From positions 1 to 40,404 of the forward strand of contig JAJEBU010000103.1 in the NCBI GenBank assembly GCA_022822375.1: a stretch of DNA of 40,404 nucleotides, in the 5' to 3' direction. A model generated the notes under the pieces. That model was given only the letters and a program-made list of their open reading frames with translations, did no database searches and was not told the DNA's origin. This stretch comes from Dehalococcoidia bacterium. GTDB taxonomy: Bacteria > Chloroflexota > Dehalococcoidia > Bin125. Position numbers and translations under genes: made by a program. Below, in pieces: positions 1 to 40,404 of the stretch. Each line of letters opens with the position of its first letter. Position 1 is the stretch's first letter.

Positions 1-13
1 CTTCAAAGACCAT

Positions 14-379
14 ATGACCCTCAGCCATCTCAATGGCAGAGATCTAGATGAGGCTGCGTGGGTATGGGTAAAGGACTTATGGATACAGACCCCAATGGCG
101 CACGACTTCAATGCTATAGTAGGCTTCATATTGGACCCGGAAGGCGATTGGTACATCGCTGACCCAAACAGCATATACAACAGAGAGTTCCATGAAGCCT
201 TCCAGACAAGCCCGAAAGAGTTATCAGCAGAACTCTGTGCACTCTACTTTCTTCGTGAAGTAGCACCAGATGTAGAGTTCTCGCGATACAGCAAGCCGCC
301 GTCCATCACCGCCGAGATAGAGGCCTGGATGGAGAAATACATCGTCCTGCCTGAGCCGACGGCGCAGGCCGATGGCTGA
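14..379 (+). CDS. Hypothetical protein of lower GC content, possibly 5'-truncated
   Basis: I do not recognise a family. The frame is open to the left window edge (Phe-Lys-Asp-His precede the ATG), so the true start may lie outside. The 121-residue product is acidic and rich in aromatic residues, with no signal peptide or membrane segment. The first 300 bases are clearly poorer in GC than everything that follows. The last 15 or so codons switch to the GC-rich style of the neighbourhood, which suggests a transferred gene whose 3' end has been fused to local sequence. It runs toward the convergent phage terminase genes, so a phage or mobile-element cargo origin is plausible but not shown. Confidence 0.5.
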   Translation: MTLSHLNGRDLDEAAWVWVKDLWIQTPMAHDFNAIVGFILDPEGDWYIADPNSIYNREFHEAFQTSPKELSAELCALYFLREVAPDVEFSRYSKPPSITAEIEAWMEKYIVLPEPTAQADG

Positions 380-404
380 GCCTTGCCGCGAGCTGGCACC
401 GCAC

Positions 405-1787
405 TCACCGCGCTGGGCTGCCTCGGCGCGGTGTCGTCACGATCAGGCGCACTGAGCTCCTGCCGCCTACCGCCAGCTCGTGCATGTAGCGATCGGCGTC
501 GAGCAGGTCGTCGTTTCGCTTGACTGGACGCGGCGACTGGTTGACTGGGCCGTCGGCCGCTTGCTCCCACTGGTAGTCCAGCATCCGCTCGGGGAACTTG
601 GCCATGGACGGCATGTAGTAGGCGCTCGGCGGATCGCCGTTGAGCCGTTGCTGGACGAGGCTGACGCCCCAGTTGACGCTGTCGGGGCCGCCCTTGCTCG
701 GCCGGACGGGTTGGCCTAGTCGGCGCTGATGATCGATCCAGGCGCTCTGCGAGCGGTCGGCGCACCACTGGATCGGGCCGAGTTTCAGCCGCCATTCGCG
801 CTGCCACTGTTCGAGCCGCTCGGTGACGCCAGGGCCGCGATCTTCGAACTCACCCAACCGAACCAGGATGTTCGGACCGCACGGCGCCTGACGGCTCGTC
901 AGGCCGGCCACGACGCCGGCGGTGTAGTGGTCGTGCGGCGCCTGCCCTCCGAAGTCGAGGCCGCCGATGTAGCGGGCGAAGGGCGGCAACGGCGCATCCC
1001 AGCGGTGGCGCTGAGCATCGAAGTGTCCGTAGACGCGACCTTCGAAGGCGTCAAAGCGGCCCTCGATGAAGCGGCTCACCCACTCGCCTGGTTGGAGCGC
1101 GCGTTGCTGTGCCGCGTACTGGGGCGGCAGGTGCGGGTTGTCGGCGATCCGCGCCGGCACGTAGACGATGCGGCCGTTGGCAGCGGCCAGCTCATCCTCG
1201 TCCAGCTGACGACGCGCGAACCAGCGCTCGAACCAGCCCGGCCAGGGATTGGACGCGGCCACGAACCAACGCTGCGGCTGCGCTGGATGTCGGAGCCGGG
1301 TCAGCAGCATCCGCGCGGCGTCCTCGGAGACCTCGCCCGCCTCGTCGATGAAGACAGCGCCGTACTGTTCCGAGCCCAATCCCGTCCACTCGGTCAGATG
1401 GCGGAAGTGGATCGTCGAACGCACGCGATGCGGCCAAGCGGAGTCGCGCACGGCTACCCACTGCGGCGACGACCGTTGGCGATCCACGATCAACCGTGCG
1501 GGCAGGCTGTCGAACAGTTGCCGCATGGTGGTCGTCTGCAGGTTGGAGTAGTGCTGCCGCGCGACCAGCACGTTGGTGCCGGGGAAGGCCAACGCCGTGT
1601 CGATCGCCAGTTCGGCGATGGCCCGTGTCTTGCCGCCGCCCATGGCGCCGCCGTAGCCAACCAGCGAGATGCCGCCTGGCGGTGTTTGGCGCAGCGCCTC
1701 GTACACAGCCAACTGCCGCTCGGTGGGCACAAAGCGCGGCTCGCCTTCAGCCGGTCCGTCAACGTGCAGTGCGTTAGTCGATGTCAT
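405..1787 (-). CDS. Phage terminase large subunit
   Basis: This is the DNA-packaging motor ATPase and nuclease of tailed phages, here 460 residues, normal length for the family. A Walker A motif GGAMGGGKT is at about residues 46-54, and a Walker B segment AVFIDEA is at about 144-150. AASNPWPG follows as the likely coupling motif, and the C-terminal half begins an RNase-H-like nuclease with GGLDFGG. I chose the ATG at 1787 because AGGAGG stands 7 bases upstream. A further in-frame start at 1826 would add 13 basic residues. The gene overlaps the upstream small-subunit gene by 14 bases, so the two are one transcription unit. No other head genes are adjacent on this strand, unlike in a complete prophage. 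Confidence 0.85.
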   Translation of the reverse strand: MTSTNALHVDGPAEGEPRFVPTERQLAVYEALRQTPPGGISLVGYGGAMGGGKTRAIAELAIDTALAFPGTNVLVARQHYSNLQTTTMRQLFDSLPARLIVDRQRSSPQWVAVRDSAWPHRVRSTIHFRHLTEWTGLGSEQYGAVFIDEAGEVSEDAARMLLTRLRHPAQPQRWFVAASNPWPGWFERWFARRQLDEDELAAANGRIVYVPARIADNPHLPPQYAAQQRALQPGEWVSRFIEGRFDAFEGRVYGHFDAQRHRWDAPLPPFARYIGGLDFGGQAPHDHYTAGVVAGLTSRQAPCGPNILVRLGEFEDRGPGVTERLEQWQREWRLKLGPIQWCADRSQSAWIDHQRRLGQPVRPSKGGPDSVNWGVSLVQQRLNGDPPSAYYMPSMAKFPERMLDYQWEQAADGPVNQSPRPVKRNDDLLDADRYMHELAVGGRSSVRLIVTTPRRGSPAR

Positions 1788-2055
1788 CGGTCGCCTCCTG
1801 ACCCTGCGGCGCAGACGGTTGGTCAAGCGGCGGCGTCAGACGCACGACCGGCGCGCCGCCATCGGCAGGCGAGTCCTTGAACAGGCCGATGGCGCGGCCC
1901 AGCAGCTCCCAGGCGCGCAGGCGCGTGGTGTCGGCCGTGTTCCCGTGCGCCATGCGGCGGATGCCGCCGATCACCTCGCCGTCGGTGATCGGGCCATCGG
2001 GCAAATCTGGCGCGTCGGATGGTTCGTCAACTGGTTCGGGGCGTCGCGGTGGCAT
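1774..2055 (-). CDS. Phage terminase small subunit-like protein
   Basis: This 94-residue protein is encoded immediately upstream of and overlapping the large terminase. It contains a segment around residues 35-65 (TRLRAWELLGRAIGLF) that resembles the small-terminase pattern in which an Arg-Leu-Arg-Ala helix is followed by Leu-Gly-x-x-x-Gly-Leu-Phe. In packaging complexes this subunit recognises phage DNA and regulates the large subunit. The ATG at 2055 has an AGGAAAG purine tract about 12 bases upstream. The open frame continues to 2295, but that N-terminal extension looks like antisense of the DUF885 gene. The assignment rests on position plus this short motif. Confidence 0.6.
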   Translation of the reverse strand: MPPRRPEPVDEPSDAPDLPDGPITDGEVIGGIRRMAHGNTADTTRLRAWELLGRAIGLFKDSPADGGAPVVRLTPPLDQPSAPQGQEATDDID

Positions 2056-2200
2056 TGGGCGGCTCGCTTTCCTGGACTGGCGGACGCTCGATCTTACTCG
2101 AACGCCAGTTCTGTCCAGCCAACCACGTAGCATGGATTGCAGAGACAGCGAATCGTGCGCCACGTCACGTCCGACTCGGCGCTTGACCTGTGGATTGCTC

Positions 2201-3865
2201 ATGCCCGACCAACTCCAGACCGTCGCCGACATCTCCGATTGGTACGTTGAGGCGCTTGCCGCCGCGCACCCGAACATGGCCAACTCGCTGGGCATCGCTG
2301 GCCGCGAGACCGAGTTGACGGACTACTCGCCCGACGGTCATGAGGAACGCTCCGCCATCCGCCGACGCGCCGAGACGGCGCTGCGCGACGCGCAGATTGC
2401 GTCGGAGCGCGACCGCGTCGCCCGCGACGTGATGCTGGAGCGCTTCGACTACGAAGCCGAGCTGGAGTCGCAGCGAGAACATCTGCGGTCGCTGAACATT
2501 CTCGCCTCGCCGCTGCAGAACACGCGCCAGGTGTTCGATCTGATGCCGCGCGAGACGGAAGAGGATCACGCACGCATCGTCGAGCGCATGGCCGCGGTGC
2601 CTGAAGCCTTGCAACGCTATCGGGCGTCCCTCGAGACCGGCATGGCGGAGGACATCGTCGTCGCGCAGCGCCAGGTGCGCGGCGCGATCGAGCAGTGTCG
2701 GGTCTGGGCAGGCGCCAGCAGTGCTTCGTTCTTCCACAATCTGCTCAACGACCTGGGCATCGACGGCGCTGACTCAGCAGCTGCAATCGCTGCGCAGGCC
2801 TATGCCGCGCTGGGCGACTGGCTCCAAGAGGTCTACTTGCCTCAGGCGAATCCCCGCGATCCCGTCGGACGCGAGCGCTACCAGGCCGCGTCGCGCGGAT
2901 TCAACGGCATCGAACTCGATCTCGACGAGACCTATCAGTGGGGCTGGGAAGAGCTGTGGCGGATTCAGTCGGAGATGGAGCGGACGGCTGAACGGATCAA
3001 GCCCGGCGCATCGACGGCGGAGGCAATCGAGATCCTGGAGTCGGACGACGCCCGCGCGATCGAGGGTGAGGACGCCTTTCGCGAGTGGATGCAGCAGACG
3101 CAAGACGAAACGATGCAGGCGCTGCTTGGTGCGCACTTTGACATCGCCGAGCCGGTCCAGCGGATCGAGGCGATGATTGCGCCTCCCGGCGGAGCGCTCG
3201 CGATGTACTACACGGGTCCGTCGGAGGACTTTTCCCGTCCCGGCCGCACCTGGTACCCGACCGGCGGCGCAACTCGCTTCCCGCTCTGGCGCGAGCTGTC
3301 CATCTGCTACCACGAAGGCGTGCCAGGCCACCACCTGCAGATCGGCACAACGCGGTATCTGGGCGATCAACTGACCCGTTACCAGCGATTGCTGGCCGGC
3401 ACGTCTGGCTACGTCGAAGGCTGGGCGCTCTACGCCGAACGGTTGATGGCCGAGCTGGGCTACCTGGAGGATCCCGCGTTCTACATGGGATTGCTGAGCA
3501 GCCAGGCGATGCGCGCGGCGCGCATCGTGGTGGACATCGGCCTGCACCTGGAACTGCGCATCCCCGACCATGAGCCGTACCACGGCGGCGAGACCTGGCG
3601 CCCGGAGATCGCGCTGCCCTTCATGATCGAGCGCTCGTTCTTCCCCGAGCAGATGCTGGCCAGCGAGGTGGACCGCTATCTCGGCTGGCCCGGCCAGGCC
3701 ATCTCATACAAGGTCGGGGAACGCGAGTGGCTCGCCGCGAGAGAGTCGGCCCGGCAAGCGCAGGGTGCCGCTTTTGATCTGAAGCGCTTCCACAAATCAG
3801 CGTTGGAGCTCGGACCGATGGGACTCCAACAGCTGCGAGATGAGATGTCGCGGTTGCCGGAGTGA
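2201..3865 (+). CDS. DUF885 family putative zinc metallopeptidase
   Basis: The 554-residue protein matches the DUF885 family, whose members carry a gluzincin-like HExxxxHH signature. Here HEGVPGHH is at residues 371-378, followed about 35 residues later by YVEGWALYAERL, which supplies the usual downstream glutamate. The length is typical. No signal peptide is seen at the chosen ATG (2201), so it is probably cytoplasmic. The open frame extends upstream to 1877, but that part overlaps the terminase gene and has shadow composition. No good Shine-Dalgarno sequence precedes 2201. The substrate cannot be told from sequence. Confidence 0.85.
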   Translation: MPDQLQTVADISDWYVEALAAAHPNMANSLGIAGRETELTDYSPDGHEERSAIRRRAETALRDAQIASERDRVARDVMLERFDYEAELESQREHLRSLNILASPLQNTRQVFDLMPRETEEDHARIVERMAAVPEALQRYRASLETGMAEDIVVAQRQVRGAIEQCRVWAGASSASFFHNLLNDLGIDGADSAAAIAAQAYAALGDWLQEVYLPQANPRDPVGRERYQAASRGFNGIELDLDETYQWGWEELWRIQSEMERTAERIKPGASTAEAIEILESDDARAIEGEDAFREWMQQTQDETMQALLGAHFDIAEPVQRIEAMIAPPGGALAMYYTGPSEDFSRPGRTWYPTGGATRFPLWRELSICYHEGVPGHHLQIGTTRYLGDQLTRYQRLLAGTSGYVEGWALYAERLMAELGYLEDPAFYMGLLSSQAMRAARIVVDIGLHLELRIPDHEPYHGGETWRPEIALPFMIERSFFPEQMLASEVDRYLGWPGQAISYKVGEREWLAARESARQAQGAAFDLKRFHKSALELGPMGLQQLRDEMSRLPE

Positions 3866-3919
3866 AACGTTGGTAGGCTGGATGCGAAGGTACGACGTCG
3901 CGATGGAGTGAGGGTCTGC

Positions 3920-4336
3920 ATGGGCGAGATTGTCGTTCAGATTCAGCTGGAGAACACCAACGATCGGGGTGCGTTTAACCGCGGTTTCATCGATGAGTCG
4001 GAGATTCGCAGCTTGGAGATCGATGCGGTGGCCGACACCGGCGCGATGATGCTTGCGCTGCCCGAGGACGTCGTGGACCAGCTTGGACTGAGTCAGGTCG
4101 ACAGCATCATCGCCAGATACGCAGACGGACGACGAGAGACCCTGCCAGTAGCCGGACCTCTGATGATCCAGATTGGCGATCGATCGATGACCACGGAGTG
4201 CATCATCGTTCCGGCAGGCGCAGACGCGCTGATTGGCCAGCTCGTGATGGAGAGACTCGACCTCATCCCCGACTGCACCCACCAACGGCTCACCCCCAGG
4301 CCCGAGTCGCCCGACCGACCCCTTGTGCGGCTCTGA
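3920..4336 (+). CDS. Clan AA (retropepsin-like) aspartic protease
   Basis: The 138-residue protein has the single-domain retropepsin layout. A catalytic DTGA motif lies near residue 43, a predicted flap region follows, and a second hydrophobic psi-loop (ALIGQLVMERLDL) is near the C-terminus. Such proteins work as homodimers. The ATG at 3920 is preceded by GGAGTGAGG. A GTG four codons upstream is an alternative start. There is no signal peptide. Its stop codon overlaps the ATG of the first selenocysteine DsbA-like gene as TGATG, so the two are translationally coupled and probably one operon. The substrate is unknown. Confidence 0.8.
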   Translation: MGEIVVQIQLENTNDRGAFNRGFIDESEIRSLEIDAVADTGAMMLALPEDVVDQLGLSQVDSIIARYADGRRETLPVAGPLMIQIGDRSMTTECIIVPAGADALIGQLVMERLDLIPDCTHQRLTPRPESPDRPLVRL

Positions 4337-5178
4337 TGCGCGGGTTGGTCGGCGTCCTCGTTGCGCTTGCCGTCCTCCTCGCCGCCTGCGGCTCCGCAGA
4401 CGACGTCGAGCCGACAGGGACTGAGACGTCGGAACGCGCGCCGCGTGAAGCGACCGTGGGACAAGCGCAGCAGCAGCAGCAATCTCAGCAATCTCAGCAG
4501 ATTCAGGCAGTCCAGCAGCAAGCCGATCCACAACAGGTCGGGCAGCAAGAGCAACAGACCGTTGACGATCAGCCAGCGGCCGAGCCGTCAGATCCCGAGC
4601 CGCAGCCTGAAGCCGTTGACCATTCAGCCGTTGCCCCCGAGCCGTCCATCGTCGGTACCCACAAGGGCGTGCGATCGGAAGGCAGAACGCTCGGACTCGC
4701 CGCCGCGCCCGTCCTGATTGAGCACTTTGGCGACTTCACTTGAGGCATCTGCCAACGCTTCACGGCTCAGGTTGAGCCGTTGCTGATTGAGCAGTTCGTG
4801 GCCAGCGGACAGGCGCGCTACGAGTTCCGCTACATGCCAGTGCTGGGTGACCCCGCGGTCTATGCGGCCGTGGCGGTCGCCTGCGCCAACGAGCAGGGCG
4901 GCTTCTGGCCGCTGCACGATCGTTTCATGCTCGCGGACGAGACGCTGTTCAGCGAGGCTGGCCTGCGCCGGCAGGTCGAGTTTGATGGTCTGGACTACGA
5001 CATCTTCCAGCAGTGCATGCTGGACGCCGCGACCCTGCCGCTGATCCAGGCGTCCTACGGGGAAGGCGTCGAACGGGGCGTTGAGGGCACGCCCACGATC
5101 TTCGTCAACGGCGTCCGCGTCGATCATTCCTACGACGCCATCGCCGACGCCGTTGAGCGCGCGCTGAACGCTCCCTGA
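4336..5178 (+). CDS. DsbA-like thioredoxin-fold lipoprotein with selenocysteine (copy 1, UGIC)
   Basis: Read through an in-frame TGA at 4741-4743, this gives a continuous 280-residue protein. It has a lipoprotein signal ending in LLAAC (Cys18), a long Gln-rich linker, then a Thioredoxin_4/DsbA-type domain from about residue 125. The TGA is codon 136 and replaces the first cysteine of the CxxC site: FGDFT-U-GIC-QRF, resolving Cys139. Downstream the domain continues normally with VACANEQGGFW and the cis-Pro loop GTPT (Pro253). A SECIS-like hairpin follows the TGA. Without read-through the product would be a lipid-anchored stub lacking the fold. By family knowledge it is a membrane-anchored extracytoplasmic thiol-disulfide oxidoreductase. 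The ATG overlaps the protease stop. Misannotation as two ORFs is likely in automatic pipelines. Confidence 0.88.
4762..4780 (+). promoter_or_regulatory. SECIS-like hairpin, copy 1
   Basis: Seven base pairs (ACGGCTC with GAGCCGT) close a 5-base loop AGGTT. The loop starts 28 bases after the T of the TGA at 4741. This fits the known bacterial SECIS pattern: a stem within the coding region, a small apical loop with G in its first two bases, and about 16-37 bases between UGA and loop. It would recruit SelB with Sec-tRNA. Confidence 0.75.
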
Positions 5179-5206
5179 CCTGCCGAGATCCGTGGCTCCA
5201 CTAAAG

Positions 5207-5212
5207 TACGCT
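5207..5212 (+). promoter_or_regulatory. -10-like hexamer TACGCT, 6 bases before the start of selenoprotein copy 2
   Basis: TACGCT, then six bases, then the ATG at 5219, with no Shine-Dalgarno sequence. This is the TANNNT-N6 arrangement of leaderless transcripts and recurs at five other genes in this window. It suggests copy 2 can also be transcribed from its own promoter. Confidence 0.4.
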
Positions 5213-5218
5213 CAAGCC

Positions 5219-6046
5219 ATGACCCGACCACTTCAGCTGCTGGCAATCGCGGGCGTCCTGCTACTGATCAGCGTGATCTCCGCCTGCGGATCGGGCGGCG
5301 GCGCCGAGTCCCAGCCGAGCGCGACCGAGACGCCGAGTTCCGAGCGCGTCTATCGACAGGCGTCGATCATGCAGCAGCAGGCTGACCGCGTCTCGGAGCA
5401 GCTGGATGCGGAAGAGGAGCAGGACGGCTCCGTCTCAGAGCACCGGGACGCGGAAGCGAGCGGTGAGGACGCGGAAGTGATGGCGAGCGGGTCGATTGAC
5501 TTTGGGCATCGCATCGGTCTGCCGTTTTCGCGCAACGTCGTCGGCGATCCTGACGCTCCGGTCTTGTTTGTCGAGTACTCCGATTATCAGTGACCACACT
5601 GCAAGAATTTTGCGGCTCAGTTGGAGCCGCAAGTGATTGAGGAAGCAGTCCGCAGCGGCCTCGCACGCTACGAGTACCGCCACTTCATCGTGTTCGGCGC
5701 GGCCAGCCAGTTCGCGGCCATGGCGACGGAGTGCGCGGGCGACCAGGGTGCCTGGTGGGAGTTCAAAGACGCCTACATGTTGGAGGGTCTGGCCCGTTCC
5801 TTCACCCGAGCCGGCGCACTCGACCTGGCCCGCGCTGAAGGCCTCGACCTCGACCGATTCAGCCAGTGCCTGGACGATGAAGCTCACGCCGATCGCTTGC
5901 TGCAGATGCGCCAGCAAGCGATCGCCGACGGCGTCACGGGCACACCCACGTTTCGGGTCAACGACCGCCCTGGCGCGCGGGCGATCGATGCGCTGTTGGA
6001 ACAGATTCGAGCCGCCGCTGAGGCAGCAGAAAGTGCAGGGAGCTGA
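5219..6046 (+). CDS. DsbA-like thioredoxin-fold lipoprotein with selenocysteine (copy 2, UPHC)
   Basis: Read through TGA at 5591-5593, this gives 275 residues. The signal peptide ends in VISAC (lipidated Cys23). An acidic Gln/Glu linker follows, then a DsbA-type domain with SDYQ-U-PHC-KNF (Sec125, Cys128). UPHC is the selenocysteine version of the CPHC site of classical DsbA. The domain then has TECAGDQGAWW and the cis-Pro loop GTPT (Pro243). I chose the ATG at 5219 because it starts a canonical lipoprotein signal. A GTG at 5192 is in frame but weaker. A strong hairpin follows the TGA at the same offset as in copies 1 and 3. The stop overlaps the ATG of copy 3 as TGATG, so copies 2 and 3 are translationally coupled. 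Confidence 0.9.
5610..5632 (+). promoter_or_regulatory. SECIS-like hairpin, copy 2
   Basis: This is a perfect 9-base-pair stem, TTGCGGCTC with GAGCCGCAA, closing the loop AGTTG. The loop again begins 28 bases after the T of the TGA at 5591. It is the most stable of the three elements. Confidence 0.8.
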
Positions 6047-6909
6047 TGACCAAGACCATCACCGTGCTCGTCGTGTCGATGCTGGCCGTCGCGCTCTTCC
6101 TGAGCGCCTGCGGATCGGACGACGCTCAGCCGTCCGCAACCTCGCGGTCGGTGCCAGCTGATCAGTCCGCCCAGACCGATCAATCCGATCCAGCGCAGTC
6201 GTACCAGGCCGGCAACACGCAGTCGGTCGAGGAGTCGCAGTCGGCGGATGCTGAGCAGCAAGCACCATCGAGCGATCAACCGGCCCAACAATCAACAACG
6301 GACGATCAGCCGTCCGACGCCGATGGGTCGGCGGGCGATCAGCCCGAGCAAGAAGCGATGGTCGGCCAGATTCCCGATTCCGGGCCGTACGCAGGCATCC
6401 TGATCAACCGACACGTGCTCGGCGACCCCAACGCCGCGATCGTGATCACGGAGTACTCCGACTTCCTGTGAGGCAACTGCCGTCGATTCGCGGCGCAGTC
6501 TGCGCCGCAAGTGCTTGACGAACTGGTTCGCTCCGGGATCGCCCGCTTCGAATACGTCCACTTTCTTGGCCATGGCGGGCCGTCCGTCTTTGCCGCAATG
6601 TCCACCGAGTGCGCCGGCGACCAGGGCGCCTGGTGGAGCTTCCACGACCACTACATGACGACCAACGACTTCACCCGCGACAGCGCCGTCGCCCTCGCGG
6701 CGTCGCTGGAGCTCGATACCGAACAGTTCGGCCAGTGCCTCGACGAGGAGGCCCACCTCGACACGGTCAATGCGTCACATCAACAGGCTCGCGAGGCCGG
6801 CGTCTCACGAACGCCAACGATTCACGTCAACGGCGAGGGCGCAGCGACCATCGGCGAGGCGCTCATCGAGCAAGTTCTAGCCCTGGCCAACGAGCTCGGC
6901 GAGGGCTAG
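6046..6909 (+). CDS. DsbA-like thioredoxin-fold lipoprotein with selenocysteine (copy 3, UGNC)
   Basis: Read through TGA at 6469-6471, this gives 287 residues. The lipobox is FLSAC (Cys22). A long Gln/Ser/Asp-rich linker follows, then the thioredoxin-fold domain with SDFL-U-GNC-RRF (Sec142, Cys145), TECAGDQGAWW, and a cis-Pro loop RTPT (Pro257) in which Gly is replaced by Arg. AGGGAG precedes the ATG, which overlaps the stop of copy 2. The domain is closer to copy 2 than to copy 1. It ends in TAG, followed at once by terminator-like hairpins, so it closes the operon. As in the other copies, the protein should sit on the outer face of the cytoplasmic membrane. Confidence 0.9.
6490..6508 (+). 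promoter_or_regulatory. SECIS-like hairpin, copy 3
   Basis: Seven G-C pairs, GCGGCGC with GCGCCGC, close the loop AGTCT, again 28 bases after the T of the TGA at 6469. Relative to copy 1, pair 2 changes from T-A to G-C and pair 7 from A-T to G-C, both preserving pairing. Confidence 0.78.
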
Positions 6910-6924
6910 GCGGCGCATCGCCGC
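6910..6924 (+). terminator. Hairpin directly after the selenoprotein operon
   Basis: The arms GCGGCG and CGCCGC around a CAT loop begin at the first base after the TAG stop. TTTGG and further T-rich bases follow. This is a plausible intrinsic terminator with a weak U-tract. Confidence 0.45.
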
Positions 6925-6948
6925 TTTGGTGTGTTGCCGCATCGGTGC

Positions 6949-6973
6949 GTTGGCGCGGCGGTGAGCCGCCAAC
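6949..6973. terminator. Second hairpin upstream of the portal-like gene
   Basis: GTTGGC pairs with GCCAAC, and inside it GGC pairs with GCC around GGTGA, with a two-base bulge. It may reinforce termination or insulate the following promoter. No clear U-tract is present. Confidence 0.35.
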
Positions 6974-7015
6974 GTGGACACCTGACATTGGCCGCAGGCG
7001 GCCTCGAACAGCCGC

Positions 7016-7061
7016 TTGCAATTGCGAACACCCTTTCTTAGTATCAGAACCCACGTTCTGA
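7016..7061 (+). promoter_or_regulatory. Sigma-70-type promoter overlapped by a LexA-type operator
   Basis: The -35 TTGCAA (7016-7021) and -10 TAGTAT (7039-7044) are separated by exactly 17 bases. A perfect inverted repeat, TCAGAAC-CCAC-GTTCTGA (7044-7061), starts at the last -10 base and covers the expected transcription start. It contains GAAC-N4-GTTC, the core of the LexA box of Bacillus/Actinobacteria-type repressors. The likely reading is SOS-controlled expression of the portal-like gene. Confidence 0.65.
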
Positions 7062-7078
7062 ATAGAAGGGACCGTTCC

Positions 7079-9106
7079 ATGCCATCCGCGCTCCATTCCA
7101 CCACCGACCAATCCGAGGCCGTCCAGTCACGCACGCTCTCCGAAGCCGATCTCGCACACCTGCTCGCCCAGCTGGGCGGCGGCCGTTCGGTTGCGGCCGG
7201 ACGCGGGAGATTCTCCGCACTCCACGATCGCATCCGGCAGCGCGAAGCGCACCTCTTCAACACGCCCGATGCCAATCCGCGATTCTCCGCCCCGCACCTC
7301 GAGGCCGAACCGTGGCAGACCGATCTGCCCCGTCGCACCTGGGCCCAACTGCGCCAACGCCTGACCGAGCATCCCTTGCGCGTGCACGTCGAACCGCCCG
7401 ACGACTCGCCGGATGCCCGCCGCTCGGCTGACGACCTCGAGCATGTGCTCGAGCAGGGGCTGCGAGAGGTCGAGGACCGCTCTCACCTGGCCATTCAGGC
7501 GGACCTTGGCTACGGCCAGGTCTGCCTCTGCTACGGCGTGCTGCACTGGCAGTCGGACGCTGAACGTCTGCCGCCAATGCCGGCCCGCGAGCAGCGGTCC
7601 GAGCGTCCGCTAGACCACGACGATCGCCGCAGATTTCGACGCTCCCGCGCCGAAGACGGGCCCTCCCTGGCCTGGATCGAGACCGCATCGAGCCGCGCCG
7701 ACCGCGACCGCCAGCGACAGGCCGCGGCTGGCTTTCCCTGGCACGTGGAGGTCATCCGCCCCGACCAGTTCGCCTTCGTCGAGGACTTCGGGCCTGGCAA
7801 CGGACTGGGCGTCGCCGTCGTCCTGCGCGAAGTCAGCATCACCGAGTACCGCGACCGCCTGCGCGAGCAGGACGGCCTCGCGTTGCAGCTCTCGGCCGTG
7901 CGCGGCGAACCCGCCATCTCGGTCGGACCGGCGGTCGACGCGCCGATGCCGCACGATCCCTCGGGCATGCGCTGGGGCGACCGCCTGCGCGTCGCGTCGG
8001 TTTGGACACGTACGGAGTACTACGAGCTCGCTGCGCTGACTGAGGGTCGGACCGACGCGTCGGACGGCGAGTGGACGCTGATCAAGTCGCACCCGCATCC
8101 CTACGAGATGCCGCCCTTCGCGATCGCCGAGGCGGATACGAACGATCACCCTGATGTCGTGCGTCGCTGGGAGCCGACGATGGAGGGCATCTACCGGGCC
8201 AAGCCCGGCTACGACTACGAGCGTTCGCTCGGCCGTTTCCTCGCCGAACAGACGGCGATCCCGCTCTACTGGGTGCAGCTCTCCGACGGCAGCTGGCAGA
8301 CGGACGACGACAACAACCGCATCGAGCTCACGCCCGACGCGGCCGCTGCGGCCACACTGCCCGACGGCGCGACGCTGCATCGCGTGGAGTTCGAGGTCAA
8401 TCCGGCCTTCGTGGACTTCGTTCGCATGTCCCAGGACGAGTTGCTCGCGGCCGCACCCGACACCGGAGCGGTCGAGCGCGGTGAGATTGGCCCGAACACG
8501 CAGCCGCACACGCTAAATCTGCTGCTCGGCTCTCGCAACCTGCAGGTGCAGCAGCTCAAACGCGCACAGTCCCGGGCGGTCCGCACGATGCTGCGCAACA
8601 TGGCGCTGGTCATGTCCAAGCCGCTGTCCGCCGGCGGTTTCGGCGCGCCAGTCTGGGTCTTCGCGCCCGGTCCACAGCGGGGCGCCGGCCGCCTCCAGCG
8701 ACGTGAGACCGTATCCGTTGAGCCTGCGTTGATCCCCTCGCTCGATATCGACGTCTGGGTCGACCCTTACTCAGCGTCGCAGCGAATCGCCGTGCAGGAG
8801 CACGGACGCGCGAGGCTCAACGACCCGCTCGATCCGCTCGACCAGCGCGCCTATCTCGAGCAGTACATCGGCGAGGAGCACGCCGCGCAAGTGCTCACCA
8901 GGCATCGCCAGTGGCGGATCGAACAGGCGCGTCTGGACGCGCAGGTTGCCGAAATCCGGGGCGTGGACGCGTCCGCCGAGCACGCCTCGACTGCGGCGTC
9001 CGAGGTTGCCCGCCTGCCCGTTCATCTGGCGCCGCTCAATCGGTTGCACGACTCCACCGACGACCGCACGACAAGTCCGGCGCCGTCGGAGGTCACACAT
9101 CTGTGA
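7079..9106 (+). CDS. Phage portal-like protein
   Basis: This is a 675-residue soluble protein. I recognise a portal-like layout: a variable N-terminal part, then a central WEPTMEGIYRAKPGYDYE segment. A helical stretch with MSQDELLAAAPDTGAVERGEIG and RNLQVQQLKRAQSRAVRTM resembles the stem/clip helices of portal proteins. In a phage this forms the dodecameric ring through which the terminase pumps DNA. The ATG at 7079 has AGAAGGGA upstream at good spacing. A frame extension to 7016 runs across the promoter and is rejected. The gene is on the opposite strand to the terminase and 5 kb away, which is not a normal phage order. The family call is moderate and a structure search would settle it. Confidence 0.5.
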   Translation: MPSALHSTTDQSEAVQSRTLSEADLAHLLAQLGGGRSVAAGRGRFSALHDRIRQREAHLFNTPDANPRFSAPHLEAEPWQTDLPRRTWAQLRQRLTEHPLRVHVEPPDDSPDARRSADDLEHVLEQGLREVEDRSHLAIQADLGYGQVCLCYGVLHWQSDAERLPPMPAREQRSERPLDHDDRRRFRRSRAEDGPSLAWIETASSRADRDRQRQAAAGFPWHVEVIRPDQFAFVEDFGPGNGLGVAVVLREVSITEYRDRLREQDGLALQLSAVRGEPAISVGPAVDAPMPHDPSGMRWGDRLRVASVWTRTEYYELAALTEGRTDASDGEWTLIKSHPHPYEMPPFAIAEADTNDHPDVVRRWEPTMEGIYRAKPGYDYERSLGRFLAEQTAIPLYWVQLSDGSWQTDDDNNRIELTPDAAAAATLPDGATLHRVEFEVNPAFVDFVRMSQDELLAAAPDTGAVERGEIGPNTQPHTLNLLLGSRNLQVQQLKRAQSRAVRTMLRNMALVMSKPLSAGGFGAPVWVFAPGPQRGAGRLQRRETVSVEPALIPSLDIDVWVDPYSASQRIAVQEHGRARLNDPLDPLDQRAYLEQYIGEEHAAQVLTRHRQWRIEQARLDAQVAEIRGVDASAEHASTAASEVARLPVHLAPLNRLHDSTDDRTTSPAPSEVTHL

Positions 9107-9214
9107 TCGACCGACGCCACAGACGCACAGGCATGACGTGAACATGCCGTTCGCCAACACCTCCAACCACTCCTCCACTAACGCCTCTATGAGCGCCACT
9201 GATAGGAACGCCCC

Positions 9215-9412
9215 ATGCATCCAACACACACGACGGAATCCGCCGATCAGCGCCACGACATCCGCTGCACCAATCCCCGCTGTCCGAGCCGTCGGCACTC
9301 GACGCAAGGCGCGCTCGCCTGCCGCGTCGAAGACCACGCGGAGCACGTCACGATCGTCTGGAAGTGCCGGCGCTGCAAACAGGGCCAGCGAACGCCGCTG
9401 CCGAAGACATGA
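9215..9412 (+). CDS. Small zinc-ribbon protein, Com-like
   Basis: This 65-residue protein has Cys18, Cys23 and Cys36 and a C-terminal KCRRCKQ knuckle. The DIRC...WKCRRC arrangement resembles the phage Com zinc-finger family, which binds RNA in phage Mu. AGGAA stands about 7 bases before the ATG. It lies about 100 bases downstream of the portal-like gene on the same strand, which supports a phage origin. The 108 bases between the two genes show nothing convincing. Confidence 0.55.
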   Translation: MHPTHTTESADQRHDIRCTNPRCPSRRHSTQGALACRVEDHAEHVTIVWKCRRCKQGQRTPLPKT

Positions 9413-9433
9413 CGCTCGTGGTCAGCATCGGCG

Positions 9434-10567
9434 TCAGGCTGGCCGCAGTCCACCGTCCGCGATCTGAAACGAAGCGGCGAGCGCCTGATCGTCCAGCGGC
9501 ACGGCTGCGCGGTCAGCGCTCGTCAGGATGACCTGCTCCATGTCGGCGATGGCCGCCGCCGTCCGTTCGCGGCGCGGCGGGTCCAACTCGCTGAAGGCAT
9601 CGTCGAGGAGCAAGATCGGGCTGTCCGATGCCTCAGCGGCGAGGAAGTCTGCCTCCGCCAGACGCATGCTCAGGGCTGCGGCCCGCTGCTGCGCCCGCGA
9701 GGCGAACGCCGCCGCCGGCCGCTCGTCGAGATCGATCAGCAGCTCATCGCGGTGCGGCCCGACGCTCGTCGAGCCGCGGGCCAGGTCTCGGGCCCGTGAC
9801 TCGCCGAGAGACTGCGCATCGGCCGGTGCGTACGTCAGGCTCAGGAGCTCGGCAGGATCGTCGGGCGAGCGCAGCGCCAGGTGTCGGACGGCGGCAAACT
9901 CCGACAGCTGGCCGGCTGCGATCATTCGCGCCTGCCAGATTGGCTCAGCGGCCGCCCGCAACAGCTCGTCCCACTGATCCAGCTCACTCGCCGACGCTCG
10001 GCCATCAGCGATCCGCTTGAGCAGCGCGTTGCGCTGCGACAGCGCACGCTGATAACGGCTCACGTTTGCGGCGTGCGACCGCTGCACCTGGCCGACCGCC
10101 ATGTCCAGATAGCGCCGCCGCAGCGACGACGAACCGGTCAGCAGTTCCAGATCGAGGGTCGTGAACTGCACCGCGCGGATCGCGCCGAGCGCGTCGGACG
10201 CCCGACGCGCGACTCCGTTCACGCGAATGCGCTTCGACGTCAACGGTGCGCCGGTCCGCAGCCGGGCCGAGCTGGCAGCTCCGCCCGATCGCGCTGCCAG
10301 CGCAACCTCCACCTGCACGGACTCCGTGTCGACCGTTGCCGTCCCTGCCGCACGCATGACCTGCGGCTCCGGTGCCGTCCAACGGATCAGCTCGCCTTCC
10401 GTTTGGGACCTGGTCGAGCGCAGCGCGGCCAGAAGGTACGCGGCCTCAACCAGGTTCGACTTGCCCGCCGCGTTCGCGCCGCACAGCAAGGTCAGGCCAG
10501 GCCCGAGCTCAAGCGTCAGCTCAGCCCAGGAACGAAAGTTGGAGAGTTGCAGTCGGGTGAGATGCAC
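9434..10567 (-). CDS. recF: DNA replication and repair protein RecF
   Basis: This SMC-like ATPase loads RecA at single-strand gaps. The 377 residues begin with the classic RecF N-terminus (LTRLQLSNFRSW) and Walker A GANAAGKSN at about 30-38. Near the C-terminus LLLDDAFSELDPPRR combines Walker B with the D-loop. The start is GTG at 10567. No Shine-Dalgarno sequence is present, but TACACT lies 7 bases upstream (10575-10580), suggesting a leaderless transcript. It converges on the Com-like gene with only 21 bases between stops. It is not next to dnaA/dnaN here. Confidence 0.92.
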   Translation of the reverse strand: MHLTRLQLSNFRSWAELTLELGPGLTLLCGANAAGKSNLVEAAYLLAALRSTRSQTEGELIRWTAPEPQVMRAAGTATVDTESVQVEVALAARSGGAASSARLRTGAPLTSKRIRVNGVARRASDALGAIRAVQFTTLDLELLTGSSSLRRRYLDMAVGQVQRSHAANVSRYQRALSQRNALLKRIADGRASASELDQWDELLRAAAEPIWQARMIAAGQLSEFAAVRHLALRSPDDPAELLSLTYAPADAQSLGESRARDLARGSTSVGPHRDELLIDLDERPAAAFASRAQQRAAALSMRLAEADFLAAEASDSPILLLDDAFSELDPPRRERTAAAIADMEQVILTSADRAAVPLDDQALAASFQIADGGLRPA

Positions 10568-10574
10568 ACGTGCG

Positions 10575-10580
10575 AGTGTA
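10575..10580 (-). promoter_or_regulatory. -10-like hexamer TACACT for recF
   Basis: TACACT is followed by seven bases and the GTG start of recF, with no ribosome-binding site. This is one of six TANNNT-N6/7-start arrangements in the window. Confidence 0.4.
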
Positions 10581-10588
10581 AGAGCCGC

Positions 10589-10825
10589 TCAGATCACTTC
10601 GGCAATGGTGACCGCCGCGACGGCGATCGTGATGCTGATCCCAGACTGAATCGCAATCGCGCGCCAGAACAACCGCTCCATGTCGATTCTCAAGGCGGCC
10701 AAATCGGCCTGGGTCGCCAGATTCGATTTGCTGCGTTCCTGTGTTTGCACGACGGCTCGCGCCTGATTCTCAGGCATTCCGCCTGCCACTAACTCGTCGT
10801 ACGCCTGCAAGCTGCTGTATGCCAT
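10589..10825 (-). CDS. Small protein with coiled coil and C-terminal membrane tail
   Basis: The 78-residue product has an N-terminal helical part (YDELVAGGMPENQARAVV), a short coiled coil, and one C-terminal hydrophobic segment (ISITIAVAAVTIAEVI). The layout resembles DUF1640-type tail-anchored coiled-coil proteins, though I cannot assign a family firmly. The ATG at 10825 is supported by GGAGG five bases upstream. An upstream in-frame start at 10888 would overlap the divergent promoter region. A similar short coiled-coil/tail protein lies at 13424, on the other side of the ferritin-like pair. It is 21 bases upstream of recF and probably cotranscribed with it. Confidence 0.65.
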   Translation of the reverse strand: MAYSSLQAYDELVAGGMPENQARAVVQTQERSKSNLATQADLAALRIDMERLFWRAIAIQSGISITIAVAAVTIAEVI

Positions 10826-10940
10826 CACCGCCTCCGTGTCTGCTCTCTTCGCAATGATAGACAATGAGACAGAACAGGAGACAGACAAGGAGTTAGACCA
10901 AGACGCCCCGAGGACGGCTGCGCGTTCGGTGACGAGCGTG

Positions 10941-10975
10941 TACTATGTGCGGAACGTACCGGCGGGTGTTCCCGC
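10941..10975 (+). promoter_or_regulatory. Possible promoter and 5'-leader hairpin of the ferritin-like pair
   Basis: A -10-like TACTAT is at 10941-10946, with no clear -35. It is followed by a leader hairpin, GCGGG-TGTT-CCCGC (10962-10975), and an overlapping GGAAC-N12-GTTCC repeat. This is weak but the only promoter-like signal before 10995. The rest of the divergent 169-base gap is a purine-rich stretch. Confidence 0.3.
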
Positions 10976-10994
10976 TAGCACCTGGAGCGCACAG

Positions 10995-12041
10995 ATGGCC
11001 ACCATTCAGCACGAAGTCCCCGGCATCAACCTTGATTGGCTCAACGTTGATACCGACCAGGGGATGGAGGTCGAGACGGGTCGCAAGGGCCTGACCCTCG
11101 AGACCATCAACCAGATGACCTACGGCGTGGACGACCGCGACGAGGCTCGCCAGCGTCAGTGGGCGCCACGTGGCAGCGCAGCCGACCCGCGCTCTCCCTC
11201 GGGCAGCGTGCAGCACCTGAACAAGGCGGACGTCTGGACCGAGTCGGCGATGCTGCTCTACGAAGAGGCCCTGCAGCGCCAGTGGTCCTCGGCCCGCGAC
11301 ATTCCCTGGGACACTATCGAAGAGCTCTCGCCCGACCTCGAACAGGCCATGTGCACCCTGTGCACCTTCCTCACCCAGGTCGAGTTCATCGCCGGCGACG
11401 TACCAGGCCGCTTCCTCGAACAGATTCACCCTGAGTTCTTCGAGTCGCAGCTGTTCCTCGGCACCCAGCTGATGGACGAAGCGCGCCACCTCGACGTGTT
11501 CCGCAAGCGCACGCTGATCAACGGCGGCGGCATGTCCGGCGCAGGACTCGGCGCCGTGCAGTTGCTCGGATCTGACGACTTCACCGAGATGACCGCGCTG
11601 CTCCACCTCGTCGGCGAGGGCTTTGTCCAGACGCTCTTCCGCATGGGCGAGCTGATCTCGCAGAACGAGGCCGAGAAGCGCATGTTCCGACTCTCCGCGC
11701 AGGACGAGTCGCGCCACCTCGCGTTCGGCGTCACCCACCTCAAGTACACCGTCGAGACCGAGCCCTGGCGCAAGGAAGAACTGCACCACATCCTCGACAT
11801 GCAGGAAGCGCTGCTGACCCAGTCGCAGCAGACCTCGCTGACGACCAACCCGCTCACCGGCGAGGCGCTCGCGATCCTCTCCGGCGGCGGCATCGAGCAC
11901 CTCGACGAGGGCTACAACATGGTCATGCTGATGCGCAAAAAGCAGTTCGTCGAGTACGCACACCGTCTGGAAGTGATCGGGCTCGACCGCACCGACCGCT
12001 TCGGACCCGAGGTGCGCGCGTTGGTCGGCGAGGACAACTAG
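10995..12041 (+). CDS. Ferritin-like di-iron protein (R2/monooxygenase-like), ligand-complete copy
   Basis: The 348-residue all-helical protein has a full carboxylate di-iron set spaced as in ribonucleotide reductase R2 and bacterial multicomponent monooxygenases. The ligands are Glu130, Glu162-x-x-His165 (DEARH), Glu208, and Glu238-x-x-His241 (DESRH). The spacing of 32 residues between Glu130 and Glu162 matches these families. The function is probably an oxidase or monooxygenase; the substrate is unknown. The ATG at 10995 has GGAG seven bases upstream. The frame is open to 10836 but that part is promoter region. It is followed by a paralogue that has lost the ligands. Confidence 0.8.
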   Translation: MATIQHEVPGINLDWLNVDTDQGMEVETGRKGLTLETINQMTYGVDDRDEARQRQWAPRGSAADPRSPSGSVQHLNKADVWTESAMLLYEEALQRQWSSARDIPWDTIEELSPDLEQAMCTLCTFLTQVEFIAGDVPGRFLEQIHPEFFESQLFLGTQLMDEARHLDVFRKRTLINGGGMSGAGLGAVQLLGSDDFTEMTALLHLVGEGFVQTLFRMGELISQNEAEKRMFRLSAQDESRHLAFGVTHLKYTVETEPWRKEELHHILDMQEALLTQSQQTSLTTNPLTGEALAILSGGGIEHLDEGYNMVMLMRKKQFVEYAHRLEVIGLDRTDRFGPEVRALVGEDN

Positions 12042-12060
12042 TCCGACCGTCGCACGCATA

Positions 12061-12118
12061 CGCGGTTGAGGGGCATGGCGGGGCGGCTCTTGTGGCCGCC
12101 CCCAGTGCGTTAACCGCG
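12061..12118 (+). other. Two-level hairpin between the ferritin-like genes
   Basis: An outer stem CGCGGTT/AACCGCG (12061-12067 with 12112-12118) encloses an 8-pair GC stem, GGGGCGGC/GCCGCCCC (12080-12087 with 12095-12102), around a 7-base loop. There is no U-tract. It lies between two co-directional paralogues and could set their ratio by partial termination, RNA processing or mRNA protection. Confidence 0.5.
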
Positions 12119-12152
12119 CTGCCCACATTCGTACAACCAGGAAGAGGAACTC

Positions 12153-13391
12153 ATGGAATTGTCGATGACGACCAAGATTCGCGCCCGCAAGGCCGGCTGG
12201 TCAGACGAACTGATCGAGCGCATCGAGGCGTCGGAAGCGAGCGACGGTCAGGTTGAGAACCTCGCCCGTGGCGAGCTCGCCGAAGAAAAGATCTCAGGCT
12301 GGCTCGACTTCCTCGAGCACAACCCGGACAATCCCTTCGCCAAGGCGCCGTTCAACATCTTCCAGACCCCCGCGGAAACCGGCGTCAAGGCGACGCCGGG
12401 TCCCGACGGACTGCGCCTGCGCGACATCAACATCGGCAGCTACGGCGTCGTGCCCGACATCTGGGACCTCCCCAACGACGCGCCGCGCGGCACCCAGTCG
12501 ACGGGCCAAATCATGGCCGCCGGGTACTCAATCTTCGACAAGGCGGAAGTCTGGTCGGAGAATGCCGTCGATCTCTACGAAGACGCCATCAAAGATCGCT
12601 GGATCCCCGCGACCGAGCTCGACTGGGACGATGGACTGCAGGAACTCCCAGAAGAGCTTGAGAAGGCCGTCGGGCAGATCTGCACTGTCTACTCCAACAA
12701 CGGTCTCGTCGAGCAGAAGATCATCGGCCGCTGGCTCGAAGAAATCTCCTACGGCTTCCACGAGGTCAAGCTGTTCCTGGCCACGCAGGCCTTCGACGCC
12801 GGCCGCAAGGTCGAGGTGCTGCGCAAGCGCGCCTTGATCAACGGCGGCGGTCTCGGACAAGCGCCGCTCGGCCAGATCTACCGTGGTTGGTACCAGGGAC
12901 TCACCTTCACCGACATGCTGATTGCGCTCAACGTGATCTACAAGAGCTACGAGGTGACCCTGTTCGAGTCGGCCGCTGATTTCGTTCAGACAGATGTCGA
13001 GCGGAAGATCTTTGAGCATCTCGCCAAGGACTCGCGTCGCCACCTCGACTACGGCCTCGGCCATCTCGAGTGGTACGCGCGCTACAAGCCTGAGGTCGAG
13101 CGCCGGCTCCCAATCCAATTCCTGCGCGCAGAAGCGGCGATGGTTCAGGAAATGCGGCTGTCCACCTCCGAGCGGGAATCGCTGATCGTGCTCATGGCCG
13201 GCGGCGTTGAGAACCTGCAGGCCGGTGTCGACAAGCTCAAGACGCTCCGTCAGCGGCAGTACGACGCATACCTCGACAATCTCGCCTCAATCGGCTTCGA
13301 CCGTCCGACTCCTCACCCCGGCTTGGCCGGACAGATCAGCGACCCGCTCGAAGGTGGAGTCATCGCCGTCCGCGCCGTTGCTCGCAGCTAG
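12153..13391 (+). CDS. Ferritin-like paralogue lacking the di-iron ligands
   Basis: This is a 412-residue paralogue of the preceding gene. It shares the VWSENAVDLYEDAI and LRKRALINGGG blocks and carries about 55 extra N-terminal residues. Aligned without gaps around these blocks, Glu130 becomes Gly184, Glu162 becomes Ala216, His165 becomes Lys219, Glu208 becomes Lys264 and Glu238 becomes Ser294. Only His297 (for His241) remains. It therefore should not bind a di-iron centre. A structural or regulatory partner of the first protein is likely, by analogy with the alpha/beta hydroxylase subunits of bacterial monooxygenases, where beta lacks iron. AGGAAGAGGA precedes the ATG. It has an intact reading frame with no sign of decay. 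Confidence 0.8.
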   Translation: MELSMTTKIRARKAGWSDELIERIEASEASDGQVENLARGELAEEKISGWLDFLEHNPDNPFAKAPFNIFQTPAETGVKATPGPDGLRLRDINIGSYGVVPDIWDLPNDAPRGTQSTGQIMAAGYSIFDKAEVWSENAVDLYEDAIKDRWIPATELDWDDGLQELPEELEKAVGQICTVYSNNGLVEQKIIGRWLEEISYGFHEVKLFLATQAFDAGRKVEVLRKRALINGGGLGQAPLGQIYRGWYQGLTFTDMLIALNVIYKSYEVTLFESAADFVQTDVERKIFEHLAKDSRRHLDYGLGHLEWYARYKPEVERRLPIQFLRAEAAMVQEMRLSTSERESLIVLMAGGVENLQAGVDKLKTLRQRQYDAYLDNLASIGFDRPTPHPGLAGQISDPLEGGVIAVRAVARS

Positions 13392-13423
13392 GCTGGCTAC
13401 ACTGGTCGTCGAGGGAGCGAGCC

Positions 13424-13711
13424 ATGACCCAGATTGTGCTGCCCAAAGGCCGAACCGTCGACCGGATGACCCTCGTCAAGGCGCTGATCCGGGGCAAGTT
13501 CGAAGAGGACGCCGCCGAAGAGGCCGCCACCGCGATCACGACGATGGTGACCGAAGCAACTCAGGATCATGCGACGAACGAGGCGATCAAGGCGACTGAG
13601 GCCCGTTTGGCGATGCTGATCGCGGAGTCGGAAGTGCGTCAGATGCGTTGGACGATGACCATGAGCGCCCTGGTGATTGCCGCGGTCACGATCATCGACA
13701 AGGTGCTCTGA
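13424..13711 (+). CDS. Small protein with coiled coil and C-terminal membrane tail
   Basis: This 95-residue product has a helical, Ala/Glu-rich middle (about residues 25-75) and a single C-terminal hydrophobic segment (ALVIAAVTIIDKVL) similar to the tail of the 10589 protein. There is no signal peptide. GAGGGAG lies before the ATG. It starts 32 bases after the ligand-less ferritin-like gene and is probably in the same operon. DUF1640-like is the nearest description I can give. A membrane anchor for a soluble complex is conceivable but unproven. Confidence 0.65.
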   Translation: MTQIVLPKGRTVDRMTLVKALIRGKFEEDAAEEAATAITTMVTEATQDHATNEAIKATEARLAMLIAESEVRQMRWTMTMSALVIAAVTIIDKVL

Positions 13712-13737
13712 GGCGCCTGCCACCTTGACCAGCGCGT

Positions 13738-14721
13738 TCAGCCGCCCAAGACGGCGGACGTCGGTTCAGGACACATCACCCGCAGCGCTCCCGGCTCCAC
13801 ATCGACGGCGTAGCTCGTCAGCGGCGCCGGATCGCCGTCGACCTGGACCGGTGGCGGATGCGCCAGGGCGGACACCTCGAGCCGGCCGAACCGGACGTTC
13901 GTCACACCAGGACCCATCGGCAACCAGCCCGATCTGGCCAGGGGCGCCATCGCGAGCGCTCGCCACGGCGCGCCCTCGACGATCAACAGGTCCAGCTCGC
14001 CGTCCACCACGGTCGCCCGCGGGTTGACTTCCAACCATGTACCCAGCATTCGTGTGTTGCCGACCGTCAGCATGGCCGCGTCGATCTCACGCGCAGGACC
14101 GCCGTCGAGACTAATGCTGAGCGGCCAGGGCCGACGACCGAAGGACTCGCGCACCGCGGAGACGAAGTACGCCGGCTCGCCCATCATGCGCTTCATTCGA
14201 CGCCGCCGATCGCTCCTAACGATGCCTTCGACGGCCGCTGCGTCGAGGCCCCAACTGGCCATCAACAGGAACCGCTTCGATTGCACGGCGCCGTCGGACG
14301 CGGTCGACCAGATGCGTCCGCTGTCCACCCACCGCGCGTCTCCACGAGCGCCGTCAAGCGAGGCCAGCTGCGCCGTGATCGCCGCCATTGGCGTGTTCGG
14401 CAGATTGGTCTCATAGGCCCAGACGTTGGCCGTGCCCATCGGGACGGCGCCCAGCGCCGTCGGCGATCCGGCGGGCAGCCCTTGCAGAATCGCCGAGAGC
14501 GTTCCGTCGCCGCCGCAGCCGAAGATCGCCGCTGCACCGGCGTCGTGCGCCGACCGTGCGACTTGCGCCGCCTCCTCCGGTGTGCGCGTCGCGGAGATCG
14601 CCGCACGACGCCCTGCCTCATCCGCGGCTGCCTCGCACACGGCGCTCAGTTGGCGTGGATGCATCGCATTGCCCGATTGTGGGTTGAGCACGAACACAAT
14701 GTCATCGGCTTGTATCTGCAT
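13738..14721 (-). CDS. Diacylglycerol kinase-family lipid kinase
   Basis: The 327-residue protein has the DAGK catalytic domain: FVLNPQSG near the N-terminus, GCGGDGT at about 68-74, and PMGTANVWA at about 93-101. The C-terminal half is the YegS/DgkB-like beta-sandwich with WLEVNPRATVVDGELDLL. It phosphorylates a lipid such as diacylglycerol at the inner membrane face; the exact substrate is not predictable. The ATG at 14721 has no Shine-Dalgarno sequence. TATCTT lies 6 bases upstream and a long palindrome spans the start. Confidence 0.88.
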   Translation of the reverse strand: MQIQADDIVFVLNPQSGNAMHPRQLSAVCEAAADEAGRRAAISATRTPEEAAQVARSAHDAGAAAIFGCGGDGTLSAILQGLPAGSPTALGAVPMGTANVWAYETNLPNTPMAAITAQLASLDGARGDARWVDSGRIWSTASDGAVQSKRFLLMASWGLDAAAVEGIVRSDRRRRMKRMMGEPAYFVSAVRESFGRRPWPLSISLDGGPAREIDAAMLTVGNTRMLGTWLEVNPRATVVDGELDLLIVEGAPWRALAMAPLARSGWLPMGPGVTNVRFGRLEVSALAHPPPVQVDGDPAPLTSYAVDVEPGALRVMCPEPTSAVLGG

Positions 14722-14734
14722 CGATGCAAGATAC
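14712..14734. promoter_or_regulatory. Palindrome across the lipid kinase start codon
   Basis: A perfect 12-base palindrome, TGCATCGATGCA (14717-14728), is flanked by GTATC and GATAC arms with one extra base. It covers both the ATG and the -10-like TATCTT (14728-14733, minus strand). An operator bound by a dimeric regulator would block leaderless transcription at this site. Confidence 0.45.
14728..14733 (-). promoter_or_regulatory. -10-like hexamer TATCTT for the lipid kinase gene
   Basis: TATCTT, six bases, then the ATG at 14721. It fits a leaderless start. Confidence 0.4.
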
Positions 14735-14799
14735 TCGCACTCGGACCGCTCGCGGATCCGGGGCGCTCGTCAGCTAAGCTGAGCAACGAGGAGGACGGC

Positions 14800-15255
14800 A
14801 TGCCCGAGCAGGACGGGATTGGCTGGGTACGGCTCGATCACGTCGCAATCGCGGCGCAGAACCCCAAGGCCGCGACCGCCTTCTGGGGCAAGCTGTTCGG
14901 CATGGAACTCGACCATTGGACGGTATCGACCGATGGCGGCTACCGCGTCTCGCAATCGCACCTGCCGGACCGACAGCTGGGACTGGAGATCATCGGCCCG
15001 TTCCAGGAAGACTCGTTCGTCCAGAAGTTCATCGACTCGCGCGGGCCGGGCATGCATCACATGACCATCGAGGTGGAAGACGCCGACCGCGCCTGCGAGT
15101 ACGTCCGCCGCGAGCTCCAGATCGAGCCGCTCGAGGAGCCGTTCTCAGACTTCGAGTGGCGGCAGTTCTTCATCCACCCACGCGACACCGGCGGTGTGCT
15201 GGTGCAGTTCTACTCGTGGCTGCCCGGCCGTCGACCCGCCGACTGGCCGAAGTAG
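14800..15255 (+). CDS. VOC-family (glyoxalase-fold) protein
   Basis: The 151-residue protein carries two beta-alpha-beta-beta-beta halves. LDHVAIAAQNP begins the first at about residue 9, and GMHHMTIEVEDADRA begins the second at about 85. Family metal ligands would be His11, a central residue, His87 or His88, and a late Glu/Gln. The resemblance to methylmalonyl-CoA epimerase is general (HVAIA..., GxHHMxIEV), but the function could equally be a dioxygenase or isomerase. GAGGAGG is placed 5 bases before the ATG. Confidence 0.8.
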   Translation: MPEQDGIGWVRLDHVAIAAQNPKAATAFWGKLFGMELDHWTVSTDGGYRVSQSHLPDRQLGLEIIGPFQEDSFVQKFIDSRGPGMHHMTIEVEDADRACEYVRRELQIEPLEEPFSDFEWRQFFIHPRDTGGVLVQFYSWLPGRRPADWPK

Positions 15256-15275
15256 CCGCCGAAGTAGCCGCCGAA
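15247..15275. repeat. Short 12-base tandem repeat at the end of the VOC gene
   Basis: CCGAAGTAGCCG occurs twice in a row, followed by a partial third copy. The first copy contains the VOC stop codon. It probably arose by slippage. Confidence 0.6.
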
Positions 15276-15280
15276 CCGCC

Positions 15281-15823
15281 ATGTCCAGCCGAGCCGCGTC
15301 CGCCATCCCGCGACCCACGTACCGAGACGGTGACTTTGTCCCGAGCCGTGACGTGCCGTTCTCCACAGACCTCGACGAGCTGATCGCAGAGATTCGCGCC
15401 GGCAACGCGCCAAACATCGGACGGTTCTGCGGCTACTGCTGCGCGCCGCTCGGCGCCGAACCAGAGGATGCCGCACAGACCTGCGGCGTCTGCGGCGAAT
15501 CGACCGAGCAAACGCCAGCCGTTGACAAAATCGACCGAGATCTCGCCCAGATTTACCACGCCAAGCGCAAGCGCGAGGGTCTCTACGTCCATCTCGCCGC
15601 GTGGAGCGGCATCATTCTCGCCACGGGGCTGACGATCCTGATGATCCTGCTCCTGCCTGGCTGGACGAAGGTCTTCGCCATCGCGTTTCTGGTGCTCGGC
15701 GGCTACTTCATGGGCGTCTTCTTCGGCAACGTTCTGATTCAGGGATTCGCCTACCGCGCAGGACTCAACATGTTCGCCAAACGTTGGGCGGCCTGGCAAT
15801 CACAAGCCCTGGACGCCCCGTAG
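15281..15823 (+). CDS. Zinc-ribbon protein with two membrane segments
   Basis: The 180-residue product has a short polar N-terminus, then a zinc ribbon with CGYC and CGVC knuckles at about residues 48-70. A helical spacer follows, then two hydrophobic segments at about 105-130 and 132-155. No family name is recognised. The start is uncertain because no ribosome-binding site precedes the ATG at 15281, which lies in the repeat-derived sequence after the VOC gene. The open frame extends to 15194 but overlaps VOC. Confidence 0.65.
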   Translation: MSSRAASAIPRPTYRDGDFVPSRDVPFSTDLDELIAEIRAGNAPNIGRFCGYCCAPLGAEPEDAAQTCGVCGESTEQTPAVDKIDRDLAQIYHAKRKREGLYVHLAAWSGIILATGLTILMILLLPGWTKVFAIAFLVLGGYFMGVFFGNVLIQGFAYRAGLNMFAKRWAAWQSQALDAP

Positions 15824-15884
15824 CCACCGGTCCGACCCAGGTGGCCGTCGCTTGGTGAGAGTCCGCGCGACGTGAACAATTAAA

Positions 15885-15899
15885 CTGGTCAACGACCAG
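15885..15899. promoter_or_regulatory. Operator-like palindrome before the DUF1538 operon
   Basis: CTGGTC-AAC-GACCAG is a perfect inverted repeat. It overlaps a -10-like TAAACT (15881-15886). No convincing -35 is seen. Confidence 0.3.
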
Positions 15900-16010
15900 C
15901 GGGCGATACGCAGGGTCAATCGGCTCTTGACCCGTCACCGCCCACTGCGCATCGACCGCTGCGCCGGTGCGTCGCAACGAGCCCAGGCAGCCACGCGCGA
16001 GGAGTCCGAG

Positions 16011-16745
16011 TTGCTGCGTTTCGCGCTGGCCATGGGCAAGCGGGTTCTGGGCGCGGTTCGCGATCTGCTGCCAATCGTCGCCGTGATCGTCTTCTTCCAG
16101 GCCGTCGTGCTGCAGCAAGCCTTCCCCGACGTTGTCAGCGTGATCGTCGGACTCATCTGCGTCGTCGCCGGCCTGGCGCTGTTCATTCAGGGCCTGGAGA
16201 GCGGGCTGTTCCCACTCGGTGAAGCGCTTGCCGAGGGCATGGCGCAAAAGGGCAGCACATTCTGGCTGGTGGCGCTGGCGTTCTGCCTCGGATTCGGCAC
16301 AACGGTCGCCGAGCCGGCCTTGATCGCCATCGCCGCCGAAGCGGCTGCAGTCGCCTCGGAGGCTCGGTTCATCGGCTACAGCCAGTCCGACCAGGACCAA
16401 TACGCGCTCGAGCTGCGGCTCGTGGTCGCGGTCGCCGTAGGTATCGCAATCGTGCTCGGCGTCCTGCGCATTCTGCGCGGCTGGCCGATCCACTACTTCA
16501 TCATCGGCGGTTACGTGCTGGTCATGGTGATGACCGTCTTCGCGCCCGAGGAGATCGTCGGCGTCGCCTACGACTCCGGCGGCGTCACGACCAGCACCAT
16601 CACCGTACCGTTGATCACCGCGCTGGGCGTTGGGTTGGCCTCCGCGATTCGAGGACGCAACCCCATGCTGGACGGGTTCGGACTGATTGCCTTCGCGAGT
16701 CTGACGCCGATGATCTGCGTACTCGGCTACGGGATGCTGTCGTGA
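16011..16745 (+). CDS. DUF1538 membrane protein, first copy
   Basis: The 244-residue integral membrane protein has about seven hydrophobic segments and the DUF1538 signatures GFGTTVAEPALIAI and YDSGGVTTSTITVP. The family is thought to be a transporter, but the substrate is unknown. I chose TTG at 16011 because GAGGAG sits 6 bases upstream. TTG 15927 and ATG 16032 are alternatives. The stop overlaps the next start as GTGA. This is the first gene of a four-gene operon ending in P-II-like and CBS proteins. Confidence 0.82.
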   Translation: MLRFALAMGKRVLGAVRDLLPIVAVIVFFQAVVLQQAFPDVVSVIVGLICVVAGLALFIQGLESGLFPLGEALAEGMAQKGSTFWLVALAFCLGFGTTVAEPALIAIAAEAAAVASEARFIGYSQSDQDQYALELRLVVAVAVGIAIVLGVLRILRGWPIHYFIIGGYVLVMVMTVFAPEEIVGVAYDSGGVTTSTITVPLITALGVGLASAIRGRNPMLDGFGLIAFASLTPMICVLGYGMLS

Positions 16746-17527
16746 TCCTCGATGCTCTGCAACTGTTCGGCGAAACGCTGCTCGACACCATGCGCGATGT
16801 CGCGCCGATCGTGATCATCCTCATCGTGTTCCAGGTTGCCGTGCTGCGTCGCCGACCGCCCAACATCGCGGGCATCGTGACCGGCTCGGTGATGGTCCTG
16901 CTCGGACTGGCCCTGTTCCTGATCGGACTGGACCAGGCGCTGTTCCCAATCGGCGAGACGATGGCGCGTCAGTTGACGGAGGAGGCGCAATCGCTGGCCG
17001 GCGCGGTGCGCTGGGAGGAGTACTGGCTCGTCTACATCTTCGCGGCCGCGATCGGGTTTGCAACAACCGTGGCCGAGCCGTCGCTGATCGCCGTCGGACT
17101 CAAGGCTGAGGAAGTATCGGGCGGCGCGGTGAGCGCCTGGGGCCTGCGGATCGCCGTGGCGTTCGGAGTCGCCGCCGGCGTGGCGTTGGGCTGCTTCCGG
17201 ATCGTGACGGGCACGCCGCTGCCCTTCTACATCGTGGGCGCGTACGTCATCGTCATCTTGCAGACGTACCTGAGCAATCGTACGATCGTCCCGCTGGCCT
17301 ACGACAGCGGGGGCGTCACCACATCGACGGTGACGGTGCCGGTCGTGGCGGCTCTGGGCCTGGGCCTGGCGGCCAACGTGCCGGGCCGCAGCCCCTTGAT
17401 CGACGGATTCGGCCTGATCGCGTTCGCCAGTGTCTTCCCGATCATGTCGGTACTAGGCTATGCCATTAGCGCAGACTGGATTGGACGCTGGCGCCGGCGC
17501 AACACACGGCAGGAGGCGGAGCAATGA
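16742..17527 (+). CDS. DUF1538 membrane protein, second copy
   Basis: This 261-residue paralogue of the preceding protein repeats both signatures (GFATTVAEPSLIAV, YDSGGVTTSTVTVP) and the membrane topology. It starts with GTG inside the stop of the first copy. In other genomes DUF1538 can occur as a fused tandem, so the two halves here likely form one heterodimeric membrane unit. Its stop overlaps the P-II-like start as ATGA. Confidence 0.85.
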   Translation: MILDALQLFGETLLDTMRDVAPIVIILIVFQVAVLRRRPPNIAGIVTGSVMVLLGLALFLIGLDQALFPIGETMARQLTEEAQSLAGAVRWEEYWLVYIFAAAIGFATTVAEPSLIAVGLKAEEVSGGAVSAWGLRIAVAFGVAAGVALGCFRIVTGTPLPFYIVGAYVIVILQTYLSNRTIVPLAYDSGGVTTSTVTVPVVAALGLGLAANVPGRSPLIDGFGLIAFASVFPIMSVLGYAISADWIGRWRRRNTRQEAEQ

Positions 17528-17874
17528 AGATGGCGTTGGTCGTCGCGCTCGTCAGCGATGACAAGACTAACAAGGTCATTGAGGCAGCCCGTGAGGGCGG
17601 CGCGACCGGCGACACGATCATCAACGGCGTCCGCGGCGAAGGTCTGAACCCAGAGAAAACGTTCCTGGGTCTGGATTTGAGCCGTCAGCGGGACATGGTG
17701 TTGTTCGTCGTCGCCGAACAGCGCGCCCGCGACATCCTGGAGCGCATCGCGGCTGCCGGCGGCATCGATCAAGAACACGGCGACGGCGTCGCCTTTCAGA
17801 TCACGATTGAAGACGCGGTCGGCCTCTCGACTCAGCTGCCCAAGCTGATGGAAGAGTTAGACGAAACCATATGA
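17524..17874 (+). CDS. P-II-like signalling protein
   Basis: The 116 residues follow the GlnB ferredoxin-like fold: MALVVALVSDDKTNKVIEAA, a central T-loop-like region, and MVLFVVAEQRARDILERI. The T-loop lacks the canonical uridylylated tyrosine context and GRGxxxG motif, so it is a divergent P-II. By family knowledge such proteins bind nucleotides and gate membrane transporters. The ATGA overlaps on both sides indicate that it is made with the DUF1538 pair. GGAGG is present upstream. Confidence 0.75.
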   Translation: MKMALVVALVSDDKTNKVIEAAREGGATGDTIINGVRGEGLNPEKTFLGLDLSRQRDMVLFVVAEQRARDILERIAAAGGIDQEHGDGVAFQITIEDAVGLSTQLPKLMEELDETI

Positions 17875-18278
17875 CCGATCACACCGATCCGCAGGCGATC
17901 CGCGTGTCCGACCTGATGGGCACGGAGCTCCACACGGTTGACGGGATGGCGACCGCCGCTGAAGCAATGGCGACGATGAAGCGGCTGCAGATCAGCTCGC
18001 TCGTGGTCAATCGACGTCACGATGACGACGAGCTGGGCGTCGTCACCGTCAGCGACATGGCGCGCGAAGTGATCACGAACGATCGTGCGCCCGAGCGAGT
18101 CAACGTCTACGAGATCATGTCCAAGCCGGCGCTGACGGTGCGTTCAGGGATGCTCGCCCGCTACGCCGTTCGGCTCCTGGTCCAGTTTGGCGTGTCGCGA
18201 GCATTGGTGATCGACGACGACGGCGCGCCGCTCGGACTGGTGACCCTGCGCGATCTGGTGCTGGGTCTGTCCACATAG
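17871..18278 (+). CDS. CBS-domain pair protein
   Basis: The 135-residue protein consists of two CBS motifs (about residues 12-68 and 75-132). VSDLMGTELHTV and IMSKPALTV begin them, and GVVTVSDMAREV and GLVTLRDLVL end them. Tandem CBS domains bind adenine nucleotides and act as energy sensors. It is the last gene of the DUF1538/P-II operon, overlapping the previous stop as ATGA. A second nucleotide sensor for the same membrane unit is the natural inference. Confidence 0.88.
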   Translation: MTDHTDPQAIRVSDLMGTELHTVDGMATAAEAMATMKRLQISSLVVNRRHDDDELGVVTVSDMAREVITNDRAPERVNVYEIMSKPALTVRSGMLARYAVRLLVQFGVSRALVIDDDGAPLGLVTLRDLVLGLST

Positions 18279-18304
18279 CCGCATAGCCGCGTAGCCACAT
18301 AGCG
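18273..18304. repeat. 8-base tandem repeat after the CBS gene
   Basis: Four degenerate copies of RCRTAGCC occur head to tail, beginning within the CBS stop region. They resemble the slippage repeat at 15247. Confidence 0.55.
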
Positions 18305-18321
18305 GACGGCGCTAACGCACC

Positions 18322-18339
18322 GAGCCGAGTTTGCGGCTC
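18322..18339. terminator. Hairpin between convergent CBS and VWA genes
   Basis: GAGCCG-AGTTTG-CGGCTC lies in the 70-base gap between two convergent stops. There is no U-tract on either side. It is possibly a bidirectional terminator. Confidence 0.35.
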
Positions 18340-18348
18340 AGCGTCGGC

Positions 18349-20502
18349 TCAGGAGCGGCTCAGCGTCTTCTTGCGGTGCGTCACGAAGTCGTGCAGGACG
18401 TACTCGCCCAGCTCATCCGGCTGACTGTAGAAGACCCGTCCGCCATTGATCCGCGCCACGCGGTCGACAAACTCCTTGAGGTAGTAACTGCGATCGAGCA
18501 TGAAGACATTGATCACAATGTCCTTCTTGGTGCAGTGCCGAACTTCCTTCAGCGTCTCGCGGATGGTCAGCGGCGACGGCGGATAGGCGAAGTACGAGCG
18601 GCCCTGTTCGAGGTGCGCGGTCGGCTCCCCGTCGGTGATCATGATGATCTGGCGCGTGCCCAGCTTGTGCTTGGCCAACAGCTGCTGCGCGATCAGCAGC
18701 GCGTGGTGCATGTTGGTGCCCAGCACCGTCTCGTCCCAGCGGACGTAGGGCAGCTCGGCCGTCTTCAGCTCGCGCGCGTAGGCGCTGAACCCGATCAGGT
18801 AGAGCGAGTCGCGCGGGTACTGCATACGGATCAGGTTGTTCAGCGCCATCGCCACCTTCTTGGCCGACTGGAATGACCCGCGCAGCGCCATTGACCAGGA
18901 GAGGTCCAGCATGACCACCGTCGCGGTCTGTGTCAGCGTCTCCGATCGGTAGACCTCGAAGTCGTCGGGCGTCAGCCGCACCGGCAGCGAGGCGCCGCCC
19001 TCAGGCGCCATGCGCAGGATCGCGTTGCCCATCGTCTCCTTCAGGTTCAGATGGAAGGGGTCGCCGAACTCATAGGCCTTCGTGTCGTCGGCGCGATCGC
19101 CGTAGCGGCCGGTCTCGGGCACGTTGTGCTTGCCGAAGTTTTGACGCTTGAGGTTGGCGTAGATTTCGGCCAGCGCCTTCTCGCCGATGCGGCGATTGCC
19201 GCGCGGCGTCAACTCGTATGAGTTGCCCTTCTTCTCCAGATAGCCGGCTTCTTCCAGCAGCTCCATCAGGTGCTTGAGCTGTTCGAGAATCTCGCGCGCA
19301 TCCTCGCCCATCAGCTCCTCGAGCTGGTCTGGGTCGATGTTGTCGATGTCGCCGCCGTACTGCACCCGCTCCAGCGAGCGTTCCAGCTCGTCCAACTGCT
19401 GCATGTCGCGCATCAGCTGCATCGCGGCTTGCATGTCGATCTCTTCCTGACCGCGGAACGGATACTGGTTCAGCATGTCCCGCATCGGTAAGAGATTCTC
19501 CAGGTTCTGGGCGAGCTGTCCCAACTCCTGCTGCATCCCCATGTCGCCCATCATCTGCTGCATCATGTCGCCCAGCTGTTGACGCATCTCGCCTGGCATC
19601 GATTGCATCAGGCTCTGCATCGCGGCGGCCTGACGCTGCATCTGCTCGACCAACTCCTCCAGCGACTGCGGCGGATCGTCGCCGAACATGTCGCCGTACT
19701 GATCCATGAACTCGTCGAAGCGCGGATCCTCGCCGCGCTGCTGACGTTCCAGCATCTCGTTGAGGTCCTGCAGCATTTGGCGCATCCGCTCCATGTCCTC
19801 CGGAGACGTGTCCTGCATCGCCTGCGACATGTCCTGGAAGAAGCGGTTCATCATCGACTGCTTCAGCTGCTCGAGCAGCTCCTCGTACTGGCGTCGTGCT
19901 TCCTCGTTCTCGAACTCGTACTCCTGCAGATCGCGCACCTGACCGGCCGCGTCCTCGGGCAGCTGGTCGATCTGCTCGTGCTTGCGCTCGAGCCGCTGAC
20001 GCAACGCTTCTTTCAGTCGCTCCATTTCGTCGTCGGTCAGGCCGGACGGCTGCTCACCGTCGTCCGGAGCCTCACTCTCGGCCTCATTCTGGGCCTGGCC
20101 ATCCTGCGCGGCCTCGGCAGACGGTTGGCCGTCTGCCATTGGCGAGTCCGACGCTGGTTGAGGACGCGGACCCACCTCGTCCAGCCGGTCGTCCAGTGTG
20201 TCCCGCTCGAGGTCGAGGATCTCATCCAGCTGCCGTTGGATGTCGTCAAAGATGCTGGACAGATCGAAGCGGTCCAGCTGCTGGCGTCGCTGCTGGCGAA
20301 GCTGCTGGAGCAGATCGCGCAACCCGTCCGTGCGGTCGCCGTTCGGCATCTGCAGACCGCGCTGCATCATGTTGCGCAGCGCCTGCTGCAAGTCACCAAA
20401 CGAGAGCAGATCATCCGCCAGGGACTCGAGCACATCGTCCGCATCGAGCGTCGGAACGTCTTGGGAGCCATCCCACTGCGAGTACCGAAATCGTGTGGGC
20501 AT
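18349..20502 (-). CDS. VWA-domain protein, partner of a MoxR-type AAA+ ATPase
   Basis: The 717-residue protein has a long acidic, Gln/Met-rich helical N-terminal two thirds (much of it predicted coiled coil). A short winged-helix-like segment (YLEKKGNSYELTPRGNRRIGE) follows. A C-terminal von Willebrand factor A domain starts at about residue 520 with the MIDAS motif DLSWS, plus later conserved ITDGEP. The ATG at 20502 has GAGG about 8 bases upstream. It lies directly downstream of the AAA+ gene, as in magnesium-chelatase-like and MoxR/VWA systems, where the pair acts as a metal-insertion or protein-remodelling machine. The target is unknown. Confidence 0.85.
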   Translation of the reverse strand: MPTRFRYSQWDGSQDVPTLDADDVLESLADDLLSFGDLQQALRNMMQRGLQMPNGDRTDGLRDLLQQLRQQRRQQLDRFDLSSIFDDIQRQLDEILDLERDTLDDRLDEVGPRPQPASDSPMADGQPSAEAAQDGQAQNEAESEAPDDGEQPSGLTDDEMERLKEALRQRLERKHEQIDQLPEDAAGQVRDLQEYEFENEEARRQYEELLEQLKQSMMNRFFQDMSQAMQDTSPEDMERMRQMLQDLNEMLERQQRGEDPRFDEFMDQYGDMFGDDPPQSLEELVEQMQRQAAAMQSLMQSMPGEMRQQLGDMMQQMMGDMGMQQELGQLAQNLENLLPMRDMLNQYPFRGQEEIDMQAAMQLMRDMQQLDELERSLERVQYGGDIDNIDPDQLEELMGEDAREILEQLKHLMELLEEAGYLEKKGNSYELTPRGNRRIGEKALAEIYANLKRQNFGKHNVPETGRYGDRADDTKAYEFGDPFHLNLKETMGNAILRMAPEGGASLPVRLTPDDFEVYRSETLTQTATVVMLDLSWSMALRGSFQSAKKVAMALNNLIRMQYPRDSLYLIGFSAYARELKTAELPYVRWDETVLGTNMHHALLIAQQLLAKHKLGTRQIIMITDGEPTAHLEQGRSYFAYPPSPLTIRETLKEVRHCTKKDIVINVFMLDRSYYLKEFVDRVARINGGRVFYSQPDELGEYVLHDFVTHRKKTLSRS

Positions 20503-20630
20503 GAGCACATCCTCAAATCGGCCGACGCTCCCGCCATCGCGAGGAGCCGTCGCAAGGAGCTGTCGCAAGTCTACCGCTCCCCGTCAGAGGGACGTCCCCG
20601 TGTCGGAGCGCGGTGACACCTCTCGCGGCG

Positions 20631-22028
20631 TTAGGCCCGATAGAAGATGGCGCTGCCGACGACGTCCTTGTTGAGGCGCTTGTTGAGGTGCAGGCCCTCG
20701 AGCAGGAACTCGATGGCGGCCGCGAGCGACGCCGCGTCCTCGCCGACGTCGAGCGGCTGCAGCGCTTCATCCAGGCCCTCCACGCGGCCAACGATCGCCG
20801 CGTAGTCGCCGGCCTTCAGCATCTCGCCGACTTCGACCGCGAGACCAGACTTGAACTGCAGAATGACTGGTTCAAGCGCGTTGAGATCGAAGTAGCGTCC
20901 GAAGACCACCGCGATGGCGCCGGCGATCAGCTTCTCGATCACCTGCTCGTCCGCGCCCTCATCAACGGTCTCCAGCTCCATCTTGCCCTGCAGCGCGGGT
21001 GCGAGGTGCCAGAGGTCGCAGATGCGCGGTGCGACCTGCTCCTCGCCGGCGACGATCGCGCGCCGCATCGCGTTGGCGGTCAGCGTCTCGTAGCCCGCGA
21101 TCGACGCGCGCACCGAGACACCCGAGCGTTGCGAGACATCGGGGCTGCGGCGTGCCAGGCGGACGATTTCGGCCACGATCTCGGCCATGTATGCGGGCAT
21201 GTTCAGCTGTCGGCCGGGCGCCGCGATCGCGGCCGATTCCTGTTGCACGATCTCGAGCTCGGTGGCCAGCTCGGACGGGTAATGGGTGCGAATCTGCGCG
21301 CCGTAGCGATCCTTCAGCGGTGTGATGATCCGTCCGCGGTTGGTGTAGTCCTCGGGATTGGCCGAGGCCACGATCAGCACATCGAGCGGCAAGCGAACGC
21401 GGAAGCCGCGAATCTGAACGTCGCGCTCTTCCATGATGTTGAGTAGACCGACCTGGATGCGCTCGGCGAGGTCGGGCAGCTCGTTGATGCAGAAGATGCC
21501 GCGGTTCGTGCGCGGAATCAGGCCGAAGTGGATGGTCAGCTCGTCCGAGAGGTAGCGGCCCTCGGCCACCTTGATCGGGTCCACCTCGCCGATCAGGTCG
21601 GCGATCGTGATGTCCGGCGTGGCCAGCTTCTCGCCGTAGCGGTCGCCGCGCGGGATCCAACGGATCGGCGCGTCGTCACCCAGCTCGTCGACCTTCTGTC
21701 GGCCCTCGAGCGAGATCGGCGCCAGTGGATCTTCGAAAATCTCCACGCCGTCGAGCACCGGCGCCTGGTCGTCCAGCAGGCCGGTCAAGGCGCGGATGAT
21801 GCGGCTCTTGGCCTGTCCGCGCTCGCCCAGGAAGATCACATCCTGCTCGGCCAGCAGCGCATTCTCCAGTGCTGGCACGACGGTGTCCTCATAGCCGTGG
21901 ATTTCGGGGAACAGCGGGCCGCCCGCTTCCAGCCTCGTGATCAGATTGTCGCGAATCTCTTCACGCACGCTGCGAGATTGGTAGCCCGACGCCTTGAGTT
22001 CGCCCACGGTGGCCGCTTGTGCGCTCAC
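20631..22028 (-). CDS. MoxR/magnesium-chelatase-like AAA+ ATPase
   Basis: In this 465-residue AAA+ protein the Walker A is GERGQAKS at residues 68-75, the variant typical of this subgroup. GIFCINELPDL provides the Walker B region near residue 180, and ASANPEDYTNRGRIITPLKDR gives sensor 1 and the arginine finger. The start is GTG at 22028, with AGGAG 6 bases upstream. The VWA gene follows after 128 bases on the same strand, so both are probably one operon and one machine. Confidence 0.88.
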   Translation of the reverse strand: MSAQAATVGELKASGYQSRSVREEIRDNLITRLEAGGPLFPEIHGYEDTVVPALENALLAEQDVIFLGERGQAKSRIIRALTGLLDDQAPVLDGVEIFEDPLAPISLEGRQKVDELGDDAPIRWIPRGDRYGEKLATPDITIADLIGEVDPIKVAEGRYLSDELTIHFGLIPRTNRGIFCINELPDLAERIQVGLLNIMEERDVQIRGFRVRLPLDVLIVASANPEDYTNRGRIITPLKDRYGAQIRTHYPSELATELEIVQQESAAIAAPGRQLNMPAYMAEIVAEIVRLARRSPDVSQRSGVSVRASIAGYETLTANAMRRAIVAGEEQVAPRICDLWHLAPALQGKMELETVDEGADEQVIEKLIAGAIAVVFGRYFDLNALEPVILQFKSGLAVEVGEMLKAGDYAAIVGRVEGLDEALQPLDVGEDAASLAAAIEFLLEGLHLNKRLNKDVVGSAIFYRA

Positions 22029-22091
22029 ATCGACTCCTGTCCATCTTGCCTGCTCGCGCCGGCCCCTGCCGACATGCGTTGCACCCTGTTG

Positions 22092-23081
22092 TCAATCAGT
22101 GGGATTCAGCGCTGAAGCGTCCAACGCGCGCAGCGCCTCGTCCCGAGCAAAGTGGGGCAGGGCGCGCACCCGGCCGCCTGACCTGAGTGTAGCGCGTGCT
22201 CCCTCGCGCACCGCGCCGATCAGCGCTGCGTCCACGGCGGCCGCGGAGAGCGCGGCCAGCGCGGAGTCGGCAGCCAACGGATGCACCGCCGCGAGCAACG
22301 TCCCGGATCCCAGCAGACCCAGTGGATCCAGCGATCGTTCGTCGCACACCCGCAACGTCTGCGGCAGCCAGATGATCGAGTCAGCGTCCAACTGCGGAGC
22401 CAGGCCGGCGGCCTGGGCCAACTCGAGCGCCGCCGTGGCGATCCCGCCCTCGGTGACATCGTGCATCGCGTGGACGCCTTCGATGTCGCGCAGCGTCCGC
22501 GCCGCGGCCGCAATGCTCACGCCAGGATCGTCTAGTAGCTCGGGAAGGCCTAGGATCGCCGTGCCTTCCACAGCGGCGGCTCCGGCCTGGATGATCAGAT
22601 CGCCGTCCTGCGCCCCGTCGGATGGCACGATCTGCTCCAACGGCGCTGAACCGATCATGGTGCAGGAGACGACGGAGCGTGTGACGGCGTCCGTGATCTC
22701 GGTGTGCCCGCCGATCAGCGCCACGCCTGCCGCTTCGCAGGCGGACTGCAAACCCATGACGAGTTCGGCGACGTCATCGGCGTCGCTGCCGGCGGGCGCG
22801 AGCACCGTCGCGAGCATCCAACGCGGTTCTGCTCCGACTGCCAGGATGTCATTCGCATTGACCGTCACCGCCAGACGGCCGGCGTCGGCATCGACGAAGG
22901 TGATCGGGTCCGACGCAGCCACCAGCGCCTGGCCGTCGAACTCCACGATCGCGGCGTCGCGACCCACGCCCGGTCCCTGACGCAGCCCAGATCGACCGCT
23001 CGCGCTGCTGCTCACCGTGCTGCCCAGCGCCTGCAGCAGGACGTCCATCGGCAGCTTGCCCAGGTCCAGCGGTTCGGACAT
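22092..23081 (-). CDS. AIR synthase-like (HypE/PurM superfamily) protein
   Basis: The 329-residue protein has the PurM fold pattern: DPITFVDADAGRLAVTVNANDILAVGA for the ATP-binding N-terminal domain, and IGGHTEITDAV and HDVTEGGIATAALELA for the C-terminal domain. It resembles archaeal-type HypE-like AIR synthases. The C-terminal cysteine motif of true HypE is missing (it ends ASALNPTD), so hydrogenase maturation is unlikely. The Cys/Sec-Lys loop of SelD is also missing. The substrate is unknown. It is divergent from the 23127 gene with only 45 bases between starts. Confidence 0.75.
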   Translation of the reverse strand: MSEPLDLGKLPMDVLLQALGSTVSSSASGRSGLRQGPGVGRDAAIVEFDGQALVAASDPITFVDADAGRLAVTVNANDILAVGAEPRWMLATVLAPAGSDADDVAELVMGLQSACEAAGVALIGGHTEITDAVTRSVVSCTMIGSAPLEQIVPSDGAQDGDLIIQAGAAAVEGTAILGLPELLDDPGVSIAAAARTLRDIEGVHAMHDVTEGGIATAALELAQAAGLAPQLDADSIIWLPQTLRVCDERSLDPLGLLGSGTLLAAVHPLAADSALAALSAAAVDAALIGAVREGARATLRSGGRVRALPHFARDEALRALDASALNPTD

Positions 23082-23114
23082 CAGATATGGTTCCAGGTTG
23101 GGCGCCGTGTTGCA

Positions 23115-23120
23115 TATCCT
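23115..23120 (+). promoter_or_regulatory. -10-like hexamer TATCCT for the PEP-utilizer gene
   Basis: TATCCT is followed by six bases and the ATG at 23127, without a ribosome-binding site. Confidence 0.4.
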
Positions 23121-23126
23121 GACAAC

Positions 23127-25235
23127 ATGAACGCGACGGTAACCGATCAGCTCGGCGGTCTCGCCTGGTCTGAAGACCCGCAGGGCGACAACCAGGCGGC
23201 ACTGCGGATCGACATCGAGGGCGATGCGCCGCGCTCGATCCCGCTGCCGCGGCGCGGGCCAATCACGATCTCGCAGTTCGGCGACGCCGAGACGCTCGAC
23301 GCGGTTCGGTCGGCGCTGCTGCAGGCCGAACTCGATCTCGGCGGGCCCGCTGTGCTGCGCTGGAAGGCGTATGGCTCCGGCACCATTGACACATCCGACG
23401 CACGGCTGATTGACGATCCACTGCCCTGGGGCGGCGCGCCCGGCCGCGGATTGCCGCAGACGCCGCACCCGAACGACCAATGGTCGCGCGCCAACGCCGG
23501 CGAGGTCATCCCCAACGTGATGACGCCGCTCAGCTGGTCGATCATCGCCGATCCGCTCGATCGCGGCTTCCATGCGCCGTGGGGAGACTGGACCGACGGA
23601 CGCCGATTCGTGGCGCTGTACGACGGCTACGTCTACTTCAATGTCGGACTGATGATGGAGCTGATTCGAGATCGGCTGGGCTTCAGCGGCACGCATTTCC
23701 TGGAAGCGATCGGCGGTCCAGAGGCGGCTGATCAAGTCGAGGCCGGCGGCAACGGCGAGCAATCGACCAGCATCCGCTGGCGAACCATGCTGCCGCGCCT
23801 GCCGTTCATGCTGCGTTGGCTGCGGGACCAGGATCGGATGCCCGCGCGCTGGCCTGAGATGCGTCGCAGCGCCGAAGCCGAGCGCGACCGACTGCGGTCG
23901 CTCGACGCCACCGCGCTCAGCGACCGGCAGATCCTCCGCGAGTTGAGCCGTTCAGCGGCCGAGAGCGAGCGCCAGACCGTCTTCCTGATGCGCGCCCAGT
24001 CTGCCGTCTACGGCGCCACGCAAGGCTTGCTCTGGTCGACCGACCGCTGGCTGGGCCGCAACCTGCGTCATCTCTCGCTGGCCGTGCTGCAAGGGCTGCC
24101 CGGCGTGCGCACACAAGACGGCAATCTCGCACTGCGTCGGATCGCGGTACGTGCCGCGTCAGACGCGGAAGCCGCGGCCGTGGTCCGCAGCGAGAGCGCG
24201 GACCAGCTGTGGACCGCGCTGCACTCCGACGCGCTGCCCGCAGCGCTGACGTGGCTGCGCGATGCGCTCGACGCGTTCATGGCCGAGTACGGTCACCGCG
24301 CCGCCGGCGAGCTCGAAGCAGCGGAGCCGCGCTGGATCGAACAGCCGTCGCTGATCCTCGATACCTTTCGCGATTATGTCCTGCATCCCGAAGCCAACAA
24401 CCCTGACGAACTGGTCGAGCGCCAGCACCAGGAACGACGCAACGCGGAGCGCGAGATCCGGTCGCGTCTGCTCGCCGGCGGCTGGTTGGGCCGTGTCCGT
24501 TGGCTGCTGTTCCGCGCCCAGATTCAGCAAGCGCGACAACTGCAACCGCTGCGGGAGAATCCGAAGTTCAGTCTGCTCGAACTCTCGCTCCAACAGCGCC
24601 GACTCTGGCACGAGCTCGCCGATCGCTGGATCGAGCGCGGTGTCATCGCCGATCGCGGCGACATCTACTACCTCCTGTTCGAGGAGCTCGCGACGCTGAC
24701 GCGCCGCGCCGAGGAGCCGGTCTTCGCGGCCAGAATGCGCAGCCGCATTCGCCGCCGTCGACGCCAGTTCGAGGCCTGGAAGCAGTCACCCGCCGCGCCG
24801 CTTCGAGACCGCTCGGGCGATCCGATCACCGCTCAACGAGATGCGCCGTCGGCCTCCGTGGCCGAAGCGCCATCAAGCTCGGCTGGCATGGACGAATCCG
24901 CGCTGCCGATCATCCTGAGCGGCATCGCGGCATCGACGGGACGGGTCGAGGGCCGAGCGCACGTCGCCGACTCCGCGACGGCCGGCCGCGATCTGACGCC
25001 GGGCGACATCCTCGTGGCCCGCTTCACTGATCCGGGCTGGACGCCGGTCTTCCCGTTGGCCGCGGCCGTGGTGACGGAGATCGGCGGCGTGCTCAGTCAC
25101 GGCGCCATCGTGGCGAGGGAGTTCGGCATTCCCGCCGTGGTCAACGTGCAGCAGGTGACCACACAGATTCAGTCAGGAGACCTGCTGCAGGTCGACGGAT
25201 CGAGTGGCCAGGTGACCATCGTCGAGCGCGCCTGA
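23127..25235 (+). CDS. PEP-utilizing enzyme/PEP synthase-like protein without an ATP-binding domain
   Basis: The 702-residue protein ends with a clear PEP-utilizer mobile (phosphohistidine) domain: PGDILVARFTDPGWTPVF and TEIGGVLSHGAIVAREFGIPAVV, where the His of SHG is the phosphorylated residue. The N-terminal part has VIPNVMTPLSWSI and YDGYVYFNVGLMMEL, as in the central region of PEP synthase-like and rifampicin phosphotransferase-like proteins. The usual N-terminal ATP-grasp domain is absent. It may therefore use a partner for nucleotide binding or have another role. The ATG at 23127 appears leaderless. Confidence 0.75.
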   Translation: MNATVTDQLGGLAWSEDPQGDNQAALRIDIEGDAPRSIPLPRRGPITISQFGDAETLDAVRSALLQAELDLGGPAVLRWKAYGSGTIDTSDARLIDDPLPWGGAPGRGLPQTPHPNDQWSRANAGEVIPNVMTPLSWSIIADPLDRGFHAPWGDWTDGRRFVALYDGYVYFNVGLMMELIRDRLGFSGTHFLEAIGGPEAADQVEAGGNGEQSTSIRWRTMLPRLPFMLRWLRDQDRMPARWPEMRRSAEAERDRLRSLDATALSDRQILRELSRSAAESERQTVFLMRAQSAVYGATQGLLWSTDRWLGRNLRHLSLAVLQGLPGVRTQDGNLALRRIAVRAASDAEAAAVVRSESADQLWTALHSDALPAALTWLRDALDAFMAEYGHRAAGELEAAEPRWIEQPSLILDTFRDYVLHPEANNPDELVERQHQERRNAEREIRSRLLAGGWLGRVRWLLFRAQIQQARQLQPLRENPKFSLLELSLQQRRLWHELADRWIERGVIADRGDIYYLLFEELATLTRRAEEPVFAARMRSRIRRRRRQFEAWKQSPAAPLRDRSGDPITAQRDAPSASVAEAPSSSAGMDESALPIILSGIAASTGRVEGRAHVADSATAGRDLTPGDILVARFTDPGWTPVFPLAAAVVTEIGGVLSHGAIVAREFGIPAVVNVQQVTTQIQSGDLLQVDGSSGQVTIVERA

Positions 25236-25262
25236 TCCACGTCCCCGTCATCCCAGCGACCG

Positions 25263-26195
25263 CTAGGTCAGCGGCGGCGATGGGTCGAGCAACGACTTCG
25301 TCTGGCCGTCGACGAGGAGCGGCATGTAGGTCCAGCCCGCGAGCAGCAGCGGATCGACGCTGCGCAGCGCCGTCGATGCCAGCTCCCGCTCCACGCTCGG
25401 CGCGAGCGTGACCATCGCGGCAATCCGGAACTGTCCGCCGATCGCGTCGGCCGCCTCGTCAGCGTCGCGCAGCGAACGGCGCATGAGCCGCCGAATCGCG
25501 CGCCCGTCCATCACCGATGTCGGCGGGGCACAGAGCACCATTGGTTCTTGCAGCCCGTCGATCCGTTGGATGCGCCAGCTGTCCTCGCCCTTGACCGTTG
25601 TCGCGGTCCCGTCAGAACGGATGCCATTCGCCACCAGCACCAGAAAGTCGACCATCTGCGTGATCTTGGTCTCATCCTCTGGCAACCGGTGGATGTTGGA
25701 GGCGTCGAGTTGATACTCGCCCATCACTTGGCCCGTGAACTTCGCCCAATGCTGAGACAATCCGCCCAGCACGCTCATGTAGGAGCCGTCGCTGCCGGTC
25801 TTGCGAACGGCGACATCGACTGGAAATGCCGCTTCGCCGCGCTGACCGATGTCCAGCCCACGCGCTGCCTCGGCAATCAGGCCTGCGGCGTGGTCGGCGT
25901 CCGACGGCAAGGCTGCACCGGGAGGAATCCAGACCGCGGCGTCTCGGGCGCCGTAGGCATGCAGCCGCTCTTCGAGTGCCACCTTGGCCGCGAGCAGCGC
26001 GGGGTCTGACTCCGCCGCGTCCAGATCAAACAGCGGGCAGACGGCGAGCGCGCCGTCCGCGCCGTTGGCGCGAATCGGGAGTGCTGCGCCGCTCGCGCGG
26101 GAGAGATCGGCCGTCACATCGGTGGCGCCGGCCTGGACCAGCGCATCGCAGGTCATCGATGCGGCGAGACGAACCAGCTGGGCGCGGATGTCCAT
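25263..26195 (-). CDS. Hypothetical protein
   Basis: The 310-residue soluble protein is of no family I recognise. It has an Ala-rich N-terminus, a central more conserved-looking stretch (GGLSQHWAKFTGQVMGEYQLD), and ends in SPPLT. There is no signal peptide and no membrane segment. Codon use matches the neighbours. TACGCT lies 6 bases before the ATG, suggesting a leaderless transcript. It converges with the PEP-utilizer gene, with 27 bases between stops. Confidence 0.7.
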   Translation of the reverse strand: MDIRAQLVRLAASMTCDALVQAGATDVTADLSRASGAALPIRANGADGALAVCPLFDLDAAESDPALLAAKVALEERLHAYGARDAAVWIPPGAALPSDADHAAGLIAEAARGLDIGQRGEAAFPVDVAVRKTGSDGSYMSVLGGLSQHWAKFTGQVMGEYQLDASNIHRLPEDETKITQMVDFLVLVANGIRSDGTATTVKGEDSWRIQRIDGLQEPMVLCAPPTSVMDGRAIRRLMRRSLRDADEAADAIGGQFRIAAMVTLAPSVERELASTALRSVDPLLLAGWTYMPLLVDGQTKSLLDPSPPLT

Positions 26196-26201
26196 CGGTC
26201 A

Positions 26202-26207
26202 AGCGTA
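26202..26207 (-). promoter_or_regulatory. -10-like hexamer TACGCT for the 25263 gene
   Basis: TACGCT, six bases, then the ATG at 26195. The same hexamer is used before selenoprotein copy 2. Confidence 0.4.
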
Positions 26208-26234
26208 TCGCAGCGATCGCATGCGACCGTTCAG

Positions 26235-27506
26235 CTACCAGTACAGCAGACCGGCGACGGCGCCCGTCATGCAGGTGGCCATGGTCCCGGCGAGGATTGA
26301 CTTGATCCCAAGACTGGCCAGTTCAGCGCGCCGCTCGGGCACGATCGCGGAAAGTCCGCCCAGCATGATGCCGAGGCTGCCAACGTTGGCGAAGCCGCAG
26401 AGGGCATAGGCCATGATCAGCGCGCTCTTCTCGGTCAGGGCGCCTGCCGGCAGGTTCGACATGTCGAGGTACGCGACCAGCTCATTGAGCACGACCTTGG
26501 TGCCCAGCAGTTGGCCGGCGTCGACGGCATCGGACCAGGGCACGCCCAGTAGCCAGACGACCGGCGCCAGCAGCCAACCGAAGACTCGCTGCAGGGTCAG
26601 GTCAGCGCCGTCGACGGCAGGCAACGCAGCGAGGATGATGTTGGCCAGTTCAACCAGCGCGACAAACACGATCAGCATCGCAATGATGTAGCCCAACAGG
26701 CGCAGTCCATCGAAGGCGCCCCGTGTGAGCGCGTCGATCCCGTTGTCGTAGATGCGCGCAAACTCGATGGACGCATCACCAACCGCATCATCAACATCAT
26801 CAACCGAGTCGTCGCCGCGCGGGACCAGAATCAGCGCGATCACGACGGCCGCCGGGGCGCTGATGATCGACGCGGTCAGCAGATGTCCGGCCGGGTCGGG
26901 GATGATCCCGTCCAGGGTCACCGAGTACAGCACGTAGACGGTGCCGGCGATCGTGGCCATGCCGCCGGTCATGACGATGAAGAGGTCGGAGCGGCTCATC
27001 GTCTGCAGATACGGTCTGACCAGCAATGGTGCTTCGACCATACCGAGGAAGACGTTGGCGGCGGTCGCAAAACTGGCCGCGCCGCTGACGCTGAGGGTCT
27101 GACTGATCGCGAATGCGAAGCCGCGGACGAGCAGGGGCAGGACTCGGTAGTGATAGAGCGCCGCCGACAGCGCCCCCACGACAATCACGAGCGGCAGCGA
27201 CCGAAAGCCGAAGATGAACGCCGCGCCGGGGTACGACTCCTCGAACGGCAGCGGACCACCGCCGAGATAGCCGAACACCAACGTCGTACCGGCCTCGGAG
27301 GATCGCACGAGCGCATCGACGCCGTCGCCGATCCATTCGAACACGATCTGAGCTCCGGGCAGCTTGATCAGCAGCAGGGCCAGGGCGAATTGGACGAGGA
27401 ATCCGGCGGCCGCGGTGCGCAGCGGGAAAGCGCGTCGATTCTCACTGAGCGCCCAGGCGAGCGCGACGATCAGCGCGATCCCGAGCACCGCCTGGACGTA
27501 AAGCAT
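26235..27506 (-). CDS. Concentrative nucleoside transporter (CNT/NupC family)
   Basis: This 423-residue polytopic membrane protein has CNT signatures: GAAFIFGF, the SVSGAASFATAANVFLGMVEAP segment (split here by residue type), GGMATIAGTVYVLY, and ALCGFANVGSLGIMLGGLSAIVP near the C-terminus. It imports nucleosides with H+ or Na+. I took the ATG at 27506; a GTG at 27518 adds four residues, and neither start has a strong ribosome-binding site. The acidic loop DDSVDDVDDAVGDAS in the middle is unusual for the family. Confidence 0.9.
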   Translation of the reverse strand: MLYVQAVLGIALIVALAWALSENRRAFPLRTAAAGFLVQFALALLLIKLPGAQIVFEWIGDGVDALVRSSEAGTTLVFGYLGGGPLPFEESYPGAAFIFGFRSLPLVIVVGALSAALYHYRVLPLLVRGFAFAISQTLSVSGAASFATAANVFLGMVEAPLLVRPYLQTMSRSDLFIVMTGGMATIAGTVYVLYSVTLDGIIPDPAGHLLTASIISAPAAVVIALILVPRGDDSVDDVDDAVGDASIEFARIYDNGIDALTRGAFDGLRLLGYIIAMLIVFVALVELANIILAALPAVDGADLTLQRVFGWLLAPVVWLLGVPWSDAVDAGQLLGTKVVLNELVAYLDMSNLPAGALTEKSALIMAYALCGFANVGSLGIMLGGLSAIVPERRAELASLGIKSILAGTMATCMTGAVAGLLYW

Positions 27507-27661
27507 GCGTGGACCCACCCGAACGACGGCGGCCGTCTGCCGATCCGTGTTCTACCTTAGCGGGCGCGGATCGCGCATAGCGGAGAGCATCAGCGCCGCG
27601 CAAGGACGCGGACGCACCAGGCTATCGCCGAGAGGAAGGCAGAGAGCTGGTCGCTTGGACG

Positions 27662-27874
27662 CTAGCGAGGCATGCGCGGGCGGCGCACCTTGACCATCGC
27701 CCGTCGACGCCGGCGCGCAGCGCGGCGCTCGGCCTGGCGCTGCTTTTCCCGATTGCTGATGAACCGGCGCCGCCGCCGCGCTTCTTGCAGCACGCCGTCT
27801 CGCTGCACCATTTTGTTGAAGCGGCGGAGGAGCGCTTCCGGGCTCTCCTGATCTTTGCGGCTCACCAGTAGCAT
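27662..27874 (-). CDS. rpsU: Ribosomal protein bS21
   Basis: The 70-residue, strongly basic protein matches bS21: ESPEALLRRFNKMVQRDGVLQE followed by the Arg-rich helix. It has a slightly longer basic tail than E. coli S21. It works in translation initiation near the anti-Shine-Dalgarno region. Upstream on the same strand there is a possible promoter, TTGTCG (27942-27947), 16 bases, TCTAAC (27920-27925), so the gene is probably transcribed on its own. Confidence 0.93.
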   Translation of the reverse strand: MLLVSRKDQESPEALLRRFNKMVQRDGVLQEARRRRRFISNREKQRQAERRAARRRRRAMVKVRRPRMPR

Positions 27875-27958
27875 GGGCGGTCGATTCCTCAGTCTTGGTT
27901 GGGTCGTCGTTGTCTTGCGGTTAGAGTCTATCAGGCTTGCTCGACAATACCCCAGGCA

Positions 27959-27995
27959 CCACCGAGCCCCGTGCTCAGCGCACGGGGCTCGGTGG
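27959..27995. terminator. Strong 16-base-pair hairpin
   Basis: The arms are perfectly complementary over 16 pairs around a TCAGC loop and lie 35 bases beyond the stop of the 28030 gene. No U-tract follows. It is a likely GC-rich terminator for that gene, placed just before the bS21 promoter. Confidence 0.6.
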
Positions 27996-28029
27996 GTCGA
28001 ACGAGCCGGAGACGGCGGCGCATGTTGTC

Positions 28030-28758
28030 CTAGCTGACACCATCCGTGCGTCGGCTGATCAGCTGCGACAGAGCGGCGACGCCGAAGGTCAGCAACGCGG
28101 TGATTGCCACGGCGATCGGCCAGCGATTGGCCTCGTCGCTGGACAGCAGACCGCCAGTGCCTGTGCCCGGCGCCGTCGGTGTGACGGCTTCGGTTTGTTC
28201 ATCGCCGTCCATCATCCCGTCGTCATCTTCCTCCATCATCCCGTCATTTTCCATCATGTCGTCAGAGTCGTCTTCCATCATGTCGTCGTCTTCCATCATG
28301 CTGTCAGAGTCGTCCTCCATCATGTCGTCAGAGCTGGCAGTCTCGAGCATGTCTGCATCGCCATCCGCACCAGAGCTGAGCTCGAGCATGACCCGCATCG
28401 GGCAAGTCTCCCAGGTCTGACCGGCCTCGAAGCCGTTGACGACGAGGAGGACATTGCACGGCTGCTCCTCGATGTCGCTGGTTGGGACTTCAATGATCCA
28501 AGAGCCGCTCTCGGAGACGAGCGCGGACGCGACAACCTCACCACCGATGATGGCGGCGATCTCTGTGCCCGTGGGCAGCGGCTGGCCATCAATGGTGATG
28601 TCGCCGCCAAAGCCGTAGAACGAGTGCGTCGTCGTGGTTTGAGCATCGGCCGAATTCATGCTGATCACGGCTGCAGAGAGCGTCACGGCCAAGCCCACAG
28701 CGAGCAAGCTGAGCCTGCGCCAGCTCTGACGTCCAAAGAGTTGAGTTGCGACGTGCAT
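28030..28758 (-). CDS. Secreted surface protein with Met/Asp/Glu repeat region
   Basis: The 242-residue protein has an N-terminal signal peptide (about residues 15-38, cleavage near SADA-Q). A small globular beta-rich domain with two cysteines (EEQPC, WETCP) follows. Then comes a repeat region of about 50 residues built from DDMMEDDS-like units, and a Gly/Thr spacer. One C-terminal membrane segment ends in RR. GAGAGGA precedes the ATG. The layout suggests display on the outer membrane face, with the acidic Met-rich stalk possibly binding metal. I do not recognise a named family. The 191 bases upstream hold a TTCACT-TTCG-AGTGAA hairpin (28786-28801). Confidence 0.75.
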   Translation of the reverse strand: MHVATQLFGRQSWRRLSLLAVGLAVTLSAAVISMNSADAQTTTTHSFYGFGGDITIDGQPLPTGTEIAAIIGGEVVASALVSESGSWIIEVPTSDIEEQPCNVLLVVNGFEAGQTWETCPMRVMLELSSGADGDADMLETASSDDMMEDDSDSMMEDDDMMEDDSDDMMENDGMMEEDDDGMMDGDEQTEAVTPTAPGTGTGGLLSSDEANRWPIAVAITALLTFGVAALSQLISRRTDGVS

Positions 28759-28949
28759 CTGACAGTCCTCTCACCACTGAATGGCTTCACTTTCGAGTGA
28801 AAGAGGACCGGACACAACTTTTCCGTAACCCGCGCGGGCGGGGATTTACGGCGGCTGAACATTGACGCTGCACATCGTGGCAGCGTGTCAGCGGAGTGTT
28901 ACGCGAGCGAGGCGCTCGTGGGCGGCAGAGACGCCAGAAACACTGGCGG

Positions 28950-30272
28950 CTAGCGGTTCAGGCTGGACATTGCCTGCGGCGAGATTCCGACGGGTTCCGC
29001 GTCGTCGGGCAGATCGAACGGGCCCGGCAGGTCGAGTTCCTTGGCCATCTCGCGGACGGCCGGCAGCACCTCTTCGCCCATCAGCCGCAGCGAGCGCATC
29101 GAATCCTCGTGTGACATCGAGCCGTCGCCGTCCCAGAAGCAGATGCTGCCCGGGCGGATGAACTCCAGCACGTGGCGAATCTTGGGCAGCACCGTCTTCG
29201 GGGTGCCAGAGATGATCGAGTACGACTCGGTCAGTTCCTGGTACGTGTCGTCGGTATCGGCGAAGCTCTCTGCCGCGTCCAGCCGCAGTCCGCGGTAGTC
29301 CTTGGGATCGACGTCGCCTGCGCCGCGTGACTCCTCGACGTGGCGCACGCCGGCGGTTGGCAAGAGGCGACGGCGGTCAATCATGCCGGGCAGATTCTGG
29401 ATGTGCCGTTTGACGTCGCCGCGCGATCCCTCGAGGAAGATGTTGCCGGGACCGGTGAGGTACTTGCGGCCGACTTCTTCAGCGAGTTCCTCGGTCTCGT
29501 CGACGTGCACCTTCCAGAGATATCCGCGGTGTTGCGGGCCGGCCTCATAGCCGAACTCGGCCGCAACCTTGTCGTAGTAGGCGAATGAGTCGCGCGTCGG
29601 CGTGAGGCGGGTCGCCAGCATCACATACGGGTAGCGGTGCTCGGCTGCCCAGGCCACCGTCCGCTGCGAGACCGCACCGGGAATCCAAATCGGCGGATGT
29701 GGTCGCTGCAACGGCTTCGACCACGGGTTGACGTAGCGGTAGTCGTAGTGCTCGCCCTCCCAGCGGAACGGACCGGCGTCGGTCCAGGCTTTGACGACCA
29801 GGTCGTGGGCTTCTTGGTAGCGCTCCCAGTTGTAGGGCGATTGGGAGTTGTGGGCGAGCGATTCACGACCGGTGCCGCGCACCCAGCCAGTGATCAGCCG
29901 TCCGCCGGAGATCATGTCAATCTCGGCCAGCGTTTCGGCCAGCCAGAGCGGGTCCTCCCAGATCGGCAGGATGTTGCCCAGCAGGCAGATCTTGGCGCGC
30001 TCGGTGATTCGCGCGAGGATCGCAGCCTCGACGTTCAGCACCGATCCCATGCAGAACGGCGTCGAATGGTGCTCGTTGAGGATGATCCCGTCAAAGCCGG
30101 CGTTCTCCGCTGCCACGGCCTCATCAAGGTAGCGATGGTAGAGGTTCGCCCCCAGCACCGGGTCGTACTCATCGTTGGACGAGTCAAGGTCAGTCAAACG
30201 CCGACCCGTTCGCCCCCACCAGGAAGCTTCAGGGTCCTGATACGGCCGCTCGGTAAACCAACCAATGAACAT
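28950..30272 (-). CDS. LLM-class flavin-dependent oxidoreductase
   Basis: The 440-residue luciferase-like TIM-barrel protein has an N-terminal GWFTERPYQ and AENAGFDGIILNEHHSTPF. RLITGWVRGTGRES is the usual flavin phosphate-binding region, and RPHPPIWIPGAVS follows. These enzymes use FMNH2 or F420 to oxygenate or reduce organic substrates; the substrate cannot be told. GGAGG stands 6 bases before the ATG. VapC lies 72 bases upstream on the same strand. Confidence 0.9.
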   Translation of the reverse strand: MFIGWFTERPYQDPEASWWGRTGRRLTDLDSSNDEYDPVLGANLYHRYLDEAVAAENAGFDGIILNEHHSTPFCMGSVLNVEAAILARITERAKICLLGNILPIWEDPLWLAETLAEIDMISGGRLITGWVRGTGRESLAHNSQSPYNWERYQEAHDLVVKAWTDAGPFRWEGEHYDYRYVNPWSKPLQRPHPPIWIPGAVSQRTVAWAAEHRYPYVMLATRLTPTRDSFAYYDKVAAEFGYEAGPQHRGYLWKVHVDETEELAEEVGRKYLTGPGNIFLEGSRGDVKRHIQNLPGMIDRRRLLPTAGVRHVEESRGAGDVDPKDYRGLRLDAAESFADTDDTYQELTESYSIISGTPKTVLPKIRHVLEFIRPGSICFWDGDGSMSHEDSMRSLRLMGEEVLPAVREMAKELDLPGPFDLPDDAEPVGISPQAMSSLNR

Positions 30273-30344
30273 CGTCCACCTCCAAGCCCAATGTCACGCT
30301 CTCCCAAAGGTACCTCACGAGAGATCCCAACCGGGGAGCGAGAT

Positions 30345-30737
30345 TCAGCGGATGAGCTCAATGTCCGCAACCGCGTCGAGATTGGCTCGCTGCCAGGGGC
30401 CATCGGCAGTCAGGATTCGGGCGTTGAGCCGGATGCCGACCGCAATGCAACACCTGTCACCGAGCGACAACCCAGCTGCTCTCGTCTCGGCATAGAGGAA
30501 GCCGGCCACCATCGCGTCCTCTTCAGTGAGGGGCGCGATGCTGATGTTCAAGGCATCAGTCGCCTCGAGGATTTCTTCAGGGTCGAACGCGTATCTGCAG
30601 AGCTTCGTGATCACTTCGGCCAGATTGGGTGCTGGCAGAACGGCACCACGGATCAAGGCTGCTTCGACGACGTCAGCGCCAGGCTCATCTTGCAGGAGCG
30701 CCAACACCGCGGAGGCGTCCAGAACGACATCATCCAT
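30345..30737 (-). CDS. PIN-domain toxin, VapC-like
   Basis: The 130-residue PIN-domain ribonuclease has VLDASAVLALLQDEPG (first acidic residue Asp6) and NLAEVITKL (Glu about 41). LSLGDRCCIAVGIRLNARILTADGPW supplies Asp near residues 94 and 112. This is the standard VapC metal site. Its ATG overlaps the end of the upstream antitoxin gene by 8 bases. The frame continues upstream but only as antitoxin shadow. Confidence 0.88.
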   Translation of the reverse strand: MDDVVLDASAVLALLQDEPGADVVEAALIRGAVLPAPNLAEVITKLCRYAFDPEEILEATDALNISIAPLTEEDAMVAGFLYAETRAAGLSLGDRCCIAVGIRLNARILTADGPWQRANLDAVADIELIR

Positions 30738-31062
30738 AGAGGCCCGAGTACTCGCGCTCATGCTCCGCTCGACGTTCTGCGGCGAGCTCCTCAGCGAGCG
30801 ACACGCCGGCAGGGACTCTGCGGGCCAGCAGTTCACGTATACCCGCGAGAGTTGCTTCAACCTCCTGGGGCGTGCGTGTGGGCCGCACGGCCGGCAAGGG
30901 AGTCGGCCCAGACTGGGCGACACCCTTGATCCATTGCAGCCGCGACGCGCGACCTCCGCCGGCGACCGTTGACCTGGCCGCCGACTGGTACGCGACGGCC
31001 GCTTCTTCTGCGACGTGCTGGGGCTCAGCCCCGCCCGTCGGGTATGCCCTGTCCGCCATCAT
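30730..31062 (-). CDS. Putative antitoxin, VapB-like
   Basis: The 110-residue protein is encoded just upstream of and overlapping VapC. Its C-terminus (VSLAEELAAERRAEHEREY) is a charged helix typical of antitoxins that wrap the toxin. I see no clear AbrB or ribbon-helix-helix domain in the N-terminal half, so the antitoxin role rests mainly on gene order, overlap and this tail. AGAGG precedes the start. Two ATG codons (31062, 31059) are possible. Confidence 0.65.
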   Translation of the reverse strand: MMADRAYPTGGAEPQHVAEEAAVAYQSAARSTVAGGGRASRLQWIKGVAQSGPTPLPAVRPTRTPQEVEATLAGIRELLARRVPAGVSLAEELAAERRAEHEREYSGLYG

Positions 31063-31086
31063 GCACCTCTGCTCGTACGTTCGTGC

Positions 31087-31104
31087 GGTTGCCCAACCAT
31101 GTTA
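31087..31104 (-). promoter_or_regulatory. Operator-like repeat and -10 of the vapBC-like operon
   Basis: GGTTG-CC-CAACC (31087-31098) directly follows a -10-like TAACAT read on the minus strand (31099-31104). It is enclosed by GTGC and GCAC. This is the place expected for autorepression by a toxin-antitoxin complex. Confidence 0.4.
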
Positions 31105-31179
31105 GCACCAACGCCCGCCCCTCGCTGGTGTCTCGTGCGTCGCTCACTCTGTGCAGGCAGCGTTACTCTGACGAGGGAG

Positions 31180-31255
31180 TGGCACGCCCGGAGGGATTCG
31201 AACCCCCGACCCCCAGGTCCGAAGCCTGGTGCTCTTTCCACTGAGCTACGGGCGC
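31180..31255 (-). tRNA. tRNA-Arg (anticodon TCG)
   Basis: This is a complete cloverleaf on the minus strand. The acceptor GCGCCCG pairs with CGGGCGT (one wobble). The anticodon stem CCAGG/CCTGG holds a loop CTTCGGA, giving anticodon TCG, and the T-loop is GGTTCGAATCC. CCA is encoded at 31180-31182. It reads CGA codons. Confidence 0.95.
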
Positions 31256-31308
31256 ATGCAACCGCGATCCTCAGCTTACCCCTCCCATTCGCGGGCGGTA
31301 GTGCACAG

Positions 31309-32700
31309 ATGGCCGAACGACAGCTCAGTCGACATGCCCGATCGTCGCATGGCGTGATCGACGGCGAAACGTCTGACGCGATCTGGGACGTGATCGCCCG
31401 GGTCGATAGCGGCGAGCTGGCGACCGCCGCCGTGCTGCTGCATAACCTGCACCCGGCCGACCAGGCCGACACGTTGGCTCTGCTCAACGGAGTCGAACGG
31501 CGCCGGCTGTTGGACCGAATCGACTCTCATACGCTCGCGGAGCTGCTCCCGTTTCTCACCCCTGAAGAACTGGAGCATGTCGCGCCCGATGTCGCGCTGC
31601 CCCAGCTGACGGCGGCGCTCGATCAGACCACGGCACAGCTCGGCGCGGATGTGCTGCATGTGCTGCCCGAGGGCGATGTCGAGCTTGTGCTCGATCAACT
31701 GCCCAAGGCCGGACTCGTCGAGCCGCTGTTGGCCCACGATGACGAATCGGCCGGCGGCATCATGGCTCCAGAGCTGATGGTGCTGGGTCCGCATCTGTCG
31801 GCCGAACAGGCTCTGACGATGCTGCGCGCCGCCGCAATCCCGACCGTGCGCGACACGGTCTACATCGTCGACACGGAGGGCGTGCTGCTCGGCTCGATTG
31901 GACTACACAGCATCGTCTTCGCCCCGCCGTTGACCGCTCTGCGCGACATGATGGAACCGATCGGTCCCACCGTGACCACCGATATGGACCAGGAGGAAGC
32001 GCTGCTCATCCTGCAGCGCTTCGGTCTGCACTCGCTGCCCGTATTGGACGACGAGCAGCGGCTGGTCGGCGTCGCCACGGCTGATGACCTGCTGGAGATT
32101 GCGCAGCAAGAAGCGACAGAGGACATGTACCGACTGGTCGGTCTGGTGGACGATCAAGCGTTGACCGCGCCGGTGGTCACCGCGCTGCGGAGGCGCATCC
32201 CCTGGTTGCTGCTGAACCTGTCAACAGCCTTCGCGGCGGCGGCGGTGGTCGCCGCCTTCGAGTCCACGCTCGCGCGCGTCGCGGCGCTGGCGATCTTCCT
32301 GCCGATCATCGCTGGTCAGGGCGGCAACGCGGGCATGCAGGTCACGACGCTGGCCGTGCGGGCCATGGCGCTGGGCGAGTTCGACCGCCACTTCACGCGC
32401 CTCGTGCTGCCTCGCGAGCTGATGATCGGCATCGTCTCGGGCTTATCGTTCGGTCTGCTCGTCGGTGCCGTCGGCTGGCTCTGGCAGGACAATCCGTGGC
32501 TCGGTGTGGCCGTCGGCGTCGCGATGCTGGGGACGATGATCACGGCTGGGCTGTTTGGCTTGCTGATTCCCACCGTGCTCCGAAAAGTCGGCGCCGATCC
32601 GGCGCTCGCGGCCAGCATCTTTGTCACGACCGCGACCGATATGCTCGGTTTCCTCTTCTTTCTGGGTCTCGCCGCGCTGTTGATTGAGCGGATCGCCTAA
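31309..32700 (+). CDS. mgtE: Magnesium transporter MgtE
   Basis: The 463-residue protein has the MgtE layout: an N-terminal alpha-solenoid domain (about residues 1-135), two CBS domains (about 140-265), then five membrane segments from about 290. The conserved pore motif GQGGNAGMQ is followed by the TTLAVRAMALGE helix. It is a Mg2+-gated Mg2+ channel in the cytoplasmic membrane. The ATG at 31309 has only a weak purine tract. Upstream open frame overlaps the tRNA-Arg gene and is rejected. Confidence 0.93.
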   Translation: MAERQLSRHARSSHGVIDGETSDAIWDVIARVDSGELATAAVLLHNLHPADQADTLALLNGVERRRLLDRIDSHTLAELLPFLTPEELEHVAPDVALPQLTAALDQTTAQLGADVLHVLPEGDVELVLDQLPKAGLVEPLLAHDDESAGGIMAPELMVLGPHLSAEQALTMLRAAAIPTVRDTVYIVDTEGVLLGSIGLHSIVFAPPLTALRDMMEPIGPTVTTDMDQEEALLILQRFGLHSLPVLDDEQRLVGVATADDLLEIAQQEATEDMYRLVGLVDDQALTAPVVTALRRRIPWLLLNLSTAFAAAAVVAAFESTLARVAALAIFLPIIAGQGGNAGMQVTTLAVRAMALGEFDRHFTRLVLPRELMIGIVSGLSFGLLVGAVGWLWQDNPWLGVAVGVAMLGTMITAGLFGLLIPTVLRKVGADPALAASIFVTTATDMLGFLFFLGLAALLIERIA

Positions 32701-32712
32701 CGCGGTGATAAT
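32684..32712 (+). promoter_or_regulatory. Promoter of tRNA-His
   Basis: The -35 TTGAGC (32684-32689), 17 bases and -10 GATAAT (32707-32712) place transcription start a few bases before the tRNA 5' end. The -35 lies inside the end of mgtE. Confidence 0.65.
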
Positions 32713-32724
32713 GTGACCGTGCGT

Positions 32725-32802
32725 GGTGGGCGTCGCCTAGAGGCCTAAGGCGCCAGGTTGTGGCCCTGGTATTCGTGGGTTCGAATCCCACCGTCCACCC
32801 CA
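32725..32802 (+). tRNA. tRNA-His (anticodon GTG)
   Basis: The acceptor GTGGGCG pairs with CGTCCAC. An encoded G at -1 (32725) faces discriminator C, the histidine identity pair. The anticodon stem CCAGG/CCTGG encloses TTGTGGC, giving GTG. The T-arm GTGGGTTCGAATCCCAC is perfect. CCA is encoded at 32800-32802. Confidence 0.96.
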
Positions 32803-32925
32803 TACATGCCGCATCTTGCTACTCTCCCGTCGTGCGTTGCTGCCGTCGCCCGGCCCGTCAACCGCGGTCTCTGCGGCGATCCGGAGCCGAGGGAGTACGC
32901 TGATCGCACACGAGAGGCGGCCGCA

Positions 32926-33429
32926 ATGCGCCCATGGATTCCGCTGCTGGTGCTGCTCGTTGCCGCGCTCGGCACTGTTGCCAGCGCCTGCGCCAACAGC
33001 GACGACGAAGAACGCCTCGCCGCGCAGCGGCTCTTCCGCAACTACCTGATCCAGTCCGACCGCACGGCGGCCGCCGATGTTCGCGTGCACGGCCTGGTCG
33101 ACGAGTTGCCGCCCAGCTTCCCCGAACATGAGGAACTCGATCTGCTGGGGTCGGCCTTCACCGACACTGAGACACGGCGCGAACTGATCGTTGGCTGGCA
33201 GAGCACCGACGAACGCGCCGACGACATCTTCAGCTGGTACCGATCACGGCTCGACAGCGACCCGTGGCGCGTGACCGCTGATCCGCAACGAGCCGGTGTC
33301 GACTTCATCAGCTTCCGCGACGCCGACAATCCCGAGTTCCGAGGCGAGCTGCGGATCGCCCAGGAGGGCGACCGCGCGATCGTCGTGCTCGTTGCGGTGG
33401 AGAATCTCGGCGCAGATGGAGGCGCCTAG
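32926..33429 (+). CDS. Lipoprotein of unknown function
   Basis: The 167-residue product has a lipoprotein signal (lipobox TVASAC, Cys22) followed by a mixed alpha/beta domain of about 140 residues. WQSTDERADDIFSWYRSRL hints at a small extracytoplasmic domain. No family is recognised. GAGAGG and GAGGCGG purines precede the ATG at 32926. Its stop overlaps the convergent beta-helix gene by four bases. Confidence 0.75.
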   Translation: MRPWIPLLVLLVAALGTVASACANSDDEERLAAQRLFRNYLIQSDRTAAADVRVHGLVDELPPSFPEHEELDLLGSAFTDTETRRELIVGWQSTDERADDIFSWYRSRLDSDPWRVTADPQRAGVDFISFRDADNPEFRGELRIAQEGDRAIVVLVAVENLGADGGA

Positions 33430-35840
33430 GGCAGCGCGAGCACCCCGTCGCGGATGGCGGCGATCCAGAGCACGGGAACGCTCTGGTCCGTGGATTGCCA
33501 GGCGCCCTGCAAGCGTGGCCAGATGATCCGCCAGTCGCTCCCATCCCACTGCCAGACACGGCTGATCAAACCTGGCATCTGCGCATCCGCCTGTGCCAGA
33601 CGTTCGACGGCGCCGCCAAACCAGGTCACGCTGTTGTAGCCCTCGCGCAGATCAATGGCGTCAAATCGGGTGAGCGGGACGCCGCCCGACACAAACAGCT
33701 CCACCGAGCGTGTCCGCTCGCTGAGTTCAACGCGGACGACGTCGCCGCTGCGCAGCATCGACAGACCCATCGTTGGCGCGGCATACGGTGACCAGCCGCG
33801 CCAGCCGACATCGGGCCGCCATACCCAGACCGTCTCCAGCCAACGCTCGATGCCCTGCAGCGCAGCGCCGACCTCTTGGTCTGGACCCGTCCAACCGAAC
33901 CAGTTGACGCCGGGACCCAGCCGTAGACGCTGCGCTGGAACGATCCAGTCCGAAAACTCAGACGTCGCTCCGCTGGACTCATACGCGAGCGCCCGCACGG
34001 CTCCGGACGGCGTCACCGGTGACCTGGCCGACCAGTTGCCGGACCGATCGGTCCGCCCGCTGCGCGCCAGTCGACTCGTGCCCTCGCCGTCGTCGACATA
34101 GATCTCCACGTAGCTGCCCGGCGTCGCCGTGCCTCGGAAGGTCGACCGCAACTGTTGGTCATTGATGCGGCGCACAGACTGCTCCTCGATCTGGGGTCGA
34201 TTGAGCCGGCCGTTCGGGCCGCGGTCGCGGTCCCCCGCGTCGTTGGAGTCAATGCCGTCGGCGCCAAGGTCGATGTCACTGGCGTTGTTGAGAAACCGAT
34301 TGCGCAAGAGGAGGTTGTCCTGCGAACGGTCGCCAACGACCGAGACCGCGGCGCGCGACGAATCGGCGATCACGTTGTCTTCGACCCGTGCGCCGATCAC
34401 GCCGTCATCCAGGCGGATGCCCCAGGTCATCTTGTCGTCGCTGTCGAACGTCACTCGCGTTGCGACGCCCGCGCCGACCGCGTTGTGGTGGAGCTGCGGC
34501 TCCTCGGTCTCGGCAATGCGGATGCCAAACTCTGCGCCACACACGTGATTGCCCGCTCCGCGGTCGCCGCCGACAGAGATCTCGATGCCGGCTCGAATGT
34601 CAATCGCCGCCTCGGTTCGATCCTGACGTGAACCTGCCACGACGTTGCCCGACAGGCTGATCAAAGTCGTGTGGGGGTCTGCAACGACGATGCCGAACTC
34701 GCCAGCCGAGACGACGTTGTTGCGGACGCTGATCTTGGCGGCGCCGGCGATGATCGAAAGGCCACGCTCACGATTTGGCCGCGAAAGCGCGAGCGGCAGC
34801 GCCGTTACGGTCGGCTCAGCGTTCGCGCCCGATGGCACGAGTCCGACCCAGTTGTTCTGGATCCACGCCTCGCGGGCGAGCTGCTCGACGGCGATCCCCA
34901 CGCGGTTGCCGGCGATCACATTTGCGCCGCCCAAGCCGACCTGGGCTCCCGAAGATCCAGGACCGAGAAAGACGCCCACGTCGTTGGGCGCGAGACGGCC
35001 GCTCGCCAAGACGCCGATTCGATTGCTGTCGATGTTGCTGATCAGCCACGAGCCACGCAGCTCGATCCCAGCGACCTTGCTGTAACCGATGACGTTGCCC
35101 CGCACCTCGGCGTACGCCCGGTCGACCACCAGGATGCCGTCGTCGTTGGGAGCGGACGAGCCATCGGCGGCGATGCCAATCACGTTGCCCGAGATGTCCG
35201 CATGACTGCCGTTGCCGCCGACGACAATCCCGTGCCCCGTCCGGCCAGGCGACGAGTTGCCGCCGATGCGGTTGCCCACGACCTTGACGCCGCTCGCGCC
35301 GGCGAGCACCGCCACCCCGCTGAGATCGTTTCCTGACGTGCCTCCCTGGCCCGACCATCCAATCCAGTTGCCTTCGATCCGCGCGCCATCGACACCTTCT
35401 CCGATGAGCCCAATGCCGTAGCGCTCGAAGCCTCCGATACCCAATCCGCGAATGACCGCGCCTGATGCATCGACCTCGATGCCAGCCGCGTCGCCCGCTT
35501 GCGAACCGTCCAACCAGACAGCAGGCGTTGTGTCGGTCGAGGCAGCCCCAAACGCAGCGTCGATGGTGATGTCCTCGTCGATCAGGGGCGGCAGCGCGCG
35601 CTGCGGACGGATCACCATCGCAGAAGCGAAAACAATCCGATCCCCGCCGCTGGAAGCGTTGGCCGAGTCAATCGCGTCGCGCAGCGTGCCTGCTCCGGAG
35701 TCGTCGGACGAGCTCACGGTCCATTCATGCACGGTCTGCGCCGACACTAGTGGCGCCATCCAGATGAATCCCGCTGCGCCGATTCCGAGCAGCAGTGCAA
35801 CGAGTGCCATCAGTGCGATGAGTGGGATCGAGCGCGTCAC
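33426..35840 (-). CDS. Secreted right-handed beta-helix protein
   Basis: The 804-residue exported protein has a signal peptide to about residue 35 and a VSSSDDSGAGTLRDAIDSAN segment as in the CSLREA/choice-of-anchor class. About 15 parallel beta-helix coils follow, with repeating NxIG/GNxxG motifs (residues about 120-560). A small FRGTATPGSYVEIYVDD Ig-like domain follows. The C-terminus has two Trp-rich modules (GVNWFGWTGPD..., GYNSVTWFGGA...). The start is GTG at 35840, with TACAGT 6 bases upstream and no Shine-Dalgarno sequence. It is a likely surface adhesin or polysaccharide-associated protein; the enzymatic role is unproven. Confidence 0.8.
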   Translation of the reverse strand: MTRSIPLIALMALVALLLGIGAAGFIWMAPLVSAQTVHEWTVSSSDDSGAGTLRDAIDSANASSGGDRIVFASAMVIRPQRALPPLIDEDITIDAAFGAASTDTTPAVWLDGSQAGDAAGIEVDASGAVIRGLGIGGFERYGIGLIGEGVDGARIEGNWIGWSGQGGTSGNDLSGVAVLAGASGVKVVGNRIGGNSSPGRTGHGIVVGGNGSHADISGNVIGIAADGSSAPNDDGILVVDRAYAEVRGNVIGYSKVAGIELRGSWLISNIDSNRIGVLASGRLAPNDVGVFLGPGSSGAQVGLGGANVIAGNRVGIAVEQLAREAWIQNNWVGLVPSGANAEPTVTALPLALSRPNRERGLSIIAGAAKISVRNNVVSAGEFGIVVADPHTTLISLSGNVVAGSRQDRTEAAIDIRAGIEISVGGDRGAGNHVCGAEFGIRIAETEEPQLHHNAVGAGVATRVTFDSDDKMTWGIRLDDGVIGARVEDNVIADSSRAAVSVVGDRSQDNLLLRNRFLNNASDIDLGADGIDSNDAGDRDRGPNGRLNRPQIEEQSVRRINDQQLRSTFRGTATPGSYVEIYVDDGEGTSRLARSGRTDRSGNWSARSPVTPSGAVRALAYESSGATSEFSDWIVPAQRLRLGPGVNWFGWTGPDQEVGAALQGIERWLETVWVWRPDVGWRGWSPYAAPTMGLSMLRSGDVVRVELSERTRSVELFVSGGVPLTRFDAIDLREGYNSVTWFGGAVERLAQADAQMPGLISRVWQWDGSDWRIIWPRLQGAWQSTDQSVPVLWIAAIRDGVLALP

Positions 35841-35846
35841 CGTTTC

Positions 35847-35852
35847 ACTGTA
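35847..35852 (-). promoter_or_regulatory. -10-like hexamer TACAGT for the beta-helix gene
   Basis: TACAGT, six bases, then GTG at 35840. It fits a leaderless start. Confidence 0.35.
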
Positions 35853-35875
35853 TGAGACGCTGGCGGCTCTGGGTC

Positions 35876-37540
35876 CTATTGGCGGGAGACGCCGTCGAGC
35901 AGGGCAGCGGTGCGCAGCTCAAGGTGGAAGCCGTCGCCGGGCTGCAGCTGGAAATCGACAGCGCCGGGAATGTTTGACGGGAACCAGGCTTGCCAGCCGC
36001 CGTCGATCTGCCGCCACGCGGCCGAGATCGCGTGCGCAATGGGCGCGACCGCTTCGGAGATCGACAGGGCGTCACCTTCCCAGACGAGGTCGTTGCGGCC
36101 CCGTCGGAGCGGCAATCCGTCGCCGATCAGGTCGGCGATGCGGCCCACGTTGTTGACCTGTGCGCGGTCCATGAGCCAGGCCTGCGCGTCTGTCTGATCG
36201 GGTTGCGGCGCGCCGTTGACGTGTTGCAGATCAAAGATCGCCGACGCGACGCCGTCTTCCGTCCACGTCACCTGCGGATAAACCTGCGCCGCTGCGCCGT
36301 ACAGGCGCGGCCGCCAGCGAATGCGATAGCTGCCCGCGACCGGCTGGCCGAGCTCGTCCACCACCTCGGCTTCGACGCGGTATCGAGTCGAGGAGTTGAA
36401 CTCCTCCAGCAGCACCTCATCGAGCACGGCATAGGTCACGGAAGCTGTGAGGTACATCGCCATCGGAGTGCCCGTCACGGCCAGAGTCAGATCGTCGTCC
36501 AAGCTTCGCTCGCCGTCTGACCAGGAGGCAGACACCTCCGCGGGGCCCAGACGAGCGTTCGCGCCGTCCAGGTGGACGCGCGCCGTACCGGCGCTGTCAG
36601 TGATCGGCGACTCGCCGTCCCCGTCCCAGCCGACGACGAGGCCGCTATCGGCAGCGAAGACGATTCGCTCTCCGGGGACGCCCTGCCCGCGCTCGTCGAG
36701 CAGCAACGCCTGGATCGAGCCTTCGTCGCCCTCATCACCGCGTTCGACGCCGGCGTCGATTGCGACCAAACGCAGCGTTCGGGGCTCGCCGTAGAACTCG
36801 AACGACATCTCCAGCGACGCCTGGCCGCTGAGCGCTTCCAGCGTCACGGCGCCTGGTTTCGACTGCAGCCGCGCTGAGACCTCGCCGTCGCCATTCGTCC
36901 TCAGCGTCAGCGAGTCGGTGCTTGATCGTGCGCTGGAGCGCAGCGTCGCGCCCGCCGGCGCCTCGACGAAGCGCAGCGTGACCTCCACAGACGGCGCCCC
37001 AGCGCCCGTCTCGTCCGCTGCAACCAGTCGGATCAGATGCGATCTCGCGGCATCGAGCTTTGCGTTGCTCGGCTGATCCATCCGCAGTGATGTGGTCTCC
37101 CCGACGAAGCGAACGGTGACCGTGTCGACGAGCTGCCCCACCTGCGCTCGCACGACGGTCGAACCCACGAGACGATCCGCGAAGAGCTTGACCGAGGCGC
37201 CCATGGTGTTGCGGTCGACTCGGTCCAACCGGGCTCGGATTTCGGGCGGTCCGTTCGCGGAGGTGAACGCGCCGAGCTCAGTCGAGAGGGTCACGTGCGA
37301 CTCGCCGGCCGCGGCATCCACCGGCAGCCGCACGACGATCGTCGTCTGGCCGCCGTCAGCGGGAATCACAGGCGGCTCCGCCGTCACTGACAGCGCGCGC
37401 TGTGTCGAAGCGTCAACCACCGCCAGACACAGCATCGCGACGGCCAGCATCAGGCCAGCGGCCAACGCAGCGCGCACGACAAACGACGGTCGCAGCCGTG
37501 TCACCGCTCGGAGCAGCCGGGGAACGCTCACTGAGCCCAT
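35876..37540 (-). CDS. Secreted protein with bacterial Ig-like domains
   Basis: The 554-residue exported protein has an N-terminal signal/anchor segment (about residues 20-45). Invasin-type Ig-like units follow (SVTAEPPVIPADGGQTTIVVRL, later EAEVVDELGQPVAGSYRIRWRP). A C-terminal Trp-rich module (GRNDLVWEGDALSISEA ... WQAWFPSNIPG) resembles those of the adjacent beta-helix protein. GAGG precedes the ATG at 37540; GTG 37558 is an alternative. The stop is 35 bases from the beta-helix start on the same strand, so both may be co-expressed surface proteins. Confidence 0.78.
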   Translation of the reverse strand: MGSVSVPRLLRAVTRLRPSFVVRAALAAGLMLAVAMLCLAVVDASTQRALSVTAEPPVIPADGGQTTIVVRLPVDAAAGESHVTLSTELGAFTSANGPPEIRARLDRVDRNTMGASVKLFADRLVGSTVVRAQVGQLVDTVTVRFVGETTSLRMDQPSNAKLDAARSHLIRLVAADETGAGAPSVEVTLRFVEAPAGATLRSSARSSTDSLTLRTNGDGEVSARLQSKPGAVTLEALSGQASLEMSFEFYGEPRTLRLVAIDAGVERGDEGDEGSIQALLLDERGQGVPGERIVFAADSGLVVGWDGDGESPITDSAGTARVHLDGANARLGPAEVSASWSDGERSLDDDLTLAVTGTPMAMYLTASVTYAVLDEVLLEEFNSSTRYRVEAEVVDELGQPVAGSYRIRWRPRLYGAAAQVYPQVTWTEDGVASAIFDLQHVNGAPQPDQTDAQAWLMDRAQVNNVGRIADLIGDGLPLRRGRNDLVWEGDALSISEAVAPIAHAISAAWRQIDGGWQAWFPSNIPGAVDFQLQPGDGFHLELRTAALLDGVSRQ

Positions 37541-37733
37541 CTCATGCCTCGCCGCCACTGCGCGAGGTTTCGTATCTGCTGCTCAGTGTAGGCATCGGCC
37601 TGGCACTCGCACCGCTCGCGGCGCCAGAAAACGTTAGACTCCCTGCAGGGTTTTACCGCCGTTTCACGCGCCCAACGATACTCGCCGCATTTGGTTGCCT
37701 CCTGCTGCCCAGCAGTCGGCTTGGAGACTTGTT

Positions 37734-38561
37734 ATGTCCAATCATCAAGACTGGCCCAACGCCCCCTCACCGCTCGCGGACGGGGAATGGCTGGTCACGC
37801 TCTGGGACCACACGGACGACGGCGTGCTCGCAATCACGCTGAATCGACCTGAGCGTCTGAATGCGCTGTCGTTCCGGCTGCTGAGGGAACTGCAGGCGCT
37901 GGTCGACTTCGCGGCCGCCCGTCCTGACATCCGAGTCGTCACGCTGCGAGGCGCGGGGCAACAAGCTTTCTGCTCGGGCGACGACCTCTACGGGATGGAT
38001 CCCACGCCGGGCATCGACTCCTCGATCACGGTTCACCATCCGTTCCTGATCTCGCTGCGCGAACTGAAGAAGCCCGTCGTCGCGCTGGTCAACGGTTGGG
38101 CGCTCGGCCACGGATGGGAAATCGCCTGCGCATGCGACATCCGTCTCTGCGCGGACAACATTGAGGTCGGCGATCACCGCGCCCAGCGAGCGATCGGCAT
38201 GAACGGCGGCACGACCTGGTTCGCGCCAAGAATCATGGGCCGCGGCCGAGCGCTCGAACTGCTGATGACCGGGCGCCACATGTTCCACGAGGAAGCCCTG
38301 CAGTGTGGTTGGGCCAATCATGTCTTCCCGCTCGCGGAGTTCGAACAAGAGGCCGCCGCCTACGTTGACCGTCTGGCACAGCTGCCCACGCGCAACCTCG
38401 CCGTCTTCAAGGAGATGATCGATTACTCATCGGAGCATTCGCTCCGCGACAGCCTGGCTATGGAAGTGAAGGCGTCGGACGAGGTGCGCTACTCGGAAGA
38501 CGCCAGGGAAGGTCGAAAGGCGTGGCGAGAGAAGCGCCCATCGGTGTTCCGCGGCTACTGA
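37734..38561 (+). CDS. Enoyl-CoA hydratase/isomerase (crotonase) family protein
   Basis: The 275-residue crotonase-fold protein has LNRPERLNALS, the oxyanion-hole segment AFCSGDDLYGM and the second one GWALGHGWEIACACDIRL. The Glu of GWE corresponds to the first catalytic glutamate of hydratases. The segment that normally reads GxPE is GDHR here, so the second catalytic Glu is absent. It may be an isomerase, hydrolase or other crotonase reaction rather than a hydratase. GGAG lies about 7 bases before the ATG at 37734. The 193-base divergent region upstream contains CCCTGCAGGG (37641-37650). Confidence 0.88.
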   Translation: MSNHQDWPNAPSPLADGEWLVTLWDHTDDGVLAITLNRPERLNALSFRLLRELQALVDFAAARPDIRVVTLRGAGQQAFCSGDDLYGMDPTPGIDSSITVHHPFLISLRELKKPVVALVNGWALGHGWEIACACDIRLCADNIEVGDHRAQRAIGMNGGTTWFAPRIMGRGRALELLMTGRHMFHEEALQCGWANHVFPLAEFEQEAAAYVDRLAQLPTRNLAVFKEMIDYSSEHSLRDSLAMEVKASDEVRYSEDAREGRKAWREKRPSVFRGY

Positions 38562-38610
38562 GCCGGCGCTTGCCTGCGCTCTATGCTGCCATCGCAGGAG
38601 AGGCAGCGAG

Positions 38611-38964
38611 ATGACCACGCAGAAGTACCGAGATGCGTCTCAGGTGCTCCTTCAGCAGGCGGGCGATGAGCTCGCCGCCGGCGACGCTCGCCAGGCCGCG
38701 GAGAAGGGCTGGGGTGCCGCCGCCCAGAAGGTCAAAGCCGTCTGCGAAGAGCGCGGCTGGCGGCACGTCTCTCACCGCGATCTGCGCAACGCAGCCAAGT
38801 CGCTGAGCCGAGAAACCGACGACCATGAGATTCGGCTCCTCTTCGACGCCGTCAACAAGCTGCACAAGAACTTCTACGAGGACTCCTACAACGTCGAAGA
38901 AGTCGGCGAGGGCCTGGACGACGTTCGCCGGTTCATCGACAAACTCGACGCGTTGAGCGGCTAG
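38611..38964 (+). CDS. PaREP1-like helical protein, first copy
   Basis: The 117-residue all-helical protein has the PaREP1 pattern: an ELAAGDARQAAEKGWGAAAQKVKAV helix, then WRHVSHRDL, then LHKNFYED. AGGAGAGG precedes the ATG. PaREP1 proteins are related to HEPN-type helical bundles; the HEPN Arg-x4-6-His motif is not clear here. No function is known. Confidence 0.75.
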   Translation: MTTQKYRDASQVLLQQAGDELAAGDARQAAEKGWGAAAQKVKAVCEERGWRHVSHRDLRNAAKSLSRETDDHEIRLLFDAVNKLHKNFYEDSYNVEEVGEGLDDVRRFIDKLDALSG

Positions 38965-38986
38965 GCTCGGAATCACGGAGGATACC

Positions 38987-39337
38987 TTGACCACCCAGAA
39001 GTATCAGGATGCCACACAGTTGCTCCTTCAGCAGGCGCAGAGCGAGCTCGCCGCCGGCGACGTGCGTCAGGCCGCAGAGAAGGCTTGGGGTTCGGCAGCC
39101 CAAGCGATCAAGGCGTACTGCTCCATTCGCGGCTGGAGCCATCAGACGCATGTGGCCTTGCGCCGCGCCGTCTCGCGGATCGCCAACGAACAGGACGACA
39201 ACGAGTTTCGACTGCTATTCAAGGCCGCGAATCTGATGCACGTCAACTTCTACGAGGACATGTACACCGCAGAGTACGTTCAGGAGGGCATCGACGAAGT
39301 CCAGCACCTGATCGACAAGCTCGACGCATTGCCCTGA
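38987..39337 (+). CDS. PaREP1-like helical protein, second copy
   Basis: The 116 residues are about half identical to the preceding protein over their whole length, beginning with the same MTTQKY. The start is TTG at 38987, with GGAGG five bases upstream. It lies 22 bases after the first copy. It is a tandem duplication, probably giving a heterodimer or two specialised copies. Confidence 0.75.
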   Translation: MTTQKYQDATQLLLQQAQSELAAGDVRQAAEKAWGSAAQAIKAYCSIRGWSHQTHVALRRAVSRIANEQDDNEFRLLFKAANLMHVNFYEDMYTAEYVQEGIDEVQHLIDKLDALP

Positions 39338-39372
39338 TATCATCGCGGTGACCACACATTGAAGGAGCTCAC

Positions 39373-40404
39373 ATGCCCAAGACCTACATCCTCGGCGGCT
39401 ACCAGTCCGACTTCGCCCGCAACTGGCGCAAGGAAGAGCACAACCTGCGCGACGTGATGGCTGAGGCTGTCAACGGCGCGCTCGACGTTGCCTCGATGGA
39501 GCCCGGCGACATCGACACCGCGCACGTCGGCAACTTCGCCGGCGAGCTCTACGCCAAACAGGGCCAGCTCGGCGGATTCTTCGCTGAGATCAACCCCGAC
39601 TTCGGCGGCCTGCCGACGTCGCGCCACGAAGCCGCCTGCGCCTCGGGCAGCATCAGCATTCTCATGGCCTCCGCCGAGCTCGAGGCCGAGCGCTATGGCA
39701 CCGCGCTGGTGCTGGGCGTCGAGCAGATGAAGACCGTCAGCCCGGTCGAGGGCGGCGACTTCCTCGGCACCGCCGGCTGGTACGAGCTCGAAGCTGAAGG
39801 CGTCGAACTGCCCTTCCCCAAGCTCTTCGGTCGACTCGGCGACGTCTACGACGAGCGCTACGGTCTCGACGCCGCGCACCTTCAGCGGCTCGCCGAAATC
39901 AACTACGAAAACGCACAGCGCAATCCTGCCGCGCAGACCCGCAAGTGGCTCGGCGACGTGCAGGCGGACCTTTCGGAGGGCAAGTATGTCGCGCCGATCA
40001 CCGGCCGACTCCTGCTCCGCGACTGCTCGCAGATCACCGACGGCTCCGCCGCGCTGATTCTCGCCAACGAGGAACGCGCCGCCGAGTGGGCCGAAGCCCG
40101 AGGCATCGACCTCGCCGACGTGCCGACCATCCAGGGCTGGGGACACCACACCGCCGCGCTCACCTTCGACGAGAAGATTTCGCAAGCGCAGGGCGACGAG
40201 TACGTGCTGCCCCACACCCGCCGAGCGATCACCGACGCGTACGAGCGCGCAGGCATCGACGGCCACGCCGACCTCGACGTGATCGAAACCCACGACTGCT
40301 TCACCACGAGCCACTACATGGCGATTGACCACTTCGGCATCACCGCGCCCGGCCAGAGCTACGAAGCCATCGAGGACGGTCGGATCGACTTCAACGGCGA
40401 AATC
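39373..40404 (+). CDS. Thiolase (SCP2/acetyl-CoA acetyltransferase-like), 3'-truncated by the window
   Basis: 344 codons are visible with no stop. The fold is thiolase: HEAACASGSISILMA contains the nucleophilic Cys, and DVIETHDCFT contains the conserved His of the second half. This is the SCP-x/acetyl-CoA acetyltransferase-like subgroup, often found with acyl-CoA and steroid or lipid-degradation genes. GGAG stands 7 bases before the ATG. The C-terminal CxG motif lies beyond the window. Confidence 0.88.
   Translation, partial: MPKTYILGGYQSDFARNWRKEEHNLRDVMAEAVNGALDVASMEPGDIDTAHVGNFAGELYAKQGQLGGFFAEINPDFGGLPTSRHEAACASGSISILMASAELEAERYGTALVLGVEQMKTVSPVEGGDFLGTAGWYELEAEGVELPFPKLFGRLGDVYDERYGLDAAHLQRLAEINYENAQRNPAAQTRKWLGDVQADLSEGKYVAPITGRLLLRDCSQITDGSAALILANEERAAEWAEARGIDLADVPTIQGWGHHTAALTFDEKISQAQGDEYVLPHTRRAITDAYERAGIDGHADLDVIETHDCFTTSHYMAIDHFGITAPGQSYEAIEDGRIDFNGEI

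Follow-up and report, generated by a model that had tools for sequence, protein, structure and literature searches.

Layout of the dsb1-dsb3 cluster

The window analyzed here, a stretch of 40,404 nucleotides from a Dehalococcoidia bacterium, contains three consecutive genes, dsb1, dsb2, and dsb3, each of which contains a single in-frame TGA codon (Table 1). A sequence-only reading of this DNA had placed these TGAs at the first position of a CxxC site (UGIC, UPHC, and UGNC), with a lipobox at the N terminus of each frame and a cis-Pro loop in the domain that follows. All of these features were recovered, positions included, and the loop is a TPT motif.

The three products share one layout, namely, a short hydrophobic signal ending in the lipobox, a low-complexity linker of Q, E, D, S, and P residues, and one Thioredoxin_4 domain (PF13462). 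In each case the domain spans the in-frame TGA, scoring 77 to 95 bits against a curated cut-off of 23.2, and is preceded by a tether of about 100 residues. A strict lipobox pattern matched 45 of 47 genes from 14 cluster loci. The stop codon of the upstream aspartic protease gene overlaps the ATG of dsb1, as does that of dsb2 the ATG of dsb3 (TGATG at both junctions), and this tight packing suggests that the genes are carried on a single transcript. We also weighed the protease as a possible functional partner of the cluster but rejected this, since matches to it adjoin only 4 of 13 relative clusters.

Table 1. Features of the dsb1-dsb3 cluster and its upstream neighbors, in window coordinates
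Feature	Position	Strand	Details
DUF885 protein	1877..3865	+	Upstream neighbor, context; kept in 12/13 relative cluster loci
Clan AA (retropepsin-like) aspartic protease	3908..4336	+	Upstream of dsb1; context, not a core part
dsb1, predicted Sec-containing DsbA/BdbD-like lipoprotein	4336..5178	+	280 aa, Sec136 (UGIC), stop TGA; Thioredoxin_4 aa 116-274, E 2.2e-21
Lipobox LAAC of dsb1	4378..4389	+	
Predicted Sec codon TGA of dsb1	4741..4743	+	
bSECIS-type hairpin of dsb1	4762..4780	+	ACGGCTC-AGGTT-GAGCCGT
dsb2, predicted Sec-containing DsbA/BdbD-like lipoprotein	5219..6046	+	275 aa, Sec125 (UPHC), stop TGA; Thioredoxin_4 E 9.6e-27
Lipobox ISAC of dsb2	5276..5287	+	
Predicted Sec codon TGA of dsb2	5591..5593	+	
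bSECIS-type hairpin of dsb2	5612..5630	+	GCGGCTC-AGTTG-GAGCCGC; helix continues two further pairs
dsb3, predicted Sec-containing DsbA/BdbD-like lipoprotein	6046..6909	+	287 aa, Sec142 (UGNC), stop TAG; Thioredoxin_4 E 1.5e-24
Lipobox LSAC of dsb3	6100..6111	+	
Predicted Sec codon TGA of dsb3	6469..6471	+	
bSECIS-type hairpin of dsb3	6490..6508	+	GCGGCGC-AGTCT-GCGCCGC

Selenocysteine codons, machinery, and the downstream hairpin

A total of 147 distinct homologues, drawn from relatives and from public genomes, could be aligned properly, and at the first CxxC position 76 have TGA, 53 TGC, and 18 TGT, with no other sense codon; three further alignment rows, which are misaligned fragments, were left out of this count. 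The source genome encodes a tRNA-SeC with anticodon UCA, SelB (above cut-off), SelA (516 bits), and SelD (350 bits), the last with an in-frame TGA of its own at the usual site (CGGUGSK). Every one of the 20 genomes of the bacterial family encodes SelA. The sequence-only reading had proposed an alignment of cysteine homologues across the TGA, a search for these four components, and a search for a SECIS element, and all three bear it out.

Each of the three internal TGAs is followed, at +21 to +39, by a perfectly paired 7-bp stem capped by a 5-nt loop. Counting both strands, the window has 1117 TGA trinucleotides, of which four are followed by a perfect 7-bp stem in that register; three of these four are the ones in dsb1, dsb2, and dsb3. 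The decisive test is that of fixed-register pairing across the 65 Thioredoxin_4 genes of the bacterial family, which form on average 6.49 of 7 pairs, versus 4.16 under a synonymous-codon null (200 nulls; standard deviation of the mean, 0.12; highest, 4.46). The same measure in 71 Cys homologues gives 2.28 pairs versus a null of 2.32, i.e., no hairpin beyond the null. The hairpin is missing or shifted in one of the 65 genes (2/7 pairs). Loop position 2 is G in all 65, which fits the apical guanosine that is conserved among SECIS elements of bacteria (PMC1088965). Moreover, at two stem pairs both partners have changed (six cells in total), and the covariation score exceeds every shuffle and slide; these pair counts and the covariation come from related sequences and do not represent independent events. 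General folding energy (mean z of -1.2 for Sec genes and 0.0 for Cys genes) is only mildly informative because extra flanking pairings dilute the signal. An exact-match scan of viral contigs with the consensus hairpin gave no hits.

Relative to the nearest relative (G007), purifying selection is evident on both sides of the TGA, with downstream dN/dS values of 0.12, 0.16, and 0.13 for the three genes, and the domain 3' of the TGA is more conserved than the linker 5' of it. The terminal stops of dsb1 and dsb2 are also TGA (at 5176 and 6044), both without a hairpin, and TGA is therefore both sense and stop inside one operon.

Two explanations that dispense with selenocysteine must be set against these data. 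If the internal TGAs were real stops, the genes would be pseudogenes or split genes encoding two separate peptides, which the ordinary use of TGA as a stop at the ends of dsb1 and dsb2 would allow. However, TGA occupies the same codon in 65 family genes, with no reversion to Cys and no disruption among them, and the low dN/dS downstream, a hairpin that exceeds codon constraint, and the full Sec machinery in the genome likewise speak against it; we reject this explanation as extremely improbable. Even less credible is a global code change in which TGA would mean Cys or Trp. The read-through frames, taken alone, are compatible with such a change, but the aligned residue is Cys and never Trp, the Sec machinery is present, and dsb1 and dsb2 end on hairpin-free TGAs. 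The last of these, being stops in the very same genes, led us to reject a code change, which the sequence-only reading had also thought unlikely because TGA serves as an ordinary stop. The sequence evidence thus argues very strongly for Sec insertion at all three TGAs, and we are highly confident that dsb1, dsb2, and dsb3 encode Sec-containing lipoproteins, a confidence that extends to what the proteins are and not to the direction in which electrons flow through them.

Distribution and named relatives

Each of the four Thioredoxin_4 proteins of the source genome has the TGA codon; three are those of the cluster, and the remaining one is encoded away from it (C64) and has no lipobox. Within the genus, 13 of 14 relatives encode four to five such proteins per genome, all with TGA, and the order dsb1-dsb2-dsb3(-dsb4) recurs throughout. 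No Thioredoxin_4 protein was found in G003, a single fragmented assembly. Across the bacterial family, the Sec codon is present in 65/65 sampled Thioredoxin_4 genes, with up to five paralogues per genome. The 65 proteins form one group in the tree (SH-aLRT 89), within which dsb1, dsb2, and the dsb3/dsb4 branch are supported orthologue groups, as is a fifth, unlinked group (support 98). Sec also occurs in several branches outside the family, with six Sec/Cys changes on the tree (root unknown), indicating that it was gained or lost more than once. The named relatives are Chloroflexota/Dehalococcoidia metagenome-assembled genomes, and several appear, from their isolate names, to be derived from marine sponges.

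The nearest named family is NF041057 (Rcas_1661 family thioredoxin-like (seleno)lipoprotein), which a 2026 review lists as a "DsbG-like protein" with UxxC (PMC13188914). The two share a lipoprotein signal, a Trx-fold domain, U/CxxC, and occurrence in Chloroflexota. For dsb1-dsb3, the alignments cover almost all of the model (E 3.5e-34 to 3.8e-39), and the three proteins score 118.5, 129.0, and 134.7 bits, below the curated cut-off of 190, which the Chloroflexota loci L071, L074, and L095 pass (213 to 265 bits). The source family is separate from these three members in the tree and differs from NF041057 in its tandem of three to four copies and its tethers of ~100 residues. The products of dsb1-dsb3 are similar to the NF041057 family in anatomy and probably function as it does.

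DsbA-like UxxC selenoproteins were reported in 2005 and 2006 from the Sargasso Sea and from bacterial genomes (PMC1088965, PMC1794560), likewise with Sec at the first CxxC position of a DsbA-like domain and a bSECIS downstream; the available portions of these two papers do not describe tandem, lipid-anchored arrays. Nor did the open-access literature searched yield any account of Sec-DsbA lipoproteins arranged in tandem. The sequence-only reading had called a tandem, lipid-anchored triplet unusual. Its tandem aspect stands within the papers searched, but lipid-anchored DsbA/DsbG-like selenoproteins as a type are already known, and since NF041057 is already a named family, the novelty is lower than first claimed. 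What is new is the conserved, lipobox-bearing tandem of three to four paralogues across the genus, together with the complete use of Sec by the Thioredoxin_4 proteins of the genome (4/4) and of the family (65/65).

Fold, electron partners, and direction of flow

A structural model of the dsb3 domain, with Sec modeled as Cys, reached a pLDDT of 97.4. Its top match in the PDB is Bacillus subtilis BdbD (3eu3; TM 0.82, 22% identity), which has Cys instead of Sec, and the other closest solved structures are actinobacterial DsbA-type proteins. The domain contains a BdbD-type lid, as well as an additional, nearly invariant pair of Cys residues (C83 and C125 in A3) that is probably structural. No DsbC/DsbG-type N-terminal dimerization domain was found in dsb1-dsb3, where only the low-complexity linker precedes the Trx domain. 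Taken together, the predicted UxxC site, lipid anchoring, and fold are strongly supported.

We propose that the in-frame UGA and the SECIS hairpin 21 nt downstream would recruit SelB with Sec-tRNA(Sec), that the exported protein would be lipidated at the lipobox Cys, and that the BdbD-like catalytic domain would be held outside the membrane on its flexible tether. Judging from the fold and from general selenoprotein chemistry, the selenolate would attack disulfides and the second Cys would resolve the mixed selenenylsulfide. Less certainly, a CcdA/DsbD-type membrane protein may supply the electrons.

The choice of a CcdA/DsbD-type donor follows from the partners available. BdbD works with a DsbB-type partner, BdbC, and a classical DsbA oxidase is reoxidized by DsbB or VKOR. 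In contrast, searches for VKOR found it in no genome of the family (20 searched), and DsbB was not found in the source genome (one genome searched, 95.6% complete). A CcdA/DsbD_TM protein, the conduit expected for a reductase or isomerase, is encoded by every one of the 20 and does not lie near the dsb cluster. Other families of the class (e.g., G026, G042, and G046) have Sec- or Cys-DsbA genes beside VKOR; these genes belong to the same Pfam family, and some of them share the TGA site. A Thioredoxin_4 gene adjoins VKOR in 9 of 12 VKOR-bearing genomes. The adjacent VKOR provides a membrane oxidant there, whereas no VKOR was found in the source family.

Because neither DsbB nor VKOR was found and CcdA/DsbD_TM occurs in every family genome, we tentatively favor the reading that dsb1-dsb3 encode CcdA-fed reductases or isomerases/repair enzymes and not classical DsbA oxidases, and we give it somewhat less than an even chance. 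CcdA may serve cytochrome c maturation alone, and this possible other job makes the CcdA-feeding step weak; that the structural neighbors include oxidases such as BdbD also counts against a reductase. We regard as evenly balanced the broader proposition that the family's whole extracytoplasmic Thioredoxin_4 complement is Sec dependent and operates without DsbB or VKOR, the tethered array being either CcdA fed or directly reoxidized by environmental oxidants.

The same selenolipoproteins might instead form disulfides, with peroxide, oxygen, or small oxidants acting on the selenol directly to reoxidize it, such that DsbB and VKOR would be unnecessary. Selenols react far faster than thiols with peroxide, the closest fold is that of an oxidase, and VKOR is absent from the source family; moreover, the VKOR-adjacent genes elsewhere in the class suggest that the ancestral job may have been oxidation. 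Nevertheless, in thermodynamic terms selenenylsulfides tend to be weaker oxidants than disulfides, and CcdA is kept in every family genome, so we consider an oxidase role, the chief alternative, rather unlikely, albeit to a lesser degree than a role as Sec-dependent peroxidases or repair enzymes that act against cell-surface oxidants, with disulfide exchange being secondary. Sec is typical of peroxidases, and several paralogues suggest differing substrates, but a UxxC motif with a cis-Pro loop and a BdbD-type lid is not a peroxiredoxin or GPx site, and this role seems quite improbable.

The retention of Sec in all 65 genes, though Cys is one base change away, amounts to a natural experiment on selenium in extracytoplasmic disulfide chemistry, and the absence of the known oxidant partners makes the direction of electron flow directly testable. 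Automatic annotation will split these genes in half at their in-frame TGAs. A study of sponge microbiomes found that SelA and SelB co-occur in most symbiont bins and are absent from most related references (PMC5649159), and proteins like dsb1-dsb3 could be part of the reason for this pattern. If the broader proposition above, of a Sec-dependent complement operating without DsbB or VKOR, is true, these bacteria would possess a selenium-based extracytoplasmic thiol system that differs from the textbook pair of DsbA with DsbB or VKOR.

Sec-DsbA paralogues outside the window's tandem row

An additional tandem paralogue, dsb4 (UGGC), is carried by several relatives (stretches L056, L063, L064, L067, and L147, and also L066, where it stands in the place of dsb3) and is lacking from the window's own genome (G000). 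That genome encodes a fourth Sec-DsbA (UPNC) away from the cluster, with an N terminus that is transmembrane or signal-type and devoid of a lipobox, and its orthologous group is present across the genus. No Thioredoxin_4 match was obtained in G003, a relative from the same genus, although SelA and CcdA were found there; its state is possibly that of a fragmented assembly (470 contigs).

Coordinates of features in the window and elsewhere in G000
Feature	Location	Strand
696-aa protein	window 7016-9106	+
Two DUF1538 membrane proteins, side by side	window 15927-17527	+
AIR-synthase-domain protein	window 22092-23762	-
Fourth Sec-DsbA (UPNC)	L022:4401 onwards (G000:C64:28442-28888)	-
SelD, itself a selenoprotein (CGGUGSK)	L175 (G000:C110:7468-8409)	
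CcdA/DsbD_TM protein	L178:1267-2097 (G000:C58)	-

SelD and genes of the window

The hairpin of SelD begins approximately 28 nt 3' of its TGA. Compared with SelD, the AIR-synthase-domain protein gave a subthreshold match of 75 bits, and it is a possible SelD-like paralogue with another function. Searches of Pfam, NCBIfam, and PHROG returned zero matches for the 696-aa protein, which is kept in most relatives, at the cluster or nearby (60-96% identity).

Candidate redox partners

In many genus members, the SPCVLPL segment of the CcdA/DsbD_TM protein (profile 7-45) is placed 3' of profile 33-214; judged from this order, the protein looks circularly permuted in G000 and same-family genomes.

VKOR is not mentioned in a 2026 review (PMC13188914). 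In G026, from another family of the class, a VKOR protein (L163:3565-4041; G026:C216) has an in-frame TGA (L163:3949) at its own CxxC (QAIUPWCVAEA) and adjoins a Sec-DsbA with its TGA at L163:3098. A stable hairpin lies 3' of the TGA in each of the two, and we propose the pair as a candidate selenocysteine VKOR partnered with a selenocysteine DsbA.
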